From Rhodocyclales bacterium GT-UBC (GTDB lineage: Bacteria; Pseudomonadota; Gammaproteobacteria; Burkholderiales; Rhodocyclaceae): DNA of 64,000 nt. The position numbers and the translations under genes are program-made. Shown in pieces: positions 1-64,000 of this stretch (its first letter is position 1; each line of letters starts with the position of its first letter). Location: NCBI GenBank assembly GCA_003583745.1, contig QXPY01000003.1:294052-358051 (forward strand), written 5' to 3'. The notes under the pieces were generated by a model. That model was given only the letters and a program-made list of their open reading frames with translations, searched no databases and had not been told where the DNA came from.

Positions 1-109
1 GGCCATGTTCGACGACGGGCATGCTGGCCTGGATCAGGGCCATGGCGTTCTGCCGGGCAAAACTGGCCAGGACGCGTTCGGCGAAGTGAGGGTCGGATAT
101 ACGATGCAT
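1..109 (-). CDS. PaaI-family thioesterase, N-terminal part (runs off the left edge)
   Basis: Only the first 36 codons are in the window. The N-terminus, with FAERVLASFARQNAM followed by MALIQASM, matches the usual opening of PaaI/YigI-type hotdog-fold acyl-CoA thioesterases, where a short DPxFxxRVxxSFxRQ helix precedes the hotdog domain. The catalytic part lies outside, so activity cannot be judged. The start codon is the ATG at 109-107. No strong Shine-Dalgarno sequence precedes it. A 22-bp palindrome of LiuR type lies 13 bases upstream, which suggests control by a MerR-family regulator of acyl-CoA or branched-chain amino acid metabolism. A LiuR-like gene is encoded 0.4 kb away. The family call is moderately sure and the reading frame is sure. 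Confidence 0.6.
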   Translation of the reverse strand, partial: MHRISDPHFAERVLASFARQNAMALIQASMPVVEHG

Positions 110-121
110 GGCGTGATTGTA

Positions 122-143
122 TTGACGTTTACGTTAACGTCAA
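122..143. promoter_or_regulatory. LiuR-like palindromic operator
   Basis: A perfect 8-bp inverted repeat, TTGACGTT and AACGTCAA, is separated by TACGTT. It ends 13 bases upstream of the thioesterase start. ACGT-rich palindromes of this kind resemble operators described for the MerR-family regulator LiuR (branched-chain amino acid and fatty acid degradation) in proteobacteria. The assignment to the nearby MerR protein is inference. Confidence 0.5.
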
Positions 144-153
144 CATGAGCACC

Positions 154-178
154 GAAAAATCCCCGGCCGTGACCGGGG
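154..178 (-). terminator. Rho-independent terminator after the Nif11-like gene
   Basis: Read on the minus strand, CCCCGG pairs with CCGGGG around a 6-base loop and is followed by ATTTTTC. It lies 11 bases beyond the stop codon of the gene at 189-407, so it should end that transcript before the thioesterase operator. Confidence 0.65.
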
Positions 179-188
179 AATTGCCGAC

Positions 189-407
189 TCAGACGCGAAG
201 CAGCGCCTTGGCCAGACGTTCCGACAATTGATCTTCGGTGAATTGCGGTTCGTTCGGCGGATACAGCGAGTTTTCCTCGATCTCGAAACCGTGTTCCTGT
301 GCCAGGGCACGCAGTTCCTTGATCTTTTGGCAGGCCTTCAGGCTTTCCTTGAGGGCGGCGTCGGCTTTGGCCTTTTCGGAAAAGGCTTTGATTGGGGCGA
401 TGGACAT
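189..407 (-). CDS. Nif11-like small protein
   Basis: This is a 72-residue soluble protein. Its first half (MSIAPIKAFSEKAKAD, then ALKESLKAC) resembles the Nif11 domain found in nitrogen-fixation-associated small proteins and in the leader region of some ribosomally made peptide precursors. There is no Gly-Gly leader cleavage site and no Cys/Ser/Thr-rich core, so a peptide natural-product role is unlikely. The C-terminal half is acidic and Pro-rich, then helical. The ATG at 407-405 is preceded by GAGAAC, a modest ribosome binding site. A terminator follows. Function is unknown, and the Nif11 relationship is a pattern match by eye. Confidence 0.55.
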   Translation of the reverse strand: MSIAPIKAFSEKAKADAALKESLKACQKIKELRALAQEHGFEIEENSLYPPNEPQFTEDQLSERLAKALLRV

Positions 408-530
408 GTTGTTCTCACGAATACTGTTGTGGGGAAAATGCCCGGCAAGCCAGGCGACTTATTCTAAATCCACATTAACAGTAGGGGAATAGTTGCGTTG
501 CAACAATATTCGGGAAAATTAAGCGGCCGA

Positions 531-929
531 TCAGGCAAGCGGCTCGCCGCGCTGCAGCAAGATGTTCTGGCATTGCTGCTCGAACTGGCTGATTTCGCCG
601 AGCATGGTCTCGATGTCTTCGCGTTGCTGTTCGAGCGCCTGGCGGCGATTGGCCATGACGCGCAGGCATTCCTGCAGTTGCGATGTCTCATCCTGCGCGC
701 CCTCGTACATGCCGATCAGATCCTTAATTTCAGCCAGCGACAGGCCGAGCCGCTTGCCGCGCAGGGCCATCTTGAGACGGGCCCGGTCACGCCGGGTGAA
801 AATCCGCTTGCTGCCTTCGCGCGCCGGCGCCAGGATGCCCTGATCCTCCCAGAAGCGAATGGTCCGTGGCGTAATGCCGAATTCGCGGGCAAGGTCGGAA
901 ATGGCGAAGGTGGGGGCCGGCTGGCTCAA
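531..929 (-). CDS. MerR-family regulator, LiuR-like
   Basis: Residues 8-75 form a MerR winged helix-turn-helix: FAISDLAREFGITPRTIRFW is the recognition region, and RRDRARLKMALRGKRLG with its following helix is the second part. A coiled-coil dimerisation helix covers about 80-120. The tail has one cysteine and lacks the paired cysteines of metal-sensing MerR proteins. This pattern matches LiuR-type regulators, which respond to acyl-CoA metabolites. I chose TTG at 929 because AGGAG lies 6 bases upstream and the conserved region begins straight after. An ATG at 983 in the same frame would add 18 poorly conserved residues. The gene is divergent from the MBL hydrolase. Likely targets are itself, the hydrolase and the thioesterase at the left edge (inference). 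Confidence 0.8.
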   Translation of the reverse strand: MSQPAPTFAISDLAREFGITPRTIRFWEDQGILAPAREGSKRIFTRRDRARLKMALRGKRLGLSLAEIKDLIGMYEGAQDETSQLQECLRVMANRRQALEQQREDIETMLGEISQFEQQCQNILLQRGEPLA

Positions 930-991
930 GCATGTCTCCTGGTGAGTGGCTGCGAGTAAATCAGAAGAGGGGGGATTTTTCAATCCGCTAC

Positions 992-1018
992 CGTATGGTA
1001 ACTTTTGCGACCCATACG
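992..1018. promoter_or_regulatory. Inverted repeat between merR-like gene and MBL hydrolase
   Basis: CGTATGG and CCATACG form a perfect 7-bp inverted repeat with a 13-base spacer. It is placed in the intergenic space between the divergent regulator (start 929) and hydrolase (start 1031). Its position suits an operator. It differs from the ACGT palindrome at 122-143, so it may bind a different protein or be chance. Confidence 0.3.
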
Positions 1019-1030
1019 AACGGAATTCCC

Positions 1031-2068
1031 ATGTCGCCGCATTATCCGCATGCCCATCCGCCCGCTGCCGGCGAGATGACCGAGGTTGCCCCGAATATCT
1101 TCTGGTTGCGCATGCCCTTGCCGTTCCAGCTCGATCACATCAACTTGTGGTTGCTGCGCGACGGGGCCGGCTGGACGATCATCGACACCGGCTTTCCCGA
1201 TGACGGGGTACGCGAAACCTGGACACAGGTCATCGCAGGGCTGGATGGTCCGGTGACCCGCCTGATCGTCACTCATTTCCATCCCGACCACCTGGGGTTG
1301 GCGACCTGGCTGATGGAGAAGACTGGTGCGCCGCTATGGATGACTAGCAGCGAGTTCCTGACCGCCCATGTCGTCTGGCACGAGGTGGCCGGACACGGGG
1401 CGCGTTTCATGGTGGAGCAGTTCCGGAAGCATGGCCTGGATGCCGAGCGCCTGGCCAAGTTCGAGAAGCGTGGTTCCGGCTATCGCAAGGCAGTCCCCAG
1501 CTTGCCCGATCACTATCATCGCCTGAAGGAAGGCGACGAAATCGCGATCAATGGCCGGAACTGGCGGCTTTTGATCGGCCACGGCCATGCTCCTGAGCAT
1601 ATGTCGCTTTACTGCGCCGAACTCGGCGTGTTAATTTCCGGAGACATGCTTTTACCGAGAATTTCCACCAATATCAGCGTCTTTGCGGCAACGCCGGACG
1701 CCGATGCGTTGGGCTGGTATCTGAACTCTCTGGATCAACTGGCGAAGGATGTTCCGGGAGAAACATTGGTGTTGCCATCACACGGCCTGCCGTTTACGGG
1801 GGTGCAGGATCGTGTGGCGGCATTGCACGCTCACCACGATGAACGCCTGCGTGCTCTGGAGAATAGCTGTGAAGAAGCGCCAAAGAGCGCAGCCGAGTTG
1901 CTGGAGACCTTGTTTCAACGAGCACTCGATACGCATCAAACCATGTTCGCGATGGGCGAGGCGATTGCCCATCTGAACCATCTTGAGCAAGCCGGTCGGC
2001 TCTCGCGCTCCAGCGATGCCGACGGTGTGATTCGATATTCGCGGTGTAAAGCCCGCGCCGCGCACTGA
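1031..2068 (+). CDS. MBL-fold metallo-hydrolase
   Basis: A 345-residue cytoplasmic protein with the metallo-beta-lactamase fold. The zinc motif THFHPDH lies at residues 81-87, a further histidine in GHGHAPEH near 205, the metal-bridging Asp in SGDML near 223, and the last His in PSHG near 268. The C-terminal 80 residues form a helical winged-helix-like extension, as in the acyl-CoA-linked or LACTB2-like branch of the superfamily. The ATG at 1031 follows GGAA 6 bases upstream. Substrate is not deducible. The divergent LiuR-like regulator and the downstream PHA synthase suggest a role around acyl-CoA or storage-lipid metabolism, but this is context only. Confidence 0.85.
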   Translation: MSPHYPHAHPPAAGEMTEVAPNIFWLRMPLPFQLDHINLWLLRDGAGWTIIDTGFPDDGVRETWTQVIAGLDGPVTRLIVTHFHPDHLGLATWLMEKTGAPLWMTSSEFLTAHVVWHEVAGHGARFMVEQFRKHGLDAERLAKFEKRGSGYRKAVPSLPDHYHRLKEGDEIAINGRNWRLLIGHGHAPEHMSLYCAELGVLISGDMLLPRISTNISVFAATPDADALGWYLNSLDQLAKDVPGETLVLPSHGLPFTGVQDRVAALHAHHDERLRALENSCEEAPKSAAELLETLFQRALDTHQTMFAMGEAIAHLNHLEQAGRLSRSSDADGVIRYSRCKARAAH

Positions 2069-2084
2069 CAGAGGGAGTTTGAGT

Positions 2085-3920
2085 ATGTCGCAGCAAACGA
2101 ATGACCAGGCACAGAACCTGCCGAATCCGGCTGAAATGGCCAAAACCTATGCCGAAGTCGCCCAGCGCGCTTCGCGCATCATTACCCAGTTCATGGAAAA
2201 GAAGGCCAAGGAAGGCGTTGAGGCGCCGGCCGACGAACTTGGCGTCGCCAAGGCCTTCATGGATCTTTCCTCGCGTTTGATGGCCAATCCGTACAAGGTG
2301 GCACAAACCCAGATGAACATGATGTGGGATTACTTCTCGCTGTGGCAAAACACGACGATGAAGATGATGGGCATGCCGGTGCAAGCACCCGTTGCTTCGC
2401 CGAAGAAAGGTGACAATCGCTTCAAGGACGAGGAATGGGAGCAGCATTTCCTGTTCGACTTCGTCAAGCAGTCCTACCTGATCACCGCTCGTCACCTGCA
2501 TGACACCGTGGCCGGTACCGAAGGTCTCGACGAAGCGACGCAGCAGAAGGTGAACTTCTTTACCCGTCAGTACATCGATGCCCTGTCGCCGTCCAACTTC
2601 GCGCTGACCAACCCGGAAGTCTTCCGTGAAACGGTGAAGAGCCACGGCCAGAATCTGATCAAGGGCCTCAACAACCTGCTGCATGACGTCGAATCCGGCG
2701 ACGGTCAGCTGCGCATCCGGATGACCGACACCTCGGCTTTCGAGATGGGCAAGAATGTCGCCACGACGCCGGGCAAGGTCGTCTTCCAGAACGAACTGTT
2801 CCAGCTGATCCAGTACGATCCGCAAACGCCCGACCAGTACAAGAAGCCATTCCTGATCGTGCCGCCGTGGATCAACAAGTATTACATCCTCGACTTGCGC
2901 GAGAAGAACTCGATGGTCAAGTGGGCGACCGAACAAGGTCACACTACCTTCATCATGTCCTGGATCAATCCGGACGAGAAGCTGGCCAAGAAGTCCTTCG
3001 AAAACTACCTGCTCGAAGGTTCGCTGGAAGCCATCAACCAGGTCTGTGCGCAGACCGGCGAAGACAGCGTCAATCTGGCAGGCTACTGTCTGGGCGGGAC
3101 GCTGACCATGACCACGCTGGCCTACATGGCAGCGAAGAAGGACAAGCGTGCGAATTCGGCAACCTTCTTCACCACCATGCTCGACTTTTCCGAGCCGGGC
3201 GAACTGGGGGTCTTCCTGGATGAGGGCGCAGTTTCCGGGCTCGAGAAGAAAATGGCGGAACGCGGCTTCCTGGAAGGTTCGGAAATGGCCGGTACCTTCA
3301 ACATGCTGAAGGCCAACGATCTGATCTGGTCGTTCGTGGTGAACAACTACCTGCTGGGCAAGGATCCGTTCCCGTTCGACCTGCTTTTCTGGAATTCGGA
3401 CTCGACCCGCATGCCGGCCGCGATGCACAGCTTCTACCTGCGCAACATGTACCTCGGCAACCTGCTCAAGGAACCGGGTGGCATCACGCTCGGCGGCGTC
3501 AAGATCGATATCTCCAAGGTCAAGACCCCGTGCTACTTCATCTCGACCATCGAAGACCACATTGCACCGTGGAAGAGCACCTACATGGGGGCCCGTTTGC
3601 CTTCCGGCCCGACCAAGTTCGTGCTGGGTGGCTCCGGCCATATCGCCGGTATCGTCAATCCGCCGGTGGCCAACAAGTACGGTTACTGGACCAACGATGC
3701 GACCGACGGCAACCTGCCGGAAAGCCCGGAGGATTTCCTTGCCGGAGCAACGCAGAATGCCGGTTCCTGGTGGACCCACTGGCATCAATGGGTAACCAGC
3801 CTGCCGGGCGGTAGTGCCAAGGTCAAGGCTCGCAAGCCGGAAGACGGTTCGCTCAAGGTCATCGAAGCGGCACCGGGCAGCTACGTCAAGTTCCGTCTGG
3901 ATGCGCAGAAGAAAGCCTGA
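2085..3920 (+). CDS. phaC: Class I poly(3-hydroxyalkanoate) synthase
   Basis: A 611-residue protein that polymerises (R)-3-hydroxyacyl-CoA into polyhydroxyalkanoate at the granule surface. It has the N-terminal helical domain (1-200) and an alpha/beta-hydrolase catalytic domain. The lipase-like box is AGYCLGG with Cys335, the general-base pair is Asp491 (IEDHIAPW) and His519 (GGSGHIAG), and PPWINKYYILD is the conserved class I strand. Length agrees with class I enzymes of about 590-610 residues. The start is the ATG at 2085 with GAGGGAG 7 bases upstream. An in-frame TTG at 2079 is less likely. No phaA, phaB or phasin gene lies next to it. It follows the MBL hydrolase by 16 bases and ends at a terminator. 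Confidence 0.97.
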   Translation: MSQQTNDQAQNLPNPAEMAKTYAEVAQRASRIITQFMEKKAKEGVEAPADELGVAKAFMDLSSRLMANPYKVAQTQMNMMWDYFSLWQNTTMKMMGMPVQAPVASPKKGDNRFKDEEWEQHFLFDFVKQSYLITARHLHDTVAGTEGLDEATQQKVNFFTRQYIDALSPSNFALTNPEVFRETVKSHGQNLIKGLNNLLHDVESGDGQLRIRMTDTSAFEMGKNVATTPGKVVFQNELFQLIQYDPQTPDQYKKPFLIVPPWINKYYILDLREKNSMVKWATEQGHTTFIMSWINPDEKLAKKSFENYLLEGSLEAINQVCAQTGEDSVNLAGYCLGGTLTMTTLAYMAAKKDKRANSATFFTTMLDFSEPGELGVFLDEGAVSGLEKKMAERGFLEGSEMAGTFNMLKANDLIWSFVVNNYLLGKDPFPFDLLFWNSDSTRMPAAMHSFYLRNMYLGNLLKEPGGITLGGVKIDISKVKTPCYFISTIEDHIAPWKSTYMGARLPSGPTKFVLGGSGHIAGIVNPPVANKYGYWTNDATDGNLPESPEDFLAGATQNAGSWWTHWHQWVTSLPGGSAKVKARKPEDGSLKVIEAAPGSYVKFRLDAQKKA

Positions 3921-3943
3921 TCGACTGTGTTCTAACAGGACAA

Positions 3944-3969
3944 GGGAGGCTTGGGCCTCCCTTTTTTTT
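3944..3969 (+). terminator. Rho-independent terminator after phaC
   Basis: GGGAGGC and GCCTCCC form a 7-bp stem with a 4-base loop, directly followed by eight T residues. It lies 24 bases past the phaC stop codon and separates phaC from the MoaD-like gene. Confidence 0.92.
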
Positions 3970-4028
3970 GACAGAACGCTTTCTTTTCCGTGTGGTCGAA
4001 ACGACCATGAGAGGAAAGGAGGTGTGTC

Positions 4029-4313
4029 ATGTTCGATGACCCCGTTGTTTCGGTTCATCTCCCTCCCGACTTGCGTAATTACGCAGGCGGACACGAGGAA
4101 ATCATCGCCAGTGGCGACACGGTCGGCGAACTGCTTGTTGCGCTAGGCCATACTTATCCCGCTCTCCGCGGTCATCTCCTGTCTTCTTCCGGTGAACTGG
4201 TATCGGGGTTGGCTGTTTACCTGGGAGCGCGTAGCATCCGGGACAGCCAAGGATTGAATACGCCAGTCCAACTTGAAGAAACCCTCAGCATCATCTCGAC
4301 GGGAAACCACTGA
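4029..4313 (+). CDS. MoaD/ThiS-like ubiquitin-fold protein without Gly-Gly tail
   Basis: A 94-residue protein with the beta-grasp layout of the MoaD/ThiS family: VSVHLPPDLRNYAGGHEEI, then TVGELLVALGHTYPALR, and a final strand ETLSIIS. MoaD and ThiS proteins end in Gly-Gly, which is adenylated and thiocarboxylated. This one ends STGNH, so it should not work as a classical sulfur carrier unless processed. AGGAGG lies 8 bases before the ATG, a strong ribosome binding site. It sits between a terminator and the PAS-PP2C gene, with no molybdopterin or thiamine genes nearby. Function is unknown; it may be a non-conjugating structural relative. Confidence 0.7.
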   Translation: MFDDPVVSVHLPPDLRNYAGGHEEIIASGDTVGELLVALGHTYPALRGHLLSSSGELVSGLAVYLGARSIRDSQGLNTPVQLEETLSIISTGNH

Positions 4314-4391
4314 AGATTTCCCCCGGCGCAGTTGAATTCAACTGGGGTATGCTTGTCTCCAAACGCAGTCAAAAAAATGAGGGAGACAAGT

Positions 4392-5633
4392 ATGGAGCAA
4401 TCGGTTGCCACGCAGCTGAGCCGGGTCTTGGCACATCAGGAGAATCCGCTTTCGTTCGCGATCACTCTGATGGAGCATCTGGTTGTCCCGACGTTTGTCC
4501 TTGATGCCGAGCAACGTGTTCTGATCTGGAACCATGCCTGCGAACGCTTGACCGACCTGCGGGCGGAGGAGGTGGTGGGCACCCGGCTCCATTGGCAGGC
4601 TTTTTACGAAGCGCCGCGGCCTTGTCTGGCTGATTTGGTGGCGACGGCAAGTTATGCCGAAATTGCCGATTTGTACACGGTCCATGAAGAGCCCGGGCAG
4701 CCCAGTTTTGGCGTTCATGCCGAGAATTGGTGCTGGATGCCGCGACGCCGCCAGCGGCTGTACTTGGCGGTCGATGCCGGGCCGGTTTATGACGAATCGG
4801 GCCAGTTGATTGCGGTCGTCGAAACATTGCGCGACATCACCGAAAAACAGATTGCGCAGAGCAAGGTTATCGAACAGGCGGGCATTCTCAAGGCTCATTT
4901 CGACGAGCATCAACGCGAAGCCGAGCTGGCACGACGCATTCTGGAACACCAGATTCGAAGCGATCTCATGCAGCGTGCCGCTGTTTCGTACTCTGTAGCG
5001 CCAGCCAGCAATTTTTCCGGCGACATGGTGCTGGCAGCGTTGGCGCCGAATGGACGGCGTTATGCCATTCTGGCCGACGCAACCGGACACGGTTTGGCTG
5101 CTGCAGTCAGTATCCTGCCCATGGTCCAGGAGTTTTACCGGATGGTCGAATTGGCTTCGCCTTTGGGGAGTCTGGTGGAGGCCATCAATTTCCTGCTGAC
5201 CAATTCGCTGCCGACAGGCCGATTCGTCGCCGCCGCCTTTGTTTGTGTCGACGATTTGGCCGGCGTGGCCGAGATTTGGGTAGGCGGGGTACCCGACGTA
5301 ATGATGAGCGATGCGCTAGGGCGAGTCGAGTACCGTTTTTCTTCGCGAAACCTGCCCTTGGGTATCACTCGCAGTGGCGACGTAGCGGCGGGGGTGGAAC
5401 GTGCCCTGTGGCGGAAGGGAAATCGCCTGCTGCTCGTCTCCGACGGGGTGCTGGAAGCTGGATGCGAAGAGCAATTCGGAGATGAGCGCCTGCTTGATTG
5501 TGTCGCGAATACGGCGGCCGGTGATCTGATCGGGGCCATCAAGAGCAAGCTGGAAAGCCATCTGAAGGGACTGGCTGCGCATGACGACATGTCGGTGCTG
5601 GTCGTCGATTACGCCGCTCCGGTCAATCAGTGA
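4392..5633 (+). CDS. PAS-domain PP2C/SpoIIE-type serine phosphatase
   Basis: A 413-residue cytoplasmic signalling protein. A PAS domain covers about residues 25-150 (VPTFVLDAEQRVLIWNHACE, then a PAC-like end ETLRDITEKQIAQ). A coiled-coil linker runs to about 200. The RsbU/SpoIIE PP2C domain has its metal-binding motifs FSGDMVLA and LADATGHGLAA, and ends with HDDMSVLVVDY. Proteins of this build dephosphorylate anti-anti-sigma (STAS) partners in response to a PAS signal. A STAS-like protein is encoded at 25.3 kb but the link is not shown. The start is the ATG at 4392 with GGGAG 6 bases upstream. An earlier in-frame ATG at 4332 has no good site. It overlaps convergent ubiT by 7 bases. Confidence 0.88.
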   Translation: MEQSVATQLSRVLAHQENPLSFAITLMEHLVVPTFVLDAEQRVLIWNHACERLTDLRAEEVVGTRLHWQAFYEAPRPCLADLVATASYAEIADLYTVHEEPGQPSFGVHAENWCWMPRRRQRLYLAVDAGPVYDESGQLIAVVETLRDITEKQIAQSKVIEQAGILKAHFDEHQREAELARRILEHQIRSDLMQRAAVSYSVAPASNFSGDMVLAALAPNGRRYAILADATGHGLAAAVSILPMVQEFYRMVELASPLGSLVEAINFLLTNSLPTGRFVAAAFVCVDDLAGVAEIWVGGVPDVMMSDALGRVEYRFSSRNLPLGITRSGDVAAGVERALWRKGNRLLLVSDGVLEAGCEEQFGDERLLDCVANTAAGDLIGAIKSKLESHLKGLAAHDDMSVLVVDYAAPVNQ

Positions 5634-6088
5634 TGAATCAGCGGTAGGCGGCCGGGAAATTTCGGCCATTCGACTGCGTCGAGCATGTTCTTGACGATCA
5701 GCCCCAGCTCGGTGTCGCCGGTGATTTCCAACTCGCGGTTGAAAAACAGCGTATCCGGGTCTTCCTGCCGTGCCAGCAACTGCAGGTAGGCCGACAGGTT
5801 GGCGGCAAAGGCCAGGTCCGGCTCGCGGGTCGGCGTGAAGACCGGCCGGAACAGGCCGTTGCGGTAGGTGTAACTGGCCTCGCCGCCGGTATCCAGGACC
5901 CGGACCCGGAACAGCTTGTCTTCCAGTGCCGCGAGTTCATCGACCGGCAGCAGGTTCATCTTCAATGCGGCATTCAGGCCGGCGACCAGCGCCAGGGAAT
6001 GCGGCCATTGCGGCAGCTTGCCGACCAGGCTGGCGAGGAAACCGGGGAGTTGAAACTTCGGAATGGTGAATTTGCTGTCCATGCTCAT
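5627..6088 (-). CDS. ubiT: UbiT, SCP2-domain ubiquinone biosynthesis accessory factor
   Basis: A 153-residue SCP2 sterol-carrier domain protein. It contains the short N-terminal arm ([21 protein letters not shown] cut here by length, residues 6-26), the YRNGLFRP strand and [22 protein letters not shown] near the C-terminus, all typical of UbiT (YhbT). UbiT binds lipids and supports oxygen-independent ubiquinone synthesis with UbiU and UbiV. It is the last gene of ubiU-ubiV-ubiT, overlaps ubiV by 4 bases and converges on the phosphatase gene. Confidence 0.88.
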
Positions 6089-6987
6089 GCTCCCAGTTGG
6101 GCGAGGGCTTGCGTGTGGTTCTGGGCGATGCCGGCATTGCCGAACCAGTAACCGTCGACCAGTCCGCTGGCATTCCAGTTCCCGCTGTCGACGTCGACCG
6201 ACTGACCTCGGCGGGCAGCGTCGAAGGCAGCGATGATTTCGTTCAGGTGCTGTTTCTGCGGGCTGATGCGGATGGCGTCGATGCCCATGCGCAGCATGTC
6301 GGGGATTTCGTGCAGCAGGTTGTAGCTCTGTGCCGACATCGTCTGAATGCCGTTGATGGTCAGGAACTCCTGGCCTTCACGCGTCTTCAGGGTCAAGCCT
6401 TCGGCATGGTCGAGGCACTTGAACTGGCAGTCGTCCTTGTTCAGGTCGTAATGGCGGGCGGTGAAGCAGCGGGCCGAGAAGGCTAGCGGAATCTTGCCGA
6501 AGACGAAAACCTCGGTTTCGACCTCGGCCGGTTTGCTCCGGTGCAAGGTGTCGACCAGTGTGCGGGTCGCTTCCAGGGGCGGCACCCAGCGCTTGAGGCC
6601 GAAGCGGGCGTAGGTGGCCAGCGTCGCTTCGTTGTAGATGTTGAGGTGGGGGCCGGCGACGAAAGGCTTGCCCTGGACCAGATTGATCGCGCCCAGGTCG
6701 TTGGCTTCGACCATGCAGCCGGATTCGTCGACCAGGCGACGCAAGGCCTTGAGGTCGCTTTCTGATTCGAGCAGGGCCTGGGCCGAGACGACGACCTGCT
6801 TGCCGGCATCGGTCAGGTCGCGGGCCAGACCGATCCAGTCGGCGGTACGCAATTGCTGCCGGCGCGAACAGACCACTTCGCCAACATAAATGATATCGAG
6901 GGCGGGGTTCTGCGCCATTTCGGCGTAGAACTCCATGACTTCGGCCTTCGGCCAGAAATAGAGCAGGGGGCCCAGTGACAGTTTCAT
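6085..6987 (-). CDS. ubiV: UbiV, U32-family oxygen-independent ubiquinone hydroxylation protein
   Basis: A 300-residue peptidase-U32-family protein. The 4Fe-4S ligands expected of UbiV are present: Cys40 in GEVVCSRR, and a C-X12-C-X3-C set within [15 protein letters not shown] and CQFKC. This spacing is the one I know for E. coli UbiV. With UbiU it hydroxylates ubiquinone precursors without O2, probably using prephenate as oxygen donor. The start is the ATG at 6987, 13 bases after the ubiU stop. A longer frame upstream is antisense to nothing functional and overlaps ubiU, so it was rejected. Confidence 0.92.
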
Positions 6988-7000
6988 GCCGATTATTCCT

Positions 7001-8008
7001 TTAGCGCCAAGGCCGGTTGTAGGCGCCGAGCGTTGCCTGACTGCCTTCGGAGACCTTGGCCAGCTCGGCCTGCCAGGCCGGTTTGACGTGGAAGCGTTCG
7101 CTGCCGGCAGCGAGCGAGTCGAGCGCGGCACGCAGGGTGCGGGTGACCTGGGTGACGTAGGCCGGGCTGCGCTGGCGTCCTTCGACCTTGATCGCCTTGA
7201 CGCCGATCTTGATGATTTCCGGCAGGATGGAAACGACGTTGAGGCTGGTCGGCTCTTCGAGAGCGTAATAGGTTTCGCCCTGTACCTCGAAGCGGCCCTT
7301 GCACAAGGTCGGGTAGCCGGCCGGCTCGTCATCGCCGAAACGGTCGATCAGGATGCCGTTGAGGCGGGTTTCCATGGCGCCCGGCTTCTTGTCCCACTTG
7401 ACGTACTTGGCCGGCGAGCAGGCGCCTACGGTATTGGGCGATTCGCCGCAGGCGTACGAGGACAGCCAGCAGCGGCCTTCGTTCATGACGCACAGGCTGC
7501 CGAAACCGAAGACTTCGATTTCGACCGTGGTGTTCTTGATCACGTGTTCGACCTGGGCCAGCGTCAGTACCCGGGGCAGCACGGCGCGGCGAACATTGAA
7601 TTCGCGCTGGGCGAAATTGATCGCCTCGTAGCTGGTTGCCGAGCCCTGCACGGAAAGGTGCAGGCGCTGTTGCGGATGCCGGCGGGCGGCGTAATCGAGC
7701 AGGCCGACGTCGGCCAGAATGATGGCATCAACGCCCAGATCGACAGCAGCGTCGACCGCCTTCTGCCAGTCGCCGACACGGCCGGCCTGGGGGAAGGTAT
7801 TGATGGCAAGCAGTACTTCGCAGCCCTTGGCATGGGCGTAACGGATACCTTCGGCCATGTTTTTCTGGTCGAAGTTCAGGCCGGCAAAATTGCGGGCATT
7901 GGTGTCGTTCTTGAAGCCGAGATAGACGGCATCGGCACCGTTATCGACTGCGGCTTTGAGAGCGGGCAGGCTGCCGGCCGGGCAGATGAGATCGGGAAGG
8001 GCACTCAT
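7001..8008 (-). CDS. ubiU: UbiU, U32-family oxygen-independent ubiquinone hydroxylation protein
   Basis: A 335-residue U32-family protein beginning [20 protein letters not shown], the usual UbiU/YhbU opening. The iron-sulfur cysteines follow the C-X6-C-X16-C pattern ([10 protein letters not shown] to VGACSP) with a fourth in YPTLCKGR. The U32 signature [17 protein letters not shown] is intact. It forms a heterodimer with UbiV. The ATG at 8008 is chosen; an in-frame extension to 8065 would run into the FNR-like box. It is the first gene of the ubiUVT operon, driven by the promoter described upstream. Confidence 0.93.
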
Positions 8009-8037
8009 GGAAAGGCAATCTTGAAGACAAGCCGACG

Positions 8038-8078
8038 AGTATAGCCAGCGCCGGGCGCGCTCCATTGATCCTGGTCAA
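8038..8078 (-). promoter_or_regulatory. FNR/Anr-type class II promoter of ubiUVT
   Basis: On the plus strand TTGATCCTGGTCAA lies at 8065-8078; the consensus FNR box is TTGAT-N4-ATCAA, so one half-site base differs. On the minus strand TATACT at 8043-8038 is a 5/6 match to a sigma70 -10 box. A start near 8031 puts the box centre near -40.5, the class II activation position. ubiUVT serves anaerobic ubiquinone synthesis and is under FNR/Anr control in E. coli and Pseudomonas, which fits. Confidence 0.72.
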
Positions 8079-8116
8079 AGCCCGGGCGGTATTAGCCGGC
8101 GGTGCGGTTGCCGGCC

Positions 8117-9115
8117 TTAGCGGATGACGACGGTAGGCTTGTAACCGAGCGCGCTGCGGATTTTTTCAGCCACCTTGTCGGCGTCGCCACGGCTGGCATA
8201 AGGGCCGAGCTGCAGGCGGTGAATGCCATTACCCGGATTGACCCGCATTGGCTCGTTCAGCCAATCCAGTTCGCGCGTCAGGTGATTCTTCAGATTCTCG
8301 GCGTTGTCGGCATTGGCGAAGGCGCCCAGTTGCAGGTAGATGCCTTTCGGCAAGTTTGCTTCGGAGACATTGGCCGAAGGAATGCTGGTTTGCACTGGAC
8401 GTTCCTCCTGTCCCATGCGTTTGGCCAGCAACTCGATATCGTCCCGTTCGGCAGGTTTGGCCGGCGGCGTGACCTGGGCGTAGGTGGTGCTCATTGCCTC
8501 GCCCGGGATGATCGCTTCGACTTCGACCTGGCCGCTGCCGCCATTGATCAGACCGAGCTTGTAGGCGGCGGTGTAGGAGAGGTCGATGACGCGGTCGGCA
8601 TGGAAGGGACCGCGGTCGGTGATGCGGACGATCACCGATTTGCCGGTCTGCAGGCTGGTTACCCGGACGTAGGAAGGGAGCGCCAGGGTCGGGTGGGCGG
8701 CGGTCATGGCGAACATGTCGTAGGGTTCGCCGATCGAGGTCTTCTGGCCGTGGAACTTCTTGCCGTACCAGCTGGCGATGCCGCGTACCTTGTAAGGACG
8801 GACACTGGTGTTTGGCACGTATTCCTTGCCCAGCACGACGTAGGGTTTGGTCGCCGGTTTGTGCAGCGGTTCCCATTTCGGCTCGGCATCCGGGATGTCA
8901 TCCAGGCCGTCGGGGATTTCCTCGGCCGGGCCGTCATCCTTGTAGAAGCCTCCGCCCCGTTTGAGGATGGCGGTCGGCTTCTTGGTTGGCGTCGGGCTTT
9001 TGCTGCTGGTTCCCTTACCGCTTTCCGTGCTGCCATCTGGACCGACGCGCGGGGCGCTGCCACAGGCGGCGAGCAGCAGGGCGAGCAGGGCGGTGGGCAG
9101 CAGGCGGAGCATCAT
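8117..9115 (-). CDS. rlpA: RlpA septal-ring lytic transglycosylase lipoprotein with SPOR domain
   Basis: A 332-residue outer-membrane lipoprotein. The signal peptide ends in the lipobox LLAAC (Cys near 19). A Ser/Thr/Lys/Pro-rich linker follows. The double-psi beta-barrel RlpA domain carries GIASWYGKKFHGQKTSIGE and VRITDRGPFHADRVIDLSY, with the catalytic Asp and His positions of the family. A C-terminal SPOR domain (GIYLQLGAFANADNAENLK to LGPYASRGDADKVAEKI) binds denuded glycan strands at the septum. The start is ATG 9115, overlapping the rodA stop by 4 bases; a second ATG follows directly. It is the last gene of the mre/mrd operon. Confidence 0.93.
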   Translation of the reverse strand: MMLRLLPTALLALLLAACGSAPRVGPDGSTESGKGTSSKSPTPTKKPTAILKRGGGFYKDDGPAEEIPDGLDDIPDAEPKWEPLHKPATKPYVVLGKEYVPNTSVRPYKVRGIASWYGKKFHGQKTSIGEPYDMFAMTAAHPTLALPSYVRVTSLQTGKSVIVRITDRGPFHADRVIDLSYTAAYKLGLINGGSGQVEVEAIIPGEAMSTTYAQVTPPAKPAERDDIELLAKRMGQEERPVQTSIPSANVSEANLPKGIYLQLGAFANADNAENLKNHLTRELDWLNEPMRVNPGNGIHRLQLGPYASRGDADKVAEKIRSALGYKPTVVIR

Positions 9116-10224
9116 TTCTTGACCAGCATCCGGTGAGTATGAATCGACATCAGGATACCGACGCCCAGGAACAGCGTCACCAGCGCCGTGCCGCCGTAGC
9201 TCATGAAGGGGAGCGGGACGCCGACGACGGGGAGGATGCCGCTGACCATCCCCATGTTGATGAAAGCGTAGGTGAAGAAGCCCAGGGTGATGGCGCCGGC
9301 GAGCAGCCGGGAAAACAGGGTCGGGGCGGAGGAAGCGATGATCAGTCCGCGCCCGATCAGCAGCGTGTAGAGGAGGACAAGCAGGGCATTGCCGATCAGA
9401 CCCCATTCCTCGGAAAAAACTGCAAAGATGAAGTCGGTGTGCTTTTCCGGGATGAATTCGAGGTGGGTCTGGGTGCCGTTCAGGTAGCCCTTGCCGATGG
9501 CACCACCGGAGCCGATGGCGATGGTGGCCTGGATGATGTGGTAACCGGAACCCAGTGGGTCGGTGGTCGGGTCGATCAGGGTCAGGATCCGCTTCTGCTG
9601 GTAGTCGTGCATCATGCCCCAGAGGATGGGGGCTGCGGCTGCCGCCGCGGCGATCATGCCGACGATGATTTTCCAGGGCAGGCCGGCGAAGAAAATCACG
9701 TAGAAACCAGCCGAACCGACCAGCAGTGCAGTACCGAGATCAGGCTGCTTGGCGATCAGTGCAAAGGGGACCAGCAGCAGCATGGCGGCGCCGAAGTAGT
9801 GCTTCATCTTCAGCGTTGCTTCGTACTTCTGGAAGTACCAGGCCAGCATCAAGGGCATGGCGATCTTCATGATTTCCGAAGGCTGAATCCGGGTGAAGCC
9901 CAGTGGCAACCAGCGCCGTGCCCCGTTGACCTTGATCCCGAACAGGAAGACCGCGACCAGCAGGATCACCCCCAGCACGTAGAGTGGAATGGCGAAGCTC
10001 ATCAGCTTTTGCGGCGGCAGGCGGGAGACGAACCACATGATGACCATGGCGACGCCCATGTTGCCGAGCTGCGAGAACACCCGCTGGTTGCCGTCGAAGG
10101 TGGCCGAATGGACGGTCGCCAGCCCGACGGCCATGATGGCCAGCGTGATGAAGAGCAAGGGAAAGTCGATATGGGCGATCAGCTGTTGCCAACTGCGGCG
10201 CAGGGTGCCGATGACGTCGATCAT
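9112..10224 (-). CDS. rodA: RodA, SEDS peptidoglycan glycosyltransferase
   Basis: A 370-residue membrane protein with about ten membrane segments. SEDS-family signatures are visible: GARRWLPLGFTRIQPSE in the first large loop, QPDLGTALL, the HTDFIFAVFSEEWGLIG motif and PFMSYGGTAL near the end. It polymerises lipid II for cell elongation together with PBP2, whose gene directly precedes and overlaps it (ATGA). The length is normal for RodA. Confidence 0.96.
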   Translation of the reverse strand: MIDVIGTLRRSWQQLIAHIDFPLLFITLAIMAVGLATVHSATFDGNQRVFSQLGNMGVAMVIMWFVSRLPPQKLMSFAIPLYVLGVILLVAVFLFGIKVNGARRWLPLGFTRIQPSEIMKIAMPLMLAWYFQKYEATLKMKHYFGAAMLLLVPFALIAKQPDLGTALLVGSAGFYVIFFAGLPWKIIVGMIAAAAAAAPILWGMMHDYQQKRILTLIDPTTDPLGSGYHIIQATIAIGSGGAIGKGYLNGTQTHLEFIPEKHTDFIFAVFSEEWGLIGNALLVLLYTLLIGRGLIIASSAPTLFSRLLAGAITLGFFTYAFINMGMVSGILPVVGVPLPFMSYGGTALVTLFLGVGILMSIHTHRMLVKK

Positions 10225-12131
10225 TCTTCGCTGTCCTCTTCGATTGCCGCGCTGTCTTCCTTGGCAGCGCCGGCCGGCAGCTTGCCCAGCAAGTAGTAGT
10301 CGATGACCATGCGGGCGATCGGCGCCGCGGATTGGGCGCCGAAGCCGCCGTTTTCAACCAGGACGGCGAGGGCGATCTTCGGATTGTCGGCCGGAGCATA
10401 GGCAATGAACAGCGCGTGGTCGCGCAGTTCCTTCTTGGTGCCGCCCTCCTTGTACTGCGCACCTTTCAGCGAGAAAACCTGGGCCGTACCGGTTTTGCCG
10501 GCGGCTTCGTAGGGTGCGCCAGCAAAGGCCCGTGCACCGGTACCCTCCTTGATTACCCCGACCATGGCGCGGCGGATGACGTCGACGTTCTGCGGCTTCA
10601 ATTTCAGGTCGCGGATCGGCTGGGGTTCGACGGGACGTTTTTCGCCAGTTTTGGTATCGACGATGTGATGCACGATATGAGGACGGAACATCACGCCGTT
10701 ATTGGCCAGGGTTGCCGTAGCCTGGGCGAGCTGGATCGGGGTGTAGGCGTTGTAACCCTGGCCGATGCCGATCGAGATGGTTTCGCCGGCATACCATTTT
10801 TGCTGTTCGGGCTTCTTGAAGCGCTGCTTCTTCCATTCCGGTGACGGCAGGACGCCTTTCGATTCGCCGGAGTCGTCCTTGCCGATATCGATCCCGGTTC
10901 GTTGGCCGAGGCCGAGCAGGCCCATGAACTTGGCGATATTGTCGATCCCCATGTCGTTGGCCAGGATGTAGTAGTAGGTGTCGCAGGAATGGACGATCGA
11001 CTTGTACATGTCGACAACGCCATGGCCCCCCTTCTTGTCGTCGCGGAACTGGTGGTTGCCGAAATTGAAAAAGCCGGGATCGTTGATTGCCTGGGAAGGC
11101 GTGCGTTTGCCCATTTCGAGTGCGGCCAGTGCCATGAAAGGCTTGAAGGTAGAGCCGGGGGGGTAGGCCCCGTTGATGGCACGATTGATCATCGGCTTGC
11201 TCGGGTGCTCGTTCAATTCCTTCCAGTTGTCGGGCGTGATGCCATCGACGAAGAGATTGGGGTCGTAAGTCGGATTGGAAACCAAGGCCAAAATGCCGCC
11301 GGTCGAGGGCTCAATCGCCACCAGCGAGCCTTTGCGGTCGCCGAAGGCCTGTTCGGTGATTTCCTGCAGCTTGGCGTCAAGCGTCAGTTGCAGATTGTTG
11401 CCGGAAACCGGCGGGATGCGCTTCAGGCTGCGCAAGGCCCGGCCGCCGGCATCGATTTCGACTTCTTCGTAACCGGTCTGGCCATGCAGCTCGAATTCGT
11501 AATGCTGCTCGATCCCGGTTTTGCCGATATGGTCGGTTCCTTTGTAGGTCGCTTGCTTTTCGGCTTCTTCGATCCATTTCAGGTCGCGATCGGTGATCCG
11601 GCCGATGTAGCCGATGGCGTGCGAAGCGACGTTTCCAAGGGGGTACTGGCGAAATAGCCGGGCCTTGACCTCGACGCCAGGGAAGCGGTAACGCTGAGCG
11701 GCAAACTTGGCAACTTCGCTGTCGGTCAGCCGGGTGCGGATCGGGATGGATTCGAAGTTCTTGGCTTCGTCGAGCAGGCGCTTGAAACGTTTGCGGTCCT
11801 TGGGCTGGATGTCGATAACCTCGGTCAGGGCATCGATTGTCGCCTCCATGTCGCTGACCCGCGAGGGGGTGATTTCCAGCGTAAAGGCGGAGTAGTTGCG
11901 GGCCAGCACGACACCGTTGCGGTCGGTGATGACGCCACGGTTCGGAACGATGGGGATCAGCGCAATCCGGTTGTCCTCGGCGCGGGTCTGGTAGAAATCA
12001 TGCTGGATGACCTGTAGCCAGAAGAACCGGCCAATCAGCAAACCGAAGGCGAGCAGGACGGTGGCGGCAGCAAAGCCGAGGCGAAAACGGAAGCGGTCGA
12101 GATCGGCTTCGGGATTGTGGAAATCACCCAC
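10221..12131 (-). CDS. mrdA: Penicillin-binding protein 2 (peptidoglycan D,D-transpeptidase)
   Basis: A 636-residue class B PBP. It has a cytoplasmic tail, one membrane anchor at about 17-38, the pedestal domain (NRGVITDRNGVVLARNYSAF), and a transpeptidase domain. The domain has the active-site motif STFK (in PPGSTFKPFMAL), the second motif in HSCD and KTGTAQ near residue 545. The start is GTG at 12131, 14 bases after the mreD stop. The C-terminus is an acidic, low-complexity EEDSEE tail. It cross-links glycan strands made by RodA in lateral wall growth. Confidence 0.95.
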   Translation of the reverse strand: MGDFHNPEADLDRFRFRLGFAAATVLLAFGLLIGRFFWLQVIQHDFYQTRAEDNRIALIPIVPNRGVITDRNGVVLARNYSAFTLEITPSRVSDMEATIDALTEVIDIQPKDRKRFKRLLDEAKNFESIPIRTRLTDSEVAKFAAQRYRFPGVEVKARLFRQYPLGNVASHAIGYIGRITDRDLKWIEEAEKQATYKGTDHIGKTGIEQHYEFELHGQTGYEEVEIDAGGRALRSLKRIPPVSGNNLQLTLDAKLQEITEQAFGDRKGSLVAIEPSTGGILALVSNPTYDPNLFVDGITPDNWKELNEHPSKPMINRAINGAYPPGSTFKPFMALAALEMGKRTPSQAINDPGFFNFGNHQFRDDKKGGHGVVDMYKSIVHSCDTYYYILANDMGIDNIAKFMGLLGLGQRTGIDIGKDDSGESKGVLPSPEWKKQRFKKPEQQKWYAGETISIGIGQGYNAYTPIQLAQATATLANNGVMFRPHIVHHIVDTKTGEKRPVEPQPIRDLKLKPQNVDVIRRAMVGVIKEGTGARAFAGAPYEAAGKTGTAQVFSLKGAQYKEGGTKKELRDHALFIAYAPADNPKIALAVLVENGGFGAQSAAPIARMVIDYYLLGKLPAGAAKEDSAAIEEDSEE

Positions 12132-12145
12132 GGGCGGCAGCCTGC

Positions 12146-12667
12146 TTAAATCGGACGGTCAGGGTCCTGCTCGACCGGCTGATATTGCGGCAAGAGCAGG
12201 ATGAAGGTGGCGGGAATCCAGAGCAAGGTTGCAATGAACGGGCCGATGAAATATCCCCAGCCAGGAAAATCGGCACCGACTGCAAGCCGCATCAATGCCT
12301 GAATCAGTTGCGTGGCGATCAGCAGGGGCATGACCTGCAGCGCTTGCTGAACCAGCGGAAACCACAGCAGGCGACGGGAGAGCGAGGCGGAAACGTAGGC
12401 CAGCAGGACATAGGCAAAGCAATGTTGGCCGAGTACCGAGCCGTCGGCCACGTCCATCAGCAGACCAAGGACGAATGCCCAGCCCATGCCGACGCGACGA
12501 AATTCACGGACGCTCCAGAAACACAGAACCAGGGCGACCCAGTCGGGCATGCCCGGCCAGTGTGCGGTCGGCAGAAAGTTGAACAGGACGGCCGCAATCA
12601 GGCTGAGAAAAATGAACCAAGGCCTTACTGGCAGCAGGATGCGGGATGAGGAAAAAGTGGGCTGCAT
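12146..12667 (-). CDS. mreD: Rod shape-determining protein MreD
   Basis: A 173-residue inner-membrane protein with about five or six membrane helices. It shows the conserved MreD stretch FVLGLLMDVADGSVLGQHCF. Its ATG overlaps the mreC stop by one base (TGATG). It is thought to link MreC to the PBP2-RodA synthase. Confidence 0.9.
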   Translation of the reverse strand: MQPTFSSSRILLPVRPWFIFLSLIAAVLFNFLPTAHWPGMPDWVALVLCFWSVREFRRVGMGWAFVLGLLMDVADGSVLGQHCFAYVLLAYVSASLSRRLLWFPLVQQALQVMPLLIATQLIQALMRLAVGADFPGWGYFIGPFIATLLWIPATFILLLPQYQPVEQDPDRPI

Positions 12668-13605
12668 CAGTTAGCTTTCGCGGCGCGTTTTTTCTTCGGG
12701 CGCAGTCCGGTCTTGTCGCCACTGTCGCTGCCTCGGCCAACCGATTCGGGCGGTGGCGGCGGCAGGGTCTGGCGCGGGTCGAGGACCATCAGTTCGCCGA
12801 AATTCTCGACGCCGGCGACTGGTACGCAAAAAATACGGGCGAAGGAGTAAGCGCTGTCGCGTTCGATGTTGATGACTTGGGCTACCGGGAAACCGGCCAG
12901 ATAGATTCCGTCCAGACCCGATGTGACCAGGATGTCGCCAACCTGAACATCCGCATTGGCGGGCATGTAACGCAGTTCAAGCTGGCCGTTGCCAAGCCCG
13001 AATACGACCGAACGCTGCCCGCTACGAACGATCTGAACCGGTACCGCCTGATCCTTGTCGGTGATCAGCGTGATTTCGGCGGAAAACGGGAAGACTCGCG
13101 TGACCTGGCCGACCACGCCGCTTTCGTCGATGGCTGGCTGGCCGGCGACGATGCCGGATTGCTGTCCCTTGTCTACGATGACCTTGCGCGAGAAGGGATC
13201 GCGGGCTGTATAGAGAATCTGGGCGACCTGACCATTGGCCTTTTCCCGCTCCTTGACCGCCAGCAGTTTGCGCAGGCGCTCGTTCTCGGCTTCGAGCTGG
13301 ATCAGGCGCTGAAGATTGGGGGCGGTATTGAGTTGGGCGTGCTTGAGTTCGCTGTTTTCATTTTGCAGCGACTTCATGCCTTGCAAATAGTTGGCTGCAT
13401 AATCGACCAGGCTTCCCGGCGTTTGTGCTACGCGCTGAACCGGATCGATCAATAACGCGATACTTTGGCGAAGCAAGTCCAGGCTCTTGAACCGCAGGTC
13501 GACGACAAAAATCGCCAGTGAAACGGCGATATAGAAAGTCAGAAGGGCCAGCGGTGCTGGCCCTCGCTTGAAAAACGGCGGTGGCGCGTGATCGATGCCG
13601 GCCAT
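12667..13605 (-). CDS. mreC: Rod shape-determining protein MreC
   Basis: A 312-residue bitopic protein. A single N-terminal membrane helix (about 20-38) precedes a coiled coil at 75-120 (LIQLEAENERLRKLLAVKERE). A periplasmic beta-barrel domain contains DKGQQSGIVAGQPAI and VQVGDILVTSGLDGIYLAGF. A basic Lys-rich tail (PKKKRAAKAN) follows a Pro-rich stretch. It bridges MreB to PBP2. It starts 29 bases after mreB. Confidence 0.94.
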   Translation of the reverse strand: MAGIDHAPPPFFKRGPAPLALLTFYIAVSLAIFVVDLRFKSLDLLRQSIALLIDPVQRVAQTPGSLVDYAANYLQGMKSLQNENSELKHAQLNTAPNLQRLIQLEAENERLRKLLAVKEREKANGQVAQILYTARDPFSRKVIVDKGQQSGIVAGQPAIDESGVVGQVTRVFPFSAEITLITDKDQAVPVQIVRSGQRSVVFGLGNGQLELRYMPANADVQVGDILVTSGLDGIYLAGFPVAQVINIERDSAYSFARIFCVPVAGVENFGELMVLDPRQTLPPPPPESVGRGSDSGDKTGLRPKKKRAAKAN

Positions 13606-13634
13606 CGCTCAACCTCGACTGGCAGCGGTCAAGG

Positions 13635-14717
<1,083 letters not shown>

Positions 14718-14782
14718 TTATGATACCTTATAACGCTTTCCATTTTAAGACTTTGTGCACTGCAAAAAAGTCTTTTGAAACC

Positions 14783-15070
14783 ATGTCGCTTACATTAGAA
14801 CAGGTTCAGCGCATTGCGCTTCTCGCTCGCATCGAGGTTAGCGAATCCGAGGCGTTGGCTACGCAAGCCCACCTCAACGGGATTTTCCAGCTTATCGAAC
14901 AAATGCAGGCAGTCGATACCCGCGGAGTCGAGCCGATGGCGCACGCTCAGGACCTCAGCCAGCGTCTGCGTGAAGACGCCGTCAGTGAGGGCAATCGCCG
15001 GGCGGCCTACCAGGCGGTTGCGCCGGAGGTCGAGGCCGGTCTCTATCTTGTACCGAAGGTTATCGAATGA
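14783..15070 (+). CDS. gatC: Asp-tRNA(Asn)/Glu-tRNA(Gln) amidotransferase subunit C
   Basis: A 95-residue GatC with the family pattern [17 protein letters not shown] and the C-terminal LREDAV segment. It wraps and stabilises GatA in the GatCAB complex, which makes Gln-tRNA(Gln) and/or Asn-tRNA(Asn) by transamidation. It overlaps gatA by 4 bases. The space upstream, 104 bases shared with mreB, is AT-rich but I cannot pick a convincing promoter. Confidence 0.93.
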
Positions 15071-16524
15071 TTAATGCCAGCCTCAAGCAACTGTCTCAGG
15101 CGCTGGCCGCCAAGCAGATTTCCAGCGTCGAATTGACGCAATTGTTCCTGGATCGGATCAATCGTTTCAATCCGACCCTGAATGCGTTTGTCACGGTTGA
15201 TGCCGACAAGAGTCTGGCTGCCGCTCGCGCCGCCGATGCCCGTATCGCGGCCGGTACGGCGGGCTTGCTGACCGGCATTCCGATTGCACAGAAAGACATT
15301 TTTTGTGCCGAAGGCTGGCTGACCACCTGCGGCTCGAAGATGCTGTCGAATTTCGTCTCGCCCTACGACGCGACGGTCATCCGCAAGATGGAAGCCGAGG
15401 CCGGCCTGGTTTCGCTGGGCAAGACCAACATGGACGAGTTCGCCATGGGCTCGTCGAATGAGACTTCGTTCTTCGGTCCGGTGCGCAATCCCTGGGACCA
15501 GGCTCGTGTGCCAGGCGGCTCTTCCGGTGGTTCGGCAGCTGCCGTGGCCGCCCGTCTGGCACCGGCGGCGACCGGCACGGATACCGGAGGCTCGATCCGC
15601 CAGCCGGCCGCGCTGTGCAATCTGACCGGCCTTAAGCCGACCTACGGCGTGGTGTCGCGTTACGGCATGATCGCCTTTGCCTCGTCGCTCGACCAAGCCG
15701 GGCCGATGGCGGCCAGTGCCGAAGATTGCGCCCTGCTGCTCAACAGCATGGCCGGTTACGACGAGCGCGACTCGACCTCGCTGGAGCGTCCTGTCGAAGA
15801 CTACAGCCGCGATCTCGACAAGCCGCTGAGCGGCCTGCGTATCGGTCTGCCCAAAGAGTTTTTCGGCGAAGGCTGCGATGCCGAGGTGATGGCTGCCGTG
15901 CGTGCCGCTATCGCCGAGTACGAAAAGCTTGGGGCAACGACCGTTGAGGTGTCGCTGCCGAATTCGCATTTGTCGGTGCCGGCTTATTACGTCATTGCGC
16001 CGGCAGAGGCCAGTTCCAATCTGTCGCGGTTTGACGGCGTGCGCTATGGCTTTCGGGCCGAGGATTACGGCAATCTTGACGACATGTACATGAAGTCGCG
16101 GGCTCAAGGTTTTGGAGCCGAGGTCAAGCGCCGTATCCTGATCGGTACCTACGTACTCTCGCACGGTTATTACGATGCCTATTACCTGCAGGCGCAGCGC
16201 ATACGCCGCCTGATCGCCAACGATTTCGTCGAGGCGTTCAAGCATTGCGATGTGATCATGGGGCCGACTTCGCCTTCGACTGCGTTCAAGTTGGGGGAAA
16301 AGGCTGCCGATCCGGTACAGATGTATCTGTCGGACATCTATACCATCGCTGTCAATCTGGCCGGCCTGCCCGGCATGTCCGTGCCTTGTGGGCTGGCGGC
16401 TGGGTTGCCGGTTGGTTTGCAACTGGTGGGCAATTATTTTGCCGAAGCCCGCCTGCTCAACGTGGCTCATCGTTTCCAACAGGTCACTGACTGGCATTTG
16501 CGGCGCCCGGCTGGTTTGGAGTAG
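15067..16524 (+). CDS. gatA: Asp-tRNA(Asn)/Glu-tRNA(Gln) amidotransferase subunit A
   Basis: A 485-residue amidase-signature enzyme that releases ammonia from glutamine. The Ser-cisSer-Lys triad is present: Lys in PIAQKDIF near 78, the cis-Ser and nucleophile in [13 protein letters not shown] and [13 protein letters not shown]. The length and ends match GatA. It is translationally coupled to gatC, and followed after 2 bases by an unusual lipoprotein gene before gatB. Confidence 0.96.
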
Positions 16525-16526
16525 GC

Positions 16527-17057
16527 ATGCGGTGGAGCGGCTTGCTTCTCGTTCTGATCCTGGCCGGATGCGCCGAGGTTGAGAAGCAAGTTGAAGTCAA
16601 GGTCGAACCCGAGTCGCCGGTTGTTTTGGAGAAAACGGAGAGCGTGGAACCCAAGTTGAAGAGTTCGACGCTGAAGTATCTGGCCAACCGCAATCTGAAG
16701 CCGCAGCCGACCAGGCCGCTGAACGTCAGGTCGAAGTGCTCGTATCGCGATGCGATCGGGACGACGACCAAGTTGGATTTGTTGGTCAAGGAAGCGGTGG
16801 TGAAGAATTTCGATGCACAGGTGACGATCAAGGGGTATGGCAGCTGCCGTTTCAATTTGAAGGAATTCGAGCAAGTCGAGAAGTTGCCGCAGGCATTGCT
16901 CAAGCACAAGAAGGAAAGCGGCTGCCTGGTCCGCATGTGGGAGCAGGGGCCCAAGGTGACGGTGGCTTTCAATAGCTGCGCCAAGTCCTGTGAAGGGCAG
17001 GCCTTCGATTATCTGTGGCCCATCGTCGTTGAGGCGAAGAGTGGGCGTTGTTACTGA
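16527..17057 (+). CDS. Hypothetical lipoprotein inside the gatCAB operon
   Basis: A 176-residue protein with a short signal peptide and the lipobox LILAGC (Cys15). After the lipobox comes a charged, low-complexity stretch rich in Val, Glu and Lys (about 17-50). A compact C-terminal domain (70-176) has about six cysteines, including SKCSYRD, GSCRFN, GCLVR and SCAKSCEGQ, which could form disulfides in the periplasm. I do not recognise the family. GGAG lies 6 bases before the ATG. The gene fits tightly between gatA and gatB, so it should be co-transcribed with the amidotransferase although its location in the cell is different. Confidence 0.85.
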   Translation: MRWSGLLLVLILAGCAEVEKQVEVKVEPESPVVLEKTESVEPKLKSSTLKYLANRNLKPQPTRPLNVRSKCSYRDAIGTTTKLDLLVKEAVVKNFDAQVTIKGYGSCRFNLKEFEQVEKLPQALLKHKKESGCLVRMWEQGPKVTVAFNSCAKSCEGQAFDYLWPIVVEAKSGRCY

Positions 17058-17069
17058 ACGGATGACATC

Positions 17070-18524
17070 ATGAATCAGTGGGAAGTAGTTATCGGCATCG
17101 AAACGCACGCGCAGCTGGCGACTGTTTCGAAAATTTTTTCCGGTGCGGCAACGGCCTTTGGGGCCGAGCCCAATAGTCAGGCTTGTGCCGTCGATCTTGC
17201 CTTGCCTGGCGTCTTGCCGGTGCTCAACAAGAAGGCAGTCGAATGCGCGATTCGCTTCGGTCTCGCCATTGGCGCCGAAGTGGCGCAAAAATCGGTTTTT
17301 GCCCGCAAGAATTACTTCTACCCCGACCTGCCAAAGGGATATCAAATCAGCCAGATGGACCTTCCTGTCGTGGTTGGTGGTGCGATCACGCTGCAGGTCG
17401 GTCAGGGCGACAAGGCTTACGAAAAGGTTGTTCGTCTGACCCGCGCCCATCTCGAAGAGGACGCCGGCAAGTCCTTGCACGAAGACTTTCACGGCAAATC
17501 GGGAATTGACCTGAATCGTGCCGGGACGCCCTTGCTGGAGATCGTTTCCGAACCGGACATGCGTTCCTCGGACGAGGCGGTAGCGTACGCCAAGGCGCTG
17601 CATGCACTGGTCCGCTGGATCGGGATTTGCGACGGCAACATGCAGGAAGGTTCCTTCCGCTGTGACGCCAATGTTTCGGTGCGTCCAAAGGGGCAGGCCG
17701 AATTTGGCACCCGGCGCGAGATCAAGAACCTCAACTCTTTCCGCTTCCTCAAGGAAGCGATCGATTTCGAAGTGCAGTGGCAGATCAATGAAATCGAAGA
17801 AGGCCGCAAAATCCAGCAGGCAACCGTCCTGTTCGATCCGGAAAGCGGCGAGACGCGGATGATGCGCAGCAAGGAAGATGCGCACGACTACCGCTATTTT
17901 CCCGATCCCGATCTGTTGCCGCTGATTATCTCGGGCGACTGGATCGAGCGTGTCCGCGGCGAGTTGCCTGAATTGCCGGTCCAGAAGCGGGAACGTTTTG
18001 TCAGCGATCTGGGTCTTTCGACCTACGATGCGACGACTTTGACGGCCAGCCAGGAAATCTCTGATTACTTCGAGGCTGTCGTCAGTGTCGCTGGAAAGGC
18101 CAGTGCCAAACCCTGTGCCAACTGGGTGATGGTTGATCTGGCTGCACGCCTCAACAAGGATGGTCTGGAGATCCTTTCTTCACCGGTTAGCGCGCCGCAG
18201 CTGGGTGGGTTGATTCAACGTATTGCCGATAACACCATCTCCAATAACATTGCCAAAAAGGTTTTTGAGTCCCTGTGGAATGGCGAAGGTGCAACGGCTG
18301 ACGAAATCATCGAGAAGCAGGGGCTGAAACAGATTACCGACAGCGGTGCTATCGAATCCTTGGTCGACGAGGTGTTGGCCGCCAATCCGGGCAATGTCGC
18401 GGAATTCAAGGCCGGCAAGGAAAAGGCCTTCAATGCCTTGGTTGGTCAGGTGATGAAGGCGGCCAAGGGTAAGGCCAATCCGCAACAGGTCAATGACCTG
18501 CTGCGTCAGAAATTGGCAGGCTGA
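17070..18524 (+). CDS. gatB: Asp-tRNA(Asn)/Glu-tRNA(Gln) amidotransferase subunit B
   Basis: A 484-residue GatB starting [13 protein letters not shown]. It carries the kinase-like catalytic core ([37 protein letters not shown]) that phosphorylates the mischarged aminoacyl-tRNA. The C-terminal YqeY-like tRNA-binding tail ends [14 protein letters not shown]. The length is standard. It directly abuts the convergent gene at 18525. Confidence 0.96.
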
Positions 18525-19175
18525 TCAGCGAACAGGGGCCGTGCCGCCTGGCGGCATGGCCGGCGGTCTGCTGCGACTGGTTAACTCGATGTAGCGTTTT
18601 CGATCGGCGTCGTATTTGCGCTTGATCGTATCGAAGTCACGTTTTTTGACGTCCAGCAGATCCTGCTCAACCTTGATTTCATAGTCGATTGAGCGAAGCT
18701 CCTTCTCGATTTCCGGAGGAAGCTTCTTTTTCTTGTAGAACTCGGCTTCGTTCTCGAAGTGCTTGCGTTTTTGTCGAGCCGCTTCGATCTTGGCCTTGCT
18801 GGCTTCAATCGCAAAATTGACATCGGCTTCTGCCTTGCGCTGGGTCAGGTCGATATCCTGTATCGTCGCATAAGTATCGAGTAGGGCTTGATCGCGTCGC
18901 CTTAGCTCGCGTTCGACTTCTTCCTGCTGTTTTTTTCGCTTGGCCTCCGCCGCCTGTTCGGCGCGCTGTTCCGGCGTCAGGGGAGGGCCGATTTCCTTTA
19001 TGACATTGCCGCCGCTGTCGAGTACTTTGTATGCCTTGCCACGGCATTGGTCCGGCAAGGTGTCGCCACAGACCCGCCGACCGCTGGCCGGATCCTGGCA
19101 ACAGTAAAATTCCCCAACGGCCTGCGCCGAAGTGGCTAACAGGAGGAAAAGGGGAATGGCGAGTCTTTTAGGCAT
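18525..19175 (-). CDS. Secreted coiled-coil protein, DUF4124-like N-terminus
   Basis: A 216-residue protein with a signal peptide ([19 protein letters not shown], cleaved after about residue 19). A short domain follows with CC, VCGD and QC cysteines and [20 protein letters not shown]. This matches the small periplasmic DUF4124-type module often found before coiled coils. Residues 70-200 are a long charged coiled coil rich in Lys, Glu and Arg. The start codon overlaps the pyrE stop by 8 bases (ATGCCTAA), so it is likely co-transcribed with pyrE. Function is unknown. Confidence 0.82.
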
Positions 19176-19809
19176 CGATACCGTATTGCTGGCGGTAGCG
19201 GGCAACCGCATCGCGGTGCGTGGCAAACTCCGGATGGTGCGCCAGAAAGGCCAGCAAGTCAGCCAGCCCGGCAACGGCGATAACAGGAATGCCGTAATCG
19301 CGCTGTACCTCTTGGACGGCGGAAAGAGCGCCCTGTCCGCGTTCCTGGCGGTCCAGCGCAATCAGGACACCGGCTGGGGTGGCGCCGGCGGCACGAATTA
19401 GTTCGACCGATTCGCGGACTGAGGTGCCTGCTGAAATAACGTCATCCACAATCAAGACGCGGCCAGCCAGCGGGGCGCCGACAATATTGCCGCCTTCGCC
19501 ATGATCCTTCGCTTCCTTGCGGTTGAAGGCAAAAGGAAGGTTGCGGCCGCGCTGTGCCAAGGCGATGGCGATTGCTGCAACCAACGGAATCCCTTTGTAG
19601 GCGGGACCGAAAAGCAAGTCAAATTCGATATCGCTGGCCTCAACGGCTTTGGCGTAGAATTCGGACAAGCGTCCCAAGGAATTGCCGTCGTTGAACAATC
19701 CGGCATTAAAGAAGTAAGGGGAGAGCCTTCCAGCCTTGGTCTTGAATTCGCCAAAGCGCAAAACCTGGCTGTTGAGTGCGAACTCGATGAAATCCTGACG
19801 AAAATCCAT
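19168..19809 (-). CDS. pyrE: Orotate phosphoribosyltransferase
   Basis: A 213-residue type I phosphoribosyltransferase that makes orotidine 5-phosphate from orotate and PRPP. The PRPP-binding motif is [17 protein letters not shown], the flexible catalytic loop is [12 protein letters not shown], and [10 protein letters not shown] is the orotate-site strand. The ATG at 19809 follows TGGAAA at a suitable distance. The gene is divergent from xth, 46 bases away. Confidence 0.96.
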
Positions 19810-19855
19810 ATTTTTCCAATTTCTATTGTCAGCCTTGCTGACCGGTACTGAGCCA

Positions 19856-20653
19856 ATGTTACGCATCATCTCCCTGAATCTCAACGGTATTCGCTCTGCA
19901 TGGAGTAAAAATGTGTTGCCTTGGGCGGTCGCTCAGCGGGCGGACGTCATTTGTCTGCAGGAGCTGAAGGCGCAATTGCCCGATTTGACGCCCGAAATGT
20001 TGGCACCGGATGGAATGCATGCTTTTTATCATTGTGCCGAAAAAAAAGGTTACAGCGGTGTTGGAATCTGGAGTCGTCACAAGCCCGACCGGGTGATCGA
20101 AGGTTTCGACGGCGGCGAATTCGATAGCGAAGGCCGCTATATTCGGGCTGACTTCGGTAATCTATCGGTCATTTCTCTTTACCTGCCATCGGGCTCGTCC
20201 TCGCCGGAGCGCCAGGAGGCGAAGTTTCGCTTTCTCGACGTGTTTTTCCCGCAAATGCTTGCCTTGCGAAACGAGGGGCGGGAAATCGTACTGTGCGGCG
20301 ACTGGAATATCGCTCATCAGGAAATCGACCTGAAAAACTGGAAATCGAACCAGAAGAATTCGGGCTTTTTGCCCGAGGAGCGCGCCTGGTTGTCGCGCGT
20401 CTTTGCCGAACTGGGATGGGTCGATGTTTATCGCCGCCTGCATCCGGATACGACCGGCGAAGCCTATACTTGGTGGAGCAATCGTGGGCAGGCGTGGGCC
20501 AAGAACGTTGGTTGGCGCATCGACTATCAGATTGCCACGCCAGGTATTGCAGAAACGGCCAAAGAAAGTGAAATCTATAAAACCGAGCGTTTTTCCGATC
20601 ACGCTCCGCTGACTGTGGATTACGATTTTCCTATCTCTTCTAATGCGAATTGA
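19856..20653 (+). CDS. xth: Exodeoxyribonuclease III / AP endonuclease
   Basis: A 265-residue protein of the exonuclease-endonuclease-phosphatase fold. The catalytic residues are visible in [17 protein letters not shown] (metal Glu), CGDWNIAH (Asp and Asn), [12 protein letters not shown] and [11 protein letters not shown] (Asp-His pair). It cleaves abasic sites and removes blocked 3' ends in base-excision repair. The ATG at 19856 starts the conserved [11 protein letters not shown]; an upstream ATG at 19826 has no conserved sequence. Confidence 0.94.
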
Positions 20654-20714
20654 TTTCGCTGTAAGGACGGGCTAACCTGTATCCCTTGCTTAACTGTCAT
20701 CAACGAGGTTCAAA

Positions 20715-21029
20715 ATGTCCCAAGATCTGACCGCTGCCAACAAGGAAAAGCTGGTTTCCGACATGAAGGTTGTTATTTCCGACGCCGAAGAAATCTTGCG
20801 TGCCACCGCTGGCGCGGCTGGGGAAAAAGTCGGCGAGCTGCGTACCAAGATCGAAGCCCGTCTGCGCGATGCCAAGGAACGTCTGGCCGATGCCGAAGCT
20901 GCGATTGTGGACAAAACCAAGGCAGCTGCCCGTGCCACCGACGACTTCGTTCACGATCAACCGTGGAAGGCCGTTGGCGTTGCTGCTGCCCTTGGGTTGG
21001 CCCTGGGTGTGTTGATCGGTCGTCGTTAA
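20715..21029 (+). CDS. YqjD/ElaB (DUF883) family membrane-anchored protein
   Basis: A 104-residue protein with a long amphipathic helical region (10-75) and a C-terminal membrane anchor, VGVAAALGLALGVLIGRR. This is the standard build of ElaB/YqjD proteins, which in E. coli tie ribosomes to the inner membrane in stationary phase. It is the first gene of a yqjD-yqjE-yqjK-like set. GAGG lies 7 bases before the ATG. Confidence 0.9.
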   Translation: MSQDLTAANKEKLVSDMKVVISDAEEILRATAGAAGEKVGELRTKIEARLRDAKERLADAEAAIVDKTKAAARATDDFVHDQPWKAVGVAAALGLALGVLIGRR

Positions 21030-21033
21030 TCGC

Positions 21034-21441
21034 ATGCCGCAGCAAACAGGCGGTGAGGGCGGCCGCGCCGGCCTCTTTTCCGCCTTGAAAAACATGATCG
21101 CGACCTTCCTCGCGATCGGCAAGACGCGCGCCGAACTGCTGATGGTCGAGCTGGAGGAGGAGAAACTCCGCCTCATGACGCTCTGGTCGAAGGCAATCGG
21201 CGCCGCGTTTCTGCTTGCCGTCGGCGTCATCATGGCGGTCTTCTGTATTGCTTTGGCTTTTTGGGAACAGCGGGTCTTCGTTTTTGGCCTGTTCTCGGTC
21301 TTGTTCATTGGTGGCGGCTTATTCTTGATTTCTTCGCTGAAGTCGCAGGCGGCCAAGCCCAGCAAGTTGTTCCGTGCCAGCTTGAGCGAGCTGGAGGCTG
21401 ACATCGAACAGTTGCGGCGTTACGCCAAGAAGCCGGAATGA
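21034..21441 (+). CDS. YqjE-like phage-holin-superfamily membrane protein
   Basis: A 135-residue protein with two membrane helices (about 48-70 and 75-98) between an N-terminal amphipathic helix and a charged C-terminus. The segment IGKTRAELLMVELEEEKLRL is typical of YqjE (Phage_holin_3_6). It sits 4 bases after the DUF883 gene and overlaps the next gene by 4 bases. Confidence 0.85.
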   Translation: MPQQTGGEGGRAGLFSALKNMIATFLAIGKTRAELLMVELEEEKLRLMTLWSKAIGAAFLLAVGVIMAVFCIALAFWEQRVFVFGLFSVLFIGGGLFLISSLKSQAAKPSKLFRASLSELEADIEQLRRYAKKPE

Positions 21442-21737
21442 ACGCAAAGTCATTGGAACTGGCGATGCGGCATGGTGCGCTGAAAGTGCGCATTGAGCAG
21501 CAACGTCAGGTCTTGGCGCAACAAGTCTTGCCACTGGAATCAGCCTTGGCACGCGGAGATGCCCTTTTACAGGGAGTCGACTGGTTGAAGCATCATCCGG
21601 CTGCTGTCGGTGTTGCTCTGGCAGCTGTCGTGGCAAGTGGCCCGAAGCGCGCCTGGCGTTGGGCGCGTCGAGGATTTTTCTTTTGGCGTGGTTGGCAGGC
21701 GGTACGTCGGTCGATTACGAAATCAGGTCTGCTATGA
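21438..21737 (+). CDS. YqjK-like protein
   Basis: A 99-residue basic protein with an N-terminal helix (KVRIEQQRQVLAQQVLPLES) and a central hydrophobic segment (HHPAAVGVALAAVVASGP), followed by an aromatic and Arg-rich tail. Size, layout and position after YqjE match YqjK. Its ATG overlaps the YqjE stop and its own stop overlaps the next ATG, so the four genes are translationally coupled. Confidence 0.75.
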   Translation: MNAKSLELAMRHGALKVRIEQQRQVLAQQVLPLESALARGDALLQGVDWLKHHPAAVGVALAAVVASGPKRAWRWARRGFFFWRGWQAVRRSITKSGLL

Positions 21738-22042
21738 CAGCGCGTCAGCCTTTCGACTCGGTCGTTCCCGGCTGGTGGCAGCAGTTGGTGCGTTCGCAGC
21801 GTCGTGAGGTGCGCCGAATTCTGGCTGAGTTGGTGGCGACGCGCGGTTTGATGCCCTTGCTGATGAAGGCGCGAAATGGCGGCCAATGGACGCTAGCCGA
21901 ACGCGAGGAAATTCTTCTCCATTTGCGCCGAATGGCGCATCTTTCGCCCTATCTGGTGGCTTTGCTGCTACCTGGCTCGGTATTTTTTTTGCCGGTTTAT
22001 GCCTGGTGGCTAGACCGGCGTCGCCTTAATCGGCTCGACTGA
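21734..22042 (+). CDS. Small membrane protein with LETM1-like C-terminus
   Basis: A 102-residue protein. The first 65 residues are charged and helical, then comes one hydrophobic stretch SPYLVALLLPGSVFFLPVYAWWLDRRR. The combination of a helical repeat (EREEILLHLRRMAHLSPYL) and PGS-hydrophobic-LP resembles the membrane-proximal part of LETM1-like proteins, but the match is weak. It is the fourth gene of the yqjDEK-like operon and overlaps convergent ampG by 17 bases. Confidence 0.7.
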   Translation: MTARQPFDSVVPGWWQQLVRSQRREVRRILAELVATRGLMPLLMKARNGGQWTLAEREEILLHLRRMAHLSPYLVALLLPGSVFFLPVYAWWLDRRRLNRLD

Positions 22043-23294
22043 GTGCCTGATGGTCCTCGTTCCACGGCGCGACCTTGAGTAATAGCAGCATGCCGGGGAT
22101 GGCCAGCAGGGCGCAGAGCCAGAAAAAATTCAACCAGCCCATGGATTCGACCAGCCAGCCAGCCGAGGCATTGATGAAGGTGCGCGGTACCGCGGCGAGG
22201 CTTGTAAACAGGGCCATCTGCGTGGCTGTGTAGGCGGGATGGGTGGAGGCTGCAATGAAGGCGACGAAAGCGGCGGTGCCCAATCCGACTCCCAGCGCTT
22301 CGAGGCCGATGACAAAGGCCAGGGCAAACCGTTCGCTGCCACCGATTGTTGCATAGTGTCCTTGGGCGGAGAGCCAGGCGAAGCCGAAAATCGATAGCAG
22401 CTGGACGATGCCGAACAGCCACAAGGCCCTATTGATGCCGAGCTTGACCATCCACAAGCCGCCGAGCAGGGCGCCGATCACGGCAGGCCACAAGCCGGCG
22501 TGCTTGGCGATCAGGCCGATGTCGGTCTTGGTGAAGCCCATGTCCAGGTAAAACGGCGTAGCCAGTGCGGTGCACAGACTGTCACCTAGCTTGTAGAGAA
22601 AAATGAAGCCGAGGACGAGCAGTGCGCCGCGCCAGCCCTGGCGGCCGATGAACTCATGAAAGGGTTCGGTGACCGCTTGGCGTAAGGTCTTGGGGGCGCC
22701 CTTGACCAGCGGTTCGCTAACCAGCCAGCTCATGACCATGCCGGGCAGCATGAAGGCCCCGGTAATCCAGAACACTTCGTTCCAGGGCAGGCGGTCGGCC
22801 AGGATCAGCGATAAGGAGCCGGGCACCAGGCCGGCAATGCGATAGGCGTTGACGTGTACCGCGTTGCCGAGGCCGAGTTCGGCGTCGCTGAGGATTTCGC
22901 GCCGAAAGGCATCAACGGCAATGTCCTGCGTCGCTGAAAGCAGGGCCAGCAGGCTGGCCAGCCAGAGAATCGGCCAGATATTGTCTTTCGGGTTGAGTCC
23001 CCCCAGCGTGCCGATGGCGAAAAGCAGCCCGAGTTGGGTGATCAGCATCCAGCCCCGGCGGCGTCCGAAACCGGGCAAGCTGAAGCGATCGAGCAGCGGC
23101 GCCCAGAGAAACTTCCAGGTGTAGGGAAACTGAATCAAGGCGAAGAAGCCGATCGTTTTCAGATCGACCCCTTCGCTGCGCAGCCAGGCCGGCAGCAGGT
23201 TGAGCAGCAGGTAGAGCGGCAGGCCGGAAGAAAAACCGGTGAAGATGCAGATCAGCATCTTCCGCGTCAGCAGCGCGGCAAGCCAGGCCGGCAT
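22026..23294 (-). CDS. ampG: AmpG-type muropeptide transporter (MFS)
   Basis: A 422-residue MFS permease with about twelve membrane helices. AmpG-family features are FTGFSSGLPLYLLLNLLPAW near the start, FSLPGFGRRRGWM in the first cytoplasmic loop and DIAVDAFRREIL. It imports anhydro-muropeptides for recycling of cell wall. It starts at the metW stop (shared base at 23294) and so lies downstream of metX-metW. Confidence 0.9.
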   Translation of the reverse strand: MPAWLAALLTRKMLICIFTGFSSGLPLYLLLNLLPAWLRSEGVDLKTIGFFALIQFPYTWKFLWAPLLDRFSLPGFGRRRGWMLITQLGLLFAIGTLGGLNPKDNIWPILWLASLLALLSATQDIAVDAFRREILSDAELGLGNAVHVNAYRIAGLVPGSLSLILADRLPWNEVFWITGAFMLPGMVMSWLVSEPLVKGAPKTLRQAVTEPFHEFIGRQGWRGALLVLGFIFLYKLGDSLCTALATPFYLDMGFTKTDIGLIAKHAGLWPAVIGALLGGLWMVKLGINRALWLFGIVQLLSIFGFAWLSAQGHYATIGGSERFALAFVIGLEALGVGLGTAAFVAFIAASTHPAYTATQMALFTSLAAVPRTFINASAGWLVESMGWLNFFWLCALLAIPGMLLLLKVAPWNEDHQALSRAD

Positions 23295-23905
23295 CAGCGG
23301 TTTCGGCTCAGGCGATAGACGGCCAGGCTGCCGAGGAAATTGACGTCGCGGCTTTCGCTGCTGTCGACGCGATTACCCTGTTCGTCGAGGACATGTCGCT
23401 CGCGAATGATCAGGCCCATCTTGTCGCACAGCGCTTCGAAGTCGAGCAAGGTGAAGAAGCGGACGTTCGGCGAGTCGTACCACTCGTAGGGCAGGTCCTC
23501 TGAGACCGGCATGCGACCATCGAGGACGGAGCGCAGGTTCTTCCAGTAGGCAAAGTTGGGGAAGGAAACGACGGCCTCCCGGCCGACGCGCAGCATTTCC
23601 TGCAGGATGCCTTCGGTATGGCGCACCGTCTGCAGCGTGCGGGATAAAACGACATGGTCGAAGGCCTGGTCAGCGAACTCGTCGAGGCCTTTTTCCAGGT
23701 TGCCCTGAACGATGTTGATGCCATTCCTGATTGCCGCCAGGATGTTGGCGTCGTCGATTTCGACACCGACACCGTGGACGCCGCGGGTCTCGATCAGGTG
23801 CTTGAGCAGGGTGCCGTCACCGCAACCCAGGTCGAGCACACGATGGCCGGGCTTGACCCAGCCGGCGATGACGTCGAAGTCAGGTCTCCCCAGCGTATGT
23901 GTCAT
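23294..23905 (-). CDS. metW: MetW, methionine biosynthesis methyltransferase-like protein
   Basis: A 203-residue class I SAM-binding fold protein. It has motif [22 protein letters not shown], then [10 protein letters not shown] and the MetW stretch [10 protein letters not shown]. In proteobacteria MetW stimulates the homoserine acyltransferase MetX encoded next to it. It overlaps metX by 4 bases. An upstream in-frame extension to 24073 lies in metX and was rejected. Confidence 0.94.
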
Positions 23906-25026
23906 AGCTTGATGTTCCGCAGATAGGCATCGACGACGCCGTGATAATGGGCGTCTTCCATCAGGAATGAGTCGTGGCCGAAATTGAGATCGATTTCCGC
24001 ATACGAGACGTTGCGGTGGTTGGCCAGTAGCGCCGAGACGATTTCCTTCGAGCGGGCCGGCGTGAAACGCCAATCGGTGGTGAAAGAGGCGATCAGGAAG
24101 TTCGCCCGGGTACGGGCCAGCGTGGCGGTCAGGTTGCCGTTGTCCTCGCGCGACGGGTCGAAATAATCCAGTGCCTTGGTCATCAGCAGATAGGTATTGG
24201 CATCGAAATAGCCGGCAAACTTATCGCCCTGGTAGCGCAGGTAGGACTCGACCTCGAATTCGACATCGAAGCCGAATGAAAAGGCACTGTTGCGCAACTC
24301 GCGGCCAAACTTCTCGCCCATCTGGTCATCGGACAGGTAGGTGATGTGGCCGAGCATGCGGGCCAGGCGCAAACCGCGCACCGGCCGGGTGTTGTGTTCG
24401 TAGTAATCACCGCCATGGAAGTCGGGGTCGGTCAGGATGGCCTGGCGGGCGACATCGTTGAAGGCGATGTTCTGAGCCGATAGCTTGGGGGCTGCTGCGA
24501 TCACCACCGCGTTGCGCACCCGCTCCGGGAAAGTGATGCTCCAGCGCAGCGCCTGCATACCGCCCAGGCTGCCGCCGACTACTGCCGCCCAACTGTCGAT
24601 GCCGAGCCGGTCGGCCAAGCGCGCTTGGGCGTGAACCCAGTCATTGACGGCGACAATGGGAAAGCTCGCGCCCCACGGTTTGCCGGTTGCCGGATTGATC
24701 GACGAGGGGCCGGTCGAGCCATGGCAGCCGCCGAGATTGTTCAGGCCGACAATGAAGAAGCGATCCGTGTCGAGCGGTCGGCCGGGGCCGACAATATTGT
24801 CCCACCAGCCGACGTTTTCCGGCTGATCGGCGTAGTGGCCGGCGACGTGGTGGTGCCCGGAAAGCGCGTGGCAGACGAGAATGGCGTTCGATTTGGCGGC
24901 ATTGAGGGTGCCGTAGGTCTCGTAGACCAGATCGTAGGCCGGCAAAACGCCACCGCTGCGCAAATGCAGTGGCTCATCAAAGTGGGCGCGCTGTGACTGG
25001 ACGGCGCCGACGGATTGTCCTGGCAT
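23902..25026 (-). CDS. metX: Homoserine O-acyltransferase
   Basis: A 374-residue alpha/beta-hydrolase-fold enzyme that acylates homoserine (acetyl- or succinyl-CoA) as the first step to methionine. The nucleophile lies in [12 protein letters not shown], the acid in the ESYLRYQG to DYFDPS half, and the His in [11 protein letters not shown]. The ATG at 25026 has GGGA 5 bases upstream. A longer frame to 25194 would code through the terminator and riboswitch and was rejected. Regulated by the SAM-II element upstream. Which acyl donor is used is not clear from reading alone. Confidence 0.95.
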
Positions 25027-25042
25027 GCTGTTCCCGAAAAAC

Positions 25043-25089
25043 AAAAAACCCAGTGGCGTTGAAGAAGGCTTTTCAAACGCGAACTGGGT
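25043..25089 (-). terminator. Rho-independent attenuator in the metX leader
   Basis: On the minus strand ACCCAGT-TC-GCGTT pairs with AACGC-C-ACTGGG and is followed by TTTTTT. It sits between the SAM-II-like element and the metX ribosome binding site, only 17 bases before the start codon, and so would stop transcription before metX. It is the expected off-state of the riboswitch. Confidence 0.85.
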
Positions 25090-25091
25090 GG

Positions 25092-25149
25092 TTCCCGTTT
25101 TAGCTGCATTTATGTCGCGCCCGCAATCTGAGTTCAAATCGGCGCGGCT
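25092..25149 (-). ncRNA. SAM-II riboswitch upstream of metX
   Basis: On the minus strand the sequence closely follows the SAM-II (metA motif) core. CGCGCC (25146-25141) pairs with GGCGCG (25121-25116) to form P1. GATTTGAAC begins the first loop. TTGCG and TGCAG form P2, with changes from the SAM-II sequence I know that keep the pairs. The hallmark 3' segment ATAAATG then GCTAAAA is nearly identical, followed by GGG for the pseudoknot. SAM-II represses methionine genes when SAM is bound. The terminator follows directly. The class is best known from Alphaproteobacteria, so its presence here is notable. Confidence 0.85.
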
Positions 25150-25172
25150 GAAGCTTGTTTTCAGCGTGGGAA

Positions 25173-25201
25173 ACGATACCGAGCGGCAGCCCAAAAGTCA
25201 A
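25173..25201 (-). promoter_or_regulatory. Sigma70 promoter of metX
   Basis: On the minus strand TTGACT (25201-25196) and TATCGT (25178-25173) are spaced by 17 bases. Transcription would start near 25166, about 17 bases before the SAM-II element. Confidence 0.65.
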
Positions 25202-25251
25202 TGAATTACCGGTGTTTCGGCGGAAGGCCCGGGAGGTCAAGTTTTGTTAAA

Positions 25252-25887
25252 ATGGGAAAAAACAACCTGAATTGGACGAACGTGGCGACCAATCTTTTGG
25301 ATCAGCGGCGGCATCAGCGGATTCGTTTCAGCACTCCACCTGCGATCCGGATCGGCTATGCCGGCGAAATCGGTGAGGGTCAGATTGAGAATTTATCCTT
25401 GTCCGGCTTGATGTTCCGCAGCAATTTATCGCTCGATATCGGCCATACGGTAGGCTGCGAGTTTTCGGTTTTTGGTTCGTCCGTCATCGATGTGCCAGCC
25501 AGCGTGGTCAGTCGGGTGGGCGACTTGTTCGGGGCGCGTTTTCAGACGGGGCCGATCAACCAGATCATCATTGACGATGCCATCACCGGCGCATTGGCGC
25601 GCGGGCAGGCTTCAATCCTGACTGTCCACGATTTGGCCGGGCGCAAGGTGATGCGTATTTCCGGCGGTCTGAACGGTACCTTGCGCGGCGATTTCATGCA
25701 TGCTTTGACGCGGGTCGGGATCGAGGAGATCGATCTTTCTGCGGTGACGACGGTTGATCAGGCCGGACTGGCACTTTGCCTAGTAGCGACAAAGCACCAT
25801 TCAGTTAATCTTGGCTCCCAATCGGCTTGCTTTGCCGAAGCTTGGCAAAAGGCGCAAGTGACAATCAACGAGCCAGGCTGTAACTGA
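25252..25887 (+). CDS. PilZ-STAS fusion protein
   Basis: A 211-residue cytoplasmic protein. Residues 15-110 form a PilZ domain with the c-di-GMP-binding motifs QRRHQRIRF and NLSLSGLMF (the second close to D/NxSxxG). Residues 125-205 look like a STAS domain: VMRISGGLNGTLRGDFMHAL, then EEIDLSAVTTVDQAGLALCL, where the Ser/Thr pair aligns with the STAS phosphorylation region. The start is uncertain: ATG 25252 is used, but GTG 25282 has a closer GGA site and keeps both domains. It precedes the TonB receptor by 12 bases and is divergent from metX. Confidence 0.8.
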   Translation: MGKNNLNWTNVATNLLDQRRHQRIRFSTPPAIRIGYAGEIGEGQIENLSLSGLMFRSNLSLDIGHTVGCEFSVFGSSVIDVPASVVSRVGDLFGARFQTGPINQIIIDDAITGALARGQASILTVHDLAGRKVMRISGGLNGTLRGDFMHALTRVGIEEIDLSAVTTVDQAGLALCLVATKHHSVNLGSQSACFAEAWQKAQVTINEPGCN

Positions 25888-25899
25888 GGGGATAGGGGT

Positions 25900-28002
25900 T
25901 TGAGGGGATTTCTGAATATTCGATATCGGCGCACAGCATTGGCCGTGGCCTCGCTGTTTTTTGGGGGCGGTGCGCTGGCTGACGATGAGAGCATTTTTTT
26001 CAGCGACTTGCCGGTAGTCGCATCGGTCAGCCGTTTGCCGCAAAAGCTGTCGGAGGCGCCCGGCGCGGTCACGGTGATTGACCGTGAAATGATCCGCGCT
26101 TCCGGAGTACGCAACTTTGCCGATTTGTTGAGATTGGTGCCGGGGTTTCAGGTGACTTCGCCGAACCAGGATAGTGCGGTGGTCGCCTATCATGGCCTGA
26201 GCAACGAGGAGTACACGCCGCGTGTCCAGGTCTTGATCGATGGGCGCTCGCAGTATTCGCCCCTCTTCAAGTCGGGCGTCAATTGGAACCTGCTGCCGGT
26301 CGTGCTGGAAAATATCGAGCGTGTCGAAGTAATCCGCGGCTCGAATACCGTTGCTTATGGTTCGAATGCCTTCCTCGGGGTGGTCAACATCATCACGCAG
26401 GATGCTTCGCAAACCCGGGGCTGGATGGTCGCCGCCCGTAATGGCAACGCGTCCGTGCAGGATGAAACCTTGCGCTGGGGGGGCAAGGCCGGTTCGGCCG
26501 ATGTCCGCATGACTTACCACCAGTTGGGGGATTCCGGTTTTCGCAAGATGTTCGATGGCAGTCTGGGCTGGTTCGATCCGCATGATAGTCGTCACTCCAA
26601 GGTTTTCGACTTGCGCGTCGATGCGCCGTTGACTGATCGTGATGAGTTGCAGGTTACGCTGAGTCATGCCGAAGATATCTCGCAATATGGGCGCCCGTCG
26701 AGTCTGGGTGATCCGTTCCGCGATCTGAGCCAGAGCAGCACATCCCTGGGCGCAGAGTGGCGCCGTATATTGGGGGGCGGCGAAGAGATCAAGCTGCGCT
26801 ATGCCCACGTCGAGGACTGGGCCTCGGCTGCCTATCTGGAAAATGTGTCTTATAAAACCCCGACGGGTACTGGCGTTTCCTATTTTTATCCGAACAACGG
26901 CGGTGGCAAATCCAAGGTCGATGAACTGGAATTCCAGCATTTGATGGTGCCTTCGGCGCAAACCCGATTTATCTGGGGGCTGGTCGCCAAAACCTCGGCG
27001 GTTTCGTCGCCTTATCAATTCTCAAGTAACGACTGGATGCGACGTTCGTCTTATCGCGGGTTTGCCAACATCGAATGGCACCCGAGGGAGGCATGGGCTT
27101 TCAATCTGGGAGGGAGTTACGAGCATGACACGATTGTTGGCGAGATTTTTGATCCGCGGGCAAGCGTCAGCTATCATTTGACGCCCGATCATTCGTTGCG
27201 CTTCATTGCTTCCCGGGCGCACCGGACTCCGGGACTGTACGAGGCATACGGCAACAGCCAGAAAGCGCCTGCCGGCGCGACCTACCCGCTCGACAGGACC
27301 TATCTTGGCGTGCCGGGCCTGAAGGCTGAACGCATCGACACCCTGGAACTGGGGTATCTCGGAGAACTCAAACCGGCACGTGCCAGCCTTGACGTACGCC
27401 TTTTTCATGAGCGAATCCCGAATCGCATCCAGATACTGCCTTACGCCTTGCCCGCTTCGACGCCGGATGACCGTGATGACACGCGGGTCGGTGGCAGCAA
27501 CATAGCGAATTTTCCTTATGGCCGCGCCGACGGTGCGTTCAATCAGGAGAAAGTGGTCATCCAGGGCTACGAATACCAGTTGCGCTGGCAGCCCTTCGAG
27601 ACGACGCGCATCCTGTATAACCATGCTTATATCCGGACGTACGCCGATCTGATCGACCCTTTGATGGTGGCCGATACGGTCGCCAATCTGCCGAAAATTT
27701 CTCGCCAGACAACGGAATCCGCACCGCGCAATTCGCAGTCGGCGATGATCATTCAGCGCCTCCCCTACGATATCGAAGCCTCGGTGATGTACTACAAGAG
27801 CGGCTGGATGCGTTGGTTGCGGAACTCCTATACGAGTCCCTACGAGCGTGTCGATTGGCGCCTGGCGAAATCCTTCAGTCTGATGGGCACGAGGGCTGAG
27901 TTGGCCTATACCTCGCAGATGGCCAACCACGCCATCGAGGGGCGGCGCAATACCCGCATCGCCAATGAAATGCACTGGCTGTCGCTGCGTCTCGATTTCT
28001 GA
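25900..28002 (+). CDS. TonB-dependent outer-membrane receptor
   Basis: A 700-residue outer-membrane receptor. The signal peptide ends at ALADD (near residue 29). The plug domain contains VTVIDREMIRASGVRNFADLL, DGRSQYSP and VEVIRGSNTVAYGSNAFLGVVNI, and a 22-strand barrel follows, ending in the terminal aromatic residue F. The layout resembles the FhuA/BtuB/CirA type, but the ligand is not clear. The start is TTG at 25900; a nearby CTG is possible. It lies 12 bases after the PilZ-STAS gene and converges on the GGDEF gene with 3 bases between. Confidence 0.9.
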   Translation: MRGFLNIRYRRTALAVASLFFGGGALADDESIFFSDLPVVASVSRLPQKLSEAPGAVTVIDREMIRASGVRNFADLLRLVPGFQVTSPNQDSAVVAYHGLSNEEYTPRVQVLIDGRSQYSPLFKSGVNWNLLPVVLENIERVEVIRGSNTVAYGSNAFLGVVNIITQDASQTRGWMVAARNGNASVQDETLRWGGKAGSADVRMTYHQLGDSGFRKMFDGSLGWFDPHDSRHSKVFDLRVDAPLTDRDELQVTLSHAEDISQYGRPSSLGDPFRDLSQSSTSLGAEWRRILGGGEEIKLRYAHVEDWASAAYLENVSYKTPTGTGVSYFYPNNGGGKSKVDELEFQHLMVPSAQTRFIWGLVAKTSAVSSPYQFSSNDWMRRSSYRGFANIEWHPREAWAFNLGGSYEHDTIVGEIFDPRASVSYHLTPDHSLRFIASRAHRTPGLYEAYGNSQKAPAGATYPLDRTYLGVPGLKAERIDTLELGYLGELKPARASLDVRLFHERIPNRIQILPYALPASTPDDRDDTRVGGSNIANFPYGRADGAFNQEKVVIQGYEYQLRWQPFETTRILYNHAYIRTYADLIDPLMVADTVANLPKISRQTTESAPRNSQSAMIIQRLPYDIEASVMYYKSGWMRWLRNSYTSPYERVDWRLAKSFSLMGTRAELAYTSQMANHAIEGRRNTRIANEMHWLSLRLDF

Positions 28003-28005
28003 TGG

Positions 28006-30102
28006 TCAGACGGCGCGCAGTACGGCGCCTTCTAGCCAGACCTCAAGCGGTTCGCAGGGGGCGACGGCCAGGCCTTGGGCGTAGCTGATGCCCAGTTCCC
28101 GCAGCTGATTGATCGCCAGCGGGTCGTCGATTTGATCGGCAATCGAATGAATGCCAAGATCGGCGGTGATTTCCTGGACTGCGCGCAACAAGGCAGTCGA
28201 GGCACGGTTGCCGCCGAGGTCGCGGGTCAGGCTGCGGCTGAGCTTGACGTAGCTGGGGGCGATCGATCGCAACTGGCTGAATGAGGACAAGCCGCCACCA
28301 AAGTCGTCGAGACCGATTTGGCAGCCCAGGGCGCGAAGTTGGCGCGAAAACTCCATGGCCTGACTGCTTTGATGGGTGGTCACATCCTCCGAAAGCACGA
28401 TGCACAGGCCGCTTCCTGGCAGATTCTTGCTGACCAGGTTACGGGTGATGAAATCGATGGTTGCCCGGCGTCCCAACGATGTCCGTGACAAGGGGACGAG
28501 GCAGCGCAATTCGCGGTTATTGCGCTTGGCCCTTTCAAGGGCCGAAATGGCGGCCTCGATGAAGCGGAGATCGATGCTGGGGGCCAAGTCGTAACGTTCC
28601 GCCGTATCGATCAAGGCGGAGAGTGCGATCGGCGGCTGGCCGGGTTCGTTCAGTCGCGCGCTCAGTTCGACGAAATGCCCGTTTGGTGCGTCGGCTTGCA
28701 AAGCGCTGACCGGGAGTGCTTCAAGTTGCAGTCGATCCTCTGCCAAGGCGCTGGCGATACGACTGGCCCAATTGCTGGTTTCCTGGCGTCGTTCCGGAAT
28801 GTTGCTGGCTTCCTGTTCGAAAACCTGGTTCCGGCCGCTGTCCTTCGCCCGATAGCAGGCCGCATCGCCTGCCGCGAGGACTTCGTTGATCGTCCGTACG
28901 CGGCGGTTGACCGGTGTCAGGCCGATACTGGCGCCAATCGCGAAAACCTTGTCCTGCCAGATGAAGCGGTAGGCCGTGGCGAGGCCGCAAATGTCATCGG
29001 CGACCTGGCGTGCGCGCGGACCACTGCAATTGGCCAGGATGATCCCGAATTCATCGCCGCCGAGGCGGGCCAGCGTATCTTCTTCACGCAGACGCCCCTG
29101 AAACAGTTGCGAGATCTGACACAGTAACTCGTCGCCGGCCAGGTGGCCGCAAGTGTCATTGACCGGTTTGAAGCGGTCGAGGTCGATGAAGAGGACGCTG
29201 AATTCCTCACCACCCGCCTGGACGCTGGCCAGCGCCTTTTCAAGACGATGCTCGAACTCGCGTCGGTTGAGCAGGCCGGTCAGCGAATCGTGGCGGGCCT
29301 GAAAGGCCAGCTGGGTGGTGGCCTCTTCAATCCGGCTCTGCATCGAGCGATGGACTTCCTCGATGTGGTTGGCCATTTCGTTGAAGCCCTGCTCGAGGAT
29401 ACCCAACTCGGCGCTGGAGTCGGAGGGGACGCGGGTATCGAAGCGTCCGGAGGACATTTCGCGGACAGCCTGGACCAGGCGCTTGAGCGGGCGAGCCAGA
29501 CTGTCGGCCATGGCAATGGCAAGACCGGCGATCAGGATCAGACCGATCAGGACGATGAGCAAGCCGCGCATCAGGAGATCGCGCTGGCGGGTGACCAGTT
29601 CGGCCTTGTCGAATTCGACGAAGACATGGCCGATGATTTCCTGAGGTGGAGCGGGGGCATTGGTTGTGGCGACCGGTTCGAACAGCGCATCGGTTTCGTT
29701 CAGCGAACGCAGGACCGGTGCGCCGAAGGCGATCCAGCGATCGGTCTCCTGGACCGTCATCGGTTCGCTGAGCGCTTGCCGCAGGACTTCGCTGGCCAGG
29801 GAAACCCGGCCGCTGACCGCAATCGCCCGGCCTTTGGGATTGACCACGATGGCGGCCTTGACGCCTGGCTCCTGAACCGTGGTTTGGGCCAGTCCGTGGA
29901 GGCTTTCGATTTGCCCGGAAATGATGCCGTATTCGCTGATCTGCGCGAGATAGCGGACGGTAGCCAGGGCCTTGGTGCGTAGTTCGCCCTCCAATGTCCG
30001 GATACCGCTCAGCGTGAAATAGGAAACCAGCGTAACGGCAATCAGCGCGCTTGGAATCAGCGAGATCAGCAACAGGCGCTGGCGCAGGTTGAGGCGGGTC
30101 AT
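28006..30102 (-). CDS. Membrane GGDEF protein with degenerate EAL domain
   Basis: A 698-residue sensor. Membrane helices lie near 12-32 and 185-205, flanking a periplasmic domain of about 150 residues. HAMP (about 206-258) and GGDEF (275-430) follow. The GGDEF active site (ARLGGDEFGII) and the RxxD inhibition site (REED, 5 residues before) are intact, so diguanylate cyclase activity is likely. The EAL domain (455-690) is eroded. EAL reads ELSARL, DDFG is kept, the catalytic Lys-Ile-Asp region reads VKLSRS, and the late Glu is lost (ADQID). It is probably not a phosphodiesterase. It overlaps the upstream binding-protein gene by 4 bases. Confidence 0.9.
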   Translation of the reverse strand: MTRLNLRQRLLLISLIPSALIAVTLVSYFTLSGIRTLEGELRTKALATVRYLAQISEYGIISGQIESLHGLAQTTVQEPGVKAAIVVNPKGRAIAVSGRVSLASEVLRQALSEPMTVQETDRWIAFGAPVLRSLNETDALFEPVATTNAPAPPQEIIGHVFVEFDKAELVTRQRDLLMRGLLIVLIGLILIAGLAIAMADSLARPLKRLVQAVREMSSGRFDTRVPSDSSAELGILEQGFNEMANHIEEVHRSMQSRIEEATTQLAFQARHDSLTGLLNRREFEHRLEKALASVQAGGEEFSVLFIDLDRFKPVNDTCGHLAGDELLCQISQLFQGRLREEDTLARLGGDEFGIILANCSGPRARQVADDICGLATAYRFIWQDKVFAIGASIGLTPVNRRVRTINEVLAAGDAACYRAKDSGRNQVFEQEASNIPERRQETSNWASRIASALAEDRLQLEALPVSALQADAPNGHFVELSARLNEPGQPPIALSALIDTAERYDLAPSIDLRFIEAAISALERAKRNNRELRCLVPLSRTSLGRRATIDFITRNLVSKNLPGSGLCIVLSEDVTTHQSSQAMEFSRQLRALGCQIGLDDFGGGLSSFSQLRSIAPSYVKLSRSLTRDLGGNRASTALLRAVQEITADLGIHSIADQIDDPLAINQLRELGISYAQGLAVAPCEPLEVWLEGAVLRAV

Positions 30103-31004
30103 CGAGCCTCCTTATCGTTCAGAATGGCGCGGCGGATGCTGGCTTCGTCCGGGATGACCAGATCGAGCGCCTGCGCGACATTGGAGTTGATGACGACAGC
30201 GAATTGGGTGGGCGACATCGGTGCGGGGAGGGTCGAACCGAGAGAACTGGTGACTTCGGCGGCCTGGCGGGCGATCTGGGCAGGCGTCGAGTAAAGCGCA
30301 GCGAGGGCGCCGGAATTGACGAATGCGGCGGAAAAAGCGACAACCGGCTTTTGATGTCGGTAAGTCGTGACCAGGATGGCTTTGATGTTTTCGCGTCGAT
30401 AAATGGTGGTGTCGGGAATGGCCAGCAGGAGGTTGTTACGCTGCAACAGGGTATTCAGCGCCGGTAATAGCGTGTTTTCGGTGTCGCTGTCTTCGGTGTC
30501 CAGCGTCAGGCCGGCATTGTTCAGTGCGGAGCGAAACTGTCCGATGACGCCTTGGGTTTCCGTGCTGACCAGCATCCCGACACGCTTTTTCCCCGGTAAC
30601 AGGGCGCGTAAAAAAGCCGCCTGGCGAGCCGGCGGCTGATCGAGATAAATGGCGGTGATACGGCGATTGCGATAGCCGCTTTCGGCAAGCAATTTCTCAT
30701 AGGTCTGGCGCGGCACCAGGGTGGCAATCACCGGTATCGAGCCGGCCTGGGCGAGCACCTGTCGCAAGGCGCTGCTGCCGACGGCAATGATCAAGTCGGG
30801 ACGCGGCGTGGCTTGGGACAGGCTATCGACACCGCCCTGGCTGGAGATCTTCCAGTTGCCATTATCGAGTGCTTCGCGATAGTTGTTGGCAAACTCGTTG
30901 TAGGGACCGCTGTTTTCGCTTAATACCAGCGCGACGTTGCCGGCTTGCGCTGCCGGCAGCAGAAGCAGGTAAAGCAACAGTAGACGCAGGAGTGGCAGCA
31001 GCAT
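30099..31004 (-). CDS. ABC-type periplasmic substrate-binding protein without a transporter
   Basis: A 301-residue protein. The signal peptide (LLLLYLLLLPAAQAG, cleaved near residue 23) is followed by a two-lobe periplasmic binding fold of the ABC_sub_bind (PF04392) type: PDLIIAVGSSALRQVLAQ, VGMLVSTETQGVIGQF and VAFSAAFVNSGALAALYS. No ABC permease or ATPase is nearby. The gene is translationally coupled (ATGA) to the GGDEF sensor, so it may present a ligand to the sensor periplasmic domain (inference). The ATG at 31004 is used because the signal peptide starts there. No clear ribosome binding site is seen. Confidence 0.85.
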   Translation of the reverse strand: MLLPLLRLLLLYLLLLPAAQAGNVALVLSENSGPYNEFANNYREALDNGNWKISSQGGVDSLSQATPRPDLIIAVGSSALRQVLAQAGSIPVIATLVPRQTYEKLLAESGYRNRRITAIYLDQPPARQAAFLRALLPGKKRVGMLVSTETQGVIGQFRSALNNAGLTLDTEDSDTENTLLPALNTLLQRNNLLLAIPDTTIYRRENIKAILVTTYRHQKPVVAFSAAFVNSGALAALYSTPAQIARQAAEVTSSLGSTLPAPMSPTQFAVVINSNVAQALDLVIPDEASIRRAILNDKEAR

Positions 31005-31114
31005 CGGTGCAATATAGCTGTTGGCCCTATGCCAAAGCAATGAGGGTTGTCCGTAATTTTGCAATCACCGTGAATTATTACGTGGTGGCGCTATTGGTCA
31101 TGATTTCGCATCTG

Positions 31115-31134
31115 GGCGGAAACTGGTTTCCGCC
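31115..31134. other. Perfect stem-loop in the gap between the binding protein and cobalamin genes
   Basis: GGCGGAAA and TTTCCGCC form an 8-bp stem with a CTGG tetraloop. There is no T-run on either strand, so it is not a standard terminator. It lies 54 bases beyond the cobalamin-binding protein stop and could protect that transcript's 3' end. Nothing else was recognised in 31005-31187. Confidence 0.4.
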
Positions 31135-31187
31135 TCGTTCTGCACGGTCCCAGGCTTGGCATCCGGCCAGGAGAGAGAGGCGGTATA

Positions 31188-31979
31188 TCAGAAGTCGAAC
31201 AGTTCGAGTAGCTGGGGCAGACCCTCGCTGATCGCCACCGGCCCCGGCGTGAGAATGACGGCGGACTTGATTTCATGCAGGCGACCGGCGCGGACGGCCG
31301 GAATATTTTCCCAGCCCGGGCGGGCAGCCACCCGTTCCGGGCGGAAGTGCTTGCCGCACCAGGAGCCGATGATGATCTCCGGCGCTGCGGCAATGACGTC
31401 TTCCGGTGCCGGGCGCCGATCCTTGGCCAGCGGCGAGCGGGCGCGTTCGGCGAAAACGTCCTCGCCGCCGGCAATCTCGATCAGCTCCGAGGCCCAGCGG
31501 ATGCCGCTGATCAAGGGTTCGTCCCACTCCTCGAAATAGACCCGTGGTTTCCGGCCGTGGCGCGCCAGGCGTTCGGCGGCAATCTGCCGGGCCGCGTCGA
31601 TCTGCGCTTCGAGTTGGCGGACGATGGCCAGGGCTTTCTCTTCGGCGCCGACCAGGCGACCGACGGTTTCGATCATGCCGAGAATGTCCTCGACACTGCG
31701 CGTGTTGAAGGCGTAGACCGGCACGCCGGCTTTGATCAGGTCGCGGGAAATCTCGCTCTGCAGGTCGGAAAAGGTCAGCACCAGGTCGGGCCGGGTGGCC
31801 AGGATCTTCTCGATATCGCCCGAAGTGAAGGCGAAAACCTTGGGCTTTTCCTTGCGCGCTTCCGGCGGCCGGACGGTATAGCCGGAAATACCGACGATGC
31901 GGTCCTGCTCGCCAAGTGCGTAGAGCACTTCAACGGTTTCGGTGGTCAGGCAGACGATACGCTGGGGCAGACGGGGCAT
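31188..31979 (-). CDS. BtuF-like cobalamin-binding protein, cytoplasmic form
   Basis: A 263-residue class III periplasmic-binding-fold protein with no signal peptide: the fold begins at once (MPRLPQRIVCLTTETVEVLYALGEQDRIVGIS). It keeps the family stretch IEKILATRPDLVLTFSDLQ, a long backbone helix with EAQIDAARQIAAERLAR and ending motif GWENIPAVRAGRLHEI. Proteins of this kind are common in cobalamin operons and are usually annotated as cobalamin-binding protein. A cytoplasmic location suggests corrinoid handling or a relative with a different function. It is the last gene of the bluB-cbiB-cobD-btuF operon, 3 bases after the next gene. Confidence 0.8.
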   Translation of the reverse strand: MPRLPQRIVCLTTETVEVLYALGEQDRIVGISGYTVRPPEARKEKPKVFAFTSGDIEKILATRPDLVLTFSDLQSEISRDLIKAGVPVYAFNTRSVEDILGMIETVGRLVGAEEKALAIVRQLEAQIDAARQIAAERLARHGRKPRVYFEEWDEPLISGIRWASELIEIAGGEDVFAERARSPLAKDRRPAPEDVIAAAPEIIIGSWCGKHFRPERVAARPGWENIPAVRAGRLHEIKSAVILTPGPVAISEGLPQLLELFDF

Positions 31980-31982
31980 GAT

Positions 31983-32873
31983 TTATTTGGCTGGACGGCG
32001 GCTACGTGCGACATCGAGGTGGGCGCAAAGTTTCTCGGCGCCGTCGAGGATGCGCGGCGTATGGCGTTGCATGATGTCCGGATTGATATGGAACAGGTTG
32101 CCGCGCTTGACTGCCGTCATCCGCGTCCATTTGTCCCAGTCGCCCAGCCAGTCGGGGCGGGCGTCGCCCATGCCGGTGGCGACGATGGCTTCGGGGTCGG
32201 CTTCGAGCACGGCTTCGACGGTGACCGTCGGGGCCATCTGCTCCAGTTGGCCAAAGACGTTCTCGCCGCTACAGAGCCGGATGGCATCGCTGATGATCTG
32301 CGGCCGGCCAACCGTGGTCAGGGGCGATTTCCAGATCTGGTAGAAGACCCGGACCTTCGGTTTGTTGGCATTGGCGGCGCGCAGCGCCTCCAGGCGTTTG
32401 CGGAACTGGCTGGCGACGCCATTGGCGGTGGCTTCGCTGCCGGCCAGGCGGCCCATGCGTTCGACCTGGTCGGCGACGTCTTCCATCTTGTTGGGTTGAG
32501 AGATGAAGACGGTCAAGCCGAGTCCGCGCAGTTTTTCGATTTGCGGGGCATTGTTGCCGCTTTGCCAGGCAATCACGAGGTCGGGTTTGAGTGCGGCGAT
32601 GGCTTCGAGATCGAGGCGGGAGTAGCCCCCCACCCGGGCCACCTTGCGCGCCTCCGGGGGATAGTCGCTGTAATCGACCGTGCCCACCAAGGCGGCGCCA
32701 CTGCCGGCGGCATACAGGCTTTCGGCCAGATGCGGGGCCAGCGTCACGATGCGTTTGGCCGGTGCTTTAAGACGCACATCGCGGCCGCTGTCGTCGCGGA
32801 CGACGATTTCGGCGTGGGCCAGCGAGGATAGGGCAAGGCTTGCGGCAAACAGCCAGGCGGATCCGGTTTTCAT
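31983..32873 (-). CDS. btuF: BtuF-like periplasmic cobalamin-binding protein
   Basis: A 296-residue protein with a signal peptide (LFAASLALSSLAHAE, cleaved near residue 21) and the BtuF-type fold: KRIVTLAPHLAESLYAAGSG, GTVDYSDYPPEARKVARVGGY and LDLEAIAALKPDLVIAWQ. It delivers corrinoid to an ABC importer that is not in this window. It overlaps cobD by 4 bases. A haem or siderophore ligand cannot be excluded from sequence, but the riboswitch-controlled operon supports cobalamin. Confidence 0.85.
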   Translation of the reverse strand: MKTGSAWLFAASLALSSLAHAEIVVRDDSGRDVRLKAPAKRIVTLAPHLAESLYAAGSGAALVGTVDYSDYPPEARKVARVGGYSRLDLEAIAALKPDLVIAWQSGNNAPQIEKLRGLGLTVFISQPNKMEDVADQVERMGRLAGSEATANGVASQFRKRLEALRAANANKPKVRVFYQIWKSPLTTVGRPQIISDAIRLCSGENVFGQLEQMAPTVTVEAVLEADPEAIVATGMGDARPDWLGDWDKWTRMTAVKRGNLFHINPDIMQRHTPRILDGAEKLCAHLDVARSRRPAK

Positions 32874-33862
32874 CGCGTGCTCCAGGCCGTGAGGGCGGAA
32901 TCGAGGCGTTGCCATTGTGCTTCGTCGGCCGGCAATCCGAAGCGGAGCAAGGGTTGCTGCTCGAAGCGGCGCACCAGAATGCCGCGGCGGGCCAGGAATT
33001 CGTGCAGCTCGCCCGGTTCGGACATGTTCAGGGTGGCGAACAGGGCAGTCTGTTTGACTTCCCCAAAAGCTTGCAGCATCTGCCCCAGGCGTCGGCTGGC
33101 GACATCCAGCTTGCTCCGCATGGCGTTCTGCCAGGCCTTGTCCTGCAAGGCCTGGCGAGCGACTTCGCGGGCCGGGCCGGCGACGCTCCATGGGCCGAGG
33201 GCTTCGGCCATGCGGTTGAGCAACTCGGGGGCGGCCAGGATGAAACCGACCCGCGCCCCGGCCAGGCCGAAGAACTTGCCGAGCGAACGGAGCACGATCA
33301 GATTGGGCGCTGCCTCGCTACCGGCCAGCGCGGCGACACTCTCCTCCGGCGTGGGGTCCATGAAGGCTTCATCGACAATGAGCCAGCCACCGCGCTTCTT
33401 GAGTTGCAGTGCCGCATCGAGCACGGCACTACGGGGGTGGCGGTCGGCACTCGGGTTGTTCGGGTTGCAGAGCAGGATATACGGCGTGGTCGCCGCCAGG
33501 GCGCGCGGCAGCAGCGCATTCTGCAGGAAGCGCAGGCGGTGGCCGGCGCGTTGCCAGGCATGCGGGTGCTCGCTGTAGAGCGGGCTGATGCAGGCGACGA
33601 CGGCACGTGGCAGGAGCTGCGGCAGGGTCTGGATGGCGGCTTGCGAGCCGGCCACCGGCAGCAGGTTGGGGTTGCCGAAATACTCGGCGGCAGCGGCTTC
33701 CAGCCCATCGCCGTTTTCCGGCAGGCGGTGCCAGACGCTGGCCGGCAAGGGCGGCACCGGCCAGGCTTCGGGATTGATGCCGGTCGAAAAGTCAAGCCAG
33801 TCGGCCAGCGGTATATCGTAATGGGCTGCGGCTTCGCGCAGGCGTCCGCCATGCTCAAGCAT
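32870..33862 (-). CDS. cobD: Threonine-phosphate decarboxylase (CobD/CobC type)
   Basis: A 330-residue fold-type I PLP enzyme. It has LDFSTGINPEAWP near the N-terminus, CNPNNPSADRH, VDEAFMD and the PLP lysine in SLGKFFGLAGARVGF. It makes (R)-1-amino-2-propanol phosphate, the linker between the corrin ring and the lower nucleotide. It overlaps cbiB and btuF. Confidence 0.9.
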   Translation of the reverse strand: MLEHGGRLREAAAHYDIPLADWLDFSTGINPEAWPVPPLPASVWHRLPENGDGLEAAAAEYFGNPNLLPVAGSQAAIQTLPQLLPRAVVACISPLYSEHPHAWQRAGHRLRFLQNALLPRALAATTPYILLCNPNNPSADRHPRSAVLDAALQLKKRGGWLIVDEAFMDPTPEESVAALAGSEAAPNLIVLRSLGKFFGLAGARVGFILAAPELLNRMAEALGPWSVAGPAREVARQALQDKAWQNAMRSKLDVASRRLGQMLQAFGEVKQTALFATLNMSEPGELHEFLARRGILVRRFEQQPLLRFGLPADEAQWQRLDSALTAWSTR

Positions 33863-34772
33863 GCAAGGCTCCAGTCAGGATGAAAAGACAGGCCAGCCAC
33901 AGCCACAGGCTGTTTCTGACCAGGGCGATGGCCCGCCGCAGATCGGCCGCCACCGGCGCCGGACCCTGGCCGAGCGGCGGGCGGATTTCTTCGTGGCCGT
34001 GGTAGATCGCGGCGCCACCCAGCGCAATGCCCAGGCTGCCGGCCCCGGCCGCCATCACCGGCCCGGCATTCGGGCTGTCCCAACCGGGCGCCTGGGTGCG
34101 CCAGCAGTTGAAGGCGGTGCGGGTATGGCCGAGCAGGGCGTAGCTCAGCGCCGTCAGGCGGGCCGGCAACCAGTTCAGGAGGTCGTCGGTCCGGGCAGCG
34201 ACGCGGCCGAACAGGTTGTAGCGCTCGGTGCGGTAGCCCCACATCGCATCGAGCGTGTTGGCCAGCCGGAAGAGCAGGGCGCCCGGGCCGCCGAGCAGGG
34301 CGAACCAGAACAGCGTGCCGAAGATGGCATCGTTGCCGTTTTCCAGCACCGATTCGACGCCGGCCTTGGCGACGCCGGTTTCGTCGAGTTGCGCGGTTTC
34401 CCGCGAGACAATCCAGCCGACGCGTTGGCGGGCCTCGTCAAGACGCCCTTCCTGCAAGGGTTTGGCGATGGCCTCGGCATGCTCGCAGAGGCTTTGTGCG
34501 CCGAGCGCGAAATAGAGCAGCACGACATCGCAGGCAAACGGGGCGAATGGCCGCAGCCAGGCGGCCAGGGCCACCCAGGGGCCAACCGCGAGCAGCCAGG
34601 CAAGCAGGCCGCTCGCCAGGGTACGTCGGTTGAGCTTGCTTTCGAGCGCCGCCGCCCAGTTGCCGAAGCCGACCAGCGGATGCCAGCGGCGGGTCTCGCC
34701 GAGCAGACGGTCGAGCAGGACGCCGCCCAAGGCGGCGAGGGGCATGGCGAAGGTGTCGACAGTCAGGTTCAA
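33855..34772 (-). CDS. cbiB: Adenosylcobinamide-phosphate synthase CbiB
   Basis: A roughly 305-residue inner-membrane protein with about four or five helices. CbiB signatures are [44 protein letters not shown] and [18 protein letters not shown]. It attaches aminopropanol phosphate to adenosylcobyric acid. The start is uncertain: TTG 34772 overlaps the bluB stop (TTGA), while ATG 34745 is nine codons on and also fits the family. Neither has a strong ribosome binding site. Confidence 0.9.
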
Positions 34773-35524
34773 CGCGGGTAAACCTGGTCTTGCTGGATGC
34801 CTGCCTGCATCTCGCGCAGCGCGTCGCAGAGCGGCGCATCCTGGCCGGCTTCGCGGTTGCCCCATTGATCGAAGTAGAGCAGGTCGTCGATCGGCAGGCG
34901 CGGCAGCCAGCCGGCCTGTTCCAGCTCCGGCTTGTCCTTGAAGTGGCTGACGTAGCCGATGCACAGGTAGGCGATCGGCACGATGTGTTCGGGAATGGCC
35001 AGCGCCTCCTGCAGCGCCTTCTCATGGAAGATGCTAACCCAGCCGACGCCGAGGCCTTCGGCGCGGGCCGCCAGCCAGAGGTTCTGCACGGCGCAGACGC
35101 TGCTGTAGAGATCCATGGTCGGGATGTGGGTACGCCCGATCACCACCGGGCCGCTGCGCGAGCGGTCGCAGGTGATGCACAGGTTGATCGGCGATTCGAG
35201 TATGCCCTGCAGCTTGAGGCGGCTGTACACCTCGCTCTTGCCTTCCGGGAACATCCGGGCAGCTTCGTCGTTGGCTTGCTGGAAGACGTCATGCACCCGT
35301 TGCTTGACTGCGTCGGAACGGACCAGCAGAAAATTCCACGGCTGCATGAAGCCGACCGAGGGGGCGTGGTGCGCCGCCATCAGCACCCGGCTCAGCACGT
35401 CGTCGGGCACCGGCGTCGGCAGGAACTGGCCGCGCACGTCGCGGCGATTGAAAATGGCCTGGTAGACCGCGGCGCGGTCGGCATCGGGAAAGGCATGCAT
35501 CGTCGATGCGGAGTGGTTTTCCAT
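34769..35524 (-). CDS. bluB: BluB, 5,6-dimethylbenzimidazole synthase
   Basis: A 251-residue nitroreductase-fold flavoprotein that converts FMNH2 and O2 to the lower ligand of cobalamin. Features are [33 protein letters not shown] and [11 protein letters not shown], typical of BluB. The ATG at 35524 has AAGGGG 5 bases upstream. It heads the operon bluB-cbiB-cobD-btuF-(cobalamin-binding protein) and is regulated by the cobalamin riboswitch in its leader. Confidence 0.94.
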
Positions 35525-35530
35525 GGATTC

Positions 35531-35544
35531 CCCTTCTGGAAAGG
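35531..35544 (-). promoter_or_regulatory. Shine-Dalgarno-sequestering hairpin of bluB
   Basis: On the minus strand CCTTT pairs with AAGGG around a CCAG loop and covers the bluB ribosome binding site. No T-run follows, so this riboswitch probably controls translation. A second hairpin, GGCTGC-N8-GCAGCC, lies just upstream and could be part of the switching. Confidence 0.5.
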
Positions 35545-35571
35545 CGCTAAGGCTGCCTGGCCGTGCAGCCG

Positions 35572-35730
35572 CAATGATCTCCCGGCCGGTCTTCTGACTT
35601 GGATTCATCCGTCCGATGCGCCTTCCCGGATCGCTCCAGTGGCCTTGCATCGCCCGTCCTCCTTACAGCGCTGGGCACGTGGCGGAATTGCACCGCCTTC
35701 CCGATTCTCCCCGAGGGGCACCTGGAGACA
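35572..35730 (-). ncRNA. Cobalamin riboswitch upstream of bluB
   Basis: On the minus strand the conserved parts occur in the right order: AGGTGCC near 35723, the GGGAAG then GCGGTGCAATTCCGCC core, GCGCTGTAA, GGCCACTGG, and the B12 box AGTCAGAAGACCGGCC ending near 35580. The layout matches the AdoCbl/B12 riboswitch family (RF00174). It represses the bluB operon when cobalamin is plentiful. Confidence 0.93.
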
Positions 35731-35797
35731 TTTCCCGACCGGAGTCGGGCGGGGGCGATGGTGCCATAATTACGGACTTTTTTCAGCCTTGTCCGCC

Positions 35798-37258
35798 ATG
35801 TCCTGCTCTGCCCTGATGGTCCAGGGGACCACATCCGATGCCGGTAAATCAACGCTGGTCGCTGCCCTGTGCCGCATTCTCAAGCGGCGCGGCGTACGTG
35901 TCGCGCCCTTCAAGCCACAGAACATGGCCCTCAATTCGGCGGTCACCGTCGATGGCGGCGAGATCGGCCGGGCGCAGGCGCTGCAGGCGCTGGCCGCTGG
36001 TCTGGCGCCGCACACCGATTTCAACCCGGTGCTGCTCAAGCCGACTACCGACAAGCGGGCACAGGTCGTCATCCATGGCCATGTCGCGGCCGATCTCAAT
36101 GCCCGCGATTACCACGCGTACAAGCCGCGGGCGATGGGGGCGGTGCTCGAATCCTGGGGGCGCCTGACCGCTGCCTACGAGGCCGTGCTGGTCGAAGGCG
36201 CCGGCTCGCCGGCCGAAATCAACCTGCGCGACCGCGATATCGCCAACATGGGCTTTGCCGAGGCGGTCGATTGCCCGGTGATCATCGTCGCCGACATCGA
36301 TCGCGGCGGCGTCTTCGCCCATCTGGTCGGCACGCTGGAACTGCTCTCGCCGACCGAACAGGCGCGCGTCAAGGGCTTCGTCATCAACCGCTTCCGCGGC
36401 GACATCGGCTTGCTTGAGTCCGGCCTGCGCTGGCTGGAGCAACGTACCGGCAAGCCGGTGCTGGGCGTTTTGCCCTACCTGCACGGCCTGATGCTCGACG
36501 CCGAGGATGCGATTGCCACCTCGCCCCTGGCCAAGGGGCAGACCCGCCTGAAAGTGATCGCCCCGGCCTACCCGCGGGTGTCCAATCACAATGACCTCGA
36601 TCCCCTGCGCCTGCATCCGGAAGTCGATTTCCGCTGGGTCGGCCCGGGCGAGACGCCGCCGGCCGCCGACCTGATCGTCTTGCCCGGCTCCAAGGCGGTG
36701 CGGGCCGATATCGACTGGCTGCGCCAGCAGGGCTGGGAGGCGGCGATCAAGAAGCACCTGCGCTACGGCGGCAAGGTGATCGGCCTGTGCGGCGGCTACC
36801 AGATGCTGGGCGACTGGCTGCACGATCCGCAGGGCCTCGAAGGCCAGCCCGGCAGTTCGCCCGGCCTGGGCGTGCTGGCGGTGGAAACGACGCTGGAGGC
36901 GGAAAAGCAGTTGCGCAATGTCAGCGGCCACCTGGCCTTGCCGGGCTCGCCGGCAATGACCGGCTACGAGATTCACCTCGGCATGACCCGCGGCGCCGCC
37001 CTGCAACAGGGGGCGGTGCAACTGGCTGATGGCCGTAGCGACGGCGCCGTTTCGGCCGACAACCAGGTGTTCGCCACCTATTGTCATGGGCTGTTCGATC
37101 ACCCGCAGGCGCTGACCGCGCTGCTCGCCTGGGCCGGCATGCAGGAAAGCGCCCAGGTCGATTTTGCGGCACGCCGCGAGGCCGACCTGGATCGTCTGGC
37201 CGATTCGGTCGAAGCGGCACTCGACTGGTCGAAAATGACCGGCTTCTTCCCGGCCTGA
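35798..37258 (+). CDS. cobQ: Cobyric acid synthase
   Basis: A 486-residue glutamine amidotransferase that amidates adenosylcobyrinic a,c-diamide. It has the P-loop-like opening [19 protein letters not shown], the conserved [12 protein letters not shown] and [12 protein letters not shown], and a C-terminal class I GATase domain with the nucleophile in [11 protein letters not shown] and the His in YCHGLFDHP. The ATG at 35798 is chosen; a longer frame upstream runs antisense through bluB. It is divergent from the riboswitch-controlled bluB operon, with only about 70 bases between the riboswitch and its start. Confidence 0.95.
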
Positions 37259-37284
37259 AACGGCGTCGGCCAGACCGGGCCTTT

Positions 37285-38637
37285 TCAGGTCGCCGGCGTT
37301 TCGTCGTGTTGGATGCGCTTCAGGGCGACCTGGCGCTGGATTTCGCGGAAATCCTTTTCCCGGCCATGTAGCGCATATTGGCTGCGGACGGTGTTGAAGG
37401 TCCTTTTCGCATCGTCGCCGGACATCAGGTGCGCGGTCTGCTTGTCGGCCAGCTCATGATCGCCGATGCCGAGTGCGGCACGCAGGATGTCGAGGCGCGC
37501 GGTCGGCGGGATTTCCGTGGCCAGCAAGGCTGGACGCAGACCGGCGAAGCGGGGTTTGCCGCGTTCCGGCGAGCTGATGGCGAGGAGGGCGGCATAGCTG
37601 GCCTGGGTGGCCAGGTCGAAATTCTGCACTTCGCTGTCGCGCAGGCTAACCAGCACCTTTTCGGCAGAAATCTTGTCGTTGCCGTTGATATGGCTGCGCG
37701 CCACGTTCAGGCGGTCCTCGGCCGAGATGGCGCCGGGCATGGTGTCGTTGGCGATGACATCGGCCATCGTGCTGCGCGCTGTCTCCATGTCGCCGTTCAG
37801 CGTAGCCGCCTCGGCCAGCAGGCGTTTGCGCAGGTAGTTGCGCGGCGTCTTTTTGGCCACCTCGTCGAGTACCTTCTGGGCTTCGGCATGTTCGCCCTGG
37901 TCCATGCAGATGCTGGCCTTGATATCGACGGCATCGAAAAAATGTGGCGTCTTGCTGACCACCTGCTCGATTTCCTCGCGTGCTTCAGTCAGACGGTTCT
38001 GCTTGTGCAGGGAACGGGCGACGCCGGCGCGCGCCCAGGGGAAGTCGTAGTTTTCCAGGATGTTACGGTAGCTGGCTTCGGCCGATTCGGCATCGCCACT
38101 GATCAAAAGGACCTCGGCTTGCTGGCGCAGGATTTCGAAGCGGTACGGTCGGCCAGCCTCGCTGTTGCGCTGGGCATCGAGGATGCTCAGGGCGCGGGCG
38201 TATTCCTGCTGGCGCTTTTCCTTGTAATAGGCGGCGAAGAAGTTCTTCCGGGCAATGATGCGTTCGAGGCGGAGCAGCAGCTTTTCCGGCGAGAAGGGCT
38301 TGATGATGTAGTCGTCGGGGACCAGTTCGACGGCGGCGACGACTTGTTCGTAGGACTGCTCGCCGGTCACCATCATGAAGATGCACTCGTCCGGCAGCAG
38401 GTTGAAGCGGCGCAGTTCTTCGAGCAGTTGCTGGCCGGAGCGCCCGTCGCCGAGTACGTAGTCGCAGAGAATGATGTCAGGGATGTTGTGGCGGATGCGG
38501 TAGATCGCATCCTGGTAGTTCGTGGCGAATTCGACGGCGAAGGCGCCAACGGTCTGGGCGATGCTGCGTAAGGCGTCGCGTGCCAACGGCTGGTCGTCGA
38601 TGACCAGGAAACGTTTCTTGGTGAAGTCGATGCTCAT
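37285..38637 (-). CDS. Response regulator with TPR-like output domain
   Basis: A 450-residue protein. Residues 1-130 are a receiver domain: acidic pair in LVIDDQ, phospho-acceptor Asp in ILCDYVLGDGRSGQ, Thr/Ser switch in MVTGEQS and Lys in YIIKPFSPEKLL. Residues 145-440 are helical repeats of TPR type (GDAESAEASYRNILENYDFPWARAGVA and similar), with no DNA-binding domain. Output is probably protein-protein interaction. It overlaps the kinase gene by 4 bases, so the two form a pair. Confidence 0.88.
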   Translation of the reverse strand: MSIDFTKKRFLVIDDQPLARDALRSIAQTVGAFAVEFATNYQDAIYRIRHNIPDIILCDYVLGDGRSGQQLLEELRRFNLLPDECIFMMVTGEQSYEQVVAAVELVPDDYIIKPFSPEKLLLRLERIIARKNFFAAYYKEKRQQEYARALSILDAQRNSEAGRPYRFEILRQQAEVLLISGDAESAEASYRNILENYDFPWARAGVARSLHKQNRLTEAREEIEQVVSKTPHFFDAVDIKASICMDQGEHAEAQKVLDEVAKKTPRNYLRKRLLAEAATLNGDMETARSTMADVIANDTMPGAISAEDRLNVARSHINGNDKISAEKVLVSLRDSEVQNFDLATQASYAALLAISSPERGKPRFAGLRPALLATEIPPTARLDILRAALGIGDHELADKQTAHLMSGDDAKRTFNTVRSQYALHGREKDFREIQRQVALKRIQHDETPAT

Positions 38638-39242
38638 GGCAATCGGACCTCGAAACAGGCCCCGCCGAGCAGGCCGCCGTTGCTCAAGTGCAGGCTGCCT
38701 CGGCGGCCACGCCGCCGGTGGATGGCGGCCAAACGTTCGGCGACCATCAGACCGATGCCGAACGGTGGCGGCAGGCTGGCATAGCCCGGCCCGTCGTCGA
38801 TGACGCGAAACACCGTGGTTTCGTCGTCGAGCCAGGCGCTCAGCCTGACTTCGCTGCGCGCGAAGCGGGCGGCATTCTGGACTGCGTTATTGAGCATGTC
38901 GGTCACCAGATCGCGGTCGAAAAGACATTCGTCCACAATCTGGCAGTCGACTGACAGGCGGATGTGTTTTGCCGCCAGGTGGCGACGCTGGGCGAGCGCG
39001 ACTTCGGCGCACAGATCGGCGACGATGACTGGGCAGATACTGGCCTGTTCGCCCTGGCGTAGCAGGCGGTAGGCAGTGAGCGTGCGGCTCAGGCGTTCCG
39101 CCGCAGCCTCGACGGCGTAACGCGCCTCGCCCAGGTCGAGTTGGCGTTCAAGCTCGGCCGAGGCAATCAGCGATTCGGCGACGAAAAGCTGGTTCTTCGC
39201 GTCATGGACGCCGGAAGCCAGGATATCCAGCAAATCTTGCAT
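38634..39242 (-). CDS. Soluble histidine kinase without sensor domain
   Basis: A 202-residue protein with no membrane helix. An H-box-like segment SGVHDAKNQLFV (His near residue 13) comes first, then a dimerisation helix. A compact HATPase_c domain follows with the N-box MLNNAVQNAARF, G1 DDGPGYASL and G2 GIGLMVAERLAAIH. It may act as a phosphodonor or partner of the overlapping receiver-TPR protein. GGGGGAG lies 5 bases before the ATG. The pair interrupts the cobalamin cluster and no link to it is apparent. Confidence 0.85.
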   Translation of the reverse strand: MQDLLDILASGVHDAKNQLFVAESLIASAELERQLDLGEARYAVEAAAERLSRTLTAYRLLRQGEQASICPVIVADLCAEVALAQRRHLAAKHIRLSVDCQIVDECLFDRDLVTDMLNNAVQNAARFARSEVRLSAWLDDETTVFRVIDDGPGYASLPPPFGIGLMVAERLAAIHRRRGRRGSLHLSNGGLLGGACFEVRLP

Positions 39243-39364
39243 CAATCTCCCCCAGGAATTTTGGCGACATCTGGCGTGTCGTTGAGGGCTAGCATACGCC
39301 GCTCCGGGCCGAACGCGAATCCCGAATTTCCCGGCGTGTCGGCCCGGAAATGCGCATGGAATGG

Positions 39365-39793
39365 TCAGTCGGCCGAGTGCAGCGTGTACGCGAGGCAAAG
39401 GCGCAATGGGAGCGCGGCGGCCAGAAACAAATTCGCCAATTCTTCGCTGCCCAGTGCCGCCGGCACAATGCTGATTCGTTGCTGGCCGGCGTTGATAAGT
39501 GGCGTGCCAAGCAGGACTTGCCGGGCCGACTCCAGCGCGTCGAGGTTTTCAGCCTCCAGGCTGCTCGATGCCAGGATCAGGAGGTGAAGGCGCGGCATCG
39601 GCGTTACCGCCGGCCCTGTTTCGCCGAGCCGAGGAGTGGCAGAGGGTATCGCGGCGAAACGGGCGTCTTCTTCCAGCCGCCAGGGCCAGATGTGGAGACA
39701 GCGGGTCTCATCCGGGCGGCCAATGCGCACCGGCAGCCCGACATGTTTGTCGAGCATGTGGCTCAAGGCGGTCAGGCAGGAGAGCATGGACAT
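39365..39793 (-). CDS. Hypothetical protein, possibly Pvc16/DUF4255-like
   Basis: A 142-residue protein. The order is a helix (LSCLTALSHMLDKHV), a strand segment PRLHLLILASSS, and an end PLRLCLAYTLH preceded by GSEELANLFLAAAL. This resembles the N-terminal domain of the Pvc16/DUF4255 phage-tail-like family, but the likeness is weak. No tail genes are nearby. The gene sits between the kinase and cobU with 50 bases to cobU. It may be a small remnant or an unrelated protein. Confidence 0.55.
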   Translation of the reverse strand: MSMLSCLTALSHMLDKHVGLPVRIGRPDETRCLHIWPWRLEEDARFAAIPSATPRLGETGPAVTPMPRLHLLILASSSLEAENLDALESARQVLLGTPLINAGQQRISIVPAALGSEELANLFLAAALPLRLCLAYTLHSAD

Positions 39794-39843
39794 GGCGGAC
39801 ACCTGGGGAAGGCGGGGTGATCCGCAGGTTAGCACAGCCTGCT

Positions 39844-40401
39844 TTAGGGGGCGGGGGCTTTCAGGCTGAGTGGCAGACCGGCGGCAACCAGCGTCACCTG
39901 TTCGCAAACGGCGGCGACGCGCTGGTTGAGCCGCCCCTGTTCGTCGGCAAACAGGCGCGATACCGGATGCATCGGCACTATGCCCCAACCGACTTCGTTG
40001 GAGACGAGGATGATGTGGCCGGGCAGTTGCGGCAGCAGCTCGATCAGGCGGCCGGTTTCGCCGGCGAACAGCGGGCAGTCGATGGCTTCGCCCGCTTCGG
40101 CCTGCGCTGCCGCCCGGCCGGCGAAGAGCAGGTTGGACAACCACAGGGTCAGGCAATCGACCAGCAGGCAGGTCTCCGGTGTCGCCAGGCGGACGAGGGC
40201 ATCGGCCAGGTGCAGCGGCTCTTCGGCGCAGCCCCATTCGGCCGGCCGGCGGGCCCGGTGGTGGGCGATGCGGCGGTTCATCTCGCCGTCGCGGGCTTCG
40301 GCGGTGGCCAGGTAAATGACGCGCTGGCCGCTCGCAGTGGCGCGCTGTTCGGCCAGCAGGCTTTTGCCCGAACGGGCGCCGCCAAGGATCAGTTCTCTCA
40401 T
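39844..40401 (-). CDS. cobU: Adenosylcobinamide kinase / adenosylcobinamide-phosphate guanylyltransferase
   Basis: A 185-residue bifunctional enzyme that phosphorylates adenosylcobinamide and links GMP to it. The P-loop GGARSGKSLLAEQ is at the start, HHRARRPAEW carries the guanylylated His, and SNEVGWGIVP is conserved. It is divergent from the cobT riboswitch, 54 bases away, and has no riboswitch of its own. Confidence 0.92.
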   Translation of the reverse strand: MRELILGGARSGKSLLAEQRATASGQRVIYLATAEARDGEMNRRIAHHRARRPAEWGCAEEPLHLADALVRLATPETCLLVDCLTLWLSNLLFAGRAAAQAEAGEAIDCPLFAGETGRLIELLPQLPGHIILVSNEVGWGIVPMHPVSRLFADEQGRLNQRVAAVCEQVTLVAAGLPLSLKAPAP

Positions 40402-40419
40402 GGGCGGCACTGTAGGTGA

Positions 40420-40448
40420 TTGCGCACCTTTCCGGCAAGCCGGATAAT
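40420..40448 (+). promoter_or_regulatory. Promoter of cobTSC
   Basis: TTGCGC (40420-40425) and GATAAT (40443-40448) are spaced by 17 bases. Transcription would start near 40455, just at the beginning of the riboswitch. Confidence 0.6.
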
Positions 40449-40454
40449 CGTCGC

Positions 40455-40612
40455 CGATTCGATAGAACGGAACACGGTGCAAATCCGTGGCGGGCCCGCC
40501 GCTGTAATCGGGGACGGATGTCGCGAAATACCACTGCCTATGGGGAAACAGACCCGGCGGGAAGGTGCGACGGACGGCTGATCCGAGAGCCAGAAGACGT
40601 GTCGAGTCAGTT
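40455..40612 (+). ncRNA. Cobalamin riboswitch upstream of cobT
   Basis: Conserved blocks occur in order: GATAGAACGG-AACACGGTGC, AAATCCGTGGCGGGCCCGCC, GCTGTAATCGGGGACGGA, CCACTGCC, GGGAAGGTGCGACGGACGG, and the B12 box GAGAGCCAGAAGACGTG (40585-40601). This is the B12 riboswitch family (RF00174). It lies in the 302-base gap between cobU and cobT. Confidence 0.95.
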
Positions 40613-40619
40613 GAGGCTG

Positions 40620-40687
40620 GAAGCCTGTGGACAGGGCTTCGCGACTGCGTTTGGACGACGCCGTCGCGAGGCCCTTTTGCATTTTTT
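40620..40687 (+). terminator. Antiterminator/terminator pair of the cobT riboswitch
   Basis: GAAGCCTGT-GG-ACAGGGCTTC (40620-40640) forms an antiterminator stem with one bulged G. Its 3' half shares bases with the terminator, whose 5' arm (40634-40649) pairs with the 3' arm ending GCCC at 40674: GGGC/GCCC, TCGCGAC/GTCGCGA and GCG/CGC. It is followed by TTTT-GCA-TTTTTT. The two cannot form together, so cobalamin binding should decide termination. Confidence 0.85.
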
Positions 40688-40703
40688 GAACGGAAAGAAT
40701 CGG

Positions 40704-41753
40704 ATGCATTCAAAATTCAACATCACCGTCCCCGATCAGGGACTCGCTGCCGCACTGCAAAACAAGATCGACCGCAAGACCAAGCCGCTGGGTGCGCTCG
40801 GCCAGCTGGAAGCCGCTGCCAAAACCATCGGCCTGATCCAGAAGAGCCTGACGCCGCAGCTGAAACAGCCGCAGATGCTGGTTTTCGCCGGAGATCATGG
40901 CGCCGCCAAGGCCGGCGTCTCGGCCTTCCCGCAGGAAGTCAGCTGGCAGATGGTGGAAAACTTTCTGGCCGGCGGGGCGGCGATCAACGTTTTCGCCCGC
41001 CAGAACGGCATGGCCTTGTCTGTCGTCGATGCCGGCGTCGCCCACGATTTCGGTCGTCGGCCGCAGCTGATCGACGCCAAGGTGGCCAAGGGCACGGCCA
41101 ACTATCTCGAAGAGCCGGCGATGACGGTTGCCCAGTGCGAAGCCGCCATTGCCAGCGGGGCCGAGATCGTCCGCGGTCTGGCCGCCGGCGGCTGCAATGT
41201 GGTCGGCTTCGGTGAGATGGGCATCGGCAACACGGCCGCTGCCTCGTTGATTACCCACTGCCTGACCGGCATTTCGCTGGCCGAGTGCATCGGTCGCGGC
41301 TCCGGCCTCGACGATGTCGGGCTGAGCCGCAAGCAGGCCCTGCTCGACCAGGCGCTGACGCGCTACCGCGCCAACGGCGGCGGCGATGCTCCCTTGGCCG
41401 TGCTGGCCGAGTTCGGCGGCTTCGAGATCGCCATGATGGTCGGCGCCATGCTGGCTGCGGCCGAAGCCGGCATGGTCTTGCTGATCGACGGTTTCATCGT
41501 CAGTTCGGCGACGCTGGTGGCGGCCCGCCTGTTCCCGGCGCTGACCCATTACTGCGTTTTCTGCCATCACTCGGTCGAGCCGGGGCATGTTGCCGTGTTG
41601 CGGGCCCTGGGGGCCAAGCCCTTGCTCGATCTCGGTCTGCGCCTGGGCGAAGGAACCGGGGCCGCGCTGGCCTATCCCCTGGTCCAGGCCAGCGTCAATT
41701 TCCTCAACCAAATGGCGAGTTTCGAATCGGCCGGCGTCGCAGACAAGGTCTGA
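40704..41753 (+). CDS. cobT: Nicotinate-nucleotide-dimethylbenzimidazole phosphoribosyltransferase
   Basis: A 349-residue enzyme that makes alpha-ribazole 5-phosphate from the BluB product. It has [44 protein letters not shown] and the catalytic Glu region [14 protein letters not shown]. The ATG at 40704 has GGAAAG 7 bases upstream. It is the first gene of cobT-cobS-cobC under riboswitch control. Confidence 0.96.
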
Positions 41754-41758
41754 GCACC

Positions 41759-42520
41759 ATGCTCAAGCGCGAGCTGACGTATTTCTTCGGCGCCGTCCGC
41801 TTTTTCACGCGGCTGCCGGTGCCCGGCTGGGTCGGGCACTCGGCCGAGGCGCTGCAGCATTCGGCGCGCTATTTCCCGGCCGTCGGCCTGGTGGTCGGCG
41901 GCATCGGGGCCGTGGTCTATCTCGTCGCGCTGCAGCTCTGGACGCAACCGGTGGCGGTGCTGCTGGCGATGGCGGCGACGCTCTACGCCACCGGCGCCTT
42001 CCATGAGGATGGCCTGGGCGATACCGTCGACGGCCTGGGCGGTGGCTGGGAAAAGTCGCGCATCCTGGAAATCATGAAGGATTCGCGGGTCGGCAGTTAT
42101 GGCGTCGTGGCGATGTGCCTGGCCTTGCTCGGCAAGTTCACCCTGCTTGCCGGGCTCGACCCGGCGCAGGTGCCGTTTGCCTTGCTCGCCGGGCATGCCT
42201 TGTCCCGCTTCTGCGCCACGCTGCTGCTGGCAACGATGGACTACGTGCGGGACGACGCCCAGTCCAAGGCCCGGCCGCTGGCCAGTCGCCTTTCCGGCGG
42301 CGCGCTGCTGTTCGCCTGGCTCACCGTGCTTGCTGCCTTGCTGCCCCTGCCGCTCGCCCAGGCCGTGGCCGGCTGCCTTGGCGCCGCCCTCGCCACGCTG
42401 TGGCTGGCCGCCAAGTTCAAGCGCTGGCTGGGCGGCTATACCGGCGACTGCCTGGGGGCGGTGCAGCAGGTGAGCGAGATTGCCTTTTATCTCGGCTTGC
42501 TGGCACATTGGCCGGCATGA
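41759..42520 (+). CDS. cobS: Adenosylcobinamide-GDP ribazoletransferase
   Basis: A 253-residue inner-membrane protein with about six helices. The Mg-binding family motif GAFHEDGLGDTVDGLGGG is intact, followed by ILEIMKDSRVGSYG. It joins alpha-ribazole and adenosylcobinamide-GDP to close the nucleotide loop. It starts 5 bases after cobT and overlaps cobC (ATGA). Confidence 0.94.
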   Translation: MLKRELTYFFGAVRFFTRLPVPGWVGHSAEALQHSARYFPAVGLVVGGIGAVVYLVALQLWTQPVAVLLAMAATLYATGAFHEDGLGDTVDGLGGGWEKSRILEIMKDSRVGSYGVVAMCLALLGKFTLLAGLDPAQVPFALLAGHALSRFCATLLLATMDYVRDDAQSKARPLASRLSGGALLFAWLTVLAALLPLPLAQAVAGCLGAALATLWLAAKFKRWLGGYTGDCLGAVQQVSEIAFYLGLLAHWPA

Positions 42521-43029
42521 TCCTGCACCTGATCCGTCATCCCACGCCGCTGGTCGAGCCGGGCATCTGTTATGGCCGGCTCGATCTGGCGACGGCGGAG
42601 GCGCCGGCGGTGGCGGCGGCTTTGCGGCCGGTGTTGCCGCCCGGTCTGCCTGTCTGGAGCAGTCCCTTGCGGCGTTGCCGTGCGCTGGCCGAGTTGTTGC
42701 ACCCGGCGCCGCGCTTCGATTCCCGCCTGGTCGAGATGGATTTCGGGGCCTGGGAGGGCATGCCCTGGGATGCGGTTCCCCGAGCCGAACTCGACGCCTG
42801 GGCGGCCGATGTGGCGGGCTTTGCGCCGCCGGGTGGCGAGTCGCCGCTGGCCTTGCAGCGGCGGGCGCTCGATTTCGTTGCCGGACTGGCCGAGACGGAG
42901 GCGGTGATCGTCACCCATGCCGGGGTGATCCGCAGTTTGCTGGCGCATTGGCAGGGTTTGCCGCCAGAGCGGTGGACAGAACTGGTCTTTGCTTACGGTT
43001 CCTGCACGCGGGTGGTGGTCCCCCGGTAA
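42517..43029 (+). CDS. cobC: Alpha-ribazole phosphatase, histidine phosphatase family
   Basis: A 170-residue phosphoglycerate-mutase-type phosphatase. The phospho-His is in LHLIRHPTP, Arg and Glu lie in SSPLRRC and LVEMDFGAWEGM, and the second His is in VIVTHAGVIRSLL. It removes the phosphate from alpha-ribazole 5-phosphate or the cobalamin phosphate. Last gene of the cobTSC operon. The RH motif reads RHP where RHG is more common. Confidence 0.88.
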   Translation: MILHLIRHPTPLVEPGICYGRLDLATAEAPAVAAALRPVLPPGLPVWSSPLRRCRALAELLHPAPRFDSRLVEMDFGAWEGMPWDAVPRAELDAWAADVAGFAPPGGESPLALQRRALDFVAGLAETEAVIVTHAGVIRSLLAHWQGLPPERWTELVFAYGSCTRVVVPR

Positions 43030-43039
43030 AATGCCGGGC

Positions 43040-44137
43040 ATGGAAACTTTCAATCCTCTGCGCGATGCGGTGCCGCTGGGTGAAATCAAGCGGGCGCTGG
43101 TCATCAAGTTGCGCCATCACGGCGATGTGCTGGTCAGTTCGCCGGTTTTTTCGGTGCTCAAGGCGCATGCGCCGCAGGTCGAGATCGACGCGCTCGTTTA
43201 CACCGATACGGCGGAAATGCTGACCCTGCATCCGGCCATCACGCAGGTGCATGGCATCGACCGCAAGTGGAAGAAGCTCGGCGCCATCGGCCAGGTCAAG
43301 GCCGAACTGGGGCTCTACAACAGCCTCAAGGCCCGCCAGTACGACCTGATCATCCACCTCACCGAGCATTGGCGGGGCGCCTGGCTGTGCCGGCTGCTCA
43401 AGCCGCGCTGGTCGGTCGGGCCGGCGGTCGGCGGGCGGGGCAAGCGCTGGAAGCAAAGTTTCACCCATCTTCAGTCGGCGCCGCGCAATGCCTTGCGCCA
43501 CATGGTCGAGGCCAATCTCGATGCGCTGCGCCGCATCGGCCTGCAGCCGCTAGCAGCCGAACGGCGCATGACGCTGGTCCCGGGGGCGGCCGCCGAGGCC
43601 GCCGTGGCCGGCCATCTGGCCGGGTTCGGGCTGCAGGGCGGCGATTTCATCCATGTCCATCCGGCTTCGCGCTGGTTTTTCAAATGCTGGCCGGTCGAGC
43701 AGATGGCGGCCCTGGTCGCTCGCTTGCAGGATGAAGGCCACTCCGTGGTGCTGACCGCCGCCCCGAGCCAGGACGAGAAAGCGATGCTGACGGCGATTCA
43801 GGCGCGCCTGGCCAAGCCGGCCTTCAGCCTGTCCGGCCAGCTGTCGCTGAAGGAACTGGCGGCGCTGACCCAGGCCGCCAAGCTGTTCATCGGCGTCGAT
43901 TCGGCGCCGATGCACATCGCCGCCGCGGTCGGTACGCCGACCGTGGCCTTGTTCGGCCCCTCCGGCGACAAGCAGTGGGGGCCGTGGGGCGTGCCCAGCC
44001 GTGTCGTCAGCAGCGACCGCCATCCTTGCCGGCCGTGCGGTATCGACGGTTGTGGCGGCGGCAAGGTCAGCGACTGTCTCAGCAGCTTGCGCGTCGAGGC
44101 CGTGCTCGACGCCGCTCACGCCCTGTTGGCATCGTGA
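43040..44137 (+). CDS. rfaQ: LPS heptosyltransferase III-type (GT9)
   Basis: A 365-residue GT9 glycosyltransferase. The WaaQ/RfaQ-type opening ALVIKLRHHGDVLVSSPVF and the nucleotide-sugar-binding end IGVDSAPMHIAAAVGTPTVALFGP, then WGPWG, are clear. It adds heptose to the LPS inner core at the cytoplasmic face. ATG 43040 is used; an in-frame ATG at 43031 would add three residues. It begins the surface-glycan cluster and overlaps the next gene by GTGA. Confidence 0.88.
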   Translation: METFNPLRDAVPLGEIKRALVIKLRHHGDVLVSSPVFSVLKAHAPQVEIDALVYTDTAEMLTLHPAITQVHGIDRKWKKLGAIGQVKAELGLYNSLKARQYDLIIHLTEHWRGAWLCRLLKPRWSVGPAVGGRGKRWKQSFTHLQSAPRNALRHMVEANLDALRRIGLQPLAAERRMTLVPGAAAEAAVAGHLAGFGLQGGDFIHVHPASRWFFKCWPVEQMAALVARLQDEGHSVVLTAAPSQDEKAMLTAIQARLAKPAFSLSGQLSLKELAALTQAAKLFIGVDSAPMHIAAAVGTPTVALFGPSGDKQWGPWGVPSRVVSSDRHPCRPCGIDGCGGGKVSDCLSSLRVEAVLDAAHALLAS

Positions 44138-45294
44138 AGATCGCCATCATCCGGCAGCGCTACAACCCCTATGGCGGGGCGGAGCGTTTCGTCGAGCGGG
44201 CGCTTGGCGCCTTGGCGGCGGAGGGGGCGGAGGTCACGCTGATTACCCGCAACTGGGCCGGGGCGCCGCGTCAGGATTTTCGCAAGGTGAGCTGCAATCC
44301 GCCGTTTTCCCGCTTCTTCGGCGGTCGGGCGGCACGCGACCGCAGTTTTGCCGCCGCCGCCCAGGTCAAGATGGCGGAGGGCGGTTACGACATCACCCAG
44401 TCGCACGAACGGATTCCCGGCTGCATGATCTTCCGCGCCGGCGACGGCGTGCATGCCGCCTGGCTGGATCATCGGGCGCGCATCCTGACCCCATGGCAGC
44501 AGAAGATGCAGCGCTGGTCGGCCTATCATCGCTACGTGCTGGCAGCGGAAAAGGCGATGTTCGAGCATCCGGCCTTGCAGGCCGTGATCTGCAATTCGCA
44601 GATGGTGGCGGACGAAGTGGCGCACTACTACGGGGTCGAGCGCAGCCGCCTGCAGGTGATCTACAACGGCGTCGATACCACGGCTTTCCACCCCTGGCTG
44701 GCCAAGGAGTTCCGCGCCGCGACCCGTGCCGCCGCCGGCATCCCCGAGGATGTACCGCTGCTGCTCTACGTTGGCAGTGGTTTCGAGCGCAAGGGCGTGC
44801 CACAGTTGTTACGGGCTTTTGCCAGGATGCAGCAATCGGCAGCCCATCTGGTTCTGGTCGGTGCCGATCGCAAGCTGAAGGCGATGCAGGCCCTAGCCGG
44901 CAAGCTCGGTCTGGCCAAGCGCGTCCACTTCACCGGCCCCTTGCGCGATGTCCGTCCCTGGTACGGCGCGGCCGACGGTTTCGTCCTGCCGACGCTCTAC
45001 GATCCCTGCCCGAACGCGGCGCTGGAGGCCCTGGCTTGTGGTTTGCCGATCGTCACTTCGACCACTTGCGGGGCGCAGGAATGGGTCCAGCCGGGCATCA
45101 ATGGTTGGGTGGTCGATGCGCTCGATTCGACGCAGCTGACCATGCGCCTCGACGATCTGGCCGATCTGGCCGGTAACGCCAAGGCGCGTGAAGCCTCGCG
45201 GCACAGCGTCGAATCGCTGACCTTGCCGGCGATGGCCGACCGCCTGCTGGCGCTATATCGTTCGCTCAGTCCGGCTTGGGCCTCGCAGGTATAA
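44134..45294 (+). CDS. WaaG-like GT4 glycosyltransferase
   Basis: A 386-residue GT-B fold enzyme. RYNPYGGAERFVERALGAL at the start and SQSHERIPGC-like ITQSHERIPGC resemble WaaG (UDP-glucose:heptose transferase). The donor site has GSGFERKGVPQLL and the E-x7-E region LYDPCPNAALEALACG. The start is GTG 44134 overlapping the previous stop. It acts on the LPS core (inference from likeness and position). Confidence 0.85.
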   Translation: MKIAIIRQRYNPYGGAERFVERALGALAAEGAEVTLITRNWAGAPRQDFRKVSCNPPFSRFFGGRAARDRSFAAAAQVKMAEGGYDITQSHERIPGCMIFRAGDGVHAAWLDHRARILTPWQQKMQRWSAYHRYVLAAEKAMFEHPALQAVICNSQMVADEVAHYYGVERSRLQVIYNGVDTTAFHPWLAKEFRAATRAAAGIPEDVPLLLYVGSGFERKGVPQLLRAFARMQQSAAHLVLVGADRKLKAMQALAGKLGLAKRVHFTGPLRDVRPWYGAADGFVLPTLYDPCPNAALEALACGLPIVTSTTCGAQEWVQPGINGWVVDALDSTQLTMRLDDLADLAGNAKAREASRHSVESLTLPAMADRLLALYRSLSPAWASQV

Positions 45295-45327
45295 TTACCG
45301 GTTCCACTTTTTGCATCAGGGATTTGC

Positions 45328-47085
45328 ATGGCCAGCGACATGACCAGCCGTGAACTCTATCTTCGGCTGCTGACCTATGTCCGCCCGTACTGGAAAGTCT
45401 TTGCCGCGGCGCTCGCCGCCATGGGCCTTTCGGCATTGGCCGAGCCGGTCTTCCCGGCGATGATGAAAAAGCTGCTCGACGACGGTTTCTCGGCGGCCGC
45501 CGGCCCTTGGGACTGGTTGCTCTACCCGTTGGCGATCATGGGCATTTTCCTGGCCCGCGCCGTCTTCGGCTTCATCGGCGAATACGCCATGAGCTGGGTG
45601 TCGAACAATGTCGTCACCGAATTGCGTCAGGCCATGTTCGCCCGCATGGTCCGCCTGCCCACCCGCTACTACAGCGACAACTTGTCGGGCCGGCTGATGT
45701 CGCGCATCACCAACGACGTCAGCGGCGTCGCCGGCGCCGCCACCAATGCGCTGACTTCCTTGATCAAGGACGCGCTGGCCATCGTCGGCCTGATGGCCTG
45801 GCTGCTTTACCTCAACTGGCAACTGACCCTGATCACCCTCTCCGTCGTCCCCTTCATCGCCGTCGTCGTGCGCACCTTCAGCAAGCGCCTGCGCGCCGTC
45901 GCCAAGGGGCAGCAGGAATCGATGGGGCGGATCACCCAGGTGCTGCAGGAGACCATCGAAGGCCACAAGGTGGTGAAGATTTTCGGCGGCCAGACCTACG
46001 AGGCGGCCCGTTTCTACAAGTCGGTACGCGAACAGCGCCGGCTGGCCATGCGCGCCACCATGGCGGTGGCGGCGCAAAGCCCGATCGTCCAGTTCTTTGC
46101 CGCTTCCGGCGTCGCCATCATCATGGGGGTCGCCCTCAAGCAGGCGGCCGGCGACCAGACCACGGTGGGCAGTTTCGTTTCCTTCATCACCGCGATGCTG
46201 ATGATCCTGCCGCCGCTACGCCGGATCACCGACGTCAATGCGCCGATCCAGCGCGGGCTGGCTGCTGCCGAGAGCGTTTTCTCGCTGATCGACGAAGCCG
46301 CCGAGGAAGACGCGGGGCGGGAGGAACTGGGGCGGGCCCAGGGTCTGGTCGAGTTCGACAACGTCAGCTTCACCTATCCGGGGGCGGAGCGTCCGGCCCT
46401 GGCTGGCGTTTCGCTGACCATCCGCCCCGGCGAGTCGGTGGCGCTGGTCGGCCCGTCGGGCAGCGGCAAGACGACGGCAGCCAACCTGCTGCCCCGCTTC
46501 TACGCCATCGACGGCGGCGAGATCCGCGTCGACGGCCATGCCCTGCCCAATATCCGCCTCGACAGCTTGCGCGACAACATCGCGCTGGTCAGCCAGGACG
46601 TCGTGCTGTTCAACGACACCATCGCCGCCAATATCGCCTATGGCGGCAAGAGCACGGCGACACCCGAGGAAATCCGCGCCGCGGCCAAGGCGGCCCACGC
46701 GCTGGAGTTCATCGATGCCCTGCCGGAAGGCATGGCCACCATGATCGGCGAAAACGGCGTCAAGCTCTCCGGCGGTCAACGCCAGCGCCTGGCCATCGCT
46801 CGCGCCATTCTCAAGGATGCGCCGATCCTCATTCTCGACGAAGCCACCTCGGCCCTCGACACCGAATCCGAGCGCCATGTCCAGGCAGCGCTCGACGAAT
46901 TGATGAAAGGGCGCAGCACCCTGGTCATCGCCCATCGCCTGTCCACCGTCGAACGGGCCGACCGCATCGTCGCGCTGGCCCACGGCCACAAGCAGGAAGA
47001 AGGCTCGCACGCCGAACTGCTTGCCCTCGACGGTCTCTATGCCCGTCTGTACCGGATGCAGAAGGCGGAAGAGGCGAGCACCTGA
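45328..47085 (+). CDS. msbA: MsbA, lipid A/LPS export ABC flippase
   Basis: A 585-residue half-transporter. Six membrane helices occupy about 20-300. The ATPase has Walker A GPSGSGKTTAANLL, signature LSGGQRQRLAIARAI, Walker B ILILDEATSALD and the H-loop IAHRLSTV. It flips lipid A-core across the inner membrane. AGGGA lies 6 bases before the ATG. It overlaps the next ATG by one base (TGATG). Confidence 0.95.
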   Translation: MASDMTSRELYLRLLTYVRPYWKVFAAALAAMGLSALAEPVFPAMMKKLLDDGFSAAAGPWDWLLYPLAIMGIFLARAVFGFIGEYAMSWVSNNVVTELRQAMFARMVRLPTRYYSDNLSGRLMSRITNDVSGVAGAATNALTSLIKDALAIVGLMAWLLYLNWQLTLITLSVVPFIAVVVRTFSKRLRAVAKGQQESMGRITQVLQETIEGHKVVKIFGGQTYEAARFYKSVREQRRLAMRATMAVAAQSPIVQFFAASGVAIIMGVALKQAAGDQTTVGSFVSFITAMLMILPPLRRITDVNAPIQRGLAAAESVFSLIDEAAEEDAGREELGRAQGLVEFDNVSFTYPGAERPALAGVSLTIRPGESVALVGPSGSGKTTAANLLPRFYAIDGGEIRVDGHALPNIRLDSLRDNIALVSQDVVLFNDTIAANIAYGGKSTATPEEIRAAAKAAHALEFIDALPEGMATMIGENGVKLSGGQRQRLAIARAILKDAPILILDEATSALDTESERHVQAALDELMKGRSTLVIAHRLSTVERADRIVALAHGHKQEEGSHAELLALDGLYARLYRMQKAEEAST

Positions 47086-48170
47086 TGCGCATCCTGCACA
47101 GCGAGTCGTCGAAAGGCTGGGGCGGCCAGGAAAACCGCACCGTCAACGAACTGATCGGCATGCGTGAACGCGGCCATACCCTGGCCGTGGTCGGCCGGCC
47201 CGGCGCGCGCATCCTGGAGCGGGCCAGCGAACTCGGCTTCGAGACATTTGTCGTCGATATGCGCGGCGCCATCGACTTTCCGGCCATTGCCCGGCTGCGC
47301 AGCGTGATCAAGCGTTTTCGCGCCGATGTCGTCAATACGCACAGCGGCCGCGATACCCAGCTGGCCGGCATGGCGGCACGGACGCTGAGCCGGCGGCCGC
47401 GCATCGTGCGCACCCGCCATCTCGCCCTGCCGATCACTTCGCGCTTCACCTACAGCGTCCTGCCCGACCATGTCGTCACGGTCAGCAAGTATGTCGAGAA
47501 TTACCTGGTCGAGGCCGGCGTGGCGCGCCAGGGCATCACGACCATTCCGACCGGGGTCGATTTCTCCCGCTACGACCGCGCCGGCGTGCAGGGCAATCTG
47601 CGCCAGGAACTGGGTTTGCCGGCCGACAGCCTGCTGGTCGGCACGGTGGCCATCCTGCGCGCCAAGAAGGGGCATGCCGAGATTCTCGATGCCGTCCCGG
47701 CCATCCTGCAGCGTTTCCCCCATGCCCACTTCGTGTTTGCCGGCGATGGCCCGCAAACCGGGAACCTCAAGGCGCGGCTCGCCGCCGAGGGCCTGGGCGA
47801 GCGGGTTCATCTGCTCGGCCTGCGCCGCGACGTGACCAACGTCCTCGCCTCGCTCGACGTCTTCGTCCTGCCGACGCATCAGGAAGCACTCGGTACCGCC
47901 TTCATCGAGGCCGGCGCCATGGGCTTGCCGGCGGTCGCCAGCCGGGTCGACGGCGTGCCCGAGGTGATCATCGACGGCCAGACCGGCCTGCTGGTCCCGG
48001 CTCAGGATGGCAAGGCGCTGGTCGAGCCGATCTGCCGCCTGCTCGGCGACCCGATCTTCCGCCAGGGGATGGGGGCGAACGCCCGCGAATTCGTGCAGCG
48101 CAAGTTTTCCCGCGAAGTCATGGCGCAGGGCATGGAAAGGCTGTATCAGCAGTTGCTGGAGGCGCGATGA
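47085..48170 (+). CDS. GT4 glycosyltransferase
   Basis: A 361-residue GT-B enzyme. Key parts are HSESSKGWGGQENRTVNEL at the acceptor domain, TVSKYVENYLVEAGV, and a donor domain with AILRAKKGHAEILDA, FAGDGPQ and the E-x7-E region HQEALGTAFIEAGAMGLP. The sugar and acceptor cannot be named. It is coupled to msbA and to the deacetylase. Confidence 0.88.
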   Translation: MRILHSESSKGWGGQENRTVNELIGMRERGHTLAVVGRPGARILERASELGFETFVVDMRGAIDFPAIARLRSVIKRFRADVVNTHSGRDTQLAGMAARTLSRRPRIVRTRHLALPITSRFTYSVLPDHVVTVSKYVENYLVEAGVARQGITTIPTGVDFSRYDRAGVQGNLRQELGLPADSLLVGTVAILRAKKGHAEILDAVPAILQRFPHAHFVFAGDGPQTGNLKARLAAEGLGERVHLLGLRRDVTNVLASLDVFVLPTHQEALGTAFIEAGAMGLPAVASRVDGVPEVIIDGQTGLLVPAQDGKALVEPICRLLGDPIFRQGMGANAREFVQRKFSREVMAQGMERLYQQLLEAR

Positions 48171-48997
48171 GCCTGGGGCAACCCTTGCCCGTGCTGATGT
48201 ATCACCATGTCAGCCCGCAGCCCGGGCTGGTCACCTGTTCGCCCGAGCATTTCCGGGCGCAGATAGCCTGGTTGGCCGAGCAGGGCTGGCGCACGCTGTC
48301 TACAGCCGAGTTCGCCGCAGCGCTGGCGAGTGGCGTGATGCCGAAGAAGAGCGTGCTGATCACCTTCGATGACGGTTATCTCGACAATTGGGTGCATGCC
48401 TATCCGGTGCTCAAGGAATTCGGCCTGTGCGCGACGATTTTTCTGATCACCGGCTGGCTCGGCGACGGCCCGCGGCGCGCTCATGCCGGGCAGCCCGGCC
48501 TGCCCGAACTGCCGACCCACAAGCAGGCGATGGCGGCCGCCGCCGAAGGCCGGCTCGATACCGCTTTCCTGCGCTGGTCGGAAGTCGAGGCGATGCGGGC
48601 CGATGGCACGGTGGACTTCCATTCGCACACCCACAGCCATACCCGCTGGGATCGCAGCATCGCCGACCAGGCGGCCCGCGATGCTGCGCTCGCCGCCGAT
48701 CTCGAAGCCTCGCGGCAGACCCTGGCGGCACGCCTGGGCGAGGCCAGCCCGCATCTGTGCTGGCCGCAGGGCTATTTCGATGCCAGCTACCAACGCATCG
48801 CGCAGGCCGCCGGCTTTACCCACCAATACACCACCGAACCCGGCGTCGTCCGGCCTGACGTCGATCCGGCGCGGATTCCCCGCCTGGTCGCCAAGGACAA
48901 GCCGGCGGCATGGTTCGGCCGGCGTCTCGGCATCTACGGCCGGCCGCTGCTTTCCGCCCTTTACCTCGGCCTGAAATCGGGCAAGAAGGGCCGTTGA
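48167..48997 (+). CDS. Polysaccharide deacetylase (NodB-type)
   Basis: A 276-residue CE4 protein. The catalytic and metal residues are in LITFDDGYLDN (Asp-Asp) and FHSHTHSHTRW (the H-S/T-H set), with WPQGYFD as motif 3. It has no signal peptide, so it may act in the cytoplasm on a sugar-lipid intermediate, as the neighbouring glycosyltransferases suggest. It overlaps genes on both sides. Confidence 0.88.
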   Translation: MSLGQPLPVLMYHHVSPQPGLVTCSPEHFRAQIAWLAEQGWRTLSTAEFAAALASGVMPKKSVLITFDDGYLDNWVHAYPVLKEFGLCATIFLITGWLGDGPRRAHAGQPGLPELPTHKQAMAAAAEGRLDTAFLRWSEVEAMRADGTVDFHSHTHSHTRWDRSIADQAARDAALAADLEASRQTLAARLGEASPHLCWPQGYFDASYQRIAQAAGFTHQYTTEPGVVRPDVDPARIPRLVAKDKPAAWFGRRLGIYGRPLLSALYLGLKSGKKGR

Positions 48998-50148
48998 TGC
49001 GCCTGCGCCTGCGCGAACCGCTGCTCTATCGCTGGCTCAAGCTGCGCCGCGCCTTCGACCGCCGGCCGCGCCCGGCCGCAGAACTCGGCACGCCGGCCAT
49101 CCGTCGCATCCTGGCCATCTCCTGTACGGCGCTCGGCGATACCCTGATGACCACGCCGGGCTTGCGGGTGTTGCGTCAGGCTTATCCGGCCGCCCACATC
49201 ACGCTGCTCGTCCATCCTTCCCTGCAGGCCCTGTTTACCGGCCTGCCCGAGGTCGATGCGCTGCTGCCCTACGATGGCAAATGGCGCGGTTTCGGGCGTG
49301 TCGCCCGCCAGCTCAAGGACTACGACCTGGCCGCCATCTTTCATGGCAACGAGCCGCAGGCGACGCCGCTGGCCTACCTGTCGGGGGCGCGCCATATCTT
49401 CAAGCTGCCCAACAACAATCGCTGGAATTTCCTGCTCAGCAATCCGACGCCGCTGCGGACCTGGGACGATCTCGGGCACGGCATCGAGCAACGCGTCGCC
49501 GTCGCCTGCCTGGCCGGTGCGACGCAGTCGGCCGAGCGGCGGATGAGCGTGCCGCGTCACGCCGCCGGCGTCGACGCCGTCGATCAGGCATTGGCCGGGC
49601 TGGGCTGGCAGGATGCACCGCTCGTCGTGCTGCAACCGGGCGCTTCGACCCTGAGCCGGCGCTGGCCGCGCAGTCGTTTTATCGAAGCCGCAGCGACGCT
49701 GGCGGCGACGCATCCGGCCTGCCGTTTCGTGGTTACCGGTTCGCCGGCCGAAGCGGCCTTGTGCCAGGAGGTGGCCGCCGGCATCGAGGCCGCCGTACCG
49801 CTGGCCGGCGGACAGCCGCGGGCCTGGGCTTCGGCCGGGCGCCTGCCGCTGATCGCCTTGCCTGAACTGTTCGCCCGCAGCCGGGTGCTGGTCAGCGGCG
49901 ATACCGGCCCGATGCACCTCGCCGTCACCGTCGGCACGCCGGTCGTCGCCCTCTTTGCTGTTTCCGATCCGGCCCGTTCCGGGCCCGGTTACGACCTCGA
50001 CAAACATGTCGTGATCCGCAAATGGCGGACCTGCGATCCCTGCCTGTCGAAAAACTGCCCTTACGCCGAACCGATCTGCATGGACAACATCGCCGTCGCC
50101 GAAGTGGTCGCCGCGGTCGAAGGCATTCTGGCCCGGGAGGCCGCATGA
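48997..50148 (+). CDS. GT9 heptosyltransferase-like protein
   Basis: A 383-residue GT9 protein with AISCTALGDTLMTTPGLRVLRQ at the N-terminus, LQPGASTLSRRWPRSRF and VSGDTGPMHLAVTVGTPVV at the donor site. The C-terminus has a cysteine-rich stretch, CDPCLSKNCPYAEPIC, seen in some GT9 proteins. The ATG overlaps the previous stop by one base. Confidence 0.85.
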   Translation: MRLRLREPLLYRWLKLRRAFDRRPRPAAELGTPAIRRILAISCTALGDTLMTTPGLRVLRQAYPAAHITLLVHPSLQALFTGLPEVDALLPYDGKWRGFGRVARQLKDYDLAAIFHGNEPQATPLAYLSGARHIFKLPNNNRWNFLLSNPTPLRTWDDLGHGIEQRVAVACLAGATQSAERRMSVPRHAAGVDAVDQALAGLGWQDAPLVVLQPGASTLSRRWPRSRFIEAAATLAATHPACRFVVTGSPAEAALCQEVAAGIEAAVPLAGGQPRAWASAGRLPLIALPELFARSRVLVSGDTGPMHLAVTVGTPVVALFAVSDPARSGPGYDLDKHVVIRKWRTCDPCLSKNCPYAEPICMDNIAVAEVVAAVEGILAREAA

Positions 50149-51341
50149 GTCAGCCGAAACGCATCCTGTTGCTCGATACTGGCCACGAATGGGGCGGTGG
50201 CACCAACAGCATGTTCGAATTGCTCAAGCGCCTGGATCGCCAGCGCTTCGCCGTGACCTGCTGCTTCTACAAGGATTACCGCAAGGGCAAGGATGGCCGG
50301 CTGCTCTCCGAGGAACTGGCCGACATCGACATTCCGCTGATCGTCCTGCCCAGCCGACCGCAACCGTTGTGGGCCAAAATCGCCAAGGAACTGGCGCGTG
50401 GCCTGCTGACCTGGTCGGCCCGTCTGAAGAAGCGCGCCGTGCGGCGGATCGATCATCAATGGCGCATCCTGCCGCGAGCCCGCGAAATTCGCCAGGTTCT
50501 CGCCGACGGCGGCTTCGAACTGCTCTACATGAACAACCAGCCGTCGTCCAACCTCGAAGGCTACCTGGCGGCCGAGGCGCTGGGTTTGCCGATGGTGCAG
50601 CATTGCCGGGTCGAGCCGACCTTGCACGGCGACGAAGTCGAGGTGGTCAACCGCCTGGCGACCCGCATCATCTGCGTCTCGCAAGGGGTGGCCGATGTCC
50701 TGGCGGCGCAGCATGTTGCGGAGAATCGCCTGCAGGTGGTCTATAACGCCATCGATGCACGGACGCCGTTGCCGCCCAAGGCCGAGTTGCCGCCTTTCGG
50801 TAACCGGCCGGTGATCGGCACGGTCGGCCGGCTGATGCCGATCAAGGCGGTGGCCCATTTGATCGAAGCCGTGCACCGGCTGAAGGGTGAGGGCCTGGCA
50901 CCGGCCTGCGTGATCGTCGGCGAAGGCGGTCAGCGGGCCGAGCTGGTGGCGCTGGCCGAGCGTCTAGGGGTGAGCGAGCTGGTGCATTTCGCCGGTTTCC
51001 AGCGGGTGCCGCTGGCCTGGGTCGAGGCGATGGACATCTGCGTCCTTTGTTCCAGCCGCGAAGGCCTGCCGCGCGTCGTCCTCGAAGCCATGCTGGCGAG
51101 CAAGCCGGTGGTCGGTTCCGACGTCACCGGCACCCGTGAACTGGTGGTCAACGAAGACACCGGGCTGCTCTACGCTTATGGCGACATTCCCGCTCTGGTC
51201 GGCGCCTTGCGCCGCCTGCTCGCCGACCCGCTGTTGCGTCGGGCGATGGGTGATAGCGGCCGGCGGCGGGTGGTCGAGCATTATTCGATCGAGGCCTATG
51301 TCGCCGGCGTCAGCCGGGTCCTGGCCGAGGCCCTGTCATGA
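50145..51341 (+). CDS. GT4 glycosyltransferase
   Basis: A 398-residue GT-B enzyme. DTGHEWGGGTNSMFELLKRL opens the acceptor domain. VGRLMPIKAVAHLIEAVH, VGEGGQR and SSREGLPRVVLEAMLASKP form the donor domain. It lies inside the glycan operon, between two GT9 genes. Acceptor unknown. Confidence 0.88.
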   Translation: MSQPKRILLLDTGHEWGGGTNSMFELLKRLDRQRFAVTCCFYKDYRKGKDGRLLSEELADIDIPLIVLPSRPQPLWAKIAKELARGLLTWSARLKKRAVRRIDHQWRILPRAREIRQVLADGGFELLYMNNQPSSNLEGYLAAEALGLPMVQHCRVEPTLHGDEVEVVNRLATRIICVSQGVADVLAAQHVAENRLQVVYNAIDARTPLPPKAELPPFGNRPVIGTVGRLMPIKAVAHLIEAVHRLKGEGLAPACVIVGEGGQRAELVALAERLGVSELVHFAGFQRVPLAWVEAMDICVLCSSREGLPRVVLEAMLASKPVVGSDVTGTRELVVNEDTGLLYAYGDIPALVGALRRLLADPLLRRAMGDSGRRRVVEHYSIEAYVAGVSRVLAEALS

Positions 51342-51367
51342 ACCTGGCGTCAGGGAAGGAGTAGGCC

Positions 51368-52480
51368 GTGTTCTACGTGTTGCTGGCGCTGCTGGCGCTG
51401 CCTTTCGTCCGCCGCCGGAGCTCAGGCGAGGTCCGGACCATCCTGGTCGTGCAAACCGGCAAGATCGGCGATTTCGTGTGCACCACGCCGCTCTTCCGTG
51501 CCTTGCGGGCTCATTACCCGGCGGCGCGCATCGTGTTGGCGTTGCATCCGGTCAATAGCGTGCTGGCCCGACAGCTGCCCTTTTTCGACGAGCTGCTGGA
51601 AATCCCCTCGGGTACGCTCTCAGGCTGGCGGCACAAGTGGCGCTGGGTGGCCGAGGTGCGCCGGCTGAATCCGGATCTCGCGCTGTGCTGCAGCGGCGGG
51701 GCGGCCTGGCCCTTTATTCTGGCGATGGCCGGAGTGCCGCGCCGGCTCGGGGTGACGCCGAATTTCCTCGGGCGCAGCAGCCGCTTCGCCCAGCATTTGT
51801 GGACGGAGGCGGTGGTGCACGATGGCGCCCGCTTGATCGGCTCGACCTATGCCCGCCTGCTCGCCTTGCTCGGTGTCGATGCGGTCGCCCTGGACAAGGT
51901 GGTCGGCCATCCGGCAGCGGCCGAAGCCAAGGTCGAGGCCTTCCTGGCTGGACAGGGCGGGCGCCGCCTGGCCGGTCTGGCGATCAGTTCGGCCAACAAG
52001 CTCAAGGAACTGGGCGAAGAGAAACTGCTCGGCATCTGTCGCCGTCTGTTGGCGGCGGCACCGGATCTGAGCATCGTCCTGCTCGGCGGCCCGGGCGACC
52101 GTGCGGCCGCCGCGGCACTCGGCGCCGGGCTCGACGCCGCGCGCCTGATCGACAGTTGCGGCGTGTTCAGTCTCGATGAAGTGCCAGCCTTGCTGCAGCG
52201 TCTCGACGTCTTCATCGGTGTCGATTCCGGGCTGACCTACATGGCCGATGCGCTCGACATTCCGCTCGTCTCGCTGGCCGGGCCGTGCAACATGCAGGAA
52301 ACCCGGCCGGTCAACCGGCGGGCGGTGATCCTGCAGGAAAGTCTGCCCTGCATTCCTTGCGCCCATATCTTCAAGGCGCCGTATGCCTGCCGGATCGGCA
52401 GCCGCGCCTGCATCGTCGATGTGCCGGCCGAACGGGTGGCCGATGCCGCGCTGGCGCTGCTCGAGCCACCGCGACCGTGA
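51368..52480 (+). CDS. GT9 heptosyltransferase-like protein
   Basis: A 370-residue GT9 protein with one hydrophobic N-terminal stretch (FYVLLALLALPFV) that could anchor it in the membrane. Then come ILVVQTGKIGDFVCTTPLFR and IGVDSGLTYMADALDIPLV at the donor site. GTG 51368 has AAGGAG 7 bases upstream. It overlaps the ligase gene by GTGA. Confidence 0.85.
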   Translation: MFYVLLALLALPFVRRRSSGEVRTILVVQTGKIGDFVCTTPLFRALRAHYPAARIVLALHPVNSVLARQLPFFDELLEIPSGTLSGWRHKWRWVAEVRRLNPDLALCCSGGAAWPFILAMAGVPRRLGVTPNFLGRSSRFAQHLWTEAVVHDGARLIGSTYARLLALLGVDAVALDKVVGHPAAAEAKVEAFLAGQGGRRLAGLAISSANKLKELGEEKLLGICRRLLAAAPDLSIVLLGGPGDRAAAAALGAGLDAARLIDSCGVFSLDEVPALLQRLDVFIGVDSGLTYMADALDIPLVSLAGPCNMQETRPVNRRAVILQESLPCIPCAHIFKAPYACRIGSRACIVDVPAERVADAALALLEPPRP

Positions 52481-53799
52481 GCCCGATGGCCGAGATGCGG
52501 CAATTGATCCGACGTTTGGGGCTGGCCGCCGACGGTGCTTTTCATCCGGCCGTCGCCCTCGGGCGCAGTGGCGTACTGCTCTACCTGTCGACCTTTCCCT
52601 TCGGACACAATGCGGCCCTGAAAAATCTCGCCATGCTATTGATGCTGGCCGCCCTGGGCTGGCTGGCGGCCCGGCGTCGCTTGCCGGTTGATTGGCGTTC
52701 GCCTGTCCTGCTCGGGGTCGGCGGCCTGGTGCTGGCCTTCGCGCTGACCTCGGCGGTCGGCATCGAACCGGCCGACAGTTTCGACGAATTGCGCAAGCAG
52801 TTCCTGCCCGGCCTGCTCGGGCTGTTGCTGATCCCGGCCTTGTTTGGCGAGGCGGGGCAATTGCGTCTGTTGCTCGGTGTGCTCGCCGGGGCATTTTTGT
52901 TGCGGGCCGGGCTGACCTTCGGCGAGTTGCTGCACTATTTTCCCGATCTCGATGCCGGACGGGCCGAGGGCGCCTTCATCAAGGGTTTCAGTCTGGATGC
53001 CGGCTTCTATATCCCGGTCATTCTTGCGCTCTGGCTGCTCGGCGGTCGTTGGCGCTGGCTGGCTCCGGCCGGTCTGCTCCTTGTCCTTGCCGACATGCTG
53101 CTGGCGCAAAGCCGGACGCCGCTGGTGGCAGCGGCGCTCGGCGGGGTGCTGATGCTGGTCGTGCTGCGTCGTTGGCGTGTATTGGTCGTGCTGTGCGTGC
53201 TGGCGGCGGTCGGCATCGGCGGCATGTTGCTCAAGCAGCCGCAGCTGGCCGAACGTCTCGGTTCGACTTTCAATCCGGCGACCTACGCCCAAGCCTTCGA
53301 TACCCGCAATTATCGCGGCAACGACGGCCTGGCGGCGCGCATGCCGATCTGGGCCGGAGTGCTTGAAATCGGTGCCGCCCGCCCGTGGACGGGCTACGGT
53401 TTCGGTTGGAAAAAACTCGCCACGGTGGCGGTCGATGCTGGCTACGTCGCCCGCTGGGGGCGCATCGAGCATGACGCGTTTGCCGCCGAGCAGGCCGCCT
53501 ACTTTGCCCAGCCGGCGTCGACGGTCAATCCGCACAATCTTTATTTGCAGCTCTATTTCGAAAGCGGCGTACTCGGCCTGCTTGCCTATGGCGGCCTGGT
53601 TTTCATCCTGGCCTGGCAGGCCTGGCGGCTGATCGGCCGCCGGCAAGTCCTGCCCGGGGTGATTGGCGGCCTGTTGCTGGCCTATCTGGCCGATCATCTG
53701 GTGCTGGGTTTGTCGAATGGCCTGCCGATCGGTCTCGGCCCTTCGCTGGCCTTGGTCGCGCTGCTCGAAACTGCCCGCCGTCACGAAGGGAAGGCATGA
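52477..53799 (+). CDS. O-antigen ligase / polymerase-like membrane protein
   Basis: A 440-residue protein with about ten to twelve membrane helices and the large periplasmic loop typical of Wzy_C/WaaL proteins. The conserved loop has RMPIWAGVLEIGAARPWTGYGFGW and STVNPHNLYLQLYFESG (the PHN motif). It would attach polymer to lipid A-core in the periplasm, or polymerise it. GTG 52477 is used; ATG 52486 is three codons on. Confidence 0.85.
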   Translation: MSPMAEMRQLIRRLGLAADGAFHPAVALGRSGVLLYLSTFPFGHNAALKNLAMLLMLAALGWLAARRRLPVDWRSPVLLGVGGLVLAFALTSAVGIEPADSFDELRKQFLPGLLGLLLIPALFGEAGQLRLLLGVLAGAFLLRAGLTFGELLHYFPDLDAGRAEGAFIKGFSLDAGFYIPVILALWLLGGRWRWLAPAGLLLVLADMLLAQSRTPLVAAALGGVLMLVVLRRWRVLVVLCVLAAVGIGGMLLKQPQLAERLGSTFNPATYAQAFDTRNYRGNDGLAARMPIWAGVLEIGAARPWTGYGFGWKKLATVAVDAGYVARWGRIEHDAFAAEQAAYFAQPASTVNPHNLYLQLYFESGVLGLLAYGGLVFILAWQAWRLIGRRQVLPGVIGGLLLAYLADHLVLGLSNGLPIGLGPSLALVALLETARRHEGKA

Positions 53800-54821
53800 A
53801 AATCCTGATAATCCGTCGCGACAACATCGGCGACCTGATCTGTACGACGCCGCTGTTCGAAGCCATTCGCCGTCACTATCCGCAGGCCTATCTGGCCGCC
53901 CTGGTGAATAGCTACAACGCCCCGGCAATCGCCGGCAACCCGCATCTCGACGCCATCTTCGCCTACACCAAGGGCAAGCATGCCGAGGGAGAGCCGGTTT
54001 GGCAGGCGTATTGGCGCCGGGCCAAGCTGCTGTGGCAATTGCGTCGCATGCGTTTCGACTATGTCCTGCTCGCCACCGGCGGCTTTGCTCCCCGCTCGCT
54101 GAAACTGGCCCGCATGCTGGCACCGCGCCACGTCGTCGGCTTCGTCAACGGTACGGCGAGGTCGGCGCGCATCGACCTGCCGATCGAGCAAGGTCCGGCG
54201 GTCGCTCGGCATGAAAGCGAAGAGATGTTTCGCCTGCTCGGCCCCTTGGGTATCGGTGGCGAAATTCCCGGCCTCAGCGTGCTGGCCGATAGCGCCGTGG
54301 CCGGTCGCTTGCGGGCGGCCTTGCCGCCTGCCGTGGCAGCGGGCCAGGGGCCGCTGGTCGCGCTGCATATCAGTGCCCGCAAGGAAAAGCAGCGCTGGCC
54401 GGTCGAGCGCTTTGCCGAGCTGGCGCAGCGCCTGCATGCCCGCCATGCCGCCCGCTTCCTGGTCTTCTGGTCGCCGGGCGACGAGAACAATCCTTTTCAC
54501 CCCGGTGACGACGGCAAGGCCGGTCGCTTGCTGGCTGCCTTGAGCGGTTTGCCGGCGGCACCGGTGCGGACCGAGCATCTGTCCGAACTGATTGCCGGCT
54601 TGTCGCTGTGCGATGTCGCCGTGCTCTCCGATGGTGGGGCGATGCATGTCGCCGCCGGTCTGGGCAAGCCGCTGGTTTGCTTCTTCGGCAATTCCCCCGC
54701 CGAGCGCTGGCATCCTTGGGGAGTACCCCACGAGCTGCTCCAGAAGCCCTCGCGTGATGTCGGCGAGATCGGCGTCGACGAGGCCGCCGACGCCTTCGAA
54801 CGCTTGCTTGCCCGGCGCTAG
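53796..54821 (+). CDS. GT9 heptosyltransferase-like protein
   Basis: A 341-residue GT9 protein with ILIIRRDNIGDLICTTPLFEA and a C-terminal LSDGGAMHVAAGLGKPLVCFFG, then WHPWGVP. It is the last gene of the surface-glycan operon and overlaps convergent polA by 4 bases. Confidence 0.87.
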   Translation: MKILIIRRDNIGDLICTTPLFEAIRRHYPQAYLAALVNSYNAPAIAGNPHLDAIFAYTKGKHAEGEPVWQAYWRRAKLLWQLRRMRFDYVLLATGGFAPRSLKLARMLAPRHVVGFVNGTARSARIDLPIEQGPAVARHESEEMFRLLGPLGIGGEIPGLSVLADSAVAGRLRAALPPAVAAGQGPLVALHISARKEKQRWPVERFAELAQRLHARHAARFLVFWSPGDENNPFHPGDDGKAGRLLAALSGLPAAPVRTEHLSELIAGLSLCDVAVLSDGGAMHVAAGLGKPLVCFFGNSPAERWHPWGVPHELLQKPSRDVGEIGVDEAADAFERLLARR

Positions 54822-57541
54822 TGCGCCGCTTCCCAGTTGGCGCCGACGCCGACTTCGACGACCAGCGGTACCTTGAGCTCGGCGACCTGGCCCATCAGGC
54901 GGGGCAGGTGAGTGCGGATCTCGCTCAGTTCGTCGTCCGGCACCTCCAGCACCAGTTCGTCGTGCACCTGCAGGACCAGGCGTGACTTCAGGGCTGACTT
55001 TTCCAGCCAGTCCTGGACGGCGATCATCGACAGCTTGATCAGGTCGGCCGCCGTGCCCTGCATCGGCGCATTGATCGCGGCGCGTTCGGCCCCCTGGCGG
55101 CGGGTGCCGTTGCTCGAGCGGATGTCGGGGAACCACAGCCGGCGGCCGAAGGCGGTTTCGACATAACCGGTCTGGCGCGCCGCTTCGCGGGCTTCTTCCA
55201 TGTAGCGGGCGACGCCGGGATAGCGGTTGAAGTAGCGTTCGATATAGGTCTGCGCCGCGCTGCGCTCCAGGCCGAGCTGGCGGGCCAGGCCGAAGGCGCT
55301 CATGCCGTAGATCAGGCCGAAGTTGATGCTCTTGGCGACGCGGCGTTGATCGGGGCCGACTTCGAGCGGCGTGACGCCGAAAATTTCGCCGGCCGTGGCG
55401 CGGTGCACGTCTTCGCCCTGGGCGAAGGCTTCAAGCAGGCGTTCGTCGCCGGACAGGTGAGCCATGATGCGCAGCTCGATCTGCGAGTAGTCGGCCGAAA
55501 CGATGCTGCTGCCGGCTGGGGCGACAAAGGCGGTGCGGATCTTGCGGCCTTCCTCGCTGCGCACCGGAATGTTCTGCAGGTTGGGGTCGCTCGAGGCGAG
55601 GCGCCCGGTCACCACCGAAGCCTGCGAGAAATGGGTGTGCACGCGGCCGGTGGCCGGATTGATCATGCGCGGCAGCTTGTCGGTATAGGTGCCCTTGAGC
55701 TTGGACAGGCTGCGGTGTTCGAGCAGCAGTTTGGGCAGCGGGTAGTCGAGGGCCAGTTCGGAGAGTACTTCCTCGTCGGTCGAGGGACTGCCCGACGGGG
55801 TTTTCTTCTTGACCGGCAAGCCGAGCTTGTCGAAGAGGATTTCGCCGAGCTGCTTCGGCGAGGCCAGGTTGAAAGGCTGGCCGGCCAGTTCGAAGGCCTG
55901 GGCTTCCAGGTTCATGATCTTCTGGCCGATTTCGTGGCTCTGCCGGGCCAGCACCTCGCCATCGATCAGGATGCCGGTTCGCTCCATCTGCCAGATCACC
56001 TGCCGGGCCGGCATTTCGATCTGGTGATAAATACGCGACAGACCTGGCTCGCCGGCGAATTGCGGATGCAGCGCGGCATGGACACGCAGCGTCACATCGG
56101 CATCCTCGGCGGCATAGGTGGCGGCGCGTTCGATGTCCACCTGGTCGAAGGTGATCTGCTTGGCACCCTTGCCGCAGAGATCTTCGTAGGCGATGGTGGC
56201 CAGCCCGAGGTGGCGGCTGCACAACTGGCCGAGGTCGTGCCCCTTGTCGGACTCGATGACATAGCTCTGCAGCATGGTGTCGTGGGCAATCCCGGCCAGC
56301 CGGATACCGTGGTTGGCGAAGACATGCTGGTCGTACTTGGCGTTCTGCAACACCTTCTTGCGCTCTGGGGCTTCCAGCCAGGCTTGCAGGCGGGCCAGTA
56401 CGGCCTCGCGCGGCAACTGGTCGGCAACACCGGGGGCGGTATGGGCGAGCGGGATGTAGCAGGCTTCGCCGGGCTTGACCGACAGCGAGATGCCGACGAT
56501 CTGTGCCGCGAAGGCGTCGAGACTGTTGGTCTCGGTATCGAGCGCCGTCAGTTCGGCCGCTTCGATCCGGCTCAGCCAGGTTTCGAATTGCGGCCAGCTG
56601 AACACGGTCTCGTAATGGACTTCGAGCGGCGCCGCCGCGGCAGCGGGTACGGCGGTTTCCACCGGGCCATTCTCGGCCGAAGGCGTGGCGTCGGCCGGCG
56701 CATCCAGCTCGCGCAACCAGGTGCGGAATTCATAGCGGCTGTACAGGCCGCGCAGCGTTTCGGTGTCGCGCGCCGTGGTGGTCAGCGCGCTCGGGGCCGG
56801 CAGGTTGGAGAGGTCGCAGGCCACCGTTACCAGCTTCTTGCCGAGCGGCAGGAAGCCAAGGTGATCGCGCAGGTTCTGGCCGACCACGCCACCGATTTCA
56901 TCGGCATGGGCGACGATTTCGTCGAGCGAACCGTATTGGTTCAGCCACTTCAGCGCGGTTTTCGGGCCGCACTTGGCGACGCCCGGTACGCCGTCGACGG
57001 TGTCGCCGACCAGGGCCAGGTAATCGACGATCTTGGCGGGCGGTACGCCGAATTTCGCTTCCACCCCGGCTTCGTCGAGCAGCTCGTTGCTCATCGTGTT
57101 GTACCAGCGGACCAGTGGATTGACCAGCTGGGTCAGGTCCTTGTCGCCGGTCGAGATCAGGGTCTCGATGCCGTCGGCGGTGGCCTGTTTGGCCAGCGTG
57201 CCGATCACGTCGTCGGCCTCGACGCCGTCCACCATCAGCAGCGGCCAGCCGGCCGCCTGGATGGCGGCGTGCAGGGGCTCGATCTGGCTGACCATCTCCG
57301 GCGGCATCGGCGGCCGGTGCGCCTTGTATTCCGGAAACCAGTCGTCGCGGAAGGTCTTGCCCTTGGCGTCGAAGACCACGGCCTTGTAGTCGGCCTTGTA
57401 GTCGCTTTCCAGACGACGTAGCATGTTCAGGACGCCGTAGATGGCACCTGTCGGCTCGCCCGCCTTGTTGCGCAGGTCGGGCAGGGCGTGGAAAGCGCGG
57501 TAAAGATAGGACGAACCGTCCACCAACAATAAGAGAGGCAT
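54818..57541 (-). CDS. polA: DNA polymerase I
   Basis: A 907-residue family A polymerase. The 5' nuclease domain starts LLLVDGSSYLYRAFHAL. The 3'-5' exonuclease has the catalytic DTE in LDTETNSLDAF. The polymerase has DYSQIELRIMAHLSGDERL (motif A), the O-helix region RRVAKSINFGLIYGMSAFGL, and VLQVHDELVLEVP (motif C). All catalytic residues are present, so both nucleases should work. The ATG at 57541 has no clear ribosome binding site, and lies 5 bases from the GTG of the divergent gene. Confidence 0.97.
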   Translation of the reverse strand: MPLLLLVDGSSYLYRAFHALPDLRNKAGEPTGAIYGVLNMLRRLESDYKADYKAVVFDAKGKTFRDDWFPEYKAHRPPMPPEMVSQIEPLHAAIQAAGWPLLMVDGVEADDVIGTLAKQATADGIETLISTGDKDLTQLVNPLVRWYNTMSNELLDEAGVEAKFGVPPAKIVDYLALVGDTVDGVPGVAKCGPKTALKWLNQYGSLDEIVAHADEIGGVVGQNLRDHLGFLPLGKKLVTVACDLSNLPAPSALTTTARDTETLRGLYSRYEFRTWLRELDAPADATPSAENGPVETAVPAAAAAPLEVHYETVFSWPQFETWLSRIEAAELTALDTETNSLDAFAAQIVGISLSVKPGEACYIPLAHTAPGVADQLPREAVLARLQAWLEAPERKKVLQNAKYDQHVFANHGIRLAGIAHDTMLQSYVIESDKGHDLGQLCSRHLGLATIAYEDLCGKGAKQITFDQVDIERAATYAAEDADVTLRVHAALHPQFAGEPGLSRIYHQIEMPARQVIWQMERTGILIDGEVLARQSHEIGQKIMNLEAQAFELAGQPFNLASPKQLGEILFDKLGLPVKKKTPSGSPSTDEEVLSELALDYPLPKLLLEHRSLSKLKGTYTDKLPRMINPATGRVHTHFSQASVVTGRLASSDPNLQNIPVRSEEGRKIRTAFVAPAGSSIVSADYSQIELRIMAHLSGDERLLEAFAQGEDVHRATAGEIFGVTPLEVGPDQRRVAKSINFGLIYGMSAFGLARQLGLERSAAQTYIERYFNRYPGVARYMEEAREAARQTGYVETAFGRRLWFPDIRSSNGTRRQGAERAAINAPMQGTAADLIKLSMIAVQDWLEKSALKSRLVLQVHDELVLEVPDDELSEIRTHLPRLMGQVAELKVPLVVEVGVGANWEAAH

Positions 57542-57546
57542 GAGAA

Positions 57547-58275
57547 GTGACAGAGAGCGATAAGCTGGTGATGGGCGTCGAAACCGAGGCCATGCTAAAA
57601 AGTGCGACGGCCCGCGAATCGTGGCGGATTTTCGGCATTATGTCAGAGTTCGTCGAGGCGACTGAACGTCTCTCGGCGATCAGGCCGGCCGTGACCATCT
57701 TCGGCAGCGCCCGGGTGCGACCCGACTCGCCGTACTACATGCTGACCGAACAGGTCGCCCGCCTGCTCTCCGATTCCGGCTTCTCGGTGATCTCCGGCGG
57801 CGGTCCCGGCATCATGGAAGCGGCCAACAAAGGCGCCTTCTTCGGCAAGTCGCCGTCGGTCGGTCTCAACATCCAGCTCGCCCATGAGCAGAAGGCCAAT
57901 CCCTACCAGGACATCTCGCAGACCTTCCGTCATTTCTTCGCCCGCAAGTACATGTTCGTCCGCTTTGCCAGCGCCTACGTCGTGATGCCCGGCGGTTTCG
58001 GCACGCTCGACGAGCTGATGGAGGCGCTCACCCTGATCCAGACCGGCAAGGCTCGCAAGATTCCCTTGATCCTGGTCTGCTCCGACTTCTGGAAAGGCAT
58101 GATCGACTGGTTCAAGGAACGCCTGGTGGCCGAAGGCATGGTCGATCCGGAGGACATCGAACTGATCCAGTTGATCGACGATCCAAAGCAGGTGGTCGAA
58201 GCCATCTTCAAGCATTACGAGGCACGCCCTTTCGGCCCGCTGCCGAACGAGCACGAGATGATGCTCAACCTGTAA
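57547..58275 (+). CDS. LOG-family (TIGR00730) Rossmann-fold protein
   Basis: A 242-residue protein with GSARVRPDSPYY, ISGGGPGIMEAANKGAF and the signature MPGGFGTLDELMEAL. This family includes nucleotide 5'-monophosphate nucleosidases (LOG, PpnN-like), often misnamed lysine decarboxylase. GTG 57547 is supported by GAGAGG 8 bases upstream; that site lies inside the first codons of polA on the other strand. An ATG at 57592 would begin the better conserved part. Confidence 0.88.
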   Translation: MTESDKLVMGVETEAMLKSATARESWRIFGIMSEFVEATERLSAIRPAVTIFGSARVRPDSPYYMLTEQVARLLSDSGFSVISGGGPGIMEAANKGAFFGKSPSVGLNIQLAHEQKANPYQDISQTFRHFFARKYMFVRFASAYVVMPGGFGTLDELMEALTLIQTGKARKIPLILVCSDFWKGMIDWFKERLVAEGMVDPEDIELIQLIDDPKQVVEAIFKHYEARPFGPLPNEHEMMLNL

Positions 58276-58308
58276 TAAAATCGGGTCTGAACCCTCGAGG
58301 ACAATCCC

Positions 58309-58638
58309 ATGCGTCGTTTTCTTCCCATCCTGTTGCTGCTTTCTTCGTCCGCCTGGGCGCAGAGCGGCGAACTCCAGCCCCTGCCTGCCGTGCCGCCGCC
58401 GCCGCCCGGCATGGAGGCTTTCGATGCGGCCATGGAGCCGCAGGTCACCATCGTCAAGAGCGAGAAGGAGACCCGCGAGGAGTATCGGATCAAGGGCAAG
58501 CTCTACATGATCAAGGTGACGCCGGCCGTCGGTCCGGCTTTTTATCTGGTCGATCGGCAAGGCGATGGCAATTTCATCGAAGCCGATATTCCCCATACGC
58601 CGGTCAAGCCGCCGATGTGGATCATTCATAGCTGGTAA
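58309..58638 (+). CDS. Periplasmic DUF2782 protein
   Basis: A 109-residue protein with a signal peptide (MRRFLPILLLLSSSAWAQ). A Pro-rich linker precedes VKSEKETREEYRIKGKLYMIKVTP and the end WIIHSW, matching DUF2782, which is common next to polA/thrB in betaproteobacteria. Function unknown. Confidence 0.82.
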   Translation: MRRFLPILLLLSSSAWAQSGELQPLPAVPPPPPGMEAFDAAMEPQVTIVKSEKETREEYRIKGKLYMIKVTPAVGPAFYLVDRQGDGNFIEADIPHTPVKPPMWIIHSW

Positions 58639-58641
58639 GCC

Positions 58642-59565
58642 TTGTCCGTCTACACCACAGTCGGCCGGGATGCACTGGCTGACTGGCTCCAGCCGCTAGG
58701 CCTGGGCGAATTGATCGATCTGGCCGGCATCGCCGCCGGCATGCAGAACTCCAATTATTTCGTGACCACGAGCAGTGGCCGCTACGTGCTGACGCTGTTC
58801 GAGCGCATCGAGCCGGCTGCGCTCGATTTCTACCTGGCCTTGATGGACCACCTGTCGCTGCGTGGCATTCCTTGCCCGCAACCTTTGAGCGACGGCAACG
58901 GGCAGCGCTGGCGCCAACTCGCCGGCAAGCCGGCGGCGCTGCTCAGCTGCCTGCCCGGGGCCAATGTCGAGATGCCGGACGAGGCACATTGTCACGCCTT
59001 GGGCGGGATGCTGGCCGGCCTGCATCGGGCCGGTGCCGATTTCCCCAATCCCTGGCCCAATCCCTGCGGGGCGGGCTGGCGGCAGAAGATCGGCGAGACC
59101 TTGTTGCCTGGTCTATTGCCTGACGAGCAGGCCTTGCTTGCGGACGAGCTGGCCTTCCAGGCTGGGCAGGATTTCTCGGCCTTGCCGCACGGCGTCATTC
59201 ATGCCGATCTTTTTCGCGACAACGTGCTGTGGCAGGACGGGCGCGTTTCCGGGGTGCTCGATTTCTATTTCGCCGGTGCCGATGCCTTTTTGTTCGATCT
59301 GGCGGTGGTGGCCAACGACTGGTGTTTCAACGACGCAACACTGCGCAGCCTGATCGCCGGCTACAGTGCACTGCGCCCGCTTGAAGCGGCGGAGATTGCC
59401 GCCTGGCCGGCCATGCGGCGGGCGGCCGCGCTGCGTTTCTGGCTGCTCCGGCTGGAGGTCAGGCAAAGGCCGCAGTCCGGCGAGGTGGTGACGATCAAGG
59501 ACCCGGATCATTTTGGCCGCATGTTGCAGCGTTTTCGCCTTGCTCCCGAGGCCTTGCCCCGTTAG
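58642..59565 (+). CDS. thrB: Homoserine kinase (APH-fold ThrB)
   Basis: A 307-residue kinase of the aminoglycoside phosphotransferase fold. GIAAGMQNSNYFVTTSSGRYVL is the nucleotide-binding region, HADLFRDNVLW the catalytic loop with Asp and Asn, and DFYFAG the metal-binding part. It phosphorylates homoserine for threonine synthesis. The start is TTG 58642, three bases after the previous stop. Confidence 0.92.
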   Translation: MSVYTTVGRDALADWLQPLGLGELIDLAGIAAGMQNSNYFVTTSSGRYVLTLFERIEPAALDFYLALMDHLSLRGIPCPQPLSDGNGQRWRQLAGKPAALLSCLPGANVEMPDEAHCHALGGMLAGLHRAGADFPNPWPNPCGAGWRQKIGETLLPGLLPDEQALLADELAFQAGQDFSALPHGVIHADLFRDNVLWQDGRVSGVLDFYFAGADAFLFDLAVVANDWCFNDATLRSLIAGYSALRPLEAAEIAAWPAMRRAAALRFWLLRLEVRQRPQSGEVVTIKDPDHFGRMLQRFRLAPEALPR

Positions 59566-59574
59566 CATCCGCGC

Positions 59575-60321
59575 ATGAACGAAATGTCCGCTTTTCCCGT
59601 CGCTCCCGAGACTTTTCGTGGCGAAAGCCGCGAAGTCGATCCCGGCGCCTGTTTCGACTGGCTGCGCCAGGGCTGGGCCATGTTCATGGTCAATCCGGGG
59701 GTATGGATCGGCTGTTCCGTGTTGCTGCTGATCATCCAGATGGCCTTCAATGTCGTACCGATCTTCGGCCAGTTCGCTGCCTATCTGTTGGTGCCTTTGT
59801 TCGGCGCAGGCATGGTGCAAGTCTGCCGTCACATTGCACAGGAAAGGCCGGCCGAGATAGCCGATTTGTTTGCCGGTTTTCGCCATAACGCCGGGCCATT
59901 GATCATGGTCGGCCTGTTTTTTGCCGGTGGCGTTTTCGGCCTGGCTTTCATTGCGGTCATCTTGGTCAATGGCGGGGTCTTCGGTTCCGGTATCAACGCC
60001 AAGGTCTTTAGCGCCTCGATCAATTTCGGCAGCGTGATGCTGGCCGGCCTGTTGGTCGCCGTACTTTCGATTCCCGTCATCATGGCCACCTGGTTTGCCC
60101 CGGCCCTGGTTTTTCTTCACGACATGAAGCCGGTGGCGGCGATTCGTGCCAGCTTCGATGCCGGCTTCAAGAACTGGCTGGTGATGATCGTCTTCGGTAC
60201 TTTCCTCATTGTTGCCCTGTTTTTTGCCATGCTGCCGCTCGGCCTGGGCTTGATCCTCCTATTGCCGATTTTTTCCGGCGCCGTCTACGCGTCGTATCGC
60301 GATATTTTTTTGGGAACCTAG
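59575..60321 (+). CDS. BPSS1780-family membrane protein
   Basis: A 248-residue integral membrane protein with about five or six helices. FDWLRQGWAMFMVNPGVWIG at the first membrane entry and YASYRDIF at the C-terminus are the marks of the betaproteobacterial BPSS1780 family. Function unknown. Its stop directly touches the GTG of the paralogue that follows. Confidence 0.82.
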   Translation: MNEMSAFPVAPETFRGESREVDPGACFDWLRQGWAMFMVNPGVWIGCSVLLLIIQMAFNVVPIFGQFAAYLLVPLFGAGMVQVCRHIAQERPAEIADLFAGFRHNAGPLIMVGLFFAGGVFGLAFIAVILVNGGVFGSGINAKVFSASINFGSVMLAGLLVAVLSIPVIMATWFAPALVFLHDMKPVAAIRASFDAGFKNWLVMIVFGTFLIVALFFAMLPLGLGLILLLPIFSGAVYASYRDIFLGT

Positions 60322-61095
60322 GTGCGCGCCCAGACTCTCCCTGCAGCCGCTGGCTGGCGATGGATCGGTGCCGGCTTCATGATTTTCCGGCGCAATCCGC
60401 CCGTACTGTCGATGTTGGTCATCGCTTACTGGTTCACCCTGATTTTTCTCAACATCCTGCCGATCATCGGCGCGCTGGTCGCTTCGCTGGTCGTGCCGGG
60501 GCTCTCGGTCGGCCTGATGCAGGCCTCGCGCAATCTCGAGCGCGGCCAACCGGTTGGCTTGCAAACCTTGTTTGGCGGCCTCAAGGAAAATACCCGCACC
60601 CTGCTCGCGCTAGGTGCACTGTACCTGTTTTGTACCATCGGTATCCTCGGTGTCTCGGCCCTGGTCGATGGCGGCAACATGCTTCACTACATGCTGGCCA
60701 ACAGCCGGGCCGAACGGGCCCAGTTCGAGGATGCCGATTTCACCTTGCCGGGCCTGGTCGTCCTGTTGCTGCTGTTGCCGGTTTTGATGGCCTACTGGTT
60801 CGCCCCGGTATTGGCTGCCTGGCATCGCCTGCCGATGGCCAAGTCGCTGTTCTTCAGCTTCATCGCTTGCTGGATGAACTGGCGTCCTTTCCTGACCTAC
60901 AGCCTGGGGTTGCTGATCGTCGCCGGGGTGCTGCCCGGCATGCTGCTTGGCATACTGCTGTTGCTATTCCCGGCGGCGCAGAGTTTCATCACCGGCATCG
61001 TCAGCGTGCCTTTGTTGCTGATCATCGCACCGGCGGTTTTTGCCAGCTTTTACGCCAGTTATCGCGATATCTTCGGTATCTCCGAAATTGTCTGA
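60322..61095 (+). CDS. BPSS1780-family membrane protein, second copy
   Basis: A 257-residue integral membrane protein related to the previous gene: WRWIGAGFMIFRRNPPVLSML at the first membrane entry and FYASYRDIFGI at the end. The sequences differ a lot elsewhere, so the duplication is old. GTG 60322 is the start. The stop overlaps nadD by 8 bases. Confidence 0.82.
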   Translation: MRAQTLPAAAGWRWIGAGFMIFRRNPPVLSMLVIAYWFTLIFLNILPIIGALVASLVVPGLSVGLMQASRNLERGQPVGLQTLFGGLKENTRTLLALGALYLFCTIGILGVSALVDGGNMLHYMLANSRAERAQFEDADFTLPGLVVLLLLLPVLMAYWFAPVLAAWHRLPMAKSLFFSFIACWMNWRPFLTYSLGLLIVAGVLPGMLLGILLLLFPAAQSFITGIVSVPLLLIIAPAVFASFYASYRDIFGISEIV

Positions 61096-61741
61096 GCCGC
61101 TGGGCCTGTTCGGTGGGACTTTCGATCCCGTGCACTTTGGTCATTTGCGTCTGGCCGAGGAATCGATAGCTCATCTCGGTCTGGGCGGCGTGCGCTGGAT
61201 TCCGGCCGGACGTCCGCCGCACCGCGGGGTGCCGGAAGTCACCGGCGAGCAAAGATTGGCCATGGTTAGCGCGGCCATCGCCGGGAATACCCGGTTTTCA
61301 GTCGATGCCAGCGAAGTGATGGCGGCCGCGCCGAGCTATACCGTGCATACACTGGAGCGTCTGCGCCATGAGCTGGGGGCGGATCGAGCGCTGGTGCTGC
61401 TGGTCGGCGCCGATGCCTTTGCCGGGCTGGCCAGCTGGCATCGCTGGCGCGACATTTTTTCCCTTGCCCATCTGGCCGTTTCCCATCGGCCGGGCTTCCC
61501 GGTCGAAAGCGCCAGCCTGCCGGCAGCGCTGGCCGAGGAATTCGAGGCGCGTCGACTAAGTGACATCGACAGCCTGAAAGCCTCTCCGGGTGGGGCAATT
61601 GCGACTTTCGCGATGACCCAGCTGGCGATTTCGGCAACGCAAATCCGCAAACTGCTGGCCAACCAGCTTTCGGCGCGCTATTTGCTGCCGGATGCCGTTC
61701 TCGACTATATTCAGACTCATTCTCTTTACAGAAACGCCTAA
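61088..61741 (+). CDS. nadD: Nicotinate-nucleotide adenylyltransferase
   Basis: A 217-residue enzyme that makes nicotinic acid adenine dinucleotide in NAD synthesis. GLFGGTFDPVHFGHLRLAE carries the HxGH motif and ISATQIRKLL is the second nucleotide motif. The start is TTG 61088, overlapping the upstream stop; a longer in-frame ATG at 61040 lies within the preceding gene. It overlaps rsfS by one base. Confidence 0.93.
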   Translation: MSEPLGLFGGTFDPVHFGHLRLAEESIAHLGLGGVRWIPAGRPPHRGVPEVTGEQRLAMVSAAIAGNTRFSVDASEVMAAAPSYTVHTLERLRHELGADRALVLLVGADAFAGLASWHRWRDIFSLAHLAVSHRPGFPVESASLPAALAEEFEARRLSDIDSLKASPGGAIATFAMTQLAISATQIRKLLANQLSARYLLPDAVLDYIQTHSLYRNA

Positions 61742-62106
61742 TGGACATACGCAAGCTGCAGAAAATCGTTGTATCCGCCCTCGAAGACATCAAGGGCAAG
61801 GATATCGAAGTCATCAACACCACCAAGCTGACCTCGATGTTCGATCGACTGGTCATCGCCACCGGCGACTCCAACCGCCAGGTCAAGGCACTGGCCAGCA
61901 ACGTCCAGGAAAAGGTCAAGGAAGCCGGCGGTGAAGTACTCTCCACCGAGGGCGAGGATGGCGGTGAATGGGTTCTGGTCGACCTCGGCGACATGGTCGT
62001 CCATGTCATGCAACCGACCGTGCGCCAGTACTACAACCTCGAGGAACTCTGGCAAGCGACGCCGGCCCAGCGCCGCAAGGCAGCGGAGCAGGCGCCCTCG
62101 GAATGA
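61741..62106 (+). CDS. rsfS: Ribosome silencing factor RsfS
   Basis: A 121-residue RsfS/RsfA protein with [39 protein letters not shown] and [21 protein letters not shown]. It binds ribosomal protein L14 and blocks subunit joining when nutrients are short. It overlaps nadD (TAATG) and rlmH (ATGA). Confidence 0.95.
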
Positions 62107-62573
62107 AGCTGAGCGTACTCGCCGTCGGCCATCGCCAGCCCGACTGGGTGAGCGCCGGTTGCGCCGAGTACCTCAAGCGGATGCCGCGCGAACTGCCGGC
62201 CAGCGTGACCGAAATCAAGCCCGAGCCACGCGGCTCGAAAACCCGCGAACAGTTGCTGGCGGCCGAAAAGGGCCGTATCCGCGAGGCCCTGGCCGCGGGG
62301 TGTCGGATCGTCGTGCTCGATGAAAAGGGCGACGACCTGACCACGCTGAAGCTGGCCAAGCGGCTCGAAGCCTGGATGCTGGACGGACGGGATGTCGCGC
62401 TGTTGATTGGCGGCGCCGATGGCCTCGACGAGGAATTCAAGCAACAGGCCGACGACAAGCTGCGTCTGTCCAGCCTGACCCTGCCGCACGGCATGGCGCG
62501 GCTGCTGCTGTGCGAACAGTTGTACCGGGCGGTCAGTGTGCTGAAGAACCACCCCTATCACCGGGAAGGATGA
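62103..62573 (+). CDS. rlmH: 23S rRNA pseudouridine1915 N3-methyltransferase
   Basis: A 156-residue SPOUT methyltransferase. SAM-binding knot features are [13 protein letters not shown] and [17 protein letters not shown], with the end NHPYHREG. It methylates pseudouridine 1915 in helix 69. The usual partner of rsfS. Confidence 0.95.
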
Positions 62574-63178
62574 TGCGACTTTATCTTGCCTCGCGCAGCC
62601 CGCGCCGTCGGGAACTGCTCAACCAGATCGGCATTGCCTTCGACACCATCGTTTTTCGCGATGGATCGCGGGCCGATTCGGAAACCGACGAGACGCCCTT
62701 TCCTGGCGAGAATCCACTGATTTATGTCGAGCGGGTGGCGCGCGCCAAGGCCGAGCATGGCCTGCAGATCGTCCATGAGCGCAAGCTGCCCTTGCGTCCG
62801 GTGCTGTCGGCCGACACCACGCTGGAGTTTGCCGGCGAAATCATTGGCAAGCCGGTCGACATGGCCGATGCGGTGGCCATCCTGCGCCGCCTGTCCGGGC
62901 AGACTCATCGTGTGCTGACCGGGGTGGCGATCAACCACATGGGGCGTACCGAATACATCCTGTCATCGAGCGAAGTGCGTTTTCGTCGTCTCGACGAAGA
63001 AGAAATCCGCCATTACGTCCTCAGCGGCGAGCCGATGGACAAGGCGGGGGCTTACGGCATCCAGGGCCGGGCCGGCTTGTTCGTCGAACATCTGGCCGGC
63101 AGCTATAGCGGGGTGATGGGCCTGCCGGTCTGTGAAACCGGCGAGTTGCTCAAGCGTCTCGGCTTCCGGCCGCTTTAG
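62570..63178 (+). CDS. maf: Maf-family nucleoside triphosphate pyrophosphatase
   Basis: A 202-residue protein with [35 protein letters not shown] and [17 protein letters not shown], the three Maf signatures. It hydrolyses non-canonical or pyrimidine NTPs. Two ATGs in a row (62570 and 62573) overlap the rlmH stop; GGAAGG is close upstream and favours the second. Confidence 0.93.
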
Positions 63179-63199
63179 GTCGGTATTTCGGCCGGTAAA

Positions 63200-63790
63200 T
63201 CAGGCCGGTATCGCCACGTTGCCGACGTAACCGGCCGGCAAGGCCAGCGGCCGTATCCGGCATCGGGTTTCCTGCCTGGCCGTGCCCATCTCTCCATCGT
63301 TCCACTCGCCCAGCCCTTCGCCATGCAGCTTCAGGCAGGCCTCGCGCGCCGTCCAGGCGCGGGCAAAGGCCGCAAGCTGTTGCGCCGGCGGCAGGGTGGC
63401 GAGATGCCTGGCACAGTCGGGGCCGAGGTAGTCGGCCGCCAGGGTCGGGATTTCCGCCTGCCAGGCCGGCGCTGGCGGTACGGCCAGCAGATCGATGCCA
63501 ACCGGTCCGGCAAGGTGGATGGCGGCCAGCGAAAGCCCGCTTTCGTGGCTGACCGACAGGCCGATCCGGTGTTTCGGGTCGGCCAGGCGCAGTCCCTTGC
63601 CGGGCGAGGAAGCCAGCGCAACCTGCGCGGCCGGGCAAGCCAGATGCGCTGCCAGCACGCTTCGCAACCTGGCCCGGATCAGTTGCCGGGCCGTCGTCCG
63701 GTCTTGCCCGGCGGGGGTATCGATCGCCAGCACCAGCAACTCGGGCAGGGGCTGGGCGATGTCGTCGTAGCCGGCGCGAACGACGATCAA
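63200..63790 (-). CDS. 4'-phosphopantetheinyl transferase superfamily protein
   Basis: A 196-residue protein. GLSVSHESGLSLAAI and VGIDLLAV form the Mg/CoA site, and FARAWTAREACLKLHGEGL is the signature helix (WTAREACLK, with Arg where KEA-type proteins have Lys). It would load a phosphopantetheine arm on a carrier protein. The start is TTG 63790 with GGGAAA 6 bases upstream. It lies 12 bases after the hexapeptide-repeat gene, which suggests that protein is its partner. Confidence 0.85.
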   Translation of the reverse strand: MIVVRAGYDDIAQPLPELLVLAIDTPAGQDRTTARQLIRARLRSVLAAHLACPAAQVALASSPGKGLRLADPKHRIGLSVSHESGLSLAAIHLAGPVGIDLLAVPPAPAWQAEIPTLAADYLGPDCARHLATLPPAQQLAAFARAWTAREACLKLHGEGLGEWNDGEMGTARQETRCRIRPLALPAGYVGNVAIPA

Positions 63791-63802
63791 GCCGATTTCC
63801 CG

Positions 63803-64000
63803 TCAGCGCCTGACCGGCGAGGCCGGGCAGCCATGCCAGCGCGTATTGGCCGGCAGGCTTTCGCCCTTCATCACCAGGGTGAGCGGCCCGAGGCGGACGT
63901 TGTCGCCGACCGTGGCGCTGTACAGCACGCTGCTGCGTGGCCCGAGGCAGACGCGACTGCCGATCCGCACGTGATCGATCTTCATCACGCGGTCTTCGAA
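63803..64000 (-). CDS. C-terminus of a hexapeptide-repeat protein, probably Pls/PosA-type NRPS
   Basis: Only the last 65 codons are in the window. They show left-handed beta-helix repeats (HVRIGSRVCLGPRSSVLYSA, VGDNVRLGPLTLVMKGE) and the end ANTRWHGCPASPV. This ending is typical of the tandem acyltransferase-like C-terminus of Pls/PosA-family non-ribosomal peptide synthetases, and also of simple sugar acetyltransferases. The adjacent phosphopantetheinyl transferase favours the first. The frame is open to the right edge. Confidence 0.7.
   Translation of the reverse strand, partial: FEDRVMKIDHVRIGSRVCLGPRSSVLYSATVGDNVRLGPLTLVMKGESLPANTRWHGCPASPVRR

Follow-up and report, generated by a model that had tools for sequence, protein, structure and literature searches.

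The leader of metX lies on the minus strand of the window (the whole stretch of DNA analysed, 64,000 nt). Composed of a sigma70-type promoter, a 5'-terminal hairpin (P0), a SAM-II-type aptamer with one stem (P1) and a pseudoknot (P2), and an intrinsic terminator (Table 1). The metX gene is of the succinyl type by NCBIfam and is followed by metW and then by a gene of the AmpG family; the start of metW, placed from the profile match, probably overlaps the metX stop. The closest named genomes are those of Dechloromonas and Azonexus. P1, the AUAAAUG and GCUAAAA segments of the core and the GGG at 25096-25094 had been read by an earlier note on this DNA and were all found where it had put them.

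Table 1. Features of the metX leader and the genes behind it, in positions of the window
Feature	Position	Strand	Sequence or description	Basis
Sigma70-type promoter	-35 25201-25196; -10 25178-25173	minus	TTGACT, 17 nt, TATCGT	
P0 hairpin	25165-25160 / 25152-25147	minus	GCUGAA/UUCAGC; 5'-terminal, adjoins P1	MFE fold
SAM-II-type aptamer	25149-25085	minus	stretch in alignment A1	
P1	25146-25141 / 25121-25116	minus	CGCGCC/GGCGCG; 6 pairs	covariation
L1		minus	GAUUUGAACUCAGAUUGC	
Aptamer core	to 25094	minus	ACAUAAAUGCAGCUAAAACGGG	
P2 pseudoknot	C25132-G25094, U25131-G25095, C25130-G25096, G25128-C25097	minus		pair counts
P2b	25124-25123 / 25104-25103	minus	GC/GC	
Proposed antiterminator	25100-25096, 25094-25091 / 25084-25081, 25079-25075	minus	AAACG, GAAC / GUUC, CGUUU	partial-transcript MFE
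Intrinsic terminator	25089-25083 / 25054-25048; 25080-25076 / 25060-25056	minus	ACCCAGU/ACUGGGU; GCGUU/AACGC	
Terminator U run	25048-25043	minus	U6	
metX	25026-23902	minus	homoserine O-acyltransferase	NCBIfam MetX_succinyl, 681 bits, cut-off 560
metW	23294..23905	minus		TIGR02081, 247 bits, cut-off 189.5

The promoter is the one proposed in the earlier note and is the sole promoter-like site in 24800-25600, where shuffles give 0.4 expected. The same kind of promoter is present in 54 of 61 leaders of the window type, with a spacer of 17 nt in 54/54 (15-18 permitted). These 61 leaders are a group defined by sequence pattern, which also includes other genera (L106, L112, L117). From the distance to the -10 box, transcription would start at about 25167-25165.

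P0 is a feature of the genus, set against the SAM-II consensus (RF00521). A stem of at least 5 bp adjoining P1 occurs in 48/48 distinct -10-to-P1 regions, against a mean of 8.2 and a maximum of 17/48 in shuffled sequences. This test was made on the 54 leaders with a promoter, the 7/61 without a recognised promoter standing outside it. The stem is present in 58/61 leaders, in 42 distinct sequences. By these comparisons the genus appears to have a covarying 5'-terminal hairpin, apparently new; any part it might play in folding or stability is conjecture.

The ribosome-binding region of metX (25036-25030, minus) repeats the CGGGAAC of the P2 3' strand, probably by chance, because many relatives have CAGGAAC there. 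A divergent open reading frame at 25201-25887 (plus) has no NCBIfam match; since the start listed for it falls across the -35 box, the true start is probably further in. Two cobalamin riboswitches are present in the window, at 35567-35740 (minus, 104.8 bits) and 40443-40620 (plus, 96.1 bits), both well above the Rfam cut-off.

Identity of the aptamer

Matched by Rfam SAM_alpha (RF00521) at 25083-25155 (minus) with 30.3 bits and E 3.2e-4. The gathering score is 36, so that the score is formally below the threshold, an outcome which the earlier note had named as speaking against SAM-II. A cmscan of 3 kb gave four Rfam matches with E<=10, of which RF00521 is the best, and the window element is the best RF00521 match of its genome, the next reaching 22.4 bits. 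The consensus blocks GAUUUGA, UUGC and GCUAAA are retained in the cmscan alignment. The models RF01826, RF01727 and RF01726 (SAM-V, SAM/SAH, SAM-II long loops) were not among the matches with E<=10 in these 3 kb.

Because the score is under the RF00521 cut-off, membership was tested in the reverse direction. A covariance model, R1, was built from 33 beta-proteobacterial aptamers (alignment A1) with the window among the training rows; it gives the window, as one of those rows, 78.7 bits. Among genomes from the phylum's other classes, 60/299 pass the RF00521 cut-off, and the best 30 loci over it, presumably alpha-proteobacterial, were searched with R1. All 30 were recovered at the RF00521 site, with 20.0-43.1 bits; the runner-up match in the 92 kb of this test has 9.1 bits. 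Most of these scores are low (27/30 at 20-28.3 bits, within the range of a 26.4-bit match in the window's own genome that has no met gene), so the argument is carried by the exact position of the matches. Since this reverse search favours membership, the Rfam cut-off discriminates poorly in this case.

P1 covaries. In A1, 96.5% of its cells are paired, with compensatory changes in two of the six pairs; in A2, which was aligned by fitting to the model, 91.4% are paired, with 79 double-change cells and a score of 0.258 against 0.085 when shuffled. P2 is short in the window, with 3-4 pairs, one of them G-U. Paired in 84.1% of cells in A1, the outer pair being formed in 17/33 rows. For permutation, 136 of 140 R1 matches were readable and gave 97 unique elements. 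The middle pair is formed in 64/97 of them against 40.3 when permuted (p 0.0005), as U-A, A-U, U-G, C-G, G-U or G-C, and the third pair in 48 against 36.7 (p 0.003); the first pair is nearly invariant, equal to permutations and uninformative on covariation. The sameness of the core among A1 rows is partly by construction, because most rows were picked by a pattern with a GAUUUG-like block, UUGC and GCUAAA.

Identity of the aptamer and covariation of P1 and P2 are results of computation, and the SAM-II-like aptamer of the earlier note is borne out by the 30/30 reciprocal recovery and by both covarying helices. As judged from sequence, the window element belongs to SAM-II in both structure and descent. 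SAM-II was described by Corbino 2005 (PMC1273637) with a promoter just before P1 and frequent terminators, and with a few copies outside alpha-proteobacteria. Shared with the window: one stem and a pseudoknot, the core, a promoter before P1, a terminator before a met gene. Differs from the RF00521 consensus in a shorter P2, an L1 shorter by 2 bases and a P2 3' side shorter by 4 bases. These departures in L1 and P2 are what would favour a SAM-II fold that senses a relative of SAM (SAH, methionine or a further SAM metabolite); that reading is improbable, since GAUUUGA, UUGC and GCUAAA are kept and the downstream genes make methionine and SAM. SAM is the presumed ligand.

The core is upstream of metX in 73/80 named relatives, as borne out by the comparison of metX leaders that the earlier note had proposed; an alternative count of 74 includes a chance GCUAAA of L111. 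Absent from the bases read upstream of metX in the other 7/80 named loci (L076, L094, L099, L105, L109, L111, L116), and the genomes of L094 and L116 (G461 and G462) have no R1 match at E 1e-3. That the leader is a plain attenuator or a decayed aptamer, with the terminator limiting metX constitutively, is very improbable in view of the 73/80 and of the covariation of P1 and P2 across the order.

Leyn 2014 (PMC4239095) described as new a pseudoknotted 'metXZ' element with a terminator, found in beta-proteobacterial leaders of metX or metZ. In the sections consulted, that paper presents the element without a ligand and limits SAM_alpha to Rhizobiales and Rhodobacterales, which is the ground for taking metXZ as a separate RNA class with a superficial likeness to SAM-II. 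Such a class has a very low probability. The loci share a metXW or metZ leader with a two-part pseudoknot and then a terminator, and the topology of P1 and pseudoknot is the same; reciprocal recovery and P2 covariation stand against separation, as do the beta copies that exceed the Rfam cut-off (L157, L161; 5/100 relatives, with 45/100 matching RF00521 at E 1e-3). Placement agrees as well: the metXZ element of Nitrosospira multiformis is before metZ (PMC4239095), and three Nitrosospira/Nitrosomonadaceae genomes have one R1 copy each, before a metZ-like gene (by eye), and none before metX. The metXZ element is probably SAM-II, matched by its published description. No report equating the two was found in a literature search with poor cover of subscription papers, a weak negative.

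The plus strand opposite the aptamer has a weak match to RF02424 (25078-25146, 14.1 bits, cut-off 70), by which the functional product would be a plus-strand sRNA (Bp2_287). Least probable of the readings weighed, as the minus strand is the one to which promoter, terminator and gene order all point. In a chosen set of 20 genomes, RF02424 has eight matches in seven, and an R1 match lies opposite seven of the eight (L307-L313), including 3/3 over the cut-off; the eighth, L314, has no R1 match on the opposite strand. RF02424 comes from a 'Burkholderia sRNA' candidate, and in the RT-PCR of Bp2_287, as given in the consulted part of PMC3521395, cDNA was oligo(dT)-primed and the strand apparently not fixed. 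RF02424 overlaps the same element and differs in lying on the strand opposite to SAM-II; it is apparently antisense to SAM-II elements, which appears to be new.

Terminator and alternative folds

The terminator folds with -17.8 kcal/mol (z -2.5) and is equalled by 5/200 shuffles. Seven pairs, an asymmetric internal loop (UC/C), five pairs, a bulge, three pairs and an 8-nt loop. Present before the metX ribosome-binding site as the earlier note had it, though not perfect as that note said, given the internal loop and the bulge. The list of a terminator scan does not include it. The whole leader folds better than 199/200 shuffles (z -2.6).

Folds of the growing transcript were computed by MFE, which is blind to pseudoknots and kinetics. 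P0 and P1 form first and remain. GGG pairs with the terminator CCC in one partial transcript only, the one whose end is at 25083, and there as a 3-bp hairpin. From transcript end 25078 on, GAAC/GUUC replaces it, and AAACG/CGUUU is then added (25100-25091 with 25084-25075); when the transcript has reached 25073, the resulting antiterminator hairpin contributes -10.3 kcal/mol. The terminator wins over the antiterminator once its 3' arm is transcribed. Of the switch in the earlier note, GGG with CCC, the two strands are thus retained, and the GGG:CCC pairs themselves are reduced to this transient hairpin. AAACG.GAAC shares bases with the conserved GCUAAA strand as well as with the 3' strand of P2; pseudoknot and antiterminator are therefore mutually exclusive, and this exclusion, like the conservation of promoter and terminator, is a computed result.

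The register AAACG.GAAC/GUUC.CGUUU is kept in 51/61 leaders of the window type and absent in 10/61; eight of the 51 have the partner GUUCACGUU in place of GUUCGCGUU. Mononucleotide-shuffle tests are weak and composition-bound, and strands were therefore swapped between genomes. In 62 leaders of the order the own antiterminator strands give -9.42 kcal/mol against -8.71 when swapped (p 0.0026), a modest signal; the fixed register is slightly better than swaps (p 0.034, same 62). Single-leader shuffle tests reach p<0.05 in 28/147 leaders, with a mean z of -0.94; an earlier set of 78 leaders has a mean z of -0.87. Among named leaders, 12/72 reach p<0.05 singly, and the mean z of the 25 metX leaders in the survey is -0.28.

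Leyn 2014 guessed an antiterminator role for GC-rich regions of the metXZ element (PMC4239095). An antiterminator made of L1 and the P1 3' strand (CUCAGAUUGCGGG) against the terminator is unlikely here. It draws on an order-wide swap test (p 0.0014) and on AAGCUG, complementary to the CAGCUU of L1, in the terminator of 12/62 beta leaders; in the window its duplex does not stand out from shuffles (z 0.08) and P1 is paired in the partial folds. The P1 3' strand was also tried against UUCGCG of the terminator arm and rejected: the window duplex is no better than shuffles, and P1 stays closed in the folds. The antiterminator AAACG.GAAC/GUUC.CGUUU, as modelled by MFE, is the likely one in the window. 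The form of the antiterminator probably differs among families.

The reading preferred is that a SAM-II-class riboswitch attenuates metXW transcription, to which a probability of roughly 85% is given. The RNA would begin with the short 5'-terminal P0 hairpin from the conserved promoter and continue through P1 into the aptamer with its pseudoknot. SAM, when bound, would keep L1 and the strand GCUAAAACGGG in P2. P2 being held, the 5' arm of the terminator would be free, and the hairpin 25089-25048 would form ahead of the U tract. Transcription would then end before metX (OFF switch). Without SAM, AAACG.GAAC would pair with GUUC.CGUUU of the terminator 5' arm, CCC would be hidden in the loop, and polymerase would read on. 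We infer the OFF direction and the action of the antiterminator in the cell. A metZ SAM-II of S. meliloti (PMC9373788) is comparable: its aptamer comes with a terminator platform, as predicted there, and was examined in vivo; it differs in being alpha-proteobacterial. As an attenuator the window element would be of ordinary design; it is a divergent SAM-II and no beta-proteobacterial first.

Distribution, subtypes and a proposed regulon

R1 matches 296/399 genomes of the GTDB order at E 1e-3, a count that may include chance matches because R1 E-values are optimistic. SAM-II with a terminator in a betaproteobacterium, held to be notable in the earlier note, is on this count not rare, and SAM-II with terminators in beta-proteobacteria had been stated in 2007. 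Matches are trusted from about 30 bits upward. Two matches in the window's own genome have no met gene nearby: L149 (26.4 bits, E 1.9e-4) and L150 (22 bits, E 0.004). Most copies in beta-proteobacteria score below the cut-off of the standard covariance model.

A set of 78 genomes has 140 R1 matches, 105 of them upstream of met genes: 38 metX, 35 metZ, 21 metK, 11 metH. These counts say nothing on prevalence, because the genomes were picked for having matches. Of the metK-side matches, 19 are within 90 nt of the gene and two are 1.2-1.4 kb off, behind an HD-domain gene. The remaining 35 matches are upstream of none of the four genes. Seventeen of these are spread over nine leaders that precede a MATE transporter (judged by eye; Pfam checked for L213), and all nine leaders have a reading frame of 95-110 aa beginning M[FY]DC. 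Five are before metN-like ABC genes (L239, L256, L287, L288, L301; by eye, Pfam for L239). Twelve are without explanation (L210 x2, L276 x2, L284 x2, L215, L260, L293, L273, L302, L149). High-scoring elements are also seen before a PLP-dependent enzyme (PF00291, L222, minus) and a PaiB-like FMN-binding protein (PF04299, L136, minus); the L222 element completes the 35.

Two subtypes are distinguished, T-type, to which the window element belongs, and K-type. The K-type signature is GAGUUAA...GACAACUUGC...GCUAAAGCGUC. Among 19 K-type elements, 18 are before metK and one is before an HD-domain gene (L278). The outer pair of P1 is C-G, U-A or A-U, and P2 has G-C or A-U, with 98.4% of cells paired over the 19 elements; their alignment (A4) is without L270 (long L1) and L120 (T-type) and with L278. 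The window's own genome has such an element as its second R1 match (L148, 1501-1566, minus, 39 bits), about 30 kb beyond the window and 37 nt before the listed metK start. RF00521 does not report the L148 element; at E 10 it reports one of five such metK leaders, with 17.4 bits.

A terminator hairpin follows 72/80 elements with readable core before metX, metZ or metH, as against 1/15 elements typed K before metK. Four of 84 metX, metZ and metH elements were set aside, and seven matches overall have no readable core. The script takes the last GCUAAA and so misses the terminator of L120, a T-type before metK, which was found otherwise. In K-type elements, the 15 nt that begin with the P2 3' strand complement the Shine-Dalgarno/start region of metK, with -12.59 kcal/mol against -10.10 when swapped (n 18, p 0.00015; L120 and L278 left out). 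In this start-region complementarity the metK leader of the window's own genome ranks 8/18. The K-type would act via this segment. Position before metK with start-region complementarity is apparently new; neither a metK SAM-II in beta-proteobacteria nor the K-type signature was found in the literature, a weak negative given poor cover of subscription papers.

In 10/10 tandem leaders examined, a T-type stands ahead of a K-type (L199, L203, L204, L212, L217, L224, L225, L230, L276, L278; typed by eye, two second copies being partial). The first eight, L199-L230, are before a small M[FY]DC frame and a MATE transporter (MATE by eye). Tandem leaders L128, L129, L142, L145 and L146 are outside the typed set. 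Forty-four tandem SAM-II examples have been reported (PMC9481103), in some of which a copy of the terminator type is followed by one that controls the RBS, and the T-then-K arrangement is therefore already known; the consulted part of that paper, which also covers SAM-II/SAM-V tandems, names no genes or taxa for the 44. The K-type here differs in occurring also alone before metK.

Good odds are given to the view that the beta-proteobacterial SAM-II subtypes form one SAM-sensing regulon, in which the T-type would terminate metX, metZ and metH transcripts and the K-type would control metK translation. The wider value lies in a missed beta-proteobacterial regulon, in the K-type and in two annotation puzzles seemingly explained: the orphan metXZ element and the mis-stranded RF02424 probably merge into a well-studied riboswitch class. 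The switch proposed for the window is testable, as nucleotides of the pocket and of P2 double as the antiterminator strand. According to Leyn 2014 (PMC4239095), metY, metK and metNIQ of beta-proteobacteria are under no known methionine regulator. If true, the two-subtype regulon would make RF02424 a wrong-strand SAM-II and would fill this 2014 gap for metK and partly for metNIQ. If the K-type holds, SAM synthetase itself would be under SAM control in these bacteria.
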